Of a stretch of DNA of 47,911 bases, positions 1 to 47,911 are shown piece after piece (the stretch's first letter is position 1; each line of letters starts with the position of its first letter). The stretch lies in contig JAFSIW010000054.1 of the NCBI GenBank assembly GCA_017439545.1, positions 1 to 47,911 on the forward strand, given 5' to 3'. The stretch is from Clostridia bacterium. Lineage in GTDB: Bacteria > Bacillota > Clostridia > Oscillospirales > Acutalibacteraceae. The notes beneath the pieces were generated by a model. The model ran no database searches. It was not told the origin of the DNA and worked only from the letters and a program-made list of their open reading frames with translations. A program made the position numbers and the translations under genes.

Positions 1-180
1 CCCTCCGTCACGGCAAGCCGTGCCACCTCCCTTTACACAAGGGAGGCTTGGTTTTGTCCCGCTTGAGCGGGGTTTCGTAACAAATGCATGGCTGACAGGC
101 CAATAAAAGACGCACTTGTGCGTAGCCTGTAGTATTAGGGCTATGCCCGAAACTGAAATACCACCCGCTATGCGGGTGGA
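1..180. repeat. Intergenic hairpin-rich repeat at left edge
   Basis: Non-coding stretch made of consecutive short inverted repeats. They include CTCCCTT/AAGGGAG around TACAC (about 28-46), CCCGC/GCGGG (58-71), ACGCAC/GTGCGT (about 110-123) and CCACCCGC/GCGGGTGG (161-179). The 1-48 portion has a counterpart in opposite orientation at 47848-47890, sharing the core CTCCCTTTACACAAGGGAG. The 161-179 hairpin sits just beyond the stop of the DUF3021 gene on the minus strand and may act as its terminator, although the T-run is weak. No gene was seen here. Confidence 0.6.
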
Positions 181-186
181 TTATTA

Positions 187-606
187 TTATGCCTGCAGTT
201 TTTGATTCAGCCGTTTTTCTACCTGACGAGTGATCAGTACCACCGTCAGCCAGATAACAAGATACGTGACCGCAAAAATCGCGGTAAAAATCAGCAAGAT
301 CATCGGCTCAAAGGGAATCCACCGATTGACCACGTAGCACAACGTATAGGCGAGATAGATGGTGGAAAAATGGAAAAACATGGATTTGAGAGGCGACCAA
401 TGGTCGATCTGATTGAACACGCTGGCGCCTGCTTGCAAAAAAGCCAGGAGATAGGTGGAAAGAATGCCTAAAAACGCTTGCCCTCCGCTTAATGAAAAAT
501 CGGGCAGGGAATTAGAAAGACACCAATACACGACGCCTGCCATCAGCGGCCCGAAACCACCAAACAGTAAGCCTCGCAGAAAAAACTGCTTTACGTATGG
601 ATTCAT
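187..606 (-). CDS. DUF3021 family membrane protein
   Basis: 139-residue integral membrane protein with about four hydrophobic segments (near residues 10-30, 43-62, 75-92 and 100-127) and a basic C-terminal tail. The size, the QIDHWSPLKSMFFHF region and the position match the DUF3021 family. Its genes typically sit directly after a LytTR-domain regulator, as here. Its ATG overlaps the TGA of that regulator by four bases, so translational coupling is expected. In known LytTR-membrane protein pairs the membrane partner often restrains the regulator; that role is inferred for this protein. No catalytic motif is visible. Confidence 0.85.
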   Translation of the reverse strand: MNPYVKQFFLRGLLFGGFGPLMAGVVYWCLSNSLPDFSLSGGQAFLGILSTYLLAFLQAGASVFNQIDHWSPLKSMFFHFSTIYLAYTLCYVVNRWIPFEPMILLIFTAIFAVTYLVIWLTVVLITRQVEKRLNQKLQA

Positions 607-1034
607 AATAATCCCATCCTTTCTTTTACGGCTTTGAGTTGCCTGCGGGAAACGTAGTCGGTGAAGCCGTTTTGCATTACCACCTGCAAAGCGCCCCCAA
701 AGGTGGTCTTGAATCGTTCAATGCGGTGACGGTTGATCAAGCAGGATTGGTTGATGCGAATAAAACGCTCTCCCAGTTGCTCTTCCAGTTGATACAATCG
801 GAACTTTACCTGCCATTGCTCCTGACGGGTGACGGCAAGGGTTTTGCCATCCTGAACAATAAAGCAGAATACCGACAGGGGATCCAACCGACAGTATTGC
901 CCGTCGGCCGAGCCGACCAGCGACTCTTGGGCTGCGGCTAATTGTTGTAATTCTGCCACCAAAGGGGTCTCGCGGTGGGCGTAGATCAGTAGTTCCTCTT
1001 CCCGTGAGGGATCAATATGAACGGTGCACTTCAT
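603..1034 (-). CDS. LytTR-domain DNA-binding regulator
   Basis: 143-residue cytoplasmic transcription factor. The C-terminal two thirds (about residues 45-143) is a LytTR domain, recognisable by FIRINQSCLINRHRIERF and by the terminal SRRQLKAVKERM helix. There is no receiver domain, so it is a short LytTR protein rather than a two-component response regulator. The start chosen is the ATG at 1034, which lies 6 bases after a strong AAGGAGGG site; a TTG two codons upstream sits too close to it. It forms a two-gene operon with the DUF3021 membrane protein and probably autoregulates it, which is inference. Confidence 0.88.
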   Translation of the reverse strand: MKCTVHIDPSREEELLIYAHRETPLVAELQQLAAAQESLVGSADGQYCRLDPLSVFCFIVQDGKTLAVTRQEQWQVKFRLYQLEEQLGERFIRINQSCLINRHRIERFKTTFGGALQVVMQNGFTDYVSRRQLKAVKERMGLL

Positions 1035-1054
1035 AGGCAACCCTCCTTATTTCT

Positions 1055-1083
1055 ATTATACCTGCTTGATTTGTGTTTTGCAA
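1055..1083 (-). promoter_or_regulatory. Promoter of the LytTR/DUF3021 operon
   Basis: On the minus strand TTGCAA (1083-1078), a 17-base spacer and a perfect TATAAT (1060-1055) stand just upstream of the AAGGAGGG and ATG of the LytTR gene. Confidence 0.7.
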
Positions 1084-1121
1084 GGGGTTTTTCCTATTCG
1101 GTACAAATGATGCGCTAAGCG

Positions 1122-1152
1122 GTAAAACGCCCCTATCCTATGGGATAGGGGC
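1122..1152 (-). terminator. Terminator of the double SGNH hydrolase gene
   Basis: On the minus strand a 10-bp stem GCCCCTATCC/GGATAGGGGC with a 4-base loop is followed by GTTTTACC, directly after the stop of the dockerin gene. Confidence 0.75.
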
Positions 1153-1160
1153 ATTGATTG

Positions 1161-4100
1161 TTATTGTTCCACGGGGAATTTGTCGATCTTACCAACGACC
1201 TTTTTGAGAATATTAAGGGCATCGGTAGCTTCGATTTTCCCGTTACCGTCGGTGTCGGCGGCTTTTTGTTGATCATCGGTAAGAGTGACCTTACCCACCA
1301 CATTTTTCAGCACTTCCAGCGCGTCGGTGGCTTCTACCTTGCCGTTACCATCTACGTCGCCGTAGATAACGGTGGGAGTGGGAGGAACGGGAGGTTCTTC
1401 ACCGTTTTTATATGCGTCAAAAGCAGTGCGGGCGTCGGTCAGTTTATCCAGGTTTTGGATGGTATCTTTGACCGATTCGCCGTATTCTGTCACCAGATCG
1501 GCAACCTTTTGTTCTGCGCAAACAATGGGCGCCTCTTTTCCGGCGTGGTTTTCGGCAGTCACTTCACCAATGGCATCAATGGCATCCATCACCGCTTGCA
1601 CGTCTTGTTCCCGCCGGACGGCTTTCAGACGGGTGACCTCTTCACGGGCTTTGATCATATCGGCGGCATTGGTAACCTCTTGCATAATGTCGTTGCCGTA
1701 TTTGATCATCAGCGCATCCGCCAGTTCTTCGGCATGGATGAGGATGGGTTCTTTTTCCTTAAAGTTATCCAAGGCGATTTCGCCAATGGCATCGATGGCA
1801 TCGATGACCGCCTTCACGTCTTCGGCTTGCTTGGCGGCATCTCCTGCGTTGTACATACGAATGTTGTCGATTTTGATGTCGGTCAGGGGGGAGGAATTGT
1901 TCAGATTCCACCAAGTGTAACGGAGCTTGTTGATTTTGGACCAATCGAACTCTACCACTTTAAACCCTGCCAGATCGGTGGAGTAGGTGGCGGTGTGCCA
2001 ACCAGCGGTTTTATTGTCGATGGTGATCAAGGTGTTGTAGCCGTCTTCACCGGTGGTGGCAAAGTTTAGTTGAATCTGACCTTGCTTGCCGGTCATATCA
2101 GCCCCGATATAATAATCAAAGGCAAGGGTGTCGTAACCCGACAGATCCGCCGAGGTGGGGAAGGTCAGCATCGCCATAGCCCCAACGTAGTGGGTGTCGC
2201 TGAGTTTTTGGTTACCGCCTTTCAAAACCAAAGCAGCAGAGCCTTGTACTTGGTTTTGCTTGTCCAAAGCCAGCGAGGTGCTGTATGCACCGCTCCAACC
2301 ATAGGTATTTTCGCATTCATTGACGTACAGCACGCCGTTCTTTTCGTAAGGCATTTTGACCACTCGACCGTCAATGTCGGGCATTTTGCTTTCAAAAGAA
2401 GAAATGTCGGCATAAGGAATGGTCTTGAACCAATTCTCAATGAAGGGAGTGAGAATATCGTAGCCTTTCTTGTTGGGGTGACCTGCATCCGCCATATTCA
2501 CCAGCGTATGGGCTTGCAGAGCGTTGGTTACCCCATCGTCAGCATACATATCGTAGCAAGAAACCTTCCATTTAGCGCAGATCTTAAGGGCAATATCGTG
2601 ATAAACCCCCATATCCGATGAGGCGCTGGGCAGTTTAAAGTTGATGATATAACCCAAGCGGGCATTGGGGAAGTATTGGTAAGCGGAATAGAACAGGTGT
2701 TCCAAAGCCCCTGCAAAGGTGGCCAGATTAAAGTCATCGGGGTTGTAAGAGTCGGTCATCACGCCAATGGGAGCATTATCCCAAGAGTCGTTGATCCCGC
2801 CCTGCATAATGACGTAGTCGTAGGGATTGTCTTTGTTCTTTTGCAGCATTTGCACAATTTGCGCGCCGCGAATGGTAGAAATAGACCAACCGCTGCAGGA
2901 TTGGTTGTGAGAGATAATACCCATACTGTCCGCCAATCGACCTGCCCAGGAATAGCCTTGGGGGGTGTCGTTGTGACCGTAAGAAATGGAGTCACCAACG
3001 AAAATGGCACGTTTGTTGGTAAAGGGTTTGGCTTTGTAGGTGGCATTGTCTACCATGCGGGACATCCAGTCGCCGATGTAGGGTGCCAGATTGTCATACC
3101 CCGTGGGATTGGGATGCAGGGGATCTCGCAGACAGTTATAGGTGGTGACCTGCATTAAATCGTTGGAAACATAGCGATCGTTGTACAGATCCAAGCATTG
3201 CACGCCCCATTTTTGGCAGATTTCCACCGCCAGATTGTAGTAAGCGCTCATATCACCGGTGGCACCTAAATTTTGGGTTGCGCCCAAGGGAGTGGCAAAG
3301 GTGGTCATAAAGCCGATCTTGGCATCGGGGAAGTACTCAAAAGCATAGTAGAACAGTTCTTCCAAACCGCCGGCAAAGGTGGAGGTATCGAAGTCGCTCA
3401 GGTTAAACGAGGCGGTCATTTTACCTACGGGAGCGGCGGTGGTGGTAGCAAGATCGCCCCAACCGTCGTTGGTGCCTCCTTGCAGAATGACGTAATCATA
3501 TTGATTGTCTTTGTTGTTGTGCAGTTGGGTTACAATGCGGCCTTCCCGCACGGTGGAGATGGTGGTGCCGCCAACGCCTGCGTTGGTAACGTTGCCCATC
3601 CCGTACCGGGTGGCAATACGACCTGCCCAACCTTGACGGGGTTCGTTATCCCATTGACCGTAGCAGATGGAGTCACCTACAAACAGAGCGGTTTTTCCGT
3701 ACAGAGAGTTGGTAGGATCCACAGGTTGTTCACCGCCTTGTTCGTGATCGCCGCCGGAGGAAAGGTTGAAAAATGCGTTGTATTCGGCAACGCCAAAGGG
3801 TTGGTTTTTGGTGTAAAGGTATTTGGTTTTGTAGTTTGCGTCCACCACCATACGAATGGCGGCAACGCCTGCAGGAGCGGTGTAAGACATAATGGAGGTG
3901 GCATCATCCAGCTTGTGCTGAATGGTCAGAGCATCGTTAATGCTGGCTTGGGAAGTGACCGTACCTGCGCTGTTCAAGGTGATGAGATGAAAGCCTTGGG
4001 TAGAAACCGCCGCACCAAAGGTGATCACGTCCCCTTGAGCAACGGAGATAGGCGCCAAGGTGATGAATCCGGGGCCGCTCACCTGATTGCCTGCTCCGTC

Positions 4101-4646
4101 AATGTAGCCTTGGAAGGCATTGGCTTCGTTGTAGAGGTTGATCAGCTCCCCGTCGGCAGGGGTGTCAGAGGCGGCGTTAAAAAAGGCAGCGTGTTGCGCG
4201 GCAGTAAAGGGTTGGTTTTTGGTGACCAGATATTGATTCAGATAGCGGGCGTCGGCTACCATACGAAGGTATGCGCCACCGCTGGGAATGGTGTAGGACA
4301 TAATGGAAGTGACGCTGTCCAAGGTGGCAACCGCGGTAATGCCTTGGCTGAGAGAGCCCAAAGCAATGGCATTTTTTGCAGAATTATATACCACCAAATG
4401 CCAGCCTTGACCGGTGACCGCCGCACCGAAGGTGATCACGTCACCTGAGGCAACAGGGATGTAGTGGGAGGTGCGGAACGCACCGTCGGGACTGCTGGTG
4501 GTGTCGTTGACCCAACCGACGGTTAATTGGTTTAGGTCAAACAAATTATTGAGGGTGGTGTCGGCTGAGGCAGGCAAGACAACAAGACTTGTCAGCAGGG
4601 CAACAACCATCATCAGGGAAAGAAGGGACTTTGCCAAAGATTTCAT
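1161..4646 (-). CDS. Secreted tandem SGNH hydrolase with C-terminal dockerin
   Basis: 1161-residue exported enzyme, probably removing acyl groups from a polysaccharide. Order of parts: signal peptide 1-28; two copies of an unrecognised domain of about 120 residues (34-157 and 168-294); first SGNH hydrolase 315-535 with GDS (Ser326), GTND (Asn393) and DPLH (His511); second SGNH hydrolase 545-745 with GDS (Ser553), GGIND (Asn619) and His723; a beta-rich carbohydrate-binding-like region 775-935; two helical repeats each containing VMDAIDAIGE or a near copy (937-1080); a Pro linker; a type I dockerin 1093-1158 with two Ca-binding loops (DVDGNGKVEATDAL and DTDGNGKIEATDAL). The start at 4646 follows GGAGGAGTT; an upstream in-frame ATG would add 24 residues before the signal peptide. 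It is divergent from an AraC regulator carrying the same domain as 34-157. Substrate is unknown. Confidence 0.88.
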   Translation of the reverse strand: MKSLAKSLLSLMMVVALLTSLVVLPASADTTLNNLFDLNQLTVGWVNDTTSSPDGAFRTSHYIPVASGDVITFGAAVTGQGWHLVVYNSAKNAIALGSLSQGITAVATLDSVTSIMSYTIPSGGAYLRMVADARYLNQYLVTKNQPFTAAQHAAFFNAASDTPADGELINLYNEANAFQGYIDGAGNQVSGPGFITLAPISVAQGDVITFGAAVSTQGFHLITLNSAGTVTSQASINDALTIQHKLDDATSIMSYTAPAGVAAIRMVVDANYKTKYLYTKNQPFGVAEYNAFFNLSSGGDHEQGGEQPVDPTNSLYGKTALFVGDSICYGQWDNEPRQGWAGRIATRYGMGNVTNAGVGGTTISTVREGRIVTQLHNNKDNQYDYVILQGGTNDGWGDLATTTAAPVGKMTASFNLSDFDTSTFAGGLEELFYYAFEYFPDAKIGFMTTFATPLGATQNLGATGDMSAYYNLAVEICQKWGVQCLDLYNDRYVSNDLMQVTTYNCLRDPLHPNPTGYDNLAPYIGDWMSRMVDNATYKAKPFTNKRAIFVGDSISYGHNDTPQGYSWAGRLADSMGIISHNQSCSGWSISTIRGAQIVQMLQKNKDNPYDYVIMQGGINDSWDNAPIGVMTDSYNPDDFNLATFAGALEHLFYSAYQYFPNARLGYIINFKLPSASSDMGVYHDIALKICAKWKVSCYDMYADDGVTNALQAHTLVNMADAGHPNKKGYDILTPFIENWFKTIPYADISSFESKMPDIDGRVVKMPYEKNGVLYVNECENTYGWSGAYSTSLALDKQNQVQGSAALVLKGGNQKLSDTHYVGAMAMLTFPTSADLSGYDTLAFDYYIGADMTGKQGQIQLNFATTGEDGYNTLITIDNKTAGWHTATYSTDLAGFKVVEFDWSKINKLRYTWWNLNNSSPLTDIKIDNIRMYNAGDAAKQAEDVKAVIDAIDAIGEIALDNFKEKEPILIHAEELADALMIKYGNDIMQEVTNAADMIKAREEVTRLKAVRREQDVQAVMDAIDAIGEVTAENHAGKEAPIVCAEQKVADLVTEYGESVKDTIQNLDKLTDARTAFDAYKNGEEPPVPPTPTVIYGDVDGNGKVEATDALEVLKNVVGKVTLTDDQQKAADTDGNGKIEATDALNILKKVVGKIDKFPVEQ

Positions 4647-4717
4647 AATAACTCCTCCATCTTTCAATTTGGACAAAAACCCAAATAGGCTTGTAAGTGG
4701 GCTTTTATTATGATACA

Positions 4718-4746
4718 ATGATATCAGATAAAAAAGGGGTTTTCAA
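4718..4746 (-). promoter_or_regulatory. Promoter of the double SGNH hydrolase gene
   Basis: Minus-strand TTGAAA (4746-4741), a 17-base spacer and TATCAT (4723-4718) lie in the 151-bp region shared with the divergent AraC gene. This is where the AraC protein would be expected to bind. Confidence 0.5.
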
Positions 4747-4797
4747 TGTATAAAACATACGAATTCTTGGACATTTTTAACATTTGGAGGGATAACC

Positions 4798-5931
4798 GTG
4801 TATTATATTACCCAATCGTTACAAATCAACGACAATCTGTTTGATCTGTCAGCCGTTACGTTGGGATGGGTGGATCATCGTTCTTCTCGCAATGACTTTG
4901 GTTTTTTAACGGGGGATTATATTGCTGTTTCCGCGGGGGATGTGATCACCTTTGGGGGTGCGGTCACCACCCAAGGGTGGCATTTGGTAACTTATGACCG
5001 CCATCGTCAGCCCCTTGAGACAGTTACCATCAATAACGGGATTACGGTGTTTGGGCAGTTAAACCAAGAATTGTCCATTATGCAATACGTTGTGCCCTAT
5101 GGAGTGGCATCCATCCGCCCTGTGGTCGACAGTCGATTCAGCCACTGTTTTGTGCTCACCCGCAACAAGGAGTTTACGGCGGAGCAGTATCGCTCGTGGA
5201 TGACCGATGCCCAAGGCGGGTTTTCCTTTAACGGTCAGCAGGTCAATCGGGACGGGGTTACGTTGCTTCTCAATTTAGAGGGAGCGGGCTCGGTGATGAT
5301 AGAAGGGGAGAGCATTCCTTTTGAAGCGGGCACGGTGCTGTGTATTCCGCCCCACACCCTTTTTTATAAGGTGAGCAATACGGGGTTTCGGGATATTCGG
5401 TTGGCGTGTCATAAATTTGGTACAAACGGCACGCAGGTAACCCTGCTCAAAGACGATCCCTCTCAAAGCATCGAAGCGCTGATGCGGTTAATGCTGCGGA
5501 TGTTTTGGGATCCGCTGGCAGGGGACGAGCGGATCTTGCAGCAGTTGTTTACCACGGTGGAGCAGATCGTGCAGTATCGCTTGGAGGAACAACAGCCCCG
5601 TCGCAGTCAGGTAAAACGGATGTTAGCGGCCATGCAAACCGACTTCACCGATCCCGATTTTACGCTGGAGCGGGTGTTTTGCAACGAGGGGTATTGCCCC
5701 AATCATTTGCGGCGGCTGTTTAAAGAAGAAACCGACTGCACACCGCTGGAATATCTGATCCGCTTGCGATTGCATCACGCCAAACGGCTGATGGCGCAAA
5801 ACAAAGAACTGCACGCATCGGTGGCGCAGATCGCCTTGATGAGCGGCTTTCGGGATCCTTGTTATTTTTCACGGATTTTTAAGAAAAAAGAGGGAATTTC
5901 TCCTGCACAATATATGAAAAGCAAGATTTAA
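4798..5931 (+). CDS. AraC-family regulator with an extra N-terminal domain shared with the divergent esterase
   Basis: 377-residue cytoplasmic regulator; no signal peptide. Residues 12-135 form a domain also found twice in the divergently encoded secreted SGNH hydrolase. My ungapped hand alignment with its first copy gives 54 identities in 120 positions, including GDVITFG and QGWHLV. Residues 150-205 look like the cupin-type sensor of AraC proteins (a short beta series with IPPHTLFY). Residues 272-375 are the double helix-turn-helix AraC domain, with the typical FSRIFKKKEGISPAQY end. A GTG start at 4798 is set by GGAGG at 4786-4790. It probably controls the divergent esterase and uses the shared domain as a ligand sensor; that is inference. 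Confidence 0.87.
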   Translation: MYYITQSLQINDNLFDLSAVTLGWVDHRSSRNDFGFLTGDYIAVSAGDVITFGGAVTTQGWHLVTYDRHRQPLETVTINNGITVFGQLNQELSIMQYVVPYGVASIRPVVDSRFSHCFVLTRNKEFTAEQYRSWMTDAQGGFSFNGQQVNRDGVTLLLNLEGAGSVMIEGESIPFEAGTVLCIPPHTLFYKVSNTGFRDIRLACHKFGTNGTQVTLLKDDPSQSIEALMRLMLRMFWDPLAGDERILQQLFTTVEQIVQYRLEEQQPRRSQVKRMLAAMQTDFTDPDFTLERVFCNEGYCPNHLRRLFKEETDCTPLEYLIRLRLHHAKRLMAQNKELHASVAQIALMSGFRDPCYFSRIFKKKEGISPAQYMKSKI

Positions 5932-5943
5932 CAAAAATTTTAT

Positions 5944-5972
5944 TTGACTTTTATCGGTTGAACGCATAGAAT
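5944..5972 (+). promoter_or_regulatory. Promoter of the 87-residue protein gene
   Basis: TTGACT (5944-5949), a 17-base spacer and TAGAAT (5967-5972), followed 25 bases later by AAGGAGAAA and the ATG at 6007. Confidence 0.7.
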
Positions 5973-6006
5973 AGATACGGAAAATTACAAAAGGAGAAAT
6001 TGTACT

Positions 6007-6270
6007 ATGCAAAACGATCAAATGACGCTGCACGATATTGACGTGGCAGATTTTATGAAAACGCTGGATTCCTGCAAGGGCGACGTGTATCTGGAAACCG
6101 CCGAGGGGGACGTGCTGAATCTGCGTTCCAAGCTGTGCTTGCTGATGGGTCTGGAAAATATTCTGAGAGGCGCAGTAATTTCCGAAGCCACCATTCGTTG
6201 CACCCGACCCGAAGACGAAGAATTGCTGTTCCGTTTCAATCTGTTTAAAGAGGTTCCCACCAAGGAATAA
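6007..6270 (+). CDS. Small acidic protein of unknown function
   Basis: 87-residue soluble acidic protein with its own promoter, an AGGAG ribosome site and a downstream terminator, so it is very likely expressed. I do not recognise the family with confidence. Visible features are an amphipathic N-terminal half (DIDVADFMKTLDSCKGDVYL), a SKLCLLMGLENIL helix and an acidic turn PEDEELLFRFNLF. Two cysteines lie in positions not suggestive of a metal site. It has no signal peptide and no membrane segment. It stands alone between the AraC gene and the convergent secF. Confidence 0.75.
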   Translation: MQNDQMTLHDIDVADFMKTLDSCKGDVYLETAEGDVLNLRSKLCLLMGLENILRGAVISEATIRCTRPEDEELLFRFNLFKEVPTKE

Positions 6271-6333
6271 TAGGGCGTGATCGTGTAAAACGATTGCAAA
6301 GCAAAAACAGCGCCCACGAATTACGCAAAAAGA

Positions 6334-6368
6334 AAAAATCCACTTGCCTGAGCAAGTGGATTTTTTTG
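6334..6368. terminator. Bidirectional terminator between the small gene and secF
   Basis: Stem AAATCCACTTGC/GCAAGTGGATTT with loop CTGA, flanked by A-run and T-run, placed between convergent genes. Confidence 0.85.
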
Positions 6369-6375
6369 TATGCAA

Positions 6376-7788
6376 TTATTTGCCCACCTTGCGGGTACGC
6401 CACCAAGCCCACATGGGACTGGAGAGGAATACCGAAGAATAGAAGCCGGAAACAATACCAACTGCCATGGGGAAGGCAAAGCTGATGATGGAATCCAATC
6501 CGTTCAGCTTGGCAATCACGGCAATGGCAACTACGGCAATCAGGGTAGAGGTGGAAGTAAACACGTTGCGGTTAAAGGTTTCGTTCACCGAGCGGTTTAC
6601 AATTTCGTTCACCGTGAGGTTGGCGCCGAATTTCTGCTCGTTTTCACGAATGCGGTCGTAGATAACGATGGTGCCGTTGATGGAGTAACCCAGAATGGTC
6701 AGTACCACGGCAATGAAGTTATCATCCAACGGAATGCGGAAGAACACGTACATCAGATAGGCAATCAGAATATCGTGGATCAAGGCAAAAGTGGCAAACA
6801 AGCCGGCCGAGATACCGCCGATCTTGCGGAAGCGGATACCAATGTACAGAGTCAAGAACACGCCGCCCAGAATCATAGCGAACAGACATTTAATGAAGAA
6901 GCCCTTACCAACGGTGGGTTTCACGCTGTTAGAGGTGATCAGGGTGATGGTGTTATAGGCTTCGGTAGCAACCTTAGCATCCTTCAGTTGCCCTTGCACG
7001 GCGGTGGTGATCACCTTGCCGTAGGCTTCGTCCATAGGTTGATTGCCAAGGGCGGGAGCAACGGTGAGGGTTTTGGCGGTTTTGTCAAAGGAAACGGTTA
7101 CGTCGGCATACGCGGGGGTTTCAGCCAAACCGGCAATGTTGGCGACCAATGCGTTTTCGATAGCGGTGGTCAAAGCCTCGGTATCTACGGTTTCCAAAGC
7201 AACGGTATAGGTCAGCTTGGTGCCGTAGGTAGAAACCATATCGGCATATAAGGCATCAGCCAACTCGCTGATGGTGTTAGAGGAAACCAGAGTATAAGAG
7301 GGGGTTGTGGTAGACGAGCCCTTGATGGCGGCGGTGAATTCGTCGGCCATGGCATCGGTGATGATCTCAACGGGGTCAACCGCAACGGTTTTGGCTTCGG
7401 TATTGGCGTCAACCTTGGTTTCGCAACCAAAGATCTCTTCAGCCTTGGCTTTCAAAGCGGCAACGTCAGCGGTGCCGGTTACCGAATAAGTGAGCACGGT
7501 AGAGGGGATCTTGGTCAGGGTGAAGGTGGCTTGGGTATTGTCCCCTGCCACGTCCTTGGAGAAGGATACTTCAACACTGTCACCCAAATGCTCTTTGGCC
7601 ATCGCGGTCAGACCGTCTTTATCCACTTCGCCGGAGAGGGCGTAGGTGAAGATGGCGCCGCCCTTAAAGTTAATGTCCAGTTCGGTAGGCAGGAAGATGT
7701 TGACGATCAGACCTGCCAGAATAATAGCGGCGGAGATGATCAAAAAGATCTTGCGTTTTCCGATAAAATCAAAGGATTTCTTAGTCAT
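6376..7788 (-). CDS. secF: Protein translocase subunit SecF with an enlarged extracytoplasmic domain
   Basis: 470-residue membrane subunit of the SecDF complex, which uses the proton gradient to help export proteins through SecYEG. TM1 is at about 12-33. The extracytoplasmic part runs to about residue 296, then five more membrane segments follow with conserved SecF features (ILGYSINGTIVIYDRIREN, VNRSVNETFNRNVFTS). Normal SecF proteins are about 300 residues. Here the first loop is about 265 residues instead of roughly 100, with internal alpha/beta repeats rich in Ala and Thr. The ATG overlaps the secD stop by eight bases and has its own GGAGGTG site. Confidence 0.93.
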   Translation of the reverse strand: MTKKSFDFIGKRKIFLIISAAIILAGLIVNIFLPTELDINFKGGAIFTYALSGEVDKDGLTAMAKEHLGDSVEVSFSKDVAGDNTQATFTLTKIPSTVLTYSVTGTADVAALKAKAEEIFGCETKVDANTEAKTVAVDPVEIITDAMADEFTAAIKGSSTTTPSYTLVSSNTISELADALYADMVSTYGTKLTYTVALETVDTEALTTAIENALVANIAGLAETPAYADVTVSFDKTAKTLTVAPALGNQPMDEAYGKVITTAVQGQLKDAKVATEAYNTITLITSNSVKPTVGKGFFIKCLFAMILGGVFLTLYIGIRFRKIGGISAGLFATFALIHDILIAYLMYVFFRIPLDDNFIAVVLTILGYSINGTIVIYDRIRENEQKFGANLTVNEIVNRSVNETFNRNVFTSTSTLIAVVAIAVIAKLNGLDSIISFAFPMAVGIVSGFYSSVFLSSPMWAWWRTRKVGK

Positions 7789-9202
7789 TCTTCACACCTC
7801 CGTATAAAACAGGATTGCGCAGGGCTTTAAAGCGGGATACGCCTTTGAGCATCAAGCGAGAAGCGGCTACGCCGAAGATGAAGTTGAAGATTACACCAAT
7901 CAGCAGGGTGTAGCCGAAGGAGTAGATGGAGCCGGTAATGGTATTGGCGATTGCCAAACCGGGAATCAGACCGACGGTGTGGTTGTAAACCCACATAAAG
8001 GGCCACAGAATCTTTGCCCAGATGCTGCTGTACGGTCCGAAAATACCCATCAGAATAATGGCGATGATCACGTTGGTTACGTTACCGTCCAGAATAGCGG
8101 AGAAGGCGCTGGAGAAACCGGCATCAATGGCGCCGTCCAGTGTCTTTTTGTTGTAGCGCAGTTCTTCTTTGATCCGCTCGGCGGTAATTACGTTGGAGTC
8201 AACGCCCATACCGATGGAAAGAATGATACCAGCAATACCGGGAATGGTGAGGGTAAAGCTGTCGGCACCGGCAAAGAAGCCGCTGGTGCAGGCAATGATA
8301 CCCGCGATCTGCCCCAGCACGGCAATGGCGGCGATCACACCGGGAACACGGTATTTGATGATCATCAGAATGGCAATCAGTGCAAAGGCGATAATACCTG
8401 CCAGCAGCATAACCTGCAGAGAGCGTTCGCCCATGGTGGGGTTGATCACACGAATGGTGTCGTCTACCTTCAAGGCGAAGGGCAGAGCACCGGCGTTGAT
8501 TTTTTCAGAAACCTCTTCTACGTATTCCAGCGTCATATCCTGACCGGAAATAATGGCTTGTCCGTTTTCGATTACCTCGTTCACTTTTGCATCAGACAGC
8601 ATTTCATCATCCAACCAAATGGAGATGTTGCTGTTGAGATACGTTTTGGTAGCGGCGGCAAATTTAGATTTACCGGCATCGGTCAGTTGCAATTGAATGA
8701 CGTAGCCCTGTTGTTCGTTGTAACCGGGGGCGGCGCTTTCAACGTCAGCCGCACCCTGCAACAGGGGCGTGCCGGTTTTTTCACTGCCGGCATAGAACGA
8801 AACCATAGCGGTTTCACCCAATTCCCGCACGGCTTCGGCGGGATCGTAGTCGGTTTCTTCCGACTGCCAGGGGAACCGAACGATGATCTGTTTGTTTTCA
8901 TTGTCGGTGTAAACTTCACTGTCGGTGATGTTTTTGTTGACCAGACGGGTGTTGATAATGGTTTCGGCATTGGCCATATCCTCCGAGGTGATGGTATCGA
9001 ATTCTTCCTCGGTTACATCAGGGGTAAAAATGGCTTCCACGCCGCCCTGAATGTCAATGCCCCAACGAATATCGGCGGCACCCTTTACATAGATCTTTTC
9101 GGTATCGCCGTAATAGTTGCTTACCCCAAAGAAGGACAAGTAGGCGAAAACAAAGACCAGCAGGGCGACCACAATAAACGTGATTTTTCCTGAACGCTTC
9201 AT
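7781..9202 (-). CDS. secD: Protein translocase subunit SecD
   Basis: 473-residue partner of SecF. TM1 is at about 8-27, followed by the extracytoplasmic P1 region with DIRWGIDIQGGVEAIFTPD (the SecD D1-type motif), then five membrane segments containing GIAGIILSIGMGVDSNVIT and AERIKEELR. The start used is the ATG at 9202, eight bases after GGAGG (9215-9211). An ATG two codons upstream is only two bases from it. First gene of the secDF operon, with a strong promoter upstream. Length is normal for Clostridial SecD. Confidence 0.94.
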   Translation of the reverse strand: MKRSGKITFIVVALLVFVFAYLSFFGVSNYYGDTEKIYVKGAADIRWGIDIQGGVEAIFTPDVTEEEFDTITSEDMANAETIINTRLVNKNITDSEVYTDNENKQIIVRFPWQSEETDYDPAEAVRELGETAMVSFYAGSEKTGTPLLQGAADVESAAPGYNEQQGYVIQLQLTDAGKSKFAAATKTYLNSNISIWLDDEMLSDAKVNEVIENGQAIISGQDMTLEYVEEVSEKINAGALPFALKVDDTIRVINPTMGERSLQVMLLAGIIAFALIAILMIIKYRVPGVIAAIAVLGQIAGIIACTSGFFAGADSFTLTIPGIAGIILSIGMGVDSNVITAERIKEELRYNKKTLDGAIDAGFSSAFSAILDGNVTNVIIAIILMGIFGPYSSIWAKILWPFMWVYNHTVGLIPGLAIANTITGSIYSFGYTLLIGVIFNFIFGVAASRLMLKGVSRFKALRNPVLYGGVKND

Positions 9203-9256
9203 TGGCATTCCCTCCAATATTATTTGTATACAGTTACCTGCATACCGATAAAAAAC

Positions 9257-9285
9257 ATTATAGTATAAAACGGTGGAAAAGTCAA
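9257..9285 (-). promoter_or_regulatory. Promoter of the secDF operon
   Basis: Minus-strand TTGACT (9285-9280), a 17-base spacer and TATAAT (9262-9257). Confidence 0.78.
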
Positions 9286-9305
9286 TCGAAAAAGGGCAAA
9301 TAAAT

Positions 9306-9338
9306 CCAAAAGGCGGGAAGGTATATACCATCCCGCCC
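9306..9338 (-). terminator. Terminator of the VanY-type gene
   Basis: Stem GGCGGGATGGTAT/ATACCTTCCCGCC on the minus strand, one mismatch, followed by TTTTGG, just after the carboxypeptidase stop. Confidence 0.7.
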
Positions 9339-9348
9339 GAATATCGGA

Positions 9349-10263
9349 TTATTGTCCGCCGTTTTGCAGATAGGTTACGTATTCTTCCAAACAGTAACCC
9401 AGTTCATTGATGCGCTTGGCGTGCTTTACGCCCACAAAGCGATAATGCCACGGCTCCCAGGTAACGCCGGTGAAATTTTGCTTATCTTTTTCATATCGCA
9501 AAATAAACCCGTAGTCCTCAGAATTTTCTTTCAGCCATTTCCCTGCCTTGGTGTCCCCAAAACTGGTTTCCACACTGTTAAAGTCGATGGCCAATCCCGA
9601 TTGGTGCTCGCTGGTGCCCGGACGGGCAACGTGAGTAGCGGCATAAGCCTCGGCCTGTGCTTGAGTAAAGGAAGGATTTTCCCGCTTGGCGCGGTCTACC
9701 CGATTGTTGTACAGCCGTTGCTGGGTGGAATAAGAGCGATAGCCCGAAATGGCATAGATGGTAACCCCATCTGCCGAAGCGGCGTTGCACATATCCCGAT
9801 AGGCTTTTACAATGCGGGAATCCAGTTGTTCTCCGCCCACGTCGGTCATATCGGTCTTCCAGTTACCGTCCAGCGTGCTGTTGCCGTTGATCAGCCGCAG
9901 ATACCATTCGTCCAGTTCTTCGGCACCGCTTTTGGTATAGGTTATGTAGTCACCCTCAGGTGCGCTTTCACGGGAGGTGTCGGAAGAATCCTTCGATGCA
10001 TCGGAAGCGACCGAAGCATCCTTGGATTCGGCGGGCTGCAGCTGGTCCACCAGCGACGGTGTGGGACGGCTGGGTGTGTTTTCCACCGAGGAGTCGGACA
10101 CGTCGGTTTGGGTAACGTCATCGTCAAACAGCTTGGTAACCCCTTGAACGCCCTTTACAATACCCAATACCACAAGGCAAATCAAAATGACGCCGATAAT
10201 ATAAATGGCAAATTCCAATTTACGACCACCTTTGTTGTTTTTACGTTTTTTTGCAGAGGCCAT
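9349..10263 (-). CDS. Membrane-anchored D-alanyl-D-alanine carboxypeptidase, M15/VanY family
   Basis: 304-residue enzyme that trims D-Ala from peptidoglycan stem peptides outside the membrane. A basic N-terminus precedes one membrane segment (about 17-40), then a Ser/Asp/Thr-rich linker (about 50-105), then the catalytic domain. Zn-site motifs are visible: SGYRSYSTQQ, GTSEHQSGLAIDF (His and Asp ligands) and EPWHYRF (His ligand and catalytic Glu). The ATG follows GGAGGGTACTT. It is complete and of ordinary length for this family. Whether it acts on tetra- or pentapeptides cannot be read from sequence. Confidence 0.9.
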   Translation of the reverse strand: MASAKKRKNNKGGRKLEFAIYIIGVILICLVVLGIVKGVQGVTKLFDDDVTQTDVSDSSVENTPSRPTPSLVDQLQPAESKDASVASDASKDSSDTSRESAPEGDYITYTKSGAEELDEWYLRLINGNSTLDGNWKTDMTDVGGEQLDSRIVKAYRDMCNAASADGVTIYAISGYRSYSTQQRLYNNRVDRAKRENPSFTQAQAEAYAATHVARPGTSEHQSGLAIDFNSVETSFGDTKAGKWLKENSEDYGFILRYEKDKQNFTGVTWEPWHYRFVGVKHAKRINELGYCLEEYVTYLQNGGQ

Positions 10264-10300
10264 AAGTAAGTACCCTCCTGTTCATCCTATTCAAAATGAG

Positions 10301-10333
10301 CTTCGGTTATAAGTTGGCAGGTTCGAGCCCTGC
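10301..10333. other. Hairpin resembling a tRNA T-arm downstream of gpmI
   Basis: Inverted repeat AAGTTGGCAGG/CCTGCCAACTT enclosing TTCGAGC, the classic T-loop heptamer. It lies just after the gpmI stop and could serve as an mRNA 3' end, but it has no T-run and no other tRNA arm is recognisable beside it. Confidence 0.4.
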
Positions 10334-10337
10334 CAAC

Positions 10338-11873
10338 TTATTCGGCAATCAGACTTTCGCCGGTCATTTCTTTGGGTTGCGGGATGGCTAAGATCTTCAG
10401 CATGGTGGGAGAAATGTCAGCCAAACGGCCGCCTTCCCGCAGTTTGCAATCCAACCCTACCACCGCAAAAGGTACGGGATAGGTGGTGTGAGCGGTAAAG
10501 GGAGTGCCGTCATCTTCTGCCATGTAGTCGGCGTTGCCGTGGTCGGCGGTAATCAGGGCGATGCCGCCCATTTTGTTTACCGATTCCACCACCTTGCCCA
10601 CGCAGGTGTCTACGGTTTCTACGGCTTTCACAGCGGCATCAAACACACCGGTGTGACCAACCATGTCGCAGTTGGCGAAGTTCAGAATCACCGCATCGTA
10701 TTTGCCGCTTTCAATGGCTTCGCATACTGCTTCACATACGGGAGGAGCGCTCATTTCGGGCATCAGGTCAAAGGTGGAAACGTCGGGAGTAGGAATCAGA
10801 ATACGATCTTCCCCTTCGAATTTTACCTCTTCGCCACCGTTGTAGAAGAAGGTAACGTGAGCGTATTTGGTGGTTTCGGCGATCCGCAATTGGGTTTTGC
10901 CTGCTTTGCTCAGGGTTTCGCCCATGGTCATGGTGAGGGCTTCGGGAGCAAATGCCACCTGCACGTTTGGCATGGTAGCATCGTATTCGGTCATGCAAAC
11001 GTAGGTAAGGGGGAAGCAACCCTTTGTCCGTTCAAATCCGTCAAAGGCGGGGTCCACAAAGGCACGGGTGATTTCACGGGCGCGGTCGGGACGGAAGTTG
11101 AAGAATACCACAGCGTCATTTTCTTCCACGTTACCGTCGTCAGTAAACACGGTGGGAATAACGAATTCGTCGGTTAAGAACTTGCCGTCTTCATCTTTGG
11201 TTTCGTAAGAGGCTTGTACGGCGGCAACGGGATCAGTAGCACGGATGCCTTCGCCCAATACCATGGCATCGTAGGCTTTTTTCACACGAGTCCATTGGGT
11301 ATCACGGTCCATCCCGTAGTAACGACCGGCAATGGTAGCCAGCTTACCTACGCCGATCTCGTCCATTTTGGCAATGGCTTCGGCCACGTAATCTTTACCC
11401 GAGGCAGGGGGAACGTCACGACCGTCTAACAGACCGTGAACGAATACCTTGTCAAGGCCCATCCGCTTTGCCATTTTAAGCAAAGCCCACAAATGGGTGT
11501 TGTGGCTATGTACCCCGCCGTCAGACAGCAAGCCCAACAGATGCAGTTTGGTACCCTTTTGCTTGCAGGATTCCATAGCGGCCTTCAGGGTTTTGTTTTC
11601 AAAAAAGTCCCCGTCTTGAATGGATTTGGTGATGCGGGTCAGTTCCTGATATACCACACGACCTGCGCCGATGTTGGTATGACCCACCTCGCTGTTGCCC
11701 ATTTGCCCGTCGGGCAAGCCAACGTCCATGCCCGAAGCACCGATCTTGGTGGTGGGGCAGGTGGCGAAGATCTTGTCCAAATTGGGGGTGGAAGCGGCGG
11801 CAATGGCATTGTTTTTATCGCTGGGGTTCATACCGAAACCGTCCATAATTACTAAAACAACCGGTTTTTTCAT
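10338..11873 (-). CDS. gpmI: 2,3-bisphosphoglycerate-independent phosphoglycerate mutase
   Basis: 511-residue cytoplasmic enzyme converting 3-phosphoglycerate to 2-phosphoglycerate with Mn2+. The alkaline-phosphatase-type metal sites are seen at the N-terminus (VIMDGFG) and near the C-terminus (ITADHGNAD, AHTTYPVPF). The phosphoserine is in GQMGNSEVGHTNIGAGR. Last gene of the pgk-tpiA-gpmI operon, 14 bases after tpiA, preceded by AGGAGATTT. Normal family length. Confidence 0.97.
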   Translation of the reverse strand: MKKPVVLVIMDGFGMNPSDKNNAIAAASTPNLDKIFATCPTTKIGASGMDVGLPDGQMGNSEVGHTNIGAGRVVYQELTRITKSIQDGDFFENKTLKAAMESCKQKGTKLHLLGLLSDGGVHSHNTHLWALLKMAKRMGLDKVFVHGLLDGRDVPPASGKDYVAEAIAKMDEIGVGKLATIAGRYYGMDRDTQWTRVKKAYDAMVLGEGIRATDPVAAVQASYETKDEDGKFLTDEFVIPTVFTDDGNVEENDAVVFFNFRPDRAREITRAFVDPAFDGFERTKGCFPLTYVCMTEYDATMPNVQVAFAPEALTMTMGETLSKAGKTQLRIAETTKYAHVTFFYNGGEEVKFEGEDRILIPTPDVSTFDLMPEMSAPPVCEAVCEAIESGKYDAVILNFANCDMVGHTGVFDAAVKAVETVDTCVGKVVESVNKMGGIALITADHGNADYMAEDDGTPFTAHTTYPVPFAVVGLDCKLREGGRLADISPTMLKILAIPQPKEMTGESLIAE

Positions 11874-11887
11874 AGTCGTAAATCTCC

Positions 11888-12655
11888 TTATTTAGAAGCG
11901 GCTTTCACAATAGCGGCAAAGTCGGGGGCTTTCAGCGAAGCACCGCCGATCAAACCGCCGTCTACGTGTTCCATGGCAACCAGTTCATCGGCATTTTTGG
12001 CATTCATAGAGCCGCCGTATTGAACGGTGACGGTTTCGGCAACCGCTTTGCCGTATACTTCGGCAATGGCTTCACGCACGTAGCCGTTGCCTTGGTTGGC
12101 TTGGTCAGCCGTAGCGGTAACGCCGGTGCCGATGGCCCATACAGGCTCGTAAGCAATGATGATATTCTTCAGTTGATCGGCAGAGATGTTGGTGAGTGCC
12201 ATTTTGGTTTGGAATTTTAAGAGAGTTTCGGTGTAGCCCAATTCCCGTTGCTCCAAGGTTTCGCCCACGCAAACGATGGCGGTCAGACCGGCATTCACAG
12301 CAGCCAAGGTGCGCAGGTTGACGGTTTGGTCGGTTTCACCGAAATATTGACGGCGTTCACTGTGACCCACAACCACGTATTTTACACCGGATTCGATCAG
12401 CATTTGGGCAGAAACTTCGCCGGTGTAAGCGCCGCTTTCTTTAAAGTGCACGTTTTCAGCGCCGATTTCAATGTTAGAGCCTTTGGCGGCTTCCACAGCG
12501 GCGGGGATATCAATAAACGGTACGCACAATACCACTTTGCAGTCGGCATCGGCTACCAAAGGTTTCATTTCGTTGATCAGAGCGGTGGTTTCGGCAGGGG
12601 TTTTGTTCATTTTCCAGTTGCCGGCAATCACGGCAGAACGGACAGCTTTGTTCAT
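11888..12655 (-). CDS. tpiA: Triosephosphate isomerase
   Basis: 255-residue TIM-barrel enzyme interconverting dihydroxyacetone phosphate and glyceraldehyde 3-phosphate. Landmarks are AGNWKMNKT (Asn and Lys of the active site), VVGHSERRQYFGE (catalytic His), AYEPVWAIGTG (catalytic Glu, start of flexible loop 6) and YGGSMNAKNADEL (phosphate site). It is complete, and its start follows AGAGGAATGAACT. It lies between pgk and gpmI in the same operon; a hairpin separates it from pgk. Confidence 0.97.
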   Translation of the reverse strand: MNKAVRSAVIAGNWKMNKTPAETTALINEMKPLVADADCKVVLCVPFIDIPAAVEAAKGSNIEIGAENVHFKESGAYTGEVSAQMLIESGVKYVVVGHSERRQYFGETDQTVNLRTLAAVNAGLTAIVCVGETLEQRELGYTETLLKFQTKMALTNISADQLKNIIIAYEPVWAIGTGVTATADQANQGNGYVREAIAEVYGKAVAETVTVQYGGSMNAKNADELVAMEHVDGGLIGGASLKAPDFAAIVKAASK

Positions 12656-12686
12656 AGTTCATTCCTCTTTCTAAAACATAGATTTG

Positions 12687-12711
12687 GGCGGTCAACCCGA
12701 CCGCCCAAGCA
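12687..12711. other. Intercistronic stem-loop between pgk and tpiA
   Basis: Ten-bp inverted repeat TTGGGCGGTC/GACCGCCCAA with a 5-base loop and no T-run. It may protect or process the 3' end of the pgk message rather than terminate it. Confidence 0.55.
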
Positions 12712-12722
12712 AAGTGCAATTC

Positions 12723-13916
12723 TTATTTATCGTTGAGAGCGGCAATACCGGGCAGTTCTTTTCCTTCTAAGAATTCCAGAGAAGCACCGCCGCCGGTGGA
12801 GATGTGGGTCATCTTATCGGCAAAGCCCAATTTTTGAACGGCGGCTACCGAGTCGCCACCGCCGATGATGGAGATGGAATCGGATTCAGCCACGGCTTTG
12901 GCAACCGAAATGGTACCGGATGCAAAACGATCCCATTCCGAAACACCCATCGGTCCGTTCCAGATCACGGTGCGGGCGCCTTTAACAGCGTTGGCAAACA
13001 GTTCTTCCGAGCGGGGACCGATGTCCAGACCCATGTAACCGTCGGGAATACCGTCTTCTACGTTGGCAATGATCATATCGCAATCGGGATCGTATTTGTC
13101 GCCGCAGCGGCTGTCCAGAGGCAGCAAGAAGTTTACGCCTTTTTCTTTGGCCAATTTTACAATGTCGTTGGCAAGATCAAATTTGTCGGTTTCGCAAAGA
13201 GAAGTACCGATGGGCTCGCCTGCGGCGGCTTTGAAGGTGTAAGCCATAGCACCGCCGATGATGAGGGTGTCAACTTTGTTCAGCAGGTTTTCGATAACGC
13301 CGATCTTGTCGGAAACTTTGGCGCCGCCCAGAATGGCAACGAAGGGACGAGCGGGATCAGCCAAGGCTTTGCCCATAACGTCGATTTCTTTTTGAATCAG
13401 ATAACCGCAAACGGCAGGCAGATAATCAGCCACACCGGTGGTGGAGGAGTGAGCGCGGTGAGCAGTACCGAAGGCGTCGTTCACGTAGATTTCGGCAAGG
13501 TCAGCCAAGGCTTTGGAGAAAGCAGGATCGTTCTTGGTTTCTTCAGCGTGATAGCGCACGTTTTCAATGAGAACGGCTTCCCCTTCTTTTACGTTGGCGG
13601 CCAATTCTTTGGCGGATTCGCCGATTACGTCGGTAGCCATTTTTACTTCAAAGCCCAGATGCTCGCTCAAGCGTTTGGCAACGGGAGCCAGAGAAAATTC
13701 GGGTTTGAATTCGCCCTTGGGACGACCCAAGTGAGAGCAGAGGATAACCTTTGCTTTATTGTCCAACAAATATTTGATGGTGGGCAAAGAAGAAACAATG
13801 CGTTTTTCGTTGGTGATCTCGCCGTCTTTCAGCGGCACGTTGAAGTCGCAACGAACAAGCACGCGCTTGCCGGCAACGTCAATATCTTCAATGGTTTTTT
13901 TGTTGAGAGCATTCAT
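12723..13916 (-). CDS. pgk: Phosphoglycerate kinase
   Basis: 397-residue glycolytic kinase making ATP from 1,3-bisphosphoglycerate. Seen: [21 protein letters not shown], the Arg-containing [22 protein letters not shown] and the nucleotide-site [13 protein letters not shown]. The start at 13916 is fixed by GGAGGTTATCAT. An in-frame ATG 33 codons upstream would add a nonhomologous extension and is rejected. First gene of the pgk-tpiA-gpmI operon with a near-consensus promoter. No gapA is in the window. Confidence 0.97.
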
Positions 13917-13962
13917 ACTATGATAACCTCCAAAATAGTATTGTAATAAACATTCAAAATGA

Positions 13963-13991
13963 ATTATAGTATATTTTTCCCCGCATTTCAA
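13963..13991 (-). promoter_or_regulatory. Promoter of the pgk-tpiA-gpmI operon
   Basis: Minus-strand TTGAAA (13991-13986), a 17-base spacer and a perfect TATAAT (13968-13963). Confidence 0.75.
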
Positions 13992-14047
13992 GAGGTTTTT
14001 CACCGAAAAATCCATTATTTTTCAAAAAAGAAGGGTTTTGTGTCTTC

Positions 14048-14752
14048 ATGTTGCTGTTTGTTACCTCTCATACCCAAAAAATCGGCTTTTTCAGCCGCCG
14101 CAAAGCAAATCGGGGCAAACTCCCCCCTCTGCTGACGGGAATAAACGTGGGCGGCTATCCCGCCGTTCGTCTGGCACTGTTGGGGCGGGTGGGACAAGGG
14201 CACCTACATTATCTCACCCCCTATCTTGAACGGGGAGACGTGTTGATTGCCGACAAGGCGCTCTCACCCATGCTTGCCGCACAAGAAGCCTACCTTACCG
14301 AATACGCCCGCCGACAATGTGTGAATCTGGCTCTTTCATTGTTAAAACGCCGCAGCACAGCGGTGTTGGTGGATCGGGCAGGGGAGTGCGTAGGGGTTGC
14401 CGCCGAACTGCTGAAAATCTGCAACACGGTGTGGGTGGCAACAAGGCGGGCGGAACTGTTTGCGCCCTGCGCCGCCTATACGTGGGAGCAGTACGGCAAT
14501 CAGCCCTTGTTTGTAACGGGGGAGTTGCCCTGTGCCGATATGGTGGTGGCACCCTACGGGTTAGAGGGATGGCACTATGCGGGTGGCAAACTGTTTTGTC
14601 CCGATGGGGGCGTGTTTCCCAAACCCCACGAGTTTTATCTTCCCGATTACGTCCATCTGCCGGGCTTTGACCCTGCCGCCGTCACCGCAGGGGTGTTCGC
14701 CGCCTTTCACCCCAAAGAACTGATGACTGCTTTGCCTGATATAGCCCGATAA
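14048..14752 (+). CDS. Conserved-looking protein of unknown function
   Basis: 234-residue soluble protein, not recognised. The ATG at 14048 is about a dozen bases after GAAGGG. The N-terminal third is basic. The middle, RRSTAVLVDRAGECVGVAAE followed by CNTVWVATRRAELF, has an alternating strand-helix pattern reminiscent of a Rossmann-like fold. The C-terminal part has aromatic-rich segments (GLEGWHYAGGKLF, PHEFYLPDYVHLPG). It has no signal peptide or clear membrane segment and no known catalytic motif. It is divergent from pgk and convergent with the solute-binding genes, sharing their terminator. That the ORF is real is supported by codon use like its neighbours and by the terminator placed right after its stop. 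Confidence 0.7.
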   Translation: MLLFVTSHTQKIGFFSRRKANRGKLPPLLTGINVGGYPAVRLALLGRVGQGHLHYLTPYLERGDVLIADKALSPMLAAQEAYLTEYARRQCVNLALSLLKRRSTAVLVDRAGECVGVAAELLKICNTVWVATRRAELFAPCAAYTWEQYGNQPLFVTGELPCADMVVAPYGLEGWHYAGGKLFCPDGGVFPKPHEFYLPDYVHLPGFDPAAVTAGVFAAFHPKELMTALPDIAR

Positions 14753-14755
14753 ACT

Positions 14756-14789
14756 AAAAACGGAGTTCTTTGAAAAGAACTCCGTTTTT
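14756..14789. terminator. Bidirectional terminator
   Basis: Fifteen-bp stem AAAAACGGAGTTCTT/AAGAACTCCGTTTTT between convergent genes. Confidence 0.9.
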
Positions 14790-14802
14790 TGGGGGATTCG
14801 AT

Positions 14803-16347
14803 TTAATCGTTGATCACAAAATCATAAAATGGCATGTAATATTCGTCCAATTCGGATTGGAATTGTCTGACGATTCGTTGCATGGGAGTTTCACCGGTTA
14901 CCATAGCGGGAACGGGTGCCGACGCTAATTGTTCAAGGCTTACCACACCCACAGAGTAATCCAACGTCGCTTTGTTTGGCAAATCCGCCACGTGCTGTGC
15001 CGAGGTTTCATCCAACCCCTTTTGCAGATATTGTTGTTTTACCTGCTGTTTCACATAGGGATTCAACAGTTGCAGTTGAGTCGCCAAAGCAATTGCGGCA
15101 GAGGCTTTTTCCTCTTTGCCTTTGGGTACCGAGAACACTGTGCCGGCGACGGTTTGGTAACTGTCGTTTTCTGCTTTCACCATGGGAATAAACCCTACCT
15201 CAAAATCGGCGTTGCCTAAAATTTGGTCGCTATAACTTACGTATCCTGCAAACAGTAAGGCTTGACCTTCGGTAAAAGCTTCCATGCATTGGGCGGTGTC
15301 CGCTTTATACAACCAGGATTTGTCGGTTTTCATCATTTCCTGCAAGGTAAGATAAGGAGCGGTTTCCAGTTGAGCGGAAATATTTTCTTTCACATATACG
15401 GCAGGTTTTTCCACACCCGTTTCGTTGTTGTATTCCAAACAGGATAAGCCACCGCCTGCCACAAATGCCATTTCCAACAGTTGTACATTGGCGGTTATGC
15501 CGTAAAGGTTGGGGTTACCGTCTTGGTCGGTGTCTTTCGTAGCCAAAGCGGTTAATTCCCGCAAGGTGGCAAAATCCCATTTGCCTTCGGCATATAATGC
15601 GTTTAAATCATAGTCGGGGGCGACTTGGTTGAGCAGGGTCTTGTTATAAAAGATCCCTTGCATACCGCCTTCACGCAGTTCGAAGCCCACACCGTAAAGA
15701 TACTGACCAAATCCAGTGGCACGGGTCGGGATTTCGCGGCTTAATTGATTGGGTAAGCCTTGTAAATTCACCAGATATCCTTCTCGTCCCATGTTGCGGG
15801 CAAACGCATAATTCAGTTCCAATACGTCAGCAGTTTCTTGTGACGATTGCAGGTCGCTTTGCACCGAATCCCCTTGGGGGACAATGGTTAAGGCCATGCC
15901 GTATTGTTGCTCTAATTTGTCTATGAATGAAGCATACGGCTCGGTACGGTAACGGTCGGCAAAAAAAGTTTTCAAGGTCAGGTTTTGTCCGTATAAGCCT
16001 GCATCCGCAGGGAAACGGTCAATTTTGCCTACTACTTTTTGCAGGATTTGTAAAGCGTCTGCGGCATTGATGTGACCGTCACCGTCTACGTCGGCGGCAA
16101 TGCCCGCTCCCGGCGCATCGTTATAACGGTCATGCGGATCAAAAGAAATTTTACCCACACAAGATTTTAATACTCGAAGGGCATCGTCAGCACCAATGTT
16201 GCCGTTGCGACTTACATCCCCCATGATAACAGGGGTGGTGGCAAGGTCGTTTTCAACCGGCGGAGTGTTGCTTTCGGTCTGCGCCGCGGCGGTCATAGGG
16301 GTAAGCAGCAGGGTAAGGGTGAGTAGTACAGCAATCCATTGTTTCAT
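14803..16347 (-). CDS. Secreted dockerin-solute-binding protein fusion (second of pair)
   Basis: 514 residues. Signal peptide 1-22 (MKQWIAVLLTLTLLLTPMTA) has no lipobox Cys, so it is released rather than lipid-anchored. Residues 40-112 are a type I dockerin with two Ca loops (GDVSRNGNIGADDAL, ADVDGDGHINAADAL) ending KVVGKIDRFPA. The rest (about 118-514) is a family 1 extracellular solute-binding domain: a GIFYNKTLL strand, a KWDFATLRELTALATKDTDQ segment, and ADFEVGFIPMV followed by FSVPKGKEEKASA. The first dockerin loop has Ser-Arg in place of Asn-Gly. It follows a paralogue 35 bases upstream in one operon. No ABC permease genes are adjacent. Ligand unknown, probably a glycan. Confidence 0.85.
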   Translation of the reverse strand: MKQWIAVLLTLTLLLTPMTAAAQTESNTPPVENDLATTPVIMGDVSRNGNIGADDALRVLKSCVGKISFDPHDRYNDAPGAGIAADVDGDGHINAADALQILQKVVGKIDRFPADAGLYGQNLTLKTFFADRYRTEPYASFIDKLEQQYGMALTIVPQGDSVQSDLQSSQETADVLELNYAFARNMGREGYLVNLQGLPNQLSREIPTRATGFGQYLYGVGFELREGGMQGIFYNKTLLNQVAPDYDLNALYAEGKWDFATLRELTALATKDTDQDGNPNLYGITANVQLLEMAFVAGGGLSCLEYNNETGVEKPAVYVKENISAQLETAPYLTLQEMMKTDKSWLYKADTAQCMEAFTEGQALLFAGYVSYSDQILGNADFEVGFIPMVKAENDSYQTVAGTVFSVPKGKEEKASAAIALATQLQLLNPYVKQQVKQQYLQKGLDETSAQHVADLPNKATLDYSVGVVSLEQLASAPVPAMVTGETPMQRIVRQFQSELDEYYMPFYDFVIND

Positions 16348-16382
16348 AGGGGCATCTCCTTTCGATAATAATGATTCAAATT

Positions 16383-17945
16383 TTATTCATAAAACGGTGC
16401 GTAGTAATCGTCTGCTTCTTTTTGGGCTTTGGCTCTGATTGTTTCCCAATTCTTAGTCGGCGTGCCGCTAATATAGACGTCAAATTCAGAGGTTACCGCG
16501 GAAGAAAACACACCCGAAGAAAATTCGGCCGAACTGTTTTTCGCCAGATTTTTATAGTTTTGAATGCTCTGTTCATCCAATCCCAAAGCGGTCCATTCTT
16601 GTTGGACGTTTGCCAGCACCTCGTCTTCCAAAGGCATCATCTGCTCCAAAAAAGCGCAGACCTTGTTGACCGAAGCGGCGGAGTTTTTGGGAATGACGTA
16701 CACCCGGGTGTCATATACAGCGTTGATGTAGTTGCTTTGTTGGGGACCCATGGGCATGGGAGCAAATCCGATTTCAAAATCGGCGGCTTCGGCAATTTGG
16801 GGAACAAATCGGGTATAAGACAAAAACATTCCTGCTTTGCCGTTGACAAACTGATTGATACAATTGTTAATATCTGCCTTGTACAACCAGGATTTGTCGG
16901 TTCTGAACATCGCTTTGCACCATTCCAGTGCGTCAACCCCTGCTTGACTGCAAAAAGACGCTTCCACTCTGCCGTTTTTCAGCAGCGCAGTGCCGCCTAC
17001 GTTAGCGGCGCAGGCCATACCGGATACGTTGGTGTTGGAGGTAAAGCCGTAAATATCGGTTTTGCTGTTGCCGTCGGTGTCGGTGATCAGCGATGCAGAC
17101 AAGGAACGGAAGGCATCAAAATTCCACTGATTGGTTGCCACCAGAGAAGCAATGTCCACGTCGGGGGCGTATTTGGCAATCAGATCCTTGTTGTATACCA
17201 CACCGAGCATGGTTTGGGTAGTATTTAAACTGACCCCCGCTAAGTGATTGTTGATGGTCACCGACTGGGTACTGCCGTTGGCTTTTAACCGCCGCCGCAA
17301 GGGGGCGTCTATTAAATTCAAACTGCCGCCTGCACGGTAAATATTGCGAGCCATTACCAAACTTACTTCTACCACGTCGGCTTGGGGAATTCCCGCCAGC
17401 GCGTTTTTCACAATGGTCTCGGTGGCCTGACTGGCTTCAAGGGCCTCCACACGGAAGGCTGTGCCGTGATCGGCTTGCATTTGTTGCAGTTTTGCGGCCA
17501 GCAAGGAGCCCGATTGCGAATCGTATTCTTCTGCCCACACCGATTGCAGCCAAATCTCCTTGTTTTCCAATTCTTCGGTCATAGGCTCGGCGGGGAAACG
17601 GTCTATTTTGCCCACCACTCGTTTGAGAATATACAAGGCATCGGTTGCGGTGATATTTTCATCATCGTCCACGTTGGCAATGGTTTTGTCAATGGTGGGC
17701 TTTGACGGTTTGGCAGTAACATCGGTGGGACTTTCCTCTTCTACGGGGAATTGAGGAGGATGACGGTGGGTGATATAGCACAATACTGCCAGAGCATCAT
17801 CTGCGCCGATTTTGCCGTCACCGTTTACGTCCCCCACGAGAATAGGGACAATGGGTTGGGGTTGGGTTGATTGTTCTTGTGCCGTAGCGGTCATAGGGGT
17901 AAGCAGCAGGGTAAGGGTGAGTAATACAGCGATCCATTGTTTCAT
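16383..17945 (-). CDS. Secreted dockerin-solute-binding protein fusion (first of pair)
   Basis: 520 residues, paralogue of the downstream gene. The first 20 residues of the signal peptide are identical in both, and again there is no lipobox. Dockerin repeats at about 35-55 (GDVNGDGKIGADDAL) and 105-130 (ANVDDDENITATDAL) are separated by an unusually long insert rich in Pro, Thr and Lys. The solute-binding domain follows: GVVYNKDLI, NQWNFDAFRSLSASLITDTDG, ADFEIGFAPMPMG, VYVIPKNSAASVNK. An N-terminal dockerin on a binding protein is unusual. The gene has its own promoter, facing the DUF5058 operon across a region with four 11-bp repeats. Confidence 0.85.
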   Translation of the reverse strand: MKQWIAVLLTLTLLLTPMTATAQEQSTQPQPIVPILVGDVNGDGKIGADDALAVLCYITHRHPPQFPVEEESPTDVTAKPSKPTIDKTIANVDDDENITATDALYILKRVVGKIDRFPAEPMTEELENKEIWLQSVWAEEYDSQSGSLLAAKLQQMQADHGTAFRVEALEASQATETIVKNALAGIPQADVVEVSLVMARNIYRAGGSLNLIDAPLRRRLKANGSTQSVTINNHLAGVSLNTTQTMLGVVYNKDLIAKYAPDVDIASLVATNQWNFDAFRSLSASLITDTDGNSKTDIYGFTSNTNVSGMACAANVGGTALLKNGRVEASFCSQAGVDALEWCKAMFRTDKSWLYKADINNCINQFVNGKAGMFLSYTRFVPQIAEAADFEIGFAPMPMGPQQSNYINAVYDTRVYVIPKNSAASVNKVCAFLEQMMPLEDEVLANVQQEWTALGLDEQSIQNYKNLAKNSSAEFSSGVFSSAVTSEFDVYISGTPTKNWETIRAKAQKEADDYYAPFYE

Positions 17946-17979
17946 AGGGGGTCATCTCCTTTGAATTTATTTCAATTAT

Positions 17980-18008
17980 AGTATACCCAAAGCCATACCC
18001 TCCGTCAA
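17980..18008 (-). promoter_or_regulatory. Promoter of the dockerin-binding-protein operon
   Basis: Minus-strand TTGACG (18008-18003), a 17-base spacer and TATACT (17985-17980). Confidence 0.72.
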
Positions 18009-18020
18009 TGGAACTGCCCC

Positions 18021-18064
18021 ATTGTTTACAAATTGTTTACAGTTTGTTCACGGTTTGTTCACAA
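18021..18064. repeat. Four 11-bp tandem repeats between divergent promoters
   Basis: Four consecutive 11-base units at 18021, 18032, 18043 and 18054: ATTGTTTACAA, ATTGTTTACAG, TTTGTTCACGG, TTTGTTCACAA. The consensus is WTTGTTYACRR. They lie 12 bp upstream of the -35 of the binding-protein operon and 35 bp upstream of the -35 of the DUF5058 operon. One repeat per helical turn suggests cooperative binding of a regulator to one face of the DNA. Confidence 0.75.
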
Positions 18065-18099
18065 AAAGAAAGGCAGGTGTGAAAAATCCTCTTGGGATG

Positions 18100-18128
18100 T
18101 TGCAATTTCAACCTTCTTGATTTATAAT
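18100..18128 (+). promoter_or_regulatory. Promoter of the DUF5058-M20 operon
   Basis: TTGCAA (18100-18105), a 17-base spacer and a perfect TATAAT (18123-18128). Confidence 0.75.
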
Positions 18129-18158
18129 AAACGAAAATCAAGTTAAGGGGGAATTCAC

Positions 18159-18881
18159 TTGGAATTCAATCCGAACAGTACCTTTTTATACCTTGTGGCG
18201 GCTTTCGTCATCCTGTTTGTGTTGGCGCAGTCGGTCTTCTTTTTGGTACGCGCCTGGCGACGGGGCAAGCAGTTGGGCCTTTCTACCGCCAAGCTGCGCA
18301 AAACCGTGATTGCCACGGCGGTGTTTACCATTGCACCTGCGCTTTCTTTTTTGGTAGGGGTCATTACCCTTGCTAAATTTTTGGGTATTCCCTTGCCTTG
18401 GATTCGCTTGAGCGTGATCGGGGCAATTACCTACGAGCTGCCTGCGGCTACCTCTACCGCCAACGCGTTGGGTATTTCGCTGTCGGAGCTGATTACCGAT
18501 CCCAAGGTGTATTCCGCCATTGCCTGGGTTATGACTCTTGGCATTATGCCCAGCATTATCCTCACCCCCATTTTGATGAAAAAAATACAAGGCGGCGTGG
18601 TCAAGCTGAAAAGCAAAGACAGCAAGTGGGGCGATATTTTTATGACCTCCCTGTTTTTGGGTATGATCTCGGCCTTTTTGGGTATGGTGTTTGCCGATAT
18701 CCGCTCGGGACCGGCAGGACTGATTCCCATTTTTGTGTTACTTGCCTCTGCCCTTACCATGGCGGTGTGCGGTCTGCTGATCAAGAAGTGTAATATGAAA
18801 TGGTTAGAAACCTATGCGATGACCATCAGCATGGTGGTGGGTATGGTGTGCGCGGCGGTCATTACCCCGCTGATTGGTTAG
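18159..18881 (+). CDS. DUF5058 family membrane protein
   Basis: 240-residue polytopic membrane protein with about seven hydrophobic segments, N-terminus beginning MEFNPNSTFLYLVAAFVILF. I recognise the family as DUF5058; its function is not established. A TTG start at 18159 follows AAGGGGG by seven bases. No other start upstream fits. Charged loops contain RRGKQLGLSTAKLRKT and KLKSKDSKWGD. It is the first gene of a three-gene operon with a second membrane protein and an M20 peptidase. The arrangement suggests a two-subunit peptide transporter feeding a peptidase, which is inference. Confidence 0.82.
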   Translation: MEFNPNSTFLYLVAAFVILFVLAQSVFFLVRAWRRGKQLGLSTAKLRKTVIATAVFTIAPALSFLVGVITLAKFLGIPLPWIRLSVIGAITYELPAATSTANALGISLSELITDPKVYSAIAWVMTLGIMPSIILTPILMKKIQGGVVKLKSKDSKWGDIFMTSLFLGMISAFLGMVFADIRSGPAGLIPIFVLLASALTMAVCGLLIKKCNMKWLETYAMTISMVVGMVCAAVITPLIG

Positions 18882-18894
18882 GAGGGTGTTATCA

Positions 18895-19548
18895 ATGAGT
18901 GACTATATGAAAAAAACCGACCGATACGGTAAATTTTGGATATGGACTGCCGCATTTGTGATTGCGATGGTTCCGATCGCCGTTTGTTTGTATTACAACG
19001 CTTGGCCGTCGGCTTCTGCCGTGCTGAAGGGTCTGCTTGGTGTGGCCCCCATTTTCTGGACGGTGGGCGCCATTGAAGTGATCACCTATACCCCTATGCT
19101 GGGCACGGGCGGCACCTATCTTGCCTTTGTAACCGGCAACCTGACCAGCCTGAAAGCCCCTGCGGCGTTAACCGCTATGGAAAATGCACAGGTCAAGCAA
19201 GGCACTGAAGAGGGGGAGGTCATTTCTACCATTGCCATTGCTACCTCCTCCATCGTTACCACCCTTGTGTTGGCAGTGGGAGTGTTTGTGCTGGCGCTCA
19301 TCAGCCCCGTGCTCAATCATCCCACCTTAAAGCCTGCCTTTGACAATATTTTGCCTGCTCTGTTCGGCGGTCTCGGTGTGGTGTACGTCAGCAAAAACTG
19401 GAAGCTTTCCATTGCGCCTCTGGTGTTTATGGTGATTCTGTTTGTTGCCGTGCCCTCGCTGGCAAGCTCGGTGGGGGTGTTGGTCCCCGTGGGGATTCTG
19501 GTCGCTCTCGGAGCGGGCCGTGTGATGTACAAAAAAGGTTGGGTTTGA
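18895..19548 (+). CDS. Polytopic membrane protein paired with DUF5058
   Basis: 217-residue protein with about six membrane segments, not recognised beyond its association. The start at 18895 follows GGAGGGTGTT. Notable is a polar loop with TPMLGTGGTYLAFVTGNLTSLKAPAA, Gly/Thr-rich and likely re-entrant, followed by an acidic-basic loop (QVKQGTEEGEV) and four C-terminal helices. The gene begins 13 bases after the DUF5058 stop and ends one base before the peptidase ATG. The two membrane proteins probably form one complex. Confidence 0.78.
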   Translation: MSDYMKKTDRYGKFWIWTAAFVIAMVPIAVCLYYNAWPSASAVLKGLLGVAPIFWTVGAIEVITYTPMLGTGGTYLAFVTGNLTSLKAPAALTAMENAQVKQGTEEGEVISTIAIATSSIVTTLVLAVGVFVLALISPVLNHPTLKPAFDNILPALFGGLGVVYVSKNWKLSIAPLVFMVILFVAVPSLASSVGVLVPVGILVALGAGRVMYKKGWV

Positions 19549-19549
19549 T

Positions 19550-20992
19550 ATGACGGAGTGGATCGTAATAACCCTGCTTGCCCTTTTAGCGGCCTTGGCA
19601 GCGGTGTTGGTGGTGCGCGCTTTGCTGTTTACGCCCCCCAAAAAGCCCGAGGCAGAAGAATTGCCCGTTACGGTAAATCGGGAGAAAATCGTTTCCGATT
19701 TAGCGGAGATGATCCGTTGCAAGACCGTGTCCTATCGGGATGCTTCTTTGATCAACGAAGAAGAATTTGAGCGGTTTCGCAATCTGCTGGTTCAGCGGTT
19801 TCCCTTGGTCCATCAGGCCTGCGCCTTGGAGCATATAGGAAAAAACGGACTGCTGTATTGCCTGAAAGGGCAGTCCTCTGCCTGCCCGTCGGTGCTGATG
19901 GCTCACTACGACGTGGTGCCTGCGGTGGAAGAGGATTGGGACAAGCCCGCCTTTGCCGGGATCGTGGAAGACGACTGCATCTGGGGACGGGGCACGCTGG
20001 ACACCAAAGGTACGCTGTGCGGCATTTTTGAAGCCTTGGAGCAAGCCCTTTCTCAAGGCTACCGGCCGCAGAATGATCTGTATTTGTCTTTTTCGGGAGA
20101 AGAAGAAATTGACGGCGGCTCTTGTGAAGCTATCGTAACCTATTTGGAACAAAAGGGCGTTACCCCCGCTCTGGTGCTGGACGAAGGGGGCGCGGTGGTA
20201 GAAAAGGTGTTCCCCGGTGTAAGCGGTCAATGCGCCCTGATCGGCATCGGAGAAAAAGGGGGCGTGAATCTGCGCTTTACCTTGGAATCCAACGGCGGTC
20301 ACGCGTCCACCCCACCCGTGCATACGGTGATGGGAAGGCTGAGTCGGGCGGTGACCCGCATTGAGGGTCATCCCTTCCGCCGTCGGCTGACCACCCCCGT
20401 AAGGGCGATGTTCAACACCTTGGGACGGCATTCCACCTTTGTGTATCGATTGATCTTCGCCAATCTGTGGTGCTTTGCGCCGATTCTTGATTGGATTTGT
20501 AAACGATCGGGAGGCGAGCTGAACGCTATGATGCGCACCACCGTGGCGGTCACCCGTATGCAGGGTAGTGATGCCTATAACGTGTTGCCGCCCAAGGGCA
20601 GCTTTGGCGTCAATATGCGATTGATGGAAGGGGATACCATTGCGTCGGCGACCGACTATCTGAAGCGGGTGATAAAAGATGATGGGATTCAGGTGGAATG
20701 GATCAGCGGGATGCAGGCCTCTCCCTGTTCGGTAACCGATTGCGAGGGATATGAAAAACTGTCCGCCGCCATTGGCGCAACCTGGCCTCAGGCGGTGATC
20801 TCGCCCTATCTTATGATGGCTTGCAGTGATTCCCGTCATTATTGCCGCATCAGCGATAAGGTGTATCGCTTTTCGGCTATGCGGCTTTCCAAAGAGGAGC
20901 GGGGGATGATCCACGGCAACAACGAGCGGGTGCCCATTGAAACTTTAATGGAAACGGTGGCATTTTACAGTCGATTGTTGCAACTTTTGTAA
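19550..20992 (+). CDS. Membrane-anchored M20 family metallopeptidase
   Basis: 480-residue Zn-dependent amino- or carboxypeptidase of the M20 (ArgE/DapE/PM20D1-like) family. The N-terminus has one membrane segment (4-27), unusual for soluble M20 enzymes. Catalytic motifs: LMAHYDVVP (His119, Asp121), WGRGTLDTKG (bridging Asp151), SGEEEIDGGS (catalytic Glu and metal Glu near 184-185), VLDEGGAV and a late SDSRHYCR His. A dimerisation lid domain lies between about 225 and 360 (NGGHASTPP). It is separated by one base from the preceding membrane gene, so it is translationally coupled. The substrate is probably a dipeptide or N-acyl amino acid. Confidence 0.9.
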   Translation: MTEWIVITLLALLAALAAVLVVRALLFTPPKKPEAEELPVTVNREKIVSDLAEMIRCKTVSYRDASLINEEEFERFRNLLVQRFPLVHQACALEHIGKNGLLYCLKGQSSACPSVLMAHYDVVPAVEEDWDKPAFAGIVEDDCIWGRGTLDTKGTLCGIFEALEQALSQGYRPQNDLYLSFSGEEEIDGGSCEAIVTYLEQKGVTPALVLDEGGAVVEKVFPGVSGQCALIGIGEKGGVNLRFTLESNGGHASTPPVHTVMGRLSRAVTRIEGHPFRRRLTTPVRAMFNTLGRHSTFVYRLIFANLWCFAPILDWICKRSGGELNAMMRTTVAVTRMQGSDAYNVLPPKGSFGVNMRLMEGDTIASATDYLKRVIKDDGIQVEWISGMQASPCSVTDCEGYEKLSAAIGATWPQAVISPYLMMACSDSRHYCRISDKVYRFSAMRLSKEERGMIHGNNERVPIETLMETVAFYSRLLQLL

Positions 20993-21002
20993 GCAACTTG
21001 TC

Positions 21003-21031
21003 TTGACTTTGCTCTGTCACCGTGCTATAAT
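21003..21031 (+). promoter_or_regulatory. Promoter of the SCIFF locus
   Basis: TTGACT (21003-21008), a 17-base spacer and a perfect TATAAT (21026-21031), with GGAGG and an ATG downstream. Confidence 0.82.
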
Positions 21032-21065
21032 AAGTCGAAATCAAAATCTTTGGAGGATTTTTCTT

Positions 21066-21218
21066 ATGAAACGTATTCAAACTTTGGAAACCAAAAATCT
21101 CTGCCAAAGCGCCAAAAACGGCGGCTGCGGTGAATGCCAGACTTCTTGCCAATCCGCTTGCAAAACCAGCTGCGGCATTGCCAACCAACAATGCGAAAGC
21201 AAGAAAGAAAGCAAATAA
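21066..21218 (+). CDS. SCIFF ranthipeptide precursor
   Basis: 50-residue precursor of the SCIFF (six cysteines in forty-five) family, recognised by CQTSCQSACKTSC and by the adjacent maturase. Start at ATG 21066 after GGAGG. Cysteines are at 13, 21, 24, 28, 32, 36 and 43, giving seven instead of six; Cys13 is the extra one. The residue after Cys36 is Gly37, where the well-studied Clostridium thermocellum peptide, as I recall, has the Thr acceptor of a thioether. The C-terminus is Lys/Ser/Glu rich. The mature product and its role are unknown in the whole family. Confidence 0.93.
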   Translation: MKRIQTLETKNLCQSAKNGGCGECQTSCQSACKTSCGIANQQCESKKESK

Positions 21219-21227
21219 GTTAAAAAC

Positions 21228-21265
21228 CGTAAAAATGCCGTCTGCTGAACAGGCGGCATTTTTTA
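21228..21265 (+). terminator. Attenuating hairpin between precursor and maturase
   Basis: Stem AATGCCGTCTG/CAGGCGGCATT with one G-U pair, loop CTGAA and a run of T. It looks like a terminator that lets only part of the transcription pass, giving more precursor than maturase. Confidence 0.75.
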
Positions 21266-21281
21266 TGACAGGATGAGGATC

Positions 21282-22661
21282 ATGATTCATTGTTACAAAT
21301 TGGGCGGTCTGAACATTGTGCTGGATATTTTTTCCGGTTCGGTGCACGTGGTGGACGAAGTAGCCTACGACATCATTGAACGGTATGAGCAATATGAGCG
21401 GGACGAGATTTCCGAGTATATTCTCACCAAATACGCTGACAGAGCGGACGTGACCGCCGCCGATCTTGCCGACTGCTTTGAAGATATTGAAGAACTGAAA
21501 GCCCAAGGCAAACTGTTCACTCCCGATACCTTTGCGCCTATGGCGGGAGCGCTCAAGCAAAAGACCTCGGGCGTGGTCAAGGCGCTTTGCCTGCACGTAG
21601 CCCACACCTGCAACCTCAACTGCGCCTATTGCTTTGCCAGCCAAGGCAAATATCAAGGTGACCGCGCGTTGATGAGTCTGGAAGTAGGCAAACGGGCGTT
21701 GGATTTTTTGGTGGAACATTCCGAGGGTCGCCGCAATTTAGAGGTAGACTTTTTCGGCGGTGAGCCGCTGATGAATTTTCAAATGGTGAAAGATCTGGTG
21801 GCTTATGCCCGCAGTATTGAGGGGGCGGCAGGCAAGAATTTTCGCTTTACCCTCACCACCAACGGGGTGCTCATCGATCAGGACGTAATCGATTTTGCCA
21901 ACAAAGAAATGAGCAACGTGGTGCTGAGCTTAGACGGACGCAAAGAGATCCACGACCGCTATCGGGTGGACTACAACGGCAAAGGAAGCTGGGAGAAGAT
22001 TGTGCCCAAATTCCAAGACCTTGTGCAGCAACGGGGCGGCAAAAACTATTATATGCGGGGTACTTTTACCCACGCCAATCCCGATTTTGTGAAAGATATT
22101 GAAGAAATGCTCAGCCTTGGCTTCAACGAACTGAGTATGGAGCCTGTGGTATGCGCACCGGACGATCCTTCGGCGCTGACCGAGCAAGATCTGCCCATCG
22201 TGCTGGAGCAATATGAAAAGTTAGCCGAATTGATGGCGCAAAAGCGCAAAGCGGGCAAGCCCTTTACCTTTTATCACTATATGATCGACCTGAAGGGCGG
22301 TCCTTGTATTTACAAACGGGTGTCGGGTTGTGGCTCGGGCACCGAATATATGGCGGTTACTCCTTGGGGGGATCTGTATCCCTGCCACCAATTCGTAGGG
22401 GACGAAGCCTTTCAATTGGGGGACATCTGGCAAGGGGTCACCAACACCGCAAAGCAAGAGGAGTTTGCCGCTTGCAACGTTTACTCCCGTGAAGAATGTA
22501 ATGATTGCTGGGCAAAACTGTATTGCTCGGGGGGCTGTGCCGCCAACGCTTACCACGCCACCGGCTCGGTGACGGGGGTTTACGAATACGGCTGCAAGCT
22601 GTTCCGCAAACGGATGGAATGCGCCATCATGTTAGAAGCCGCCAAGGCATTGGAAGAATAA
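21282..22661 (+). CDS. Radical SAM SCIFF peptide maturase
   Basis: 459-residue enzyme forming thioether cross-links in the SCIFF peptide. The N-terminal part (1-95) is the precursor-recognition region beginning MIHCYKLGG. The radical SAM cluster motif is CNLNCAYCF (Cys110, 114, 117), followed by DFFGGEPLMNF. The C-terminal SPASM domain (about 345-445) supplies auxiliary Fe-S ligands: GCGSG, YPCHQF, CNDCW, YCSGGC and YGCKLF. Of two nearby ATGs, I prefer 21282 (starting MIHCYKLGG, like the family) over 21273. It follows its precursor directly and precedes a decarboxylase-family gene by one base. Confidence 0.94.
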   Translation: MIHCYKLGGLNIVLDIFSGSVHVVDEVAYDIIERYEQYERDEISEYILTKYADRADVTAADLADCFEDIEELKAQGKLFTPDTFAPMAGALKQKTSGVVKALCLHVAHTCNLNCAYCFASQGKYQGDRALMSLEVGKRALDFLVEHSEGRRNLEVDFFGGEPLMNFQMVKDLVAYARSIEGAAGKNFRFTLTTNGVLIDQDVIDFANKEMSNVVLSLDGRKEIHDRYRVDYNGKGSWEKIVPKFQDLVQQRGGKNYYMRGTFTHANPDFVKDIEEMLSLGFNELSMEPVVCAPDDPSALTEQDLPIVLEQYEKLAELMAQKRKAGKPFTFYHYMIDLKGGPCIYKRVSGCGSGTEYMAVTPWGDLYPCHQFVGDEAFQLGDIWQGVTNTAKQEEFAACNVYSREECNDCWAKLYCSGGCAANAYHATGSVTGVYEYGCKLFRKRMECAIMLEAAKALEE

Positions 22662-22662
22662 G

Positions 22663-24015
22663 ATGAAAACGCCTATTTGTGATTTTGTAAAGGACTATTG
22701 GCAAAGCGATGGGGTGCGCCTGCATATGCCCGGTCATAAGGGGCAACCCTTGCTGGGATTTGAAGGGTACGACATTACCGAATTCGACGGGGCGGACGTG
22801 CTGTATCACGCCGATGGTATCATTGCCCAAAGTCAGCAAAACGCCACCAAACTGTTCGGATCCAAAAAGACGGTGTATTCCACCGAAGGGGCATCCCTTG
22901 CCATTCGGGGATTGCTGTTTTTAATCAAGCAATATGCCGCCGCACAAGGAGAAACTCCCTTGATTCTGGCGGGTCGCAATGCCCACAAAACCTTTGTGAC
23001 TGCCGCCGCGCTGTTGGATCTTTCCGTTACGTGGCTGTATTCAGAAACACCCGATTCGTTGGTATCTTGTACCATCACCCCCCGACGGTTAGAGAGGGTC
23101 TTGTGGGGAATGGCGGAAAAACCTACGGCGGTGTATATCACCTCTCCCGACTATTTGGGCAATTTGGCCGAAATAGCGGGACTCGCCGAAGTGTGCAACC
23201 GCCACGGCGTGCTGTTGTGTGTAGACAATGCCCACGGAGCGTATCTGCGGTTTTTAAAACCGTCGGCCCATCCTCTTGATGCAGGCGCCCATTTGTGTTG
23301 CGATTCGGCCCACAAAACCCTGCCCACCTTAACGGGCGGCGCTTATTTGCATATCGGTCAATCTGCGCCCGATTTCTTTTGCGAGCAGGTGGAAACGGCA
23401 TTGAGCACCTTTGCCACCACCAGCCCCTCTTATTTGATTTTGCAGTCTTTGGATGCCACCAACCGCTATTTGGCAGACGGGTTTCGTGAAGAACTTGAAG
23501 CGTGCTGTGAGCGGGTACGAGAGGTTAAGTTGCGCTTGCAAAACAAGGGCTACGGCTTGGTGGGGGATGAGCCCATCAAAATCACCCTTGCCCCCAAGTC
23601 TTATGGGTATACGGGGGATGAACTATCCGATTATTTGTTGCACCATGGAGTGATGTGCGAATTTCACGACCCCGACACGGTGGTGTTCATGGTCACGCCC
23701 CAAACCCCTGACGAGCATTTGAAGCGGGTGACCGATTTGTTGTGCGCTTTGCCTCACAAACCACCCCTTTCCCAAAGAGCACCGCAACTGCAACAGCCAA
23801 AAGTCGCCCTGTCTATGCACAAGGCGCTGTTTGCTCCCGGCGAGGTGGTTCCCACGCGGCAGAGTGTGGGCAGAATCTTGTCGGCACCCACGGTCTCCTG
23901 CCCTCCCGCGGTGCCCGTTGCGGTGTGCGGCGAGGTCATTAACCAATCGGTGGCAGAAGTGATGGCATATTACGGTCATACCACTCTGCGTGTCATCAAA
24001 AACGAGACTGAATGA
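22663..24015 (+). CDS. Orn/Lys/Arg decarboxylase-family PLP enzyme
   Basis: 450-residue fold-type I pyridoxal-phosphate enzyme. N-terminal RLHMPGHKG and DITEFDGADVLYHADG are hallmarks of the family. The PLP Lys is in CDSAHKTLPTLTGGAYLH, and VDNAHGAYL supplies the Asp and the nearby His. The C-terminal domain (about 330-450) is shorter than in the large acid-inducible decarboxylases, as usual for the Gram-positive SpeA/YaaO type. The substrate cannot be assigned. The ATG comes one base after the maturase stop, so the genes are coupled. Confidence 0.9.
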   Translation: MKTPICDFVKDYWQSDGVRLHMPGHKGQPLLGFEGYDITEFDGADVLYHADGIIAQSQQNATKLFGSKKTVYSTEGASLAIRGLLFLIKQYAAAQGETPLILAGRNAHKTFVTAAALLDLSVTWLYSETPDSLVSCTITPRRLERVLWGMAEKPTAVYITSPDYLGNLAEIAGLAEVCNRHGVLLCVDNAHGAYLRFLKPSAHPLDAGAHLCCDSAHKTLPTLTGGAYLHIGQSAPDFFCEQVETALSTFATTSPSYLILQSLDATNRYLADGFREELEACCERVREVKLRLQNKGYGLVGDEPIKITLAPKSYGYTGDELSDYLLHHGVMCEFHDPDTVVFMVTPQTPDEHLKRVTDLLCALPHKPPLSQRAPQLQQPKVALSMHKALFAPGEVVPTRQSVGRILSAPTVSCPPAVPVAVCGEVINQSVAEVMAYYGHTTLRVIKNETE

Positions 24016-24037
24016 GGGAATTCAGCCTCGTTTTTTC
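24001..24037 (+). terminator. Terminator of the SCIFF-decarboxylase operon
   Basis: Stem AACGAGACTGAAT/ATTCAGCCTCGTT with one mismatch, then TTTTTC. It overlaps the decarboxylase stop codon. Confidence 0.85.
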
Positions 24038-24044
24038 TTTGCTC

Positions 24045-24073
24045 TTGTTCTTTTGCCCGTTTCGTGGTATACT
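24045..24073 (+). promoter_or_regulatory. Promoter of yfcE
   Basis: TTGTTC (24045-24050), a 17-base spacer and TATACT (24068-24073), with AAAGGATG before the ATG. Confidence 0.6.
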
Positions 24074-24107
24074 AAACAAAAACCAAAACCAAAAAGGATG
24101 AAACGAT

Positions 24108-24650
24108 ATGCGCTTGATGATTGCTTCGGATATTCACGGCTCGGCACACTATTGCCGCCAATTGCTGAAGGCTTATGAACAAGAAAAGCCCGATAAATTG
24201 GTGCTGTTGGGGGATATTTTATACCACGGTCCCCGCAACGACCTGCCCCAAGAGTACGCGCCCAAACAGGTGATCGAAATGCTCAATCCCATGGCAGAGC
24301 ATCTGCTTTGCGTGCGGGGCAACTGCGATACCGAGGTGGATCAGATGGTATTGGATTTTCCTGTACTTTCGGACTACGCCGTGATTTTTGACGGACAGCA
24401 TACCCTGTATCTCACCCACGGCCACGTGTATGATGCCCAAAAGCCCATCAAGGGCTGTAAGGGTGGCGTTATGCTGGGAGGACATACCCACGTGCCCACG
24501 GTGGTGGAAGCCGACGGCTTTGTGTATGTAAACCCCGGCTCGGTGTCCATTCCCAAAGAAAACAGCCCCCACAGCTATATGACGTGGGAGGATGGCGTGT
24601 TTGTCTGGAAGGATTTAGCGGGCAACGAATACAAGCGGTACGGTTTGTAA
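24108..24650 (+). CDS. yfcE: YfcE-type metallophosphodiesterase
   Basis: 180-residue calcineurin-like phosphoesterase. All metal-site motifs are seen: SDIHG, LLGDILYHGPRNDLP, VRGNCDTEVDQ, LTHGHVYD and GGHTHVP. The HGPRN stretch and length match YfcE/MJ0936-type phosphodiesterases, which hydrolyse artificial phosphodiesters; the natural substrate is unknown. It stands 25 bases before uvrC and may be co-transcribed with it. Confidence 0.92.
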   Translation: MRLMIASDIHGSAHYCRQLLKAYEQEKPDKLVLLGDILYHGPRNDLPQEYAPKQVIEMLNPMAEHLLCVRGNCDTEVDQMVLDFPVLSDYAVIFDGQHTLYLTHGHVYDAQKPIKGCKGGVMLGGHTHVPTVVEADGFVYVNPGSVSIPKENSPHSYMTWEDGVFVWKDLAGNEYKRYGL

Positions 24651-24675
24651 GATCTTTGAGGGAGGGGGAGAGAAA

Positions 24676-26508
24676 ATGCCCCAAGAAAAACGGCAAGAGC
24701 TGTTGAATAAAGCCTTATCTCTGCCTCTGACCCCGGGGGTCTATTTGATGTACAACAAACAAAACACGGTTATTTACGTGGGCAAGGCCAAAGCCCTGAA
24801 AAACCGTGTGTGTCAGTATTTCCGCGCAGGCAACGACCATACCCCCAAGGTGGCAAAAATGGTGTCGCTGGTGGATCATTTTGAGTACATCGTGTGCGAA
24901 AATGAGTTTGAAGCGCTGGTGCTGGAGGCCTCGCTCATTAAGCAGTACCAGCCCAAATACAACATTCTGCTCAAGGACGATAAGGGGTATCATTATATTG
25001 AGATCACCCCCTATCCTTGGCGGCGGATTTCGGCGGTCAAGCAAAAGACGCGGGATGACGCTACCTACCTCGGGCCCTATTATTCCGCCTCGGTGGTGGA
25101 GCAATCGGTGAGCGAAGCGTGCAAGGTGTTCGGCCTGCCCACCTGTCATAAGCGGTTTCCTGCCGATTTCGGTAAGACCCGTCCTTGTCTCAATCGCTCC
25201 ATCGGGCTGTGCAGCGGGGTGTGTAGCGGCAGAATCTCCTTAAAAGAATACGAGGAATCGGTGGATGAAGCCATCCGCTTTTTAAAGGGCGGCTATCAGG
25301 CCACCCTGCAGGCGCTGAAGGAGCAGATGGCGCAGGCATCACAAGAATTGCAATTTGAAAAAGCCGCCAAGCTGCGGGATCGGATCCGTGCCATTGAAAA
25401 ACTCAGCGACAAGCAAAAAATAGTGGCAGGCAGCGGCAAGGATCAGGACGTGATCGCTTATGCAGGCACGCTGGAGCAGGGATGCTTTGAGGTGTTCCGC
25501 TTTACAGGCGGCAGTCTGACCGATCGGGAGCACTTTTTTGTGGAGGCAGGAGAGGAAGATCCCCGCGCCCAATTCCTGTTGCAGTATTATCAGGGAAATC
25601 GGCAGATTCCCCCTCGTATTTTGTTGGATAAACCTACGGAAAATATGGACCAATTGACCGCCTATCTCGCCGAAAAGCGAGGCAAGAAGATCAGGCTGTT
25701 CGTGCCTCAAAAAGGGGAACAGCGCGCCTTGATGCAGATGTGCATCCACAACGCAGAGGAACGGCTGATCAACACCGCCGGACGAAAAAGCCGAGAGGCA
25801 TCGGTGTTGGAGGAATTGGCGGCGTTGCTGTCTTTGCCCCATCCCCCCAAACGAATTGAATCCTACGATATCTCCCATACCGCAGGGGACGAAAACGTGG
25901 CGGGTATGGTGGTGTTTGTCAACGGCAAGCCGTCGAAAAAGGATTATCGACGGTTTCGCATTCAGAGTTTTGCGGGGCAGGATGATTACGGCTCAATGCG
26001 AGAGGTGCTGAGCCGTCGTTTGAAGGAATATGAAGAACAAAAAGAAAGCGGTCAGGGCTTTGGCGTGTTGCCCGACCTGATCTTGCTGGACGGCGGCAAG
26101 GGTCAACTGCACGCCGTACTGCCCCTGTTGCGGGAGCGGGGATATACCGTTCCCACCTTTGGTATGGTGAAGGACAGCCGTCACCACACCCGCGCCATCG
26201 TGGGGGAGCAGGGAGAAATTGAGATCAAAGCCAACCGCAGTGTGTTTACTTTTGTGACCACGGTGCAGGATGAGACCCACCGTTTTGCCATTACCTACCA
26301 TCGCAAGCGGTCGGGCAAAAAAATGGTGCGCTCCACCCTGTTGGATATTGCAGGTATCGGTCCCAAGCGGGCAGAGGCGTTGCTGAAGGCGATGGGTAGC
26401 GTGTCTGCCGTAGCCGCTGCCGATGTGGAGCAGTTAGAGGGAATTCGGGGAATGGATCACCCCTCTGCCAAGGCGGTTTACGACTATTTCCATTCTGAAA
26501 ATTCATAA
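24676..26508 (+). CDS. uvrC: Excinuclease ABC subunit C
   Basis: 610-residue nucleotide-excision-repair nuclease cutting on both sides of a lesion in concert with UvrA and UvrB. Domains in order: GIY-YIG nuclease (about 15-95, GVYLMYN and YVGKAKALKNRV); a Cys-rich region with CLNRSIGLCSGVC; UVR motif (about 205-240, LQFEKAAKLRDRIRAIEKL); RNase H-like 5' nuclease domain (about 385-540, SYDISH and LLDGGKGQL); two helix-hairpin-helix motifs at the C-terminus (IAGIGPKRAEALL, GIRGMDHPSAKAV). The ATG follows GGGAGGGGGAGAGAAA. Normal length. Confidence 0.97.
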   Translation: MPQEKRQELLNKALSLPLTPGVYLMYNKQNTVIYVGKAKALKNRVCQYFRAGNDHTPKVAKMVSLVDHFEYIVCENEFEALVLEASLIKQYQPKYNILLKDDKGYHYIEITPYPWRRISAVKQKTRDDATYLGPYYSASVVEQSVSEACKVFGLPTCHKRFPADFGKTRPCLNRSIGLCSGVCSGRISLKEYEESVDEAIRFLKGGYQATLQALKEQMAQASQELQFEKAAKLRDRIRAIEKLSDKQKIVAGSGKDQDVIAYAGTLEQGCFEVFRFTGGSLTDREHFFVEAGEEDPRAQFLLQYYQGNRQIPPRILLDKPTENMDQLTAYLAEKRGKKIRLFVPQKGEQRALMQMCIHNAEERLINTAGRKSREASVLEELAALLSLPHPPKRIESYDISHTAGDENVAGMVVFVNGKPSKKDYRRFRIQSFAGQDDYGSMREVLSRRLKEYEEQKESGQGFGVLPDLILLDGGKGQLHAVLPLLRERGYTVPTFGMVKDSRHHTRAIVGEQGEIEIKANRSVFTFVTTVQDETHRFAITYHRKRSGKKMVRSTLLDIAGIGPKRAEALLKAMGSVSAVAAADVEQLEGIRGMDHPSAKAVYDYFHSENS

Positions 26509-26544
26509 AATCCCAAACTTGCAGACAAAAAAAGAAAATTTTTG

Positions 26545-26573
26545 TTGACATAAGCGACTTTTAATGCGATAAT
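26545..26573 (+). promoter_or_regulatory. Promoter of the rsmD-coaD operon
   Basis: Perfect TTGACA (26545-26550), a 17-base spacer and GATAAT (26568-26573). Confidence 0.75.
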
Positions 26574-26605
26574 GATTGTGTGTTGTTTTAGGATGGAGGC
26601 ATAGT

Positions 26606-27154
26606 ATGCGAGTCATTACCGGTACTGCTCGGGGCAGAGTGTTAAAAACCCTGCCGGGGGAAGCCACCCGTCCTACTACCGACAAGGTGAAGGAAGCAGT
26701 GTTCAGCGCCATCCAGTTTGACATTGAGGGCAGACGGGTGTTGGATCTGTTTGCCGGCAGCGGTCAAATGGGCATTGAAGCCTTGTCCCGCGGGGCGTCC
26801 CACGCCGTGTTTGTGGATGCTTCCAAAGACGCCGCGGCGGTAGTAAAAGACAATCTGCAAAAAACCGACTTGTTTTCAAAGGCAACCGTGATCTGCCGCA
26901 GGGCAGAGGATTTTATCAAGACAGCAGAGCAATTTGATCTGGTGTTTTTAGATCCGCCTTACGGACTCAACCTGTTGCCTTCGGTTTTGCAAAGGCTGTT
27001 GCCTTGCCTGTCGTCCTACGCCACGGTGGTGTGTGAGCACGATATTGGGCAGGTGTTGCCCTCCTCGGTTGGCACGTTGACCGCCGGCAAAACCAAAAAA
27101 TACGGCAAGATCGGCGTGACCATATACAGAAATCAGGTGACCGAACTTGGATAA
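26606..27154 (+). CDS. rsmD: 16S rRNA (guanine966-N2)-methyltransferase
   Basis: 182-residue SAM-dependent enzyme. Family markers are RVITGTARGRVLKT at the N-terminus, RPTTDKVKEAVFS, the SAM site LDLFAGSGQMGIEALSRG and the catalytic LDPPYG. The start at 26606 is set by GGATGGAGG; ten in-frame codons upstream are excluded. It overlaps coaD by eight bases, the usual rsmD-coaD pairing in Firmicutes. Confidence 0.96.
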   Translation: MRVITGTARGRVLKTLPGEATRPTTDKVKEAVFSAIQFDIEGRRVLDLFAGSGQMGIEALSRGASHAVFVDASKDAAAVVKDNLQKTDLFSKATVICRRAEDFIKTAEQFDLVFLDPPYGLNLLPSVLQRLLPCLSSYATVVCEHDIGQVLPSSVGTLTAGKTKKYGKIGVTIYRNQVTELG

Positions 27155-27653
27155 GACCATTGCCGTTTGTCCCGGCAGCTTTGACCCCGTTACCTGCGGT
27201 CATATTGACATTATCAAGCGGGCGGCCAAAATGTTTGGTCAGGTGATCGTGGTGGTTATGACCAATACCGCCAAGCGTCCTCTTTTTTCGGGAGAAAAAC
27301 GGGCAGATATGCTCCGCCGCTCCTTATGTGACCTGCCCAACGTGCAGGTGGACTGTTACGACGGTCTGTTGGCCGACTATATGCGCAAGGTGCAGGGAAC
27401 GGCCATTGTAAAGGGTTTGCGCGCCGTTTCGGATTTTGAATATGAATTCCAGATGGCGCTTACCAATAAAAAGCTTTGCCCGGAGGCAGAAACGGTGTTC
27501 CTTACGGCGGATGCTCAGAATATGTATCTCAGCTCCAGCATTGTAAAATCCGTTGGCTCCATGGGCGGCGATATCCGCGATTTTGTCCCTCCTCCGGTGT
27601 ATGAGGAAATTCAAGAACGTTTAGTCAACAGTAGAAAGGAAGATATACTATGA
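27147..27653 (+). CDS. coaD: Pantetheine-phosphate adenylyltransferase
   Basis: 168-residue enzyme of coenzyme A synthesis, making dephospho-CoA from 4'-phosphopantetheine and ATP. Nucleotidyltransferase signature near the N-terminus: CPGSFDPVTCGHIDII. RGLRAVSDFEYEFQM-type core and YLSSSIVKSVG complete the active site. The start is an unusual TTG at 27147 within the end of rsmD, six bases after AGGTGA; no ATG is available before the CPGSFDP motif. Its own ATGA junction overlaps the next gene. Confidence 0.96.
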   Translation: MDKTIAVCPGSFDPVTCGHIDIIKRAAKMFGQVIVVVMTNTAKRPLFSGEKRADMLRRSLCDLPNVQVDCYDGLLADYMRKVQGTAIVKGLRAVSDFEYEFQMALTNKKLCPEAETVFLTADAQNMYLSSSIVKSVGSMGGDIRDFVPPPVYEEIQERLVNSRKEDIL

Positions 27654-28120
27654 ACATCGAAGAATATTTGGATCAATTAGACGATATGCTGGAAAAAGGC
27701 TGGAGCTTTCCCGGCGGCCGTCGTGTGGTAGAAGTGGATAAGATCCGCAACGTGATCGACGATATCCGTTTGTCCATCCCCACCGAGATCAAGCAAGCCA
27801 AGGGCATTGTTTCTGACCGTGCCGACATTATCACCACCGCCAAGCGGGAAGCCGAAAGCATCATCAAATCGGCGGAAGAACGCGCCCGTGCTATGGTAGC
27901 CCAAGAAGAGATCACCAAAATGGCGCAAGCCAAAGCCCACGAGATCGTAGCCCAAGCCCAAGCCAAGAGCCGTGATATGCGCAAAGCCGCACAGGATTTT
28001 GTTGACGATCTGATGCGCCGCTCCGACGAAGGTCTGACCCAAAACCTGTCTGACCTGCGCAAGACCCGTGCCTCTCTCAAGCAAACCATTCCCTCGGTGC
28101 AAGCCAAGGTAGAAGAATAA
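27650..28120 (+). CDS. Coiled-coil protein resembling ATP synthase subunit B/H
   Basis: 156 residues, almost all helix. A short N-terminal helix (IEEYLDQLDDMLEKGWS) is followed by SFPGGRRVVEVDKIRNVIDDIRLSIP, then a long Ala/Lys/Glu-rich coiled coil (about 50-150). Proteins of this type follow coaD in many Clostridia and are often labelled ATPase; the N-terminal part recalls DivIVA/SepIVA-like scaffolds more than an enzyme. There is no P-loop and no membrane segment. It overlaps coaD by four bases (ATGA). Function unknown. Confidence 0.85.
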   Translation: MNIEEYLDQLDDMLEKGWSFPGGRRVVEVDKIRNVIDDIRLSIPTEIKQAKGIVSDRADIITTAKREAESIIKSAEERARAMVAQEEITKMAQAKAHEIVAQAQAKSRDMRKAAQDFVDDLMRRSDEGLTQNLSDLRKTRASLKQTIPSVQAKVEE

Positions 28121-28137
28121 GAACCAAACCAAACCGA

Positions 28138-28171
28138 AACCCCGATACCACAGTGTATCGGGGTCGTTTTT
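28138..28171 (+). terminator. Terminator after the coiled-coil gene
   Basis: Stem CCCCGATAC/GTATCGGGG with loop CACAGT, followed by TCGTTTTTATTT. Confidence 0.85.
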
Positions 28172-28173
28172 AT

Positions 28174-28818
28174 TTATGACCATCGTTCTTTTATGCGGTG
28201 CAAGGCCGACTCCACCACTTCCACGGTCTTGAATTTTATCCGATAGGGGCGTCCTCCCTCCACCAATTCGGTTTGTCCCTTGGTGAGCACCTGCCGCAAG
28301 GAGTCGTTTTGTTCGTCGATCTGCCCTGCGGCGGGAATACAAAGATTGGGAAACATTACGCACCACCAGTTCTGTCCGCCTCCCTTGCCCAGTACCACCC
28401 GCAGGGCGGTGTAATTGCCGGCAGGCAGCGTGACCGTATCATAGCGGCGGGTGTCAAAATAAGCGTCGGACAAGGTGACCGCTACGGTTTGGTCACTACC
28501 CTGCTCCCGCAGGGTATCGGCGGCTATTTGTGTAAGAGCAGGCAATTGCTCCCGTGCCAGAGACAGGGCTTGCTCCTTGGTGCGAGCGCCTTGTAACAGC
28601 GCGCCGCCTTTGGTGAGCAGAGCATCCCGTACCGCGTATTTTAATTGCTGATCCTCTGCCGTATCGGAGTTTGCCAGAACGTGCAGACGAAGCACGTTGT
28701 CTCGAATCCCCTGACATTGCTGTGCCAGCAGGGTAGTTTGTAAAATCAGGGTGGTCATCAGCCCCAATACCAGTGCTCGGAGCAACAGTTTGCGATTGCG
28801 CTGAAAAAAATGAATCAT
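28174..28818 (-). CDS. spoIIR: Stage II sporulation protein R
   Basis: 214-residue exported signalling protein. In Bacillus it is made in the forespore and triggers SpoIIGA to process pro-sigma E in the mother cell. N-terminal signal or anchor segment about 11-32, then the family signature NVLRLHVLANSDTAEDQQLKYAVRDALL. Later landmarks: LPAGNYTALRVVLGKGGGQNWWCVMFPNLC. The ribosome site (GGATGGGA) lies inside the stem of the preceding terminator. Last of the minus-strand group that contains noc and rsmG. Confidence 0.94.
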   Translation of the reverse strand: MIHFFQRNRKLLLRALVLGLMTTLILQTTLLAQQCQGIRDNVLRLHVLANSDTAEDQQLKYAVRDALLTKGGALLQGARTKEQALSLAREQLPALTQIAADTLREQGSDQTVAVTLSDAYFDTRRYDTVTLPAGNYTALRVVLGKGGGQNWWCVMFPNLCIPAAGQIDEQNDSLRQVLTKGQTELVEGGRPYRIKFKTVEVVESALHRIKERWS

Positions 28819-28821
28819 AAA

Positions 28822-28864
28822 AAAATCCCATCCTTTCGTTACTGTAAGGATGGGACATTTTTTT
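28822..28864 (-). terminator. Terminator between noc and spoIIR
   Basis: Stem TCCCATCCTT/AAGGATGGGA with a 10-base loop, T-run on the minus side. Its downstream arm contains the spoIIR ribosome site. Confidence 0.75.
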
Positions 28865-28873
28865 GCGGTTTAT

Positions 28874-29701
28874 TCAACCCAATTCGATCAAACGGTCTTC
28901 TTTGGGGATTTTTGGGATGAGAATGGTGTATTGAATAAAGCTTTCGTTTTCCATTTTCTCGGCGCGGGCATCCACACCGGAGCGTTGCATGGTGGTCACT
29001 GCGTGCTGAATGGTGTTGGCAAACAGCCGCAGATCGCCGATAATGGTTTTTCGCTTGGGAGCATCATCGCAGGGACTGTTTTGCATCAGCCGTTTGCTCA
29101 CCAGCTGTTCGGTTTGGGCAACGGTAAGCTGCTCGGCGATCACCTTAAGCAAAATATCGTTGCGTTGCTCGTTGTCGGTAACGGGCAACAAGGCGCGGGC
29201 GTGCCGCTCCGACAATCCCGCTCCCATGATCCGATCCCGTTGCCACGGGGTGAGCTTTAACAGCCGTAGCTTGTTGCAAAGGGTGGAGTTGGCAAGTCCC
29301 AGCTTGGCGGCGGCATCCTCGCGGGACAGACCGTGGGTGCGGATCAGCCGATCAATGCCCTCCGCTTCTTCAAAGCAGGTCAGATCTTCCCGTTGCAGAT
29401 TTTCCACCAACGCCATTACGGCGGCGGTCTGCTCTCCCGTGTTGACCACAATGCAGGGGAGTTTTTTTAACCCCGCCATGGTTGCCGCCCGCAGGCGACG
29501 CTCTCCCGAGATCAGCCGATATTCCTTACCGTTTTTGCGTACGGTCAGAGGTTGCAGAATTCCGTTTTCCCGAATGCTGTCGGCAAGGGATTGCAAAGCG
29601 TCGTTATCAAAGGATTGCCGCGGCTGATGGGGATCTACCGAAATTCGATGGGGCGCCAGCATGATCAGCGGTCGGTTTTCCTGAAAGGAATGAATGCGCA
29701 T
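28874..29701 (-). CDS. noc: ParB-family nucleoid occlusion protein
   Basis: 275-residue DNA-binding CTPase-type protein. N-terminal ParB domain: VDPHQPRQSFD, ADSIRENGILQPLTV and the CTP-binding ISGERRLRAATMAG. Helix-turn-helix follows, LSREDAAAKLGLANSTLCNKLRLLKL. The C-terminal dimerisation region is about 235-275. Because it follows rsmG and no parA is present, Noc is preferred over Spo0J/ParB; the two are paralogues and I cannot fully exclude a ParB role. No parS-like site was seen in the window. Confidence 0.88.
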   Translation of the reverse strand: MRIHSFQENRPLIMLAPHRISVDPHQPRQSFDNDALQSLADSIRENGILQPLTVRKNGKEYRLISGERRLRAATMAGLKKLPCIVVNTGEQTAAVMALVENLQREDLTCFEEAEGIDRLIRTHGLSREDAAAKLGLANSTLCNKLRLLKLTPWQRDRIMGAGLSERHARALLPVTDNEQRNDILLKVIAEQLTVAQTEQLVSKRLMQNSPCDDAPKRKTIIGDLRLFANTIQHAVTTMQRSGVDARAEKMENESFIQYTILIPKIPKEDRLIELG

Positions 29702-29723
29702 AGAATCGTCCTCCTATGCTAAA

Positions 29724-29753
29724 AGAATACCACCCGACCGAGGCCGAGTGGTG
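29724..29753 (-). terminator. Possible terminator between rsmG and noc
   Basis: Minus-strand stem ACCACTCGGCC/GGTCGGGTGGT with two G-U pairs, followed by ATTCTTTTAG. Confidence 0.5.
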
Positions 29754-29789
29754 TCGTAAAGCAAAGGAAAACTGTGTCACATTCTGTTG

Positions 29790-30509
29790 TCACAGCGGCT
29801 TTTTTGCAATTTTTGAGCCGTGACGGGGATATTTTTCATCCGTGGGTTTGATTTTTTTGATGATGGCGATGTGTCGTACCGATCCGTCAGACAAGGTGTA
29901 TTCGTCCACCTGTTCCACCTGCCCCCCCAGCAAAGCGATGGCGTTTTTGGCGGCCGCCAGCTCTTCGGGGCAAGAAGGTCCTTTCATCGCCGCAAAGGTG
30001 CCGCCCACCTTAACGTAGGGCAAACAGTACTCTGCCAGCACCTGCAGGGATGCCACTGCGCGGGCGGTTACCAGATCAAATTGCTCCCGCAATGCCGTTT
30101 CACGGGCGGCTTCTTCGGCGCGGGCATGTTGTACGGTGGCTTGCAGTCCCAGATCCGATAATACGGTTTGTAAAAAGGTCAACCGTTTGTTCAGACTGTC
30201 CATCATAGTCAGCTTTGCCTGCGGGCAAAAAATCTTCACCGGAATGGCGGGAAAGCCCGCTCCTGTGCCAATGTCCAGCATCGATTGCCCCGCTTGCAGA
30301 TTGACGCTTTTGAGCAAGGTAAGGCTGTCGGCAAAGTGAAGCACCGCAATGCCATCGGGTGATGTGATGGCGGTCAAATTCATTTTTTGATTCCATTCCA
30401 CCAACAATCGGGCATAGCGGTCAAGCTGTGCCAGTTGTTCTTGGGTATAAGCAATCGAAAAAGCGTTCAGATTCTGTATCAGCAGATCGTGGTTGAGTAT
30501 GGTATCCAT
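29790..30509 (-). CDS. rsmG: 16S rRNA (guanine527-N7)-methyltransferase
   Basis: 239-residue SAM-dependent enzyme (GidB). Seen: LVEWNQKMNLTAIT, HFADSL, the SAM loop MLDIGTGAGFPAIPVKI, LNKRLTFLQTV and TARAVASLQVLAEYCLPY. It starts four bases after the stop of the preceding membrane-anchored gene. In many Firmicutes it sits beside mnmE, mnmG and noc; here mnmE/mnmG are absent and the upstream genes are surface proteins. Confidence 0.96.
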   Translation of the reverse strand: MDTILNHDLLIQNLNAFSIAYTQEQLAQLDRYARLLVEWNQKMNLTAITSPDGIAVLHFADSLTLLKSVNLQAGQSMLDIGTGAGFPAIPVKIFCPQAKLTMMDSLNKRLTFLQTVLSDLGLQATVQHARAEEAARETALREQFDLVTARAVASLQVLAEYCLPYVKVGGTFAAMKGPSCPEELAAAKNAIALLGGQVEQVDEYTLSDGSVRHIAIIKKIKPTDEKYPRHGSKIAKKPL

Positions 30510-30513
30510 AAGG

Positions 30514-31281
30514 TCATCTCCTGGGTCGTTTGGGTAGATTTTTTTGCAGATCGGCGTTCATTTGCTTGCGGCGCAGGTTTCGTATCGCCAGCCAGATGAC
30601 CACCCCAAGGGCAATCACCGCCAGAATCTGGCACACAAGGTACACCGACGAGGTCACCTGCTCCCGAAAGGAGCGGATGCGTTGCTGTTCTGCCTTAATG
30701 GTGTATTCCCAATTGTCAAACACCGTGTCGATCAGCGCATTGGTGTTGCTTGAAAGATCACCGCTGTTGTCTACCACCCCAAGGGAGTAGGATCTGCCGT
30801 TGATTACGGTAAAGTAGGCGATGCGCCCGATCTGCTCTTGCACCCCGAAATCCACCCGATAAAACAGAGCGCCGTTGTGCTCCAATTCCCGCAGGGTAGC
30901 CCCCTCGGGCAGGACTTTACCAAGCAGCAGACCTTTGGCGGTTTCTTGATCGGGATAGGTGATCAGATCCCCGATGGTGTGGGAAACGGCATCCTCATGA
31001 GCGGTTAAAAACAAGGTGCATCGCATAGAATTGGACACCGCAATAAACCGATAATTGCCCGATTGCAGCTTGGCATCGGTTTCGGTCACGGTTGCCCCGT
31101 AGGAGCGCAGAAGATCCTCCATGTGAGACAGATTATCCCGTCGCACAATGATAAAATCGTCCGGTAGTTGCAAGGACATATCGTCATCTGCCAGAGAGAT
31201 GGTTTGTGCTGCCAGGGCGGGCAGGCAAAACACGCTTGCCGTCAAAAGCAGACATATCAAAAACGCAAACAGTTTTTTCAT
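30514..31281 (-). CDS. Exported protein with C-terminal membrane anchor, unknown function
   Basis: 255 residues. Signal peptide 1-24 (cut near LPALA-AQ), an extracytoplasmic domain of mixed strand and helix (25-200), one membrane helix (about 213-234) and a short basic cytoplasmic tail RRKQMNADLQKNLPKRPRR. The domain begins with SLQLPDDFIIVRRDN, resembling in layout the start of the next gene upstream, so the two may be distant paralogues. Not recognised as a named family. Its ATG overlaps the previous TAA by one base. Confidence 0.8.
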   Translation of the reverse strand: MKKLFAFLICLLLTASVFCLPALAAQTISLADDDMSLQLPDDFIIVRRDNLSHMEDLLRSYGATVTETDAKLQSGNYRFIAVSNSMRCTLFLTAHEDAVSHTIGDLITYPDQETAKGLLLGKVLPEGATLRELEHNGALFYRVDFGVQEQIGRIAYFTVINGRSYSLGVVDNSGDLSSNTNALIDTVFDNWEYTIKAEQQRIRSFREQVTSSVYLVCQILAVIALGVVIWLAIRNLRRKQMNADLQKNLPKRPRR

Positions 31282-32081
31282 TATTTCTTATCCTTCGTTT
31301 TCTTGGTTAAGGAGTCTTGGAACAGGGGCGTGTATTCTTCGACATCGGCGGTCTGTTTTGGCTTGCGCACCAACAGCAGACGGATCACCAATACCACCAG
31401 TGCCGCTACAATGAGAATCAGCACAATGGCAAGAATCGCTTTGGCGACCGTGTCGTCCTTCGGCTCTTCGTTGGGGTTGGCTACCTTTTCGGTCATATAA
31501 AAGGTTTCAAAAATTTTGTAGATCTCCTGCCGATCATCGGGCGAAGTGGCAACCGAGGTCTGATAGGTCACCGCGTAGTGCAAGCCGTTATATACCGTTG
31601 CCATATAGATCAGATCCACGCCGTCCACAGCGCCGGTGGCTACGTTTAAAAATACACAGCAGGCATCCTTTTGTTGCAAGATGCCCTTGGACAGCACCAC
31701 GTAGTCTGATGACGTGAAGGATTCGGTGATCAGCGCTTCAAACTCGTTGATGCTTGTGGTATCACCCTCTTGCAAATGCCACAGTTCTTGGGCAAACTCG
31801 GTCTCGGTCACGGTCACGGTGATTTCTTCCCGCACGCCGTCAGATTGCCCCACGGCATAGAACAAACCGTCTTCGGTACCAAAGGATTTCAGATCCTCGT
31901 AGTTCACCCCGTACTCTTTCAGACGGGGATCGTCCTGCTTGGTTTCAATGGGGGAGAATACCGCCATATCTTCAGGAAAATTGATTTGAAAATGATAATC
32001 GTTGCTGATGTACTGCACGTCGCCGCAGGCAACTAAGGTGAGCAACAGCAGAGTCAGCACAAGGGGAATCAATCGTTTCAT
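31281..32081 (-). CDS. Lipoprotein with C-terminal membrane helix, unknown function
   Basis: 266 residues. Signal peptide with a lipobox LVAC (Cys19), an extracytoplasmic domain starting YHFQINFPEDMAVF (PsbP/MOG1-like in appearance only), a hydrophobic helix (about 216-240) and a charged cytoplasmic tail ending KKTKDKK. Being anchored at both ends is unusual. It lies between the Ig-like lysozyme-type protein and the companion gene, with 12 and -1 base gaps, so these work together or at least are made together. Confidence 0.8.
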   Translation of the reverse strand: MKRLIPLVLTLLLLTLVACGDVQYISNDYHFQINFPEDMAVFSPIETKQDDPRLKEYGVNYEDLKSFGTEDGLFYAVGQSDGVREEITVTVTETEFAQELWHLQEGDTTSINEFEALITESFTSSDYVVLSKGILQQKDACCVFLNVATGAVDGVDLIYMATVYNGLHYAVTYQTSVATSPDDRQEIYKIFETFYMTEKVANPNEEPKDDTVAKAILAIVLILIVAALVVLVIRLLLVRKPKQTADVEEYTPLFQDSLTKKTKDKK

Positions 32082-32093
32082 AATAAGACCTCG

Positions 32094-33995
32094 CTACTTG
32101 GTGATTACAATGGGGGGATTGGTAATGATCTCATACAGCATATTGGGCTCAGTGATGTTCAGCCGCTTCCACACGCCGGCCTGTACCGAAGAGGTGTTGG
32201 CGGAATAGTATTTCATATACTTGCCCACCAATCCGTTTTCGCGGGCAATCTCCGAGTTGCTGTCCATGGGAATGGCACGATCGCTGGGAGGCGTGGTAAC
32301 CACCGCGCCGCATTCTTTGTAAATGGCTTCGATCAATTGCTTTTCGGTTTTGCCGCCAAAGCCGCCCAAAGCGGCAAAGGCATCCCGAATCCGATTGAAC
32401 GCTCCGCCCGTTCCGTGCTGAATGGCACGGGACCACAAGGCGGATTTCAGCGCCAGACCGTAATTGTCGGCAAAAAAGCCAAGCTCGGTGGCAAGACGCT
32501 CTGCCAAGGGTTGATAGTAGCCGTTCATACAATAGGCCATCTGGCAGGAACGGAATTCATCCCGTTGGGTGGCGGCCAATTGCTTCCATGTGTTGTCAAA
32601 GTTGGTGCCGTACACGGTTTTTCCACCACCGTCTGCTGCGTGAGCGGCTTTCAGGGCGGTGCCGATCTCGGCATTAAAGCCGGTATTGATCAGCCAGTTA
32701 TAAAAACTTTGGGGGCCGCCGGAGCCTGCGTACAGCTGAAAGCATCCGTAGGATTTGCCCGTACCGCTGCCCGAAATGGAGGCGGGATTATCACGGGATT
32801 CAAAATAGGCGGCAACCGTGCCCATATAGTCGTATTCCCGATGAACGCTGACGGTGCAGGTGGCAGTGGCAGAGCCAACGCGGGCGGTGATGACCGCCGT
32901 GCCCTTGGCAACACCGTATACAATGCCGCTGGAACTGACCGTGGCGATGTCATCGTTGGAGGAAGACCATTCCACCGTGTATTGCCCCTCGGCAATCACG
33001 TTGGCGGTCAGCACATATTCCCCGTAGTCCCACATCACCACTTTGGATTGGTTGAGTTTGATCTCGGTGACGATTTCGGTCACCGTTACGGTGCAGGTGG
33101 CAGAGGCTTGTCCATCCAGCGTGGTGGCGGTAATGACCGCTTGTCCGCGGGCGACCGCTTTGATCAGCCCGTTTTCATCCACCGTGGCAACGGAGGGATG
33201 GCTGCTTTGGTAGGTCAGCCGCTTTTCGGGTGCGTCCTGTGGGGTAACGGTGGCGGTTAGTTGATGGCTCAGCACCGTGGCAGAGCCCAAGGTCACCTCG
33301 TTGTGAGAAAGGGTGATACGGGTCACGTCGCTGATGACCGTCACCTTGCAGGTGGCGTAAGCCGAGCGGTCGGCGGTCAGCGCGTATATGTAGGTGCTGC
33401 CCGCACCGGTGGGGGTGATCAGCCCTGTGTCGGATACGGTGGCGATCTGCGGATCCTTGGTGAAATAAAGGAGAGCAGGGCAGGTAAGGTCGGCAGGCTG
33501 ATGGACTGCGGTCAACGGCACGGACTGTCCCGTGGTTAAGATCAACGAGCATTCGGCAGGGGAAAGGGTAAGACTTGTGACCGTTTGAGTAAAAGCAATG
33601 GGCAACACCAGCGGATCACTCAGCGGTTGCAAATTCCCGTTCCAGCAATACACGGTCAATTCGGCTTGCTCGCTTGGGGAGGTAAAGGGATGAGAAAGGG
33701 TCACAAGCTGCTCTCCATAGTTGACTGAGGCGGAGTGACGGCAAGCGGAATCCACCTGCCCGTCAGCGGTGCGAAGCACCGTGTATAGCAGACAGGACGT
33801 CTTTTTTTGATTGGTACTGTTTACTTGCAGAGTTAAGGTGACGGTCTGTTCGGTCAGGTCGGTAGATTGGGTAAAAACCGACAAGGTCATTGCACGAGCG
33901 GGTGCTTCGTTTGCGTGGGCGGTGAGCATAAACGAACCTGCGATCGACAGCAATCCGCACAACACAAGCACGAACAGAACCTTGCGTATTTTCAT
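32094..33995 (-). CDS. Secreted Ig-like-repeat protein with lysozyme-like catalytic domain
   Basis: 633 residues. Signal peptide 1-29. A beta-rich N-terminal domain (36-135) precedes three bacterial Ig-like (Big_2) repeats at about 140-222, 223-308 and 309-386, each with the IATV or VATV motif followed by GLI/GIV. Residues 390-560 resemble the VgrG-related/GH46-like muramidase domain: AAYFESRDNPASISG with candidate catalytic Glu399, then GKSYGCFQLYAGSGG and FYNWL. This predicts a cell-wall hydrolase. C-terminal 560-633 is of unknown role. ATG follows AAAAAGGAGATGTGTCCCT. Confidence 0.82.
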   Translation of the reverse strand: MKIRKVLFVLVLCGLLSIAGSFMLTAHANEAPARAMTLSVFTQSTDLTEQTVTLTLQVNSTNQKKTSCLLYTVLRTADGQVDSACRHSASVNYGEQLVTLSHPFTSPSEQAELTVYCWNGNLQPLSDPLVLPIAFTQTVTSLTLSPAECSLILTTGQSVPLTAVHQPADLTCPALLYFTKDPQIATVSDTGLITPTGAGSTYIYALTADRSAYATCKVTVISDVTRITLSHNEVTLGSATVLSHQLTATVTPQDAPEKRLTYQSSHPSVATVDENGLIKAVARGQAVITATTLDGQASATCTVTVTEIVTEIKLNQSKVVMWDYGEYVLTANVIAEGQYTVEWSSSNDDIATVSSSGIVYGVAKGTAVITARVGSATATCTVSVHREYDYMGTVAAYFESRDNPASISGSGTGKSYGCFQLYAGSGGPQSFYNWLINTGFNAEIGTALKAAHAADGGGKTVYGTNFDNTWKQLAATQRDEFRSCQMAYCMNGYYQPLAERLATELGFFADNYGLALKSALWSRAIQHGTGGAFNRIRDAFAALGGFGGKTEKQLIEAIYKECGAVVTTPPSDRAIPMDSNSEIARENGLVGKYMKYYSANTSSVQAGVWKRLNITEPNMLYEIITNPPIVITK

Positions 33996-34050
33996 AGGGA
34001 CACATCTCCTTTTTCAAAAAGTGAGAGGGTATAAATAACAATACATAATA

Positions 34051-34079
34051 ATTATAACACAGCTTGGTGGGATTTGCAA
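34051..34079 (-). promoter_or_regulatory. Promoter of the Ig-like/rsmG/noc operon
   Basis: Minus-strand TTGCAA (34079-34074), a 17-base spacer and a perfect TATAAT (34056-34051). Confidence 0.72.
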
Positions 34080-34179
34080 TAAAAATCCGTTTTGCCTTAG
34101 GGTGAGCATGAAACCTTGAACCCGCCGCAAAGCGGGATACTTCGGTGCTTTTCAAAACATGGTTCAAGTTTTAACCAAT

Positions 34180-34216
34180 GAAAAAGAGGACCGCCGTGAA
34201 AGCAGTCCTCTTTTTC
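34180..34216 (-). terminator. Terminator of the SASP gene
   Basis: Stem GAAAAAGAGGAC/GTCCTCTTTTTC downstream of the SASP stop. Confidence 0.85.
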
Positions 34217-34234
34217 GGCTAACCTCCAAAGAAG

Positions 34235-34429
34235 TTATTTCATGCCGTTTTCGTAAGATTGGATCATCTTTTTAACCATTTGGCCACCAATAGAACCGGC
34301 TTGTTTAGCGGTCAAGTCGCCATTGTAACCGTTTTTCAGGTTTACGCCCACTTCGGAAGCGGATTCCATTTTGAAACGGTTCAAAGCCTCACGGGCTTCG
34401 GGTACAAGAGTTTTCTTGTTACTGGACAT
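34235..34429 (-). CDS. Small acid-soluble spore protein, alpha/beta type
   Basis: 64-residue DNA-binding protein that coats spore DNA. Conserved features are LVPEAREALNRFKMESASEVGV (including the region cut by the GPR protease) and GYNGDLTAKQAGSIGGQMVKKMI, the second DNA-binding helix. Complete and of usual length. It is a monocistronic gene with its own ribosome site AAGGAG. A forespore sigma promoter is expected, but I could not pick it with confidence in 34430-34536. Confidence 0.96.
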   Translation of the reverse strand: MSSNKKTLVPEAREALNRFKMESASEVGVNLKNGYNGDLTAKQAGSIGGQMVKKMIQSYENGMK

Positions 34430-34536
34430 TGCATTACACTCCTTAACATTTGATGATATATTTTCAGCGTTTGCAAGTGTAGTGTATGTTGCCGAGTGAG
34501 AAATATCAAAGTTAAGTTTTTGTAATGTTGGAAAAA

Positions 34537-35280
34537 TCAGTCAATTGATAAGGTGAACAGTCGAAAATCGGGTTGCTCCACCAGCATACCGTCCCGCTGG
34601 TACACCCGAATGGCAACGGGATTGTCGGCAAACAGATAGGCGGGCTTACCTTTTTTAGCGGCAAGATCCAGTTGATGCAAAATCAGCGCCCCCGCAAAGC
34701 CGCACCCCCGAAAGGCTTCACCGGTCATCACGTTGCTGATGCGCATTACCTCACCATCGTCCCAAAGGCTTGCCATGGTAACAGGCGTGCCGAACAGATA
34801 ACCCACCGTGAGGGTGTAAGTGTCGTGCGCCATACTGCCCCGCAAGATCCCTTCCAGATGCAGATTTTCGCCGATGATGTGCTGATTGATGAGAGGGTCC
34901 CACTGCGTCAGATGCACAAACTGCAAGGGAGTGGCAATTTCCTTTTGGGAGGGGTTGCGGCAGGTGAGCAGTTGTAAGGGAGAGGGCGTCAGCCTGCCGC
35001 CCCAACGCTCTGCCGCTTGTGTCAGAGCGGCTTCCTGATCACAAGGCAGATAAAAATATACCCGCGTAGGCAAATTGTGTTGATCAAAAAAGGCCTTGCA
35101 TTCCCCAAGGCAGCCATCATAATCGGCTTGCGCCTTTGTCACTACTCCGTGGTTGGCTTCAATGGAAAGAGTGTTGCGGGGATTGAAAAAGATCCCGCCC
35201 CATGGGGTGACGGTTTGCTGCGAAAACAGGCGGGGATACCAAGCCTGCGCTTGTTTTATAGCGTCAAATAATTGCTTCAT
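34537..35280 (-). CDS. GNAT-family acetyltransferase
   Basis: 247 residues. The C-terminal half (about 125-245) is a GNAT domain: the acetyl-CoA loop lies in NVMTGEAFRGCGFAGALILHQLDLA, and ADNPVAIRVYQRDGM is the typical late strand-helix. The N-terminal half (1-120) is unrecognised. Start ATG is one base after the deacetylase stop, so the two are coupled. Substrate unknown. Confidence 0.82.
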   Translation of the reverse strand: MKQLFDAIKQAQAWYPRLFSQQTVTPWGGIFFNPRNTLSIEANHGVVTKAQADYDGCLGECKAFFDQHNLPTRVYFYLPCDQEAALTQAAERWGGRLTPSPLQLLTCRNPSQKEIATPLQFVHLTQWDPLINQHIIGENLHLEGILRGSMAHDTYTLTVGYLFGTPVTMASLWDDGEVMRISNVMTGEAFRGCGFAGALILHQLDLAAKKGKPAYLFADNPVAIRVYQRDGMLVEQPDFRLFTLSID

Positions 35281-35281
35281 A

Positions 35282-36313
35282 TCAGTTTCGAACTCCGTGC
35301 TTGACCTGCGGGGTGGAGGTGGTCAGCGGGGCGAAAGTATAGCCCTTGTCAATGTAATACTCAATGATCTGAGGCAGGGCTTGCACCGTAGTATTTTTGG
35401 AGCCGGTGTCGTGCATCAGCACCACGTCCTGTTTGTTGCGACCCCCGTAGGTTTTGATGTTGTGCATAATTTTAGAGACCGATACGTTGTTGCCCGAAGC
35501 GTCGGTGCTGTCTACGTTCCAGTCAAAATATACGTAGCCTTGATTCAGGGTTTCTTGCGACAGGGCGGTCATAATACCGGTGCAATAGCTTTTGCTCACG
35601 GTATTACTGCTCCCCCCGGGAAACCGAATGACCTTGGGATCCACGTCGATATACTGCTTGACCGCCGCCGAGATGCGATTCAGATCGTCAAAATAGGCCT
35701 TTTGGGAGCGGTAAATATCCGAATAGGTGTGGGAATAGGTGTGAAGGGCCACCGTGTGACCCTCCTCGTGAATGCGTTTTACATAAGAAAGCTTCCCCGT
35801 GCCCATGACAAAGAAGGTGGCTTTTACGTTGTATTGTTTTAAAATATCCAGCACCTTCAGGGTATTGTCCGACGGGCCGTCATCAAAGGTGAGGTAGCAG
35901 GTTTTTTCGGTCACGGCACTGATGGCATATTTGGGCGCCGCCGTAGAGCCGCTTTGTTTTTTGGTTTGCACCAGTTTATTATAGTTGGAGGTGATTTCCG
36001 AAATATCCTGCTGATATTCCTGAATAGCGTTGTCCTGACTGGCGGTCTTACTTTCCAGATCGGTGATCTTGGACTGCTGTTCCTTCAGCAAGGTGTCGGT
36101 AGAAGCGGCGCTTTGCTCATATTGGCTGATAAGCTGTTGCTGGGAGACGTTACTTGCAGTCAGTTGCTTGTTTTTATTGGCGGTAACCACGCCGAATATT
36201 GCTGAGCACACCAAAGCCACCGCCAAAAAGGCGATCACGCCAAACAAGACCCACCGCATAGCCCGATCGGGACGGGTGTGTTTTTCTTTTTTTTTGTAGG
36301 ATTTGGTTTTCAC
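35282..36313 (-). CDS. Membrane-anchored polysaccharide deacetylase
   Basis: 343 residues. One N-terminal membrane helix (about 20-43), a coiled-coil stalk (about 50-115, NQLT/QQQLISQYEQ pattern), then a NodB domain (about 140-330). Motifs: TFDDGPSDNT (catalytic base and metal Asp), HTYSHTYSD (metal His pair), RFPGGSSNT, and LMHDTG near the C-terminus. Probable substrate is peptidoglycan or another wall glycan. The start is a GTG at 36313 after AAGAGATG; upstream in-frame codons would add 43 unrelated residues. The promoter faces glmS. Confidence 0.88.
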   Translation of the reverse strand: MKTKSYKKKEKHTRPDRAMRWVLFGVIAFLAVALVCSAIFGVVTANKNKQLTASNVSQQQLISQYEQSAASTDTLLKEQQSKITDLESKTASQDNAIQEYQQDISEITSNYNKLVQTKKQSGSTAAPKYAISAVTEKTCYLTFDDGPSDNTLKVLDILKQYNVKATFFVMGTGKLSYVKRIHEEGHTVALHTYSHTYSDIYRSQKAYFDDLNRISAAVKQYIDVDPKVIRFPGGSSNTVSKSYCTGIMTALSQETLNQGYVYFDWNVDSTDASGNNVSVSKIMHNIKTYGGRNKQDVVLMHDTGSKNTTVQALPQIIEYYIDKGYTFAPLTTSTPQVKHGVRN

Positions 36314-36346
36314 AGCGCTCACATCTCTTTTTCTTGTAATATAAAT

Positions 36347-36375
36347 ATTATAAACTCTTTTCGACCAAAAGTAAA
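36347..36375 (-). promoter_or_regulatory. Promoter of the deacetylase-GNAT operon
   Basis: Minus-strand TTTACT (36375-36370), a 17-base spacer and a perfect TATAAT (36352-36347). Confidence 0.7.
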
Positions 36376-36429
36376 CCATTCCGACAAAGTTTTTTAAAAA
36401 AGGAGAAGGAAAAATTTTGCTAAGAAAAA

Positions 36430-36458
36430 TTGACAAAGCCATAGGGGAGTGGTATACT
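36430..36458 (+). promoter_or_regulatory. Promoter of glmS
   Basis: Perfect TTGACA (36430-36435), a 17-base spacer and TATACT (36453-36458). The leader to the ATG is under 80 bases. Confidence 0.82.
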
Positions 36459-36536
36459 AATTTTGTATGAATCGGTAAATTATGACAGAGTTATCTTTTA
36501 CCTGAGCATCATAATATGTAATTGAGGTGAACGCAC

Positions 36537-38369
36537 ATGTGCGGAATTGTTGGATATGTTGGAAAAGAACAGGTAGCCCCCATTTTGCTGGACGGTCTGT
36601 CCCGCTTGGAATATCGGGGTTATGACTCGGCAGGCATCGCCTGCATGGAAAACGGAACCATCCGTGTGAACAAAGCCAAAGGTCGTTTGCAGGTGCTCAG
36701 CGATATGATTGACGGGGGTAACGCCGTTGCTTCTACTCTGGGTATCGGTCACACCCGTTGGGCTACCCACGGCAAGCCTTCGGATGAAAACTCCCACCCC
36801 CATATGTCCCAAAAGGGCAAATTTGCCATTGTACATAACGGCATTATTGAAAACTACAGCGAGATCAAAGCATCTCTCATTGCCGACGGGGTTCAGTTTG
36901 CTTCCGAAACCGACAGTGAGGTTATCTGCAATCTGTTGGAAAAATTTTATGAAGGCGACCTGCTGAAAGCGGTAAAGAAAACCGTGGACGTGCTGGAGGG
37001 CTCTTACGCTTTGGGCATTATCTGCCACGAATATGAAGATCGCTTTATTGCGGTGCGCCACGCTTCTCCCTTGATCGTGGGTCTTTCGGATAAAGGCAAC
37101 TTCGTGGCTTCCGATATTCCCGCTATTCTGTCTTATACCCGCAAGATCTATCACTTGGGCGAGGGTGAGATCGTGGAACTGACCGGTGATAAAGTCCGTG
37201 TGTTCAACAGCGATCTGGAACCGGTGATCAAGCAGGCGGAAGAAATCACTTGGGACGTAAAATCCGCCGAAAAAGACGGCTACGATTACTTTATGGAAAA
37301 AGAGATCATGGAGCAACCCCGCGCCCTGCACGACACCATTTCCCCCCGTATTGACGATCACGGCGAGATCGTGCTGGACGGTGTGCATCTGACTCGGGAA
37401 GATATTGAAGGCTATCGCCGTATTTATATCACCGCTTGCGGCTCGGCGTATCACGTGGGTATGGTGGGCAAATACATCATTGAAAAAATGACCCGCATTC
37501 CCGTAGAAGTGGACCTTGCCAGCGAATTCCGTTACCGTGACCCCATTGTGGACGACAAGACCCTGATGATCATCATCAGCCAATCGGGCGAGACCGCCGA
37601 CACCCTTGCCGCCCTGCGGGAGGGTAAAAAACGGGGCGCTCGCATTTTGTCCATCGTCAACGTGGTGGGCTCGTCCATCGCCAACGAGTCGGACGACGTG
37701 CTGTACACCTGGGCAGGTCCCGAAATTGCGGTGGCTACCACCAAAGCCTACTCTACCCAACTTTCTATGATGTATCTGATCGCCTTGTATATGGCGGATA
37801 AGCTGGAACTGATGGCAAAAGAAGAGATCCGCACCCTGCTGGCTTCTTTGATTCAAGTGCCCGAATTGGTGGAACAGGTGATTGAGACCACCCGTCCTCA
37901 AATTATGGAGCTTGCTAAACAGTATCACGGGGTGGAACACGCCTATTATCTGGGTCGTAACGTGGACTACGCCGTAGCAATGGAAGCCTCCCTCAAACTG
38001 AAAGAGGTGAGCTACGTTCACTCCGAAGCCTATGCCGCAGGGGAACTGAAGCACGGCACCATCTCGCTCATTGAAGAAGGCACGCTGGTGGTCGCCTTGG
38101 CAGGATGTCATCGGGTCATCGAAAAAACCGTTTCCAACATTCAAGAGGTGAAAGCCCGCGGCGCTAAGGTGATCGTGGTGACCACCGAGGATAATACGGG
38201 GGTAGAAAAGGTAAGCGATCACGTGATCTATCTGCCCAAGGTAAAAGAACTGTTCCTGCCCTCCGTTGAGGTAGTTCCCATGCAAATGCTGGGCTTCTAT
38301 CTGGCCAAAGAACGGGGTTGCGACGTGGATAAGCCCCGCAACCTTGCCAAATCCGTAACCGTAGAATAA
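36537..38369 (+). CDS. glmS: Glutamine-fructose-6-phosphate aminotransferase (isomerizing)
   Basis: 610-residue enzyme making glucosamine 6-phosphate, the entry to amino-sugar and wall synthesis. The N-terminal class II glutaminase begins with the catalytic Cys (MCGIVGYVG), followed by RLEYRGYDSAG, HTRWATHG and HNGIIENY. Two SIS sugar-binding domains follow (about 285-430 and 455-600), with ACGSAYH, SQSGETADT and LGRNVDYAVAMEASLKLKE. The C-terminus KPRNLAKSVTVE is complete. Start set by GAGGTGA. No glmS ribozyme is visible in the short leader. Confidence 0.97.
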   Translation: MCGIVGYVGKEQVAPILLDGLSRLEYRGYDSAGIACMENGTIRVNKAKGRLQVLSDMIDGGNAVASTLGIGHTRWATHGKPSDENSHPHMSQKGKFAIVHNGIIENYSEIKASLIADGVQFASETDSEVICNLLEKFYEGDLLKAVKKTVDVLEGSYALGIICHEYEDRFIAVRHASPLIVGLSDKGNFVASDIPAILSYTRKIYHLGEGEIVELTGDKVRVFNSDLEPVIKQAEEITWDVKSAEKDGYDYFMEKEIMEQPRALHDTISPRIDDHGEIVLDGVHLTREDIEGYRRIYITACGSAYHVGMVGKYIIEKMTRIPVEVDLASEFRYRDPIVDDKTLMIIISQSGETADTLAALREGKKRGARILSIVNVVGSSIANESDDVLYTWAGPEIAVATTKAYSTQLSMMYLIALYMADKLELMAKEEIRTLLASLIQVPELVEQVIETTRPQIMELAKQYHGVEHAYYLGRNVDYAVAMEASLKLKEVSYVHSEAYAAGELKHGTISLIEEGTLVVALAGCHRVIEKTVSNIQEVKARGAKVIVVTTEDNTGVEKVSDHVIYLPKVKELFLPSVEVVPMQMLGFYLAKERGCDVDKPRNLAKSVTVE

Positions 38370-38379
38370 GGTGACCGAT

Positions 38380-39048
38380 ATGCTGAAAACCTTGACCATT
38401 GCCGCGTTATATGATTTGAGCGGCACCATTGCCGCCGACCTGTTTGACGGCAAAACCTATCCCTTTGAAGTGTTACCCCATATCGGCGGGTTTATTAAAG
38501 AAAACGCTGACCGTTTTTTGGCGGCAGGCTATGAAGATAAAGGCAATTTTGTGTTTATTCATCCTACCGCTAAAATCGCTCCCACCGCCACCATTAACGG
38601 GCCTGCGGTGATCGGTGAGAATACCGAGGTGCGCCCCGGCGCATACATCCGCGGCAATGCCATTGTTGGCCAAGGTGCAGTGGTAGGCAATTCTACCGAA
38701 TTGAAAAACTGCATTTTGTTTGATAAGGTGCAAGTACCTCATTATAACTACGTGGGGGACGCAGTGCTTGGTGTCAAAGCCCATATGGGCGCAGGCGCTA
38801 TTACCGCTAACGTAAAGGCAGACAACTCCAACGTGACCATTCGGGGCGTTGAGGGTGACCTGCCCACGGGCTTGCGAAAGGTAGGCGCCTTTTTAGGTGA
38901 CTATGCCGACGTAGGCTGTAACAGCGTGCTCACCCCCGGCACGGTGGTCGGACGGCATACCAACGTGTATCCCTTGTCAATGGTGCGGGGGGAGATCCCC
39001 GCCGGTTGTATCTATAAGGGCAAAGGTAACGTGGTAAAAAAACGGTAA
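38380..39048 (+). CDS. Left-handed beta-helix (GlmU C-terminal-like) protein
   Basis: 222 residues. The N-terminal 50 residues are helical (LPHIGGFIKENADRFLAAG); the rest is hexapeptide repeats such as IAPTATINGPAVIGENTEV, LGVKAHMGAGAITANVKAD and VGCNSVLTPGTVVGRHTNV. This resembles the acetyltransferase half of GlmU without the uridylyltransferase half. The MGAGAITANVKAD segment is typical of GlmU-like sugar enzymes. The ATG at 38380 follows AAGGTGA by five bases; an in-frame GTG nine bases earlier is less likely. The place after glmS suggests a role in amino-sugar nucleotides. Confidence 0.85.
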   Translation: MLKTLTIAALYDLSGTIAADLFDGKTYPFEVLPHIGGFIKENADRFLAAGYEDKGNFVFIHPTAKIAPTATINGPAVIGENTEVRPGAYIRGNAIVGQGAVVGNSTELKNCILFDKVQVPHYNYVGDAVLGVKAHMGAGAITANVKADNSNVTIRGVEGDLPTGLRKVGAFLGDYADVGCNSVLTPGTVVGRHTNVYPLSMVRGEIPAGCIYKGKGNVVKKR

Positions 39049-39055
39049 AATAAGA

Positions 39056-39091
39056 AGAAATCCGCAACCCTCACGGGTTACGGATTTTTTG
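39056..39091. terminator. Bidirectional terminator after the glmS operon
   Basis: Stem AAATCCGCAACCC/GGGTTACGGATTT, one mismatch, loop TCAC, T-run; between convergent genes. Confidence 0.85.
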
Positions 39092-39096
39092 TTTGT

Positions 39097-40203
39097 TTAT
39101 AAAAGCTCGATGGGAAATTTTTCGATTTTAATGACTGTGTGTTTCAAAATCAGCAAAGCATCTTCTGCTCCGATGGTGTTGTCGTTGCTTACTTTAGCGG
39201 CTGTTCTTTGGTCAGCATCCAAAGTGATTTTTCCTACTACACTTTTTAGCACTTCCAAGGCGTCTACAGCATTTACCATCGTGTCTCCGTTCACGTCACC
39301 GGGTTTGAGCTCGGGAGATTCCACGTATTCTCCCGCCGGTTTGGTGGCGTCTACCACGGTGTAGCGGCTGAAACCGTTGGTTTCCAGCACAATATAATTT
39401 TCCCGCACAATGATGTTCATTTCGGTTTTGTTGCCTTTTTCATCCTGATGGAACACTTGTACCTTTTCGGGATCAAAGTTATCGGGCAAGGGTAACCGAA
39501 CGGTTACATCTTTCTCGGGTTGCAGGGCGGTTTCACCATCTATAAAGCCGATGTCATAATCCAATTTCTGACCATCGGTACCGTGCAGGCGGGTAACAAA
39601 ATCGCCCTTGTTAATGGAGTCATCACGAGTGGTAATGGCTTCAATACCGGTGCGTTCATTGGTGTGATAGGTGTTTTGCGGCACATAATCGGTTCCCATT
39701 ACGCCGCCCGAAAGAATTTGGGTGGAGGTGTAAATGTCGCCATCGTCGCAATGGATAACCGTTTCCATAAATTCACCGGAAAGCTCTACCAAATGACCGG
39801 CGGGAATATCACGAATTACACGAAAACGAATGGTTAAGAACAATCCGTCGTTTTGAACCCCTTTCCAACAAGCCATGGCAAATTTCATGTTCTTTTCGTT
39901 GGAAGCATATGCGAATCCGTGTTCTTCGTAATTGTAGGGACAATCAAAAAACAGGTTCATTGAATTGGACGGATTCAAAAGGGGTACGATTTCCAAATAG
40001 GTTTCATCATAGTCGAACTGAATGGAAAGGGCGCCGATATAGGTGTTTTTTTCTTGTAAGTTGAGATGGACCTCCACAAAGTCGTTTTCTTCTACCGTGT
40101 CAAAGGCAAAGGTGACGGTTTTGGCTTGTTGGGCGGCTACCGAAAGGGAAGCCGTTGCCAAAATTGCCAAGGCAAGGGTTAGTGCGAATAGTTTTTTTAA
40201 CAT
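39097..40203 (-). CDS. Secreted cohesin-like plus dockerin protein
   Basis: 368 residues. Signal peptide 1-24. Residues 27-160 look like a cohesin-type beta-sandwich: VEVHLNLQEKNTYIGALSIQFDYDETYLEI and LTIRFRVIRDIPAG are typical. A second beta domain (about 190-290) has GIEAITTRDDSINKG and ENYIVLETNGFSRYTVVD. The C-terminal dockerin (302-368) has a good first loop (GDVNGDTMVNAVDAL), but the second (KVSNDNTIGAEDAL) has lost its first Asp. The start at 40203 follows AAGGAGTGTTATG; an upstream ATG would add 14 residues. A scaffold or adaptor role is inferred; cohesin assignment is moderate. Confidence 0.75.
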   Translation of the reverse strand: MLKKLFALTLALAILATASLSVAAQQAKTVTFAFDTVEENDFVEVHLNLQEKNTYIGALSIQFDYDETYLEIVPLLNPSNSMNLFFDCPYNYEEHGFAYASNEKNMKFAMACWKGVQNDGLFLTIRFRVIRDIPAGHLVELSGEFMETVIHCDDGDIYTSTQILSGGVMGTDYVPQNTYHTNERTGIEAITTRDDSINKGDFVTRLHGTDGQKLDYDIGFIDGETALQPEKDVTVRLPLPDNFDPEKVQVFHQDEKGNKTEMNIIVRENYIVLETNGFSRYTVVDATKPAGEYVESPELKPGDVNGDTMVNAVDALEVLKSVVGKITLDADQRTAAKVSNDNTIGAEDALLILKHTVIKIEKFPIELL

Positions 40204-40302
40204 ACCATAACACTCCTTTTTTTGATGTAATGATTCGGGGTTCATCTATTAAACTGTTCAAAGTGGTTTTTTTCTCACAGAAATTTCAATTTTTTCATTA
40301 TT

Positions 40303-40331
40303 ATTGTATCATAGGTGAGAGAAAGTGTTAA
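40303..40331 (-). promoter_or_regulatory. Promoter of the cohesin-like gene
   Basis: Minus-strand TTAACA (40331-40326), a 17-base spacer and TACAAT (40308-40303). Confidence 0.5.
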
Positions 40332-40366
40332 GTAAGGGGAGAACGGTGAAAAATTGAAATTCCCTC

Positions 40367-40395
40367 TTGCAAAACGGGATCGCCTATGCTATAAT
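40367..40395 (+). promoter_or_regulatory. Promoter of tRNA-Arg
   Basis: TTGCAA (40367-40372), a 17-base spacer and a perfect TATAAT (40390-40395), ending 19 bases before the tRNA. Confidence 0.75.
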
Positions 40396-40414
40396 AGCAA
40401 GGCTATCAAACTAT

Positions 40415-40491
40415 GCGCCCGTAGCTCAGCTGGATAGAGCGTTAGACTCCGACTCTAAAGGCCGCTGGTTCGAATCCAGTCGGGCGTACCA
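40415..40491 (+). tRNA. tRNA-Arg (anticodon CCG)
   Basis: 77-base cloverleaf with encoded CCA. Acceptor stem GCGCCCG/CGGGCGT (first pair G-U), D stem GCTC/GAGC, anticodon stem TTAGA/TCTAA around loop CTCCGAC, T-arm GCTGG-TTCGAAT-CCAGT. Anticodon CCG reads CGG. The tRNA is followed immediately by a 14-base inverted repeat that begins on its last base. Confidence 0.96.
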
Positions 40492-40620
40492 AAGCCCCAA
40501 GGACGATAAGTTCTTGGGGCTTACTTCTTACCTATTACCTCTTCACTCTTACCTCAAAATGTCCTTGGGGCTTTGGGAAGTAATAGGTAAAAAGTAAGAG
40601 GTAATAAGTTTTTTGCAAGG
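40491..40620. repeat. Palindromic repeat element after tRNA-Arg
   Basis: Perfect inverted arms AAAGCCCCAAGGAC (40491-40504) and GTCCTTGGGGCTTT (40561-40574). Between and after them are repeated TTACCTATTACCTCTT-like tracts and their reverse complements (about 40520-40555 and 40575-40610), with an ACTTCTTACC/GGTAAAAAGT style match. No ORF of credible length was found. Confidence 0.7.
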
Positions 40621-40627
40621 CTTCGCC

Positions 40628-40656
40628 TTGCTCTTTTTGTTTTATAGTGGTATAAT
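40628..40656 (+). promoter_or_regulatory. Promoter of the four-helix-bundle gene
   Basis: TTGCTC (40628-40633), a 17-base spacer and a perfect TATAAT (40651-40656), followed by AAAGGCGG. Confidence 0.6.
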
Positions 40657-40679
40657 TATTTTAGAAAGGCGGTAATATT

Positions 40680-41030
40680 ATGTCTGATAGTCCGTTAATT
40701 ATAAAATCAAAAGAGTTTGCTTTGCAGATAATTAAGGTTTGCAACTATGTTAAACAAACTAAGAAGGAAAGCGTGTTAACCAATCAACTTATCCGTAGTG
40801 GCACAAGTGTTGGTGCTAATATTCGCGAAGCGTTTTATGGACACGGTACTGCCGATTTTATCGCTAAACTTCAAATAGCACTGAAAGAATGTAGCGAGAG
40901 TGAATATTGGTTAGAACTTTTAATTGAAAGCGGATATTATGACAATAGCGGAATTTTGGAAAAATGCATTGAGGTTAAAAAGTTGCTTGTTACATCAATA
41001 AATACAGCGAAAAGTAAATTGAACAAATAA
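40680..41030 (+). CDS. Four-helix-bundle protein of the 23S rRNA IVS family
   Basis: 116-residue all-helical protein recognised by QLIRSGTSVGANIREAFYG and by KLQIALKECSESEYWLELL. The family was first seen within 23S rRNA intervening sequences and is spread widely among genomes; function unknown. Its A/T-rich sequence differs from the flanking genes, and the position just downstream of a tRNA with repeats suggests horizontal gain. It lies 17 bases before the next gene, which has similar composition. Confidence 0.87.
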   Translation: MSDSPLIIKSKEFALQIIKVCNYVKQTKKESVLTNQLIRSGTSVGANIREAFYGHGTADFIAKLQIALKECSESEYWLELLIESGYYDNSGILEKCIEVKKLLVTSINTAKSKLNK

Positions 41031-41047
41031 CCAAGTCGGTGATAATA

Positions 41048-41599
41048 ATGAAATTGTTATTTATGATAGGTAATGCAGCTGTCGGTAAAATGACAGTTGG
41101 GCAGGAACTTATGAAACTCACGGGACTACGATTATTTCACAATCACATGACAATCGAACCCGTTATAGAAATCTTTGGCCAATATAATGGAAAAGCAATC
41201 AACAGACTTCGTCAGGTGGTTTTTGAGGAATTTGCGAAGTCAGATTGCTATGGAATGATTTTTACGTATATGTGGGCTTTCGATCAGCAAGCAGATTGGG
41301 ATTATATTGAATATGTGAAAAGCATTTTTGAACCATATAATACAGAGTTTTACTATGTGGAGCTCGTTGCTCCCCGTGAAATTAGATTGGAACGAAATAT
41401 TACTGAAAATCGATTGCAGAACAAAGCATCGAAAAGGAATGTTGAAATATCGAATCAAAGACTTATCAACGATGATACCAGATACCGACTTGAAAGTTTT
41501 GATGGTGAAATTCCGTTTGATAACTACATTAAAATTGATAATTCAAATCTTCCACCCGATGCGGTTGCAAAAATGATTCAAGAAAAATTTCAGCTATAA
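41048..41599 (+). CDS. P-loop nucleoside/shikimate-kinase-like protein
   Basis: 183 residues with an N-terminal Walker A variant GNAAVGKM (residues 8-15), where the usual Ser/Thr is Met, followed by TVGQEL. HNHMTIEPVIEIFG resembles the substrate region of small ATPases of the AAA_18/kinase class; ELVAPREIRLERN provides a lid Arg. Start taken at ATG 41048; a GTG three codons earlier is possible. A/T-rich like the preceding gene, so probably acquired with it. Exact substrate unknown. Confidence 0.78.
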   Translation: MKLLFMIGNAAVGKMTVGQELMKLTGLRLFHNHMTIEPVIEIFGQYNGKAINRLRQVVFEEFAKSDCYGMIFTYMWAFDQQADWDYIEYVKSIFEPYNTEFYYVELVAPREIRLERNITENRLQNKASKRNVEISNQRLINDDTRYRLESFDGEIPFDNYIKIDNSNLPPDAVAKMIQEKFQL

Positions 41600-41946
41600 A
41601 GAAGGAAAAAACGGCTTATTCATACATAGGTTCATTTTCGTAGTATAAACACAGAAAAGAACCCATCTTTGTCTACCAGACGTTGTTTCTTTTCAACCAA
41701 ATCCGTCCTCACGGACGAAATCAATCCCACCTAAGGGGGATGCAATCACTTCGTGATGAAATCCGACTTGGTCGGGAGATAAGGGCGGCTTTCATTTCAT
41801 CGCGTTTTGCGCGATGGCATGGAATGCGTGATACTGTTTTTGCCCATCCCCATAGCATCAATCCACCGTTTGCCCCCACTCAACGGATAGTTTGTTTACA
41901 TTTTCGGCGCTTTTGGTTATGATAATGACGAAAGGAGGAAAATCCA
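41600..41946. repeat. Tandem-hairpin intergenic element
   Basis: 347 non-coding bases. From about 41697 to 41820 there are successive short palindromes separated by AAATC-like spacers: GTCCTCACGGAC, CCCACCTAAGGGGG, ATCACTTCGTGAT, CCGACTTGGTCGG and ATCGCGTTTTGCGCGAT. The last 60 bases hold the XRE gene promoter. No credible ORF was found. Confidence 0.65.
41895..41923 (+). promoter_or_regulatory. Promoter of the XRE regulator
   Basis: TTTACA (41895-41900), a 17-base spacer and TATGAT (41918-41923), with AAAGGAGG before the ATG. Confidence 0.6.
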
Positions 41947-42555
41947 ATGGATCAGATCAAGATCGGCAGATTTATTGCCGAGCAACGAAAACTTCACAAT
42001 TTAACGCAGGCTTCATTGGCACAGACCCTTGGTATTACCGACCGAGCCGTTTCTAAATGGGAGCGAGGGAAGGGAATGCCTGACGTATCGCTGATGCCGG
42101 AATTATGTGAGATCTTTGGTATTACCGTAAACGAATTATTATGTGGGGAGAGAATCACGATGGATGACAGCAATCAAAAAAATCAACAGCTTATGCTGGA
42201 TATGGCAAAGGAAATAGAACAAAAAAACAAGACCATCTGGAGCGCCATGTGGACCATTATGATCGTGTGTATCATCGGTCTTTTGGGCGGCTTGGCTCTT
42301 GCGGCCCTTGTGGTGCCCGAGGGCGTATGGCAGTTGGTTGCCATTCTTGCCTCCGTCCTTTTGTTTTTGATTCCTTGCTTTTACGCCTTGAAGTTAGAGG
42401 TAAGCGTAGGTGCTTACCAATGCAAGTACTGCGGTCACAAAATCGTGCCCACTTACAAGCAGGCGCTTATGGCCATGCACGCAGGAACTACCCGTTATTT
42501 CAAATGCCCTCAATGCGGCAAACAATCGTGGTGCAAAAAGGTGATCAACCCGTAA
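41947..42555 (+). CDS. XRE-family regulator with membrane segments and zinc ribbon
   Basis: 202 residues. Residues 5-65 are an XRE helix-turn-helix (LTQASLAQTLGITDRAVSKWERG). A charged linker (70-97) leads to two membrane helices (about 98-122 and 126-148), then a cytoplasmic-type zinc ribbon with Cys159-X2-Cys162 and Cys187-X2-Cys190 plus Cys196. Regulators of this build are common in Clostridia, but the signal is unknown. The two membrane passes would place both the helix-turn-helix and the ribbon inside the cell. Confidence 0.88.
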   Translation: MDQIKIGRFIAEQRKLHNLTQASLAQTLGITDRAVSKWERGKGMPDVSLMPELCEIFGITVNELLCGERITMDDSNQKNQQLMLDMAKEIEQKNKTIWSAMWTIMIVCIIGLLGGLALAALVVPEGVWQLVAILASVLLFLIPCFYALKLEVSVGAYQCKYCGHKIVPTYKQALMAMHAGTTRYFKCPQCGKQSWCKKVINP

Positions 42556-42570
42556 CGGTTGGTAACAAGA

Positions 42571-42610
42571 AACCCCGCATTCTCACAACGAGAGTGCGGG
42601 GTTGTTTTTT
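42571..42610. terminator. Bidirectional terminator
   Basis: Stem AACCCCGCATTCTC/GAGAGTGCGGGGTT with one G-U pair, followed by a T-run; between convergent genes. Confidence 0.88.
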
Positions 42611-42960
42611 TACTGACGCCACGCAATAAAGCGGTAACTGTCTAAGATCTGAAAATACTTGGCAAGGCGGGGATACAGCGGCTCGGCGTTTTCACCGAAA
42701 TGCTCCTTCACCTTCACACCCAGATCGGTGAGATTGGTCTGTCCGTCAATCATCGGCCAGATGAAGGTGCCCATTTCGTCTAAATGAACGTAACTGATCT
42801 TCGGTCGCTTAAACAGCTTTTGGGCAATGCGATTGGCCCATCCCTTGTTTTCAATTGCCAGAGTGACCATACCGTTTTTGTCCAAGCTCCAGCCGATCTC
42901 AGCCTTGCGAACGGGAATTCGCGTCAAGTAGTTTTCATCTAATTTTACTTTTTTGCCCAT
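42610..42960 (-). CDS. PqqD-like protein
   Basis: 116 residues. The C-terminal half matches the PqqD fold: YVHLDEMGTFIWPMIDGQTNLTDLGVKVKEHFG. PqqD proteins usually present precursor peptides to radical SAM enzymes, but stand-alone copies of other role exist. No radical SAM gene is adjacent; its neighbour is the OPT transporter, whose stop is three bases upstream, so it forms an operon with a peptide-type transporter. Function is inferred only at fold level. Confidence 0.72.
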   Translation of the reverse strand: MGKKVKLDENYLTRIPVRKAEIGWSLDKNGMVTLAIENKGWANRIAQKLFKRPKISYVHLDEMGTFIWPMIDGQTNLTDLGVKVKEHFGENAEPLYPRLAKYFQILDSYRFIAWRQ

Positions 42961-42963
42961 GGA

Positions 42964-44913
42964 TCATTCTTCCACAGAAGCGGCGGCTTGCTTTTTGCCC
43001 TTGCTCAGACAGAACACCAGCAGGGTAGCAATGATGATGCCGAACAGCACCAGACTGCCTGCGTTAGCAGCCCAACCGGGCAGGTTCAGCTTGCCCGACA
43101 GATCCAGCACGTCGGCAACGGTTTTGCCGCCTACGGGGATGATAGCAAGAATGGCCATCAAAATACCCACCAGACCTTCGCCGGCGATCATACCCGAGCA
43201 GTACAGCACGCCGTTGTTGATGGCTTTTTCTTTCCGTTCGCCTTCCTTCATCTTGTTAAAGGCCCAACGGATCAGACCGCCTACCATAATGCAAGCGTTC
43301 AGTTGTACCGGCAGGTAAATACCGATGGCAACGGGCAGAACGGGCAGACCTACCACCTCAACCACAATGGCAATGAACACACCAATGAGGATCAGACCCC
43401 AAGGCAGATTGCCGTTCATAATGCCTTCGATGACCATTTTCATCAAGGTAGCTTGAGGAGCGGCCAACTCTTGGGAGCCAAAGCCCCAAGCGGCGTCAAG
43501 CAGATACAGGGTTGCGCCGATGGCAAATGCGGCGGCGACTACACCGATGATCTCGCCGTATTGTTGCTTTTTGGGGGTTGCACCCAGCAAGAAGCCGGTT
43601 TTCAGGTCTTGGGAGGTGTCGCCGGAAATAGCGGCAACAATGCAAATGATGGAGCCGATGGCAATGGCGGCTTGCATACCGTGAGCGCCGGAGTCACCGG
43701 TGAGCTTGAGGATCAGGGTAGCGATCAGCAGGGTGGCAATGGCCATACCCGAAACAGGGTTGTTACTGCTGCCTACCAGCCCTACCATACGGGAGGAAAC
43801 GGTGGCAAAGAAGAAGCCGAAGATCACCACAATAGCGGCGCCCAAAAGGGAAACGGGAATGGCAGGAACCAGCCAAACCGCCAAGGTGAGCACCAAAATG
43901 GCGATCAACACGATTTTGATGTTGAGATCCTGTGCGGTGCGCTCGCTGCCGCCGCCGGTTACCGAGAAGCCTTTGATGGAGTCGCGGAAGGTGCGGATGA
44001 TCAGGGGCAGGGATTTGACAAGGCTGATGATACCGCCTGCGGCCAAAGCACCTGCGCCGATGTAACGAACGTAAGAGCTCCAGATGCCCGAAGCACCCGA
44101 AGCGGCATAGATCTCACCAATGGTTTCGGTGCCGGGATACATAATGATGCCGCTGCCGAAAATGACGATCATGGGAATGATCACCAGCCAGCTGAGCACA
44201 CCGCCGCCGAACATATAGGAGGAGATGCGAGGACCGCAAATGTAGCCCACACTCATAACCGCGGGATAAATTTGGGTGCCGATGGAGCCGGGATAGGTTT
44301 TGGCGGTACCTTCTACCGAAACCTCACCGGGGACCAGTTTTAACCCGTCAATGATAAATTTGAACAAGGCGGCAAAGCCCATACCGGCAAATACCTTGGA
44401 GGCATTGGAACCGCCCTTTTCCCCTGCCAGCAGAACTTCGGCACAGGCTTGTCCTTCGGGATAAGGCAGGGTGCCGTGTTCCCGAACGATCAGGGCATTA
44501 CGCAAAGGCACCATAAAGAATACGCCCAGCAAGCCGCCGATCAGGGCGATCAGAGTGATGCTGAGGATGCCGGGTTTTTCCATGATTCCTTCTCTGGCCC
44601 AGATGAACAAAGCAGGCATGGTGAAAATCGCGCCTGCGGCCAGCGATTCACCCGCCGAGCCGATGGTTTGCACTAAGTTGCTCTCCAGAATGGAGTTTTT
44701 GCGCATAATTACACGAATTACGCCCATAGAGATAACCGCTGCGGGAATGGAGGCCGACACGGTCATCCCAACGCGAAGACCCAGATAGGCGTTCGCGGCG
44801 CCGAAAATTACTGACAAAAGAATACCCATAATAATGGAGGTGACAGTCAACTCCGGGGTAACCTTGTTGGCAGGAATATACGGCTGGAATTGTTTTTTGT
44901 CTTCCATAGTCAT
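42964..44913 (-). CDS. OPT family oligopeptide transporter
   Basis: 649-residue polytopic membrane protein with about 15-16 helices, probably importing peptides or metal-chelate compounds with protons. Family marks: ANAYLGLRVGMTVSASIPAAVISMG near the N-terminus, LPYPEGQACAEVLLAGE, MYPGTETIGEIYAASG, and GDTSQDLKTGFLLGATPKKQQ in the middle. The start at 44913 follows GAGAGGAAAT; another ATG two codons later is possible. It heads an operon with the PqqD-like gene. Confidence 0.93.
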   Translation of the reverse strand: MTMEDKKQFQPYIPANKVTPELTVTSIIMGILLSVIFGAANAYLGLRVGMTVSASIPAAVISMGVIRVIMRKNSILESNLVQTIGSAGESLAAGAIFTMPALFIWAREGIMEKPGILSITLIALIGGLLGVFFMVPLRNALIVREHGTLPYPEGQACAEVLLAGEKGGSNASKVFAGMGFAALFKFIIDGLKLVPGEVSVEGTAKTYPGSIGTQIYPAVMSVGYICGPRISSYMFGGGVLSWLVIIPMIVIFGSGIIMYPGTETIGEIYAASGASGIWSSYVRYIGAGALAAGGIISLVKSLPLIIRTFRDSIKGFSVTGGGSERTAQDLNIKIVLIAILVLTLAVWLVPAIPVSLLGAAIVVIFGFFFATVSSRMVGLVGSSNNPVSGMAIATLLIATLILKLTGDSGAHGMQAAIAIGSIICIVAAISGDTSQDLKTGFLLGATPKKQQYGEIIGVVAAAFAIGATLYLLDAAWGFGSQELAAPQATLMKMVIEGIMNGNLPWGLILIGVFIAIVVEVVGLPVLPVAIGIYLPVQLNACIMVGGLIRWAFNKMKEGERKEKAINNGVLYCSGMIAGEGLVGILMAILAIIPVGGKTVADVLDLSGKLNLPGWAANAGSLVLFGIIIATLLVFCLSKGKKQAAASVEE

Positions 44914-44981
44914 ATTTCCTCTCAACTGTATTTTGATTGGGAAAAGACGAGAATCCTGTACTTTTCCACGTTATCTTATAT

Positions 44982-45010
44982 ATTCTAACATAAACCGACG
45001 GGTTTAGCAA
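44982..45010 (-). promoter_or_regulatory. Promoter of the OPT operon
   Basis: Minus-strand TTGCTA (45010-45005), a 17-base spacer and TAGAAT (44987-44982). Its -35 box adjoins the T-run of the upstream terminator. Confidence 0.6.
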
Positions 45011-45012
45011 GA

Positions 45013-45057
45013 CAAAAAATCCTCGCAAGCGGGAAAAATCCCAAGGCTTGCGAGGAA
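45013..45057 (-). terminator. Terminator after the MarR/aconitase-X remnant genes
   Basis: Stem TCCTCGCAAGC/GCTTGCGAGGA with inner CCC/GGG pairing, and a T-run on the minus side. Confidence 0.8.
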
Positions 45058-45076
45058 ATTATAACGAAAAGGGGAA

Positions 45077-45389
45077 TCAGTCTACCGTCACAACGCCGTC
45101 TTCGCCTACCGTAACGGTCATGCCGTCTTTTACGTATTGCAAAAACTCGTCGCCCAAACAATCCACTACCGGCATCGAAACGCCGTCTACCCATACGTCG
45201 GCCAACACCGCACCTGCGGCGGCAAGGGAGTCAATGTACCCCGAAAAGAGCATGCAGGCAGGATTCCGCTCCATAGCGCAGGCGCAATACAGCACCAGTC
45301 CCCCCGTGGTAGAGCCGATGGTCTGGGGCAGACACAGCGCTTTGCCCGCCAAAGGCTTGCCGATTGATAGGGAATGTTTCGGTTGGATT
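45077..45389 (-). pseudogene. Truncated aconitase X swivel-domain (DUF126) gene
   Basis: The reading frame ending at 45077 encodes KPLAGKALCLPQTIGSTTGG and LADVWVDGVSMPVVD, a clear match to the DUF126/AcnX small-subunit swivel domain. Homologous sequence (KHSLSIG) continues upstream to a stop at 45391-45389. The only ATG with a good ribosome site (45392-45390 after GGAGTGTTACCCT) is in a different frame, so a frameshift near the start is needed. In-frame translation would have to begin at a TTG (45352), giving 91 residues. The usual N-terminal portion is missing and no large subunit is nearby. I read it as a decayed gene; an unusual start is the alternative. Confidence 0.65.
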
Positions 45390-45405
45390 CATAGGGTAAC
45401 ACTCC

Positions 45406-45870
45406 TTATCGTTCCCAAGAGGGCAGCCCCTCTTGGCTGACTTGCTGCAGATTTTGGGAGATTTTGTCTAAGGTGCGATAAAAGACCTCCCGTTCTTCTT
45501 CCGAAATGCCTTTGCCGCCGGCTTCTACCGCCAGATCGGCGCGATTGGCAATGTAATCGGCGGCGGTACGACCCACGTCGGTCAGGGTGATCTTCGCCCG
45601 ATACAAATTACGACCCACCCGTCGTTTTTGCACAAAGCCGCTTTTTTCCAGCACCGAGATGGCGCGGGAAACGTCCGACTTATCCCGACCGCACAGTTCA
45701 CTCAGCTGTACCGAGGTCAAGCCCTCTTCGTGACGACGCAGGGTAATCAGATACACCGAGTAAGGACCCTTGAGGCCGTATTTTTCCATTTCGTCCGATG
45801 CGATCTTGTGCCAATATCGGGTGAGCACCGAAAGGGATTGGGAAAACCGTTCAAAACGACTGACTGTCAT
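45406..45870 (-). CDS. MarR-family transcription regulator
   Basis: 154-residue winged-helix dimer. Typical features: the N-terminal helix ending YWHKIASDEMEKYGLKGPYSVYL, the recognition region LTSVQLSELCGRDKSDVSRAISVLEKSGFV and the wing RRVGRNLYRAKITLTDVG. The start at 45870 follows AAGGAGCGGTAGT; earlier in-frame codons add 35 unrelated residues. A TGTTGA/TCAACA palindrome covers its own -35 box, so autoregulation is likely. It precedes the decayed aconitase X gene and stands near the OPT operon. Confidence 0.9.
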   Translation of the reverse strand: MTVSRFERFSQSLSVLTRYWHKIASDEMEKYGLKGPYSVYLITLRRHEEGLTSVQLSELCGRDKSDVSRAISVLEKSGFVQKRRVGRNLYRAKITLTDVGRTAADYIANRADLAVEAGGKGISEEEREVFYRTLDKISQNLQQVSQEGLPSWER

Positions 45871-45900
45871 ACTACCGCTCCTTTTTGTACGATTATAATC

Positions 45901-45931
45901 ATTATAACAAACAGATGTTGAAAAGTCAACA
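45901..45931 (-). promoter_or_regulatory. MarR promoter with palindromic operator
   Basis: Minus-strand TTGACT (45929-45924), a 17-base spacer and TATAAT (45906-45901). The perfect inverted repeat TGTTGA-AAAG-TCAACA (45916-45931) overlaps the -35. GATTATAATC at 45891-45900 is a second palindrome at the start region. Confidence 0.65.
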
Positions 45932-46031
45932 AGGCAAAGGGGGGATTTCCTGATAAGAAATAAAAAAATGACCATATTCGAAAGGGAGAATCCCCGCTTT
46001 TTTGTGGTTTTGCTGTTTTTGAAAAAAACGG

Positions 46032-46060
46032 TTGTTTTTTGCGATAGAAAGGAGTATAAT
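46032..46060 (+). promoter_or_regulatory. Promoter of the antiporter gene
   Basis: TTGTTT (46032-46037), a 17-base spacer and a perfect TATAAT (46055-46060). Confidence 0.62.
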
Positions 46061-46104
46061 AGCCGACGGTTTATGATTCAATCTGTCAAATGTGAGGCGT
46101 ATTT

Positions 46105-47388
46105 ATGTATATTTTATTAAGTCTGTCTATTGCTTTGTTTGCGGGGCTGATGCTGTCCCGCTTGGCAAAACTGGTCAAACTGCCTGCGGTCACCGCCTAT
46201 CTGGTGGCAGGCATTCTCATCGGCCCGTATCTGCTGGGCTCCTTTGGGGTAAAAGGGCTCGGCTTCGTGAGTATGGAAGACGTGAATTCTTACGACATTC
46301 TGTGTGACGTTGCTTTGGGATTCATCGCCTTTTCCATCGGTAACGAGTTCCGCTTGGCTCAACTGAAAAAGACCGGCAAGCAAGCCACCATGATCGGTAT
46401 TTTTCAAGCGGTGTTTACCACCATCTTGGTGGACGCGGCACTCATCGGTCTGCATTTTATCATTCCCGAGCAACTGCCGCTGCCCTCTGCCATTGTGCTG
46501 GGTGCGGTAGCATCGGCAACGGCGCCTGCCGCAACCTTGATGGTGGTGCGGCAATATAAAGCCAAAGGGCCCGTGACCGATATTCTGCTTCCCATTGTTG
46601 CGCTGGACGACGCGGTGGGGCTGGTGCTGTTTGCCGTGTCCTTCGGGGTGGCAAAGGCGCTCATCTCAGGGCAGATCGATCTTCTTTCGGTGGTGTTGGA
46701 ACCGATTTTAGAAGTGGTCGGCTCGTTGGCGCTGGGCGCTGTGATGGGCTTTTTGTTCCATTTCTGCGAACGGTTTTTCCATTCCCGCTCCAAGCGGCTT
46801 GCCATGTCGGTCACCTTTGTGTTGCTCACCGTGGCGCTGTCCCAATTGAAATTTACGGTAGGTGGAATTCACATAGCATTTTCCTCTTTGCTTGTGTGTA
46901 TGATGTTGGGTACCGTGTTCTGCAATGTGTGCGATTTCTCCGAAGAATTGATGGATCGGGTGGACCGTTGGACCGCTCCCTTGTTCATTCTGTTCTTCGT
47001 GCTGTCGGGTGCGGAACTGGAGCTTGCCACCTTCCAAAACCTGTTGGTGGTATGCGTTGGTTTGGTATACATTTTGTTCCGCTCGGCGGGCAAATATTTC
47101 GGTGCTACCATCAGCGCCAAAGCCACCAAATGCGATCCCAATATTGTGAAATATTTAGGGATTACTTTGCTTCCGCAAGCGGGGGTAGCGCTGGGTATGG
47201 CTATGAAGGCAGAAGCGCTGGGCGCCGAAGGGGCGATCGTTGCCAATATCACCCTGTTCTCAGTGCTGATTTATGAGTTGATCGGGCCGTTCCTTACCAA
47301 GGTTGCTTTGCTCAAGGCGGGCGAGATCAAGCCGGAGGGCAAGACCAGTGCCAGACACACCTTCCTGCACACCAAAAAAGTGCACTAA
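46105..47388 (+). CDS. CPA2-family cation:proton antiporter
   Basis: 427-residue membrane protein with about 12-13 helices. Family marks: LPAVTAYLVAGILIGPYLLG in helix 2, ALGFIAFSIGNEFRL, VLGAVASATAPAATLMV (unwound helix 4) and IVALDDAVGLVLF with the adjacent Asp pair of electrogenic antiporters. The last 30 residues are a hydrophilic tail; no RCK/TrkA-N domain follows, so it is a short form. The ion (Na+ or K+) cannot be read from sequence. The ATG at 46105 follows TGAGGCG. Confidence 0.92.
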   Translation: MYILLSLSIALFAGLMLSRLAKLVKLPAVTAYLVAGILIGPYLLGSFGVKGLGFVSMEDVNSYDILCDVALGFIAFSIGNEFRLAQLKKTGKQATMIGIFQAVFTTILVDAALIGLHFIIPEQLPLPSAIVLGAVASATAPAATLMVVRQYKAKGPVTDILLPIVALDDAVGLVLFAVSFGVAKALISGQIDLLSVVLEPILEVVGSLALGAVMGFLFHFCERFFHSRSKRLAMSVTFVLLTVALSQLKFTVGGIHIAFSSLLVCMMLGTVFCNVCDFSEELMDRVDRWTAPLFILFFVLSGAELELATFQNLLVVCVGLVYILFRSAGKYFGATISAKATKCDPNIVKYLGITLLPQAGVALGMAMKAEALGAEGAIVANITLFSVLIYELIGPFLTKVALLKAGEIKPEGKTSARHTFLHTKKVH

Positions 47389-47483
47389 TCGGTTTGGGAT
47401 AACGGCACAGGAACAATGATGCAAATTTTTGTAATGCGTTATGGTGCGATGGCAACCAATGCTACACAAAGCTACTTGTAAGA

Positions 47484-47514
47484 AAAAATGCAGTCCGTCG
47501 AGGACTGCATTTTT
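47484..47514 (+). terminator. Terminator downstream of the antiporter
   Basis: Thirteen-bp stem AAAAATGCAGTCC/GGACTGCATTTTT with loop GTCGA. Confidence 0.75.
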
Positions 47515-47713
47515 GCATCATTTTGCCGTTTTTTCGCCCTCTCGACGTATCACATACGCCTTCGGGGCGAAGGAAAACGGCATCCTGCACCATTCTCCCA
47601 AACCTTGGGCGGAGTTAGTAACGGCACAGGAACGTGTAATATATCTATTGTATTTGTATTCTCGTTATATGCGTAGTTTTACCATAGTGCATAACAACGA
47701 CAAGACGTACGTA

Positions 47714-47744
47714 AAAACGGCAACCCGTCGAGGGTTGCCGTTTT
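47714..47744. terminator. Second terminator-like hairpin with the same loop
   Basis: Thirteen-bp stem AAAACGGCAACCC/GGGTTGCCGTTTT with loop GTCGA, 200 bases from any gene. Confidence 0.6.
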
Positions 47745-47911
47745 GTTGTAACGCGAAAACCCCGCCATAATGGCGGGGTTCCATAAAGGCTTTGCCGATG
47801 AGCAGAAAGCAAATAAAAATTCAGCGTAGAATGCTCATGTGTCAAAGGCTCCCTTGTGTAAAGGGAGCTGTCAGCGAAGCTGACTGAGGGATTGTTTTGT
47901 GTAGATTATCG

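Follow-up and report, generated by a model that had tools for sequence, protein, structure and literature searches.

A regulator that carries a recognition module of enzyme type has its closest described precedent in the RsgI anti-sigma factors of Clostridium thermocellum, which regulate cellulosomal genes and whose enzyme-type polysaccharide-binding modules include, as far as the accessible text of that paper goes, CBM3, a PA14 pair, CBM42 and even a GH10 domain (PMC4711584). In the available portion of a review of hemicellulase regulation, RsgI appears in the title of a reference only, and AraC proteins are mentioned alongside hybrid two-component systems and as activators predicted chiefly for pectinase genes (PMC10766802). 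The CE2 acetyl esterases, according to the part of the text to hand, have an N-terminal jelly roll before the SGNH domain (PMC9487903). A literature search covering mostly open-access journals listed no paper on an AraC protein with an accessory domain of an enzyme. Among AraC/XylS regulators a divergently transcribed target gene is usual.

The locus considered here has such a divergent layout. It lies in a window (the whole stretch of DNA that was analysed, 47,911 nucleotides) from a genome, G000, that is 87% complete, and it pairs the gene of an AraC-family regulator with that of a secreted, dockerin-bearing double SGNH hydrolase, both products having a domain of about 130 residues in common (Table 1).

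Table 1. Features of the regulator-hydrolase pair, in coordinates of the window
Feature	Coordinates	Strand	Basis or remark
Secreted double SGNH hydrolase, two domain copies and dockerin	1161..4646	-	1161 aa, ATG at 4646
Type I dockerin of the enzyme	1200..1364	-	5.7e-11
SGNH domain 2 (residues 543-737)	2436..3020	-	Catalytic blocks, own SGNH profile
SGNH domain 1 (residues 316-525)	3072..3701	-	Pfam, catalytic blocks, own SGNH profile (built partly from this domain)
Enzyme domain copy 2	3744..4142	-	Alignment, own-genome search, profile
Enzyme domain copy 1	4164..4550	-	Alignment, own-genome search, profile
Shared intergenic region	4647..4797		151 bases; overlapping divergent sigma-70-like promoters
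Conserved element AATTTGGACAAAA, possible operator half	4666..4678	+	Identical at matching offset in G004
Sigma-70-like promoters	4746..4718 (minus), 4691..4719 (plus)		Consensus only
Conserved element TTGGACATTTT, possible operator half	4767..4777	+	Recurs in G004 at matching offset
AraC-family regulator with extra N-terminal domain	4798..5931	+	377 aa; HTH_18 3.2e-21 at 299-374
Shared domain in AraC protein (residues 12-141)	4831..5220	+	Alignment, shuffles; profile match 9.0e-56 (profile includes this copy itself)
AraC core (residues 144-377), weak cupin-like part and HTH	5227..5928	+	Aligns with domain-less AraC paralogues

The regulator gene starts at a GTG preceded by GGAGGG. Its product has a C-terminal AraC-type HTH (HTH_18, 75.8 bits against a cut-off of 33.6), and its middle part matches AraC_binding (15.1 bits, cut-off 21.1) and Cupin_2 (15.7 bits, cut-off 27.2), both below the cut-off. 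By hydropathy it has neither a signal peptide nor a membrane stretch (19-residue maximum 1.14), and across the three fusions of this kind described below the same maximum is 1.14-1.19, with no membrane segment. The facing gene was taken from its ATG, the 1185-aa frame from the TTG at 4718 being the mechanical open reading frame, and the N-terminus of the enzyme is signal-like (19-residue maximum 2.47). Lipase_GDSL_2 matches the enzyme at 5.2e-33 over two stretches, the GDSI, GGxND and HPN blocks occur in both SGNH domains, and the second of these domains, together with the part downstream of it, aligns to an SGNH paralogue that is apparently cytosolic; the enzyme is probably a carbohydrate esterase. 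Since the genome has 86 dockerin matches (85 above cut-off) and two cohesins above cut-off among three matches, the host is regarded as a dockerin-rich, cellulosome-like bacterium. The neighbours of the pair are genes that we take to be SecD/SecF-like and LytTR/DUF3021 genes, and no importer was found among them. Elsewhere in the window two adjacent genes (14803-16347 and 16383-17945, both on the minus strand) encode solute-binding proteins (SBP_bac_1), each with a dockerin near its N-terminus, a pairing that is to our knowledge unusual and by which sugar-binding proteins would be anchored on a cellulosome-like scaffold. A further minus-strand gene (39097-40245) encodes a dockerin protein in which one stretch resembles a cohesin, below cut-off, and which may be a small scaffoldin.

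Residues 12-128 of the AraC protein align without gaps to residues 33-149 of the enzyme, the first of its two copies of the domain, with 53 of 117 positions identical and a score of 277, the maximum among 1000 shuffles being 56. This reproduces almost exactly an alignment proposed in a sequence-only reading of the locus (12-135 with 34-153, ungapped, 54 identities in 120), and the motifs GDVITFG and QGWHLV, which that reading had called conserved, are both identical in the AraC protein and in enzyme copy 1. The second enzyme copy, previously placed at 168-294, extends from about 169 to 301 and aligns to the AraC domain with 47 identities in 130 columns and one gap column (score 219, shuffles no higher than 62); the two enzyme copies against each other score 253 (shuffles at most 72). 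When the genome itself was searched with the AraC domain the matches were these three places only, with E-values of 3.0e-32 and 1.7e-22 for the enzyme copies.

The sequence-only reading knew the domain as no named family, and none was found in Pfam, in NCBIfam or with profiles against the PDB. No Pfam family covers the domain in either protein, NCBIfam gave no match at all for the enzyme, and among the 25 of 34 NCBIfam matches listed for the AraC protein all begin at least as far in as residue 146. Run singly against Pfam, 32 copies of the domain gave only scattered matches, at E 0.053 or worse and with no CBM family among them, and profiles of 10 and of 32 copies found no relative in the PDB. 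One family of unknown function, phrog_11541, matches 7 of the 32 copies at E up to 1 (best 8.7e-07) and, when 10 copies were examined singly, 2 of them at E up to 0.01. A phage origin was considered and rejected, tblastn of one distant copy against phages giving no match and a scan of viral contigs with the query A1 finding no relative. Identity with CE2_N was rejected as well: none of the 32 copies matches Pfam CE2_N at E up to 1, and comparison of profiles with 17 CE2_N sequences (17 of 20 loci used) gave a probability of at most 0.33%, the positive control, between 11 and 14 of the 32 rows, giving 99.9%.

The domain occurs in four of the five genomes of the window's genus (G000, G001, G002 and G004), which are also the only four among 398 genomes of the family, one genus in 135; the corresponding figures are 8 of 394 genomes in the order, 3 of 391 in the class, where one of the three matches is weak, and 6 of 12 in the family of genome G054, each count being made at its own search's E-value limit. 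The weak match, a partial one at E 5.9e-6 in G654, lies in a protein that shows no SGNH match in the 2629 bases examined and whose translation we take to be tail-like, and it was left out of the count of frames given below. A contig scan with a single protein gave no match and a second scan with A1 gave six loci; L033 and L034, being the same RGIG3888 gene, were counted once, and the named relatives are RGIG7216 (water buffalo cecum), RGIG3888 (roe deer cecum), RUG14132 and Lapin-032. SGNH proteins are clustered at L067, L068 and L069, in G187, G124 and G388, and a single protein there has as many as five domain copies.

SGNH hydrolases are the domain's usual company. Frames around the matches of the order search, with those of G001, G002, G004 and RGIG3888, make up 24 domain-bearing frames, or 26 with the two of the window; in 23 of these the domain is followed by an SGNH hydrolase, and the remaining three are the AraC fusions. 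The profile used to detect SGNH was made from five such domains (both of the window enzyme's, those of the two paralogues and that of RGIG3888), and Pfam confirmed GDSL in the window enzyme and in all six other frames submitted. Because all 23 domain proteins examined outside the AraC fusions are SGNH hydrolases, the earlier description of the domain as borrowed by the regulator fits. Of the 28 SGNH domains found in the frames, 24 follow a domain copy at a distance of 2-20 residues and four are second SGNH domains, 240-254 residues off, so that the domain may be an integral part of the hydrolase and not a free binding module. An objection raised along with the original claim, namely that this is a common structural module, is therefore answered in part: the domain is rare and hence not common, whereas its tight placement before most SGNH domains keeps the structural half of the objection alive. 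It may be that the domain serves as a structural or dimerisation module in both proteins, that the cupin-like part of the regulator senses the ligand, and that the domain carries no information about a polymer. The tight junction with the SGNH domain fits such a role and the tandem copies in the enzymes would fit self-association; we consider it unlikely on the whole, and it is the main rival to fragment sensing.

The fusion is present in three of the five genomes of the genus (G000, G002 and G004), and the contention that a regulator and the secreted enzyme it faces share a domain is borne out by the same layout in all three, the AraC gene being divergent each time from a domain-bearing double-SGNH enzyme. 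In G002 the fusion (L015 6483-7655, minus strand) is divergent from a one-copy enzyme (7841-10114, plus strand) in which a dockerin was seen by eye, and near this pair, at 3188-6103 and 11447-12925, are genes that we presume to encode a GH31-like enzyme and a serpin-like protein, both with dockerin-like repeats. In G004 the fusion (L014) lies near a contig start, the signal-like N-terminus and first domain copy of the divergent enzyme are on the same contig, and the remainder of the enzyme is apparently on a second one. The enzyme is present with no AraC fusion detected in G001, neither was detected in G003, and in RGIG3888 a lipoprotein-like single SGNH protein has the domain with no divergent AraC gene beside it. 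Thus the divergent layout holds for every fusion, and not every domain-bearing enzyme has such a regulator. A protein at L018 3-1121 (minus strand), sugar-kinase-like (PfkB), has a C-terminus that looks AraC-type-HTH-like by eye.

G000 and G004 also have a paralogous pair (L021 2702-4839 and L020 5515-7611) in which an AraC gene is divergent from an SGNH hydrolase gene, and in both genomes the two partners gave no match to the domain when searched with a profile. The three domain-less AraC paralogues, the third of which is encoded between two large proteins that are dockerin-bearing by eye, are 33-35% identical to the core of the fusion from residue 144 on, and the paralogous hydrolases are 39-40% identical to enzyme residues 545-917; the latter are probably cytosolic, since no signal peptide is seen by hydropathy (maxima of 0.29 and 0.06 in the first 60 residues). 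This pair has a shared promoter word of its own, TTGGATTTTT. The two kinds of AraC-SGNH pair observed thus have the domain in both partners or in neither. The alignment of the fusion's core with regulators that lack the domain is in keeping with a structural role, and so, with the cupin-like part as the sensor, is the position of more distant relatives, which are divergent from what we take to be sugar isomerase-, epimerase- and kinase-like operons. However, a pure dimerisation aid would need no match to the facing enzyme, yet the domain is distributed over the two kinds of pair as just described, and the cupin-like part, besides matching Cupin_2 only below cut-off, is among the least conserved parts of the fusion.

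Pairwise identities between the three fusions (in the order G000-G002, G000-G004, G002-G004) are 41, 46 and 49% in the domain, 26, 29 and 30% in the linker and cupin part, 28, 53 and 24% in residues 226-275, lower than the cupin part in one of the three pairs, and 50, 61 and 44% in the HTH. The domain, set against the linker and cupin part, thus appears to have been kept under constraint. All three AraC copies retain 11 of the 15 columns that are invariant among six enzyme copies, as well as D48, Q59, H62, R107, T121 and N123, and they have W61-H62, as is the form in the genus (with F at 61 in one enzyme copy), the commonest residues at these two positions in 23 distant copies being Y (11) and Q (11). 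Cysteine counts gave no clean division between the copies of AraC proteins and those of enzymes. In the comparison of G000 with G004, identity is 69% for the enzyme copy and 44% for the AraC copy, so that specificity may have drifted, which counts against tight matching of the two.

The position of the domain at the 5' end of both genes, next to the shared intergenic region, is as expected if an inverted duplication spanning their common promoter had given the AraC gene a copy of the enzyme gene's 5' end, which would persist with no function of its own. Such a relic is improbable, the conservation of the domain above that of the cupin part over three species arguing against neglect and the phylogenetic tests disfavouring a recent copy of the partner's domain in two of the three genomes. 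When 16 copies were placed in a tree, the nine of the genus type, RGIG3888 among them, fell into a single group with support of 96/96, inside which no branching order is resolved; a single AraC clade is not rejected (p-AU 0.27) and appears in 18-20% of bootstrap trees. Constraining an AraC copy to group with its partner gave p-AU 0.018 for G000 with its own copy 1, 0.0325 for G004 with the complete enzyme copy and 0.244 for G002 with its own enzyme copy, in five uncorrected tests that used one enzyme copy per genome. Recent copying is thus disfavoured for G000 and G004 and not for G002.

Both intergenic promoters are among five consensus matches in 4500-4900, where 0.7 would be expected. The elements AATTTGGACAAAA and TTGGACATTTT stand in direct orientation 98 bases apart and, if transcription begins 7 bases past the -10 hexamer, would lie about 54 bases upstream of the AraC start and about 61 bases upstream of the enzyme start, respectively. 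In 20000 mononucleotide shuffles, which do not allow for common descent, one collinear 11-base match arose 13 times and two such matches never; recurrence in G004 may nevertheless reflect descent, because species this close share sequence, and no exact copy of either TTGGACA element was found in G002. A longer pattern at the second site, TTGGACAWTTTWAACA, has its sole exact occurrence in G000 there. With up to two mismatches it has seven sites in the genome (one exact and six with two mismatches) against three for the reversed pattern, so that no regulon is claimed, and a shorter pattern with one mismatch has 5 matches within the window against 3.34 expected. Conservation of the TTGGACA elements in two of three species is only a hint that the AraC protein might bind the promoter.

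Substrate-fragment sensing is the simplest reading of the locus, since the regulator carries the accessory domain of its likely target enzyme. The pair would then constitute a dedicated two-gene switch: the AraC-type regulator, in the cytoplasm, would control the facing gene, which encodes the secreted double SGNH hydrolase with its dockerin, the regulator's N-terminus being the accessory domain otherwise placed before SGNH catalytic domains and acquired, we infer, within the genus from an SGNH gene. This domain would recognise a piece of the polymer, probably an acylated one, that the enzyme encounters outside. Such a fragment would enter the cell via a putative transporter, and its binding would allow the HTH core, possibly together with the cupin-like part, to work on the TTGGACA elements, whereby the enzyme gene would be switched. 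That the protein is a one-component regulator dedicated to this enzyme, and that it uses the borrowed domain to sense fragments of the enzyme's polymer after import, is a proposal from sequence comparison to which we incline tentatively, at just under even standing. That a cytoplasmic transcription factor captured the substrate-recognition domain of the exoenzyme it controls, recognition inside and outside being matched by common descent, is somewhat less likely than not. A bolder form of domain capture would have the AraC copy bind the same domain in unexported enzyme precursor and so report on secretion. The domains do occur in tandem, and enzyme copy 1, which follows the signal-like N-terminus immediately, would be the first to emerge in the cytoplasm; proteins bound for export are as a rule held unfolded there, which speaks against such binding, and we hold this secretion feedback to be very improbable.

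Should fragment sensing prove true, the inducer of an enzyme from an uncultured gut bacterium could be found via the enzyme's own domain, and the fusion would be a lead to the substrate of a hydrolase that has no assigned specificity. The locus would extend the RsgI principle to the cytosol and would illustrate how a regulator gains specificity by capture of a domain from the neighbouring target gene. The analysis also brings out a domain of some 130 residues, associated with SGNH, to which it could assign no family model.

With RsgI, to go by the accessible text, the locus shares a regulator carrying a module of kinds also found in enzymes, and RsgI provides the precedent, outside the cell, from which an analogous sensing is proposed for the AraC fusion; RsgI is, however, a membrane protein that holds its module outside and acts on a sigma factor (PMC4711584), whereas the fusion unites module and HTH in one protein with no membrane stretch, and the module is an unnamed companion of SGNH domains. 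The CE2 esterases resemble the enzyme in having an accessory domain directly before the SGNH domain, as described in the available part of the source (PMC9487903), but the domain here is distinct from CE2_N by both the single-copy and the profile comparisons given above. The AraC/XylS one-component regulators are matched in the C-terminal AraC-type HTH, which scores above its cut-off, and the fusion differs from them in having one more domain at its N-terminus, which it has in common with the secreted enzyme encoded opposite.
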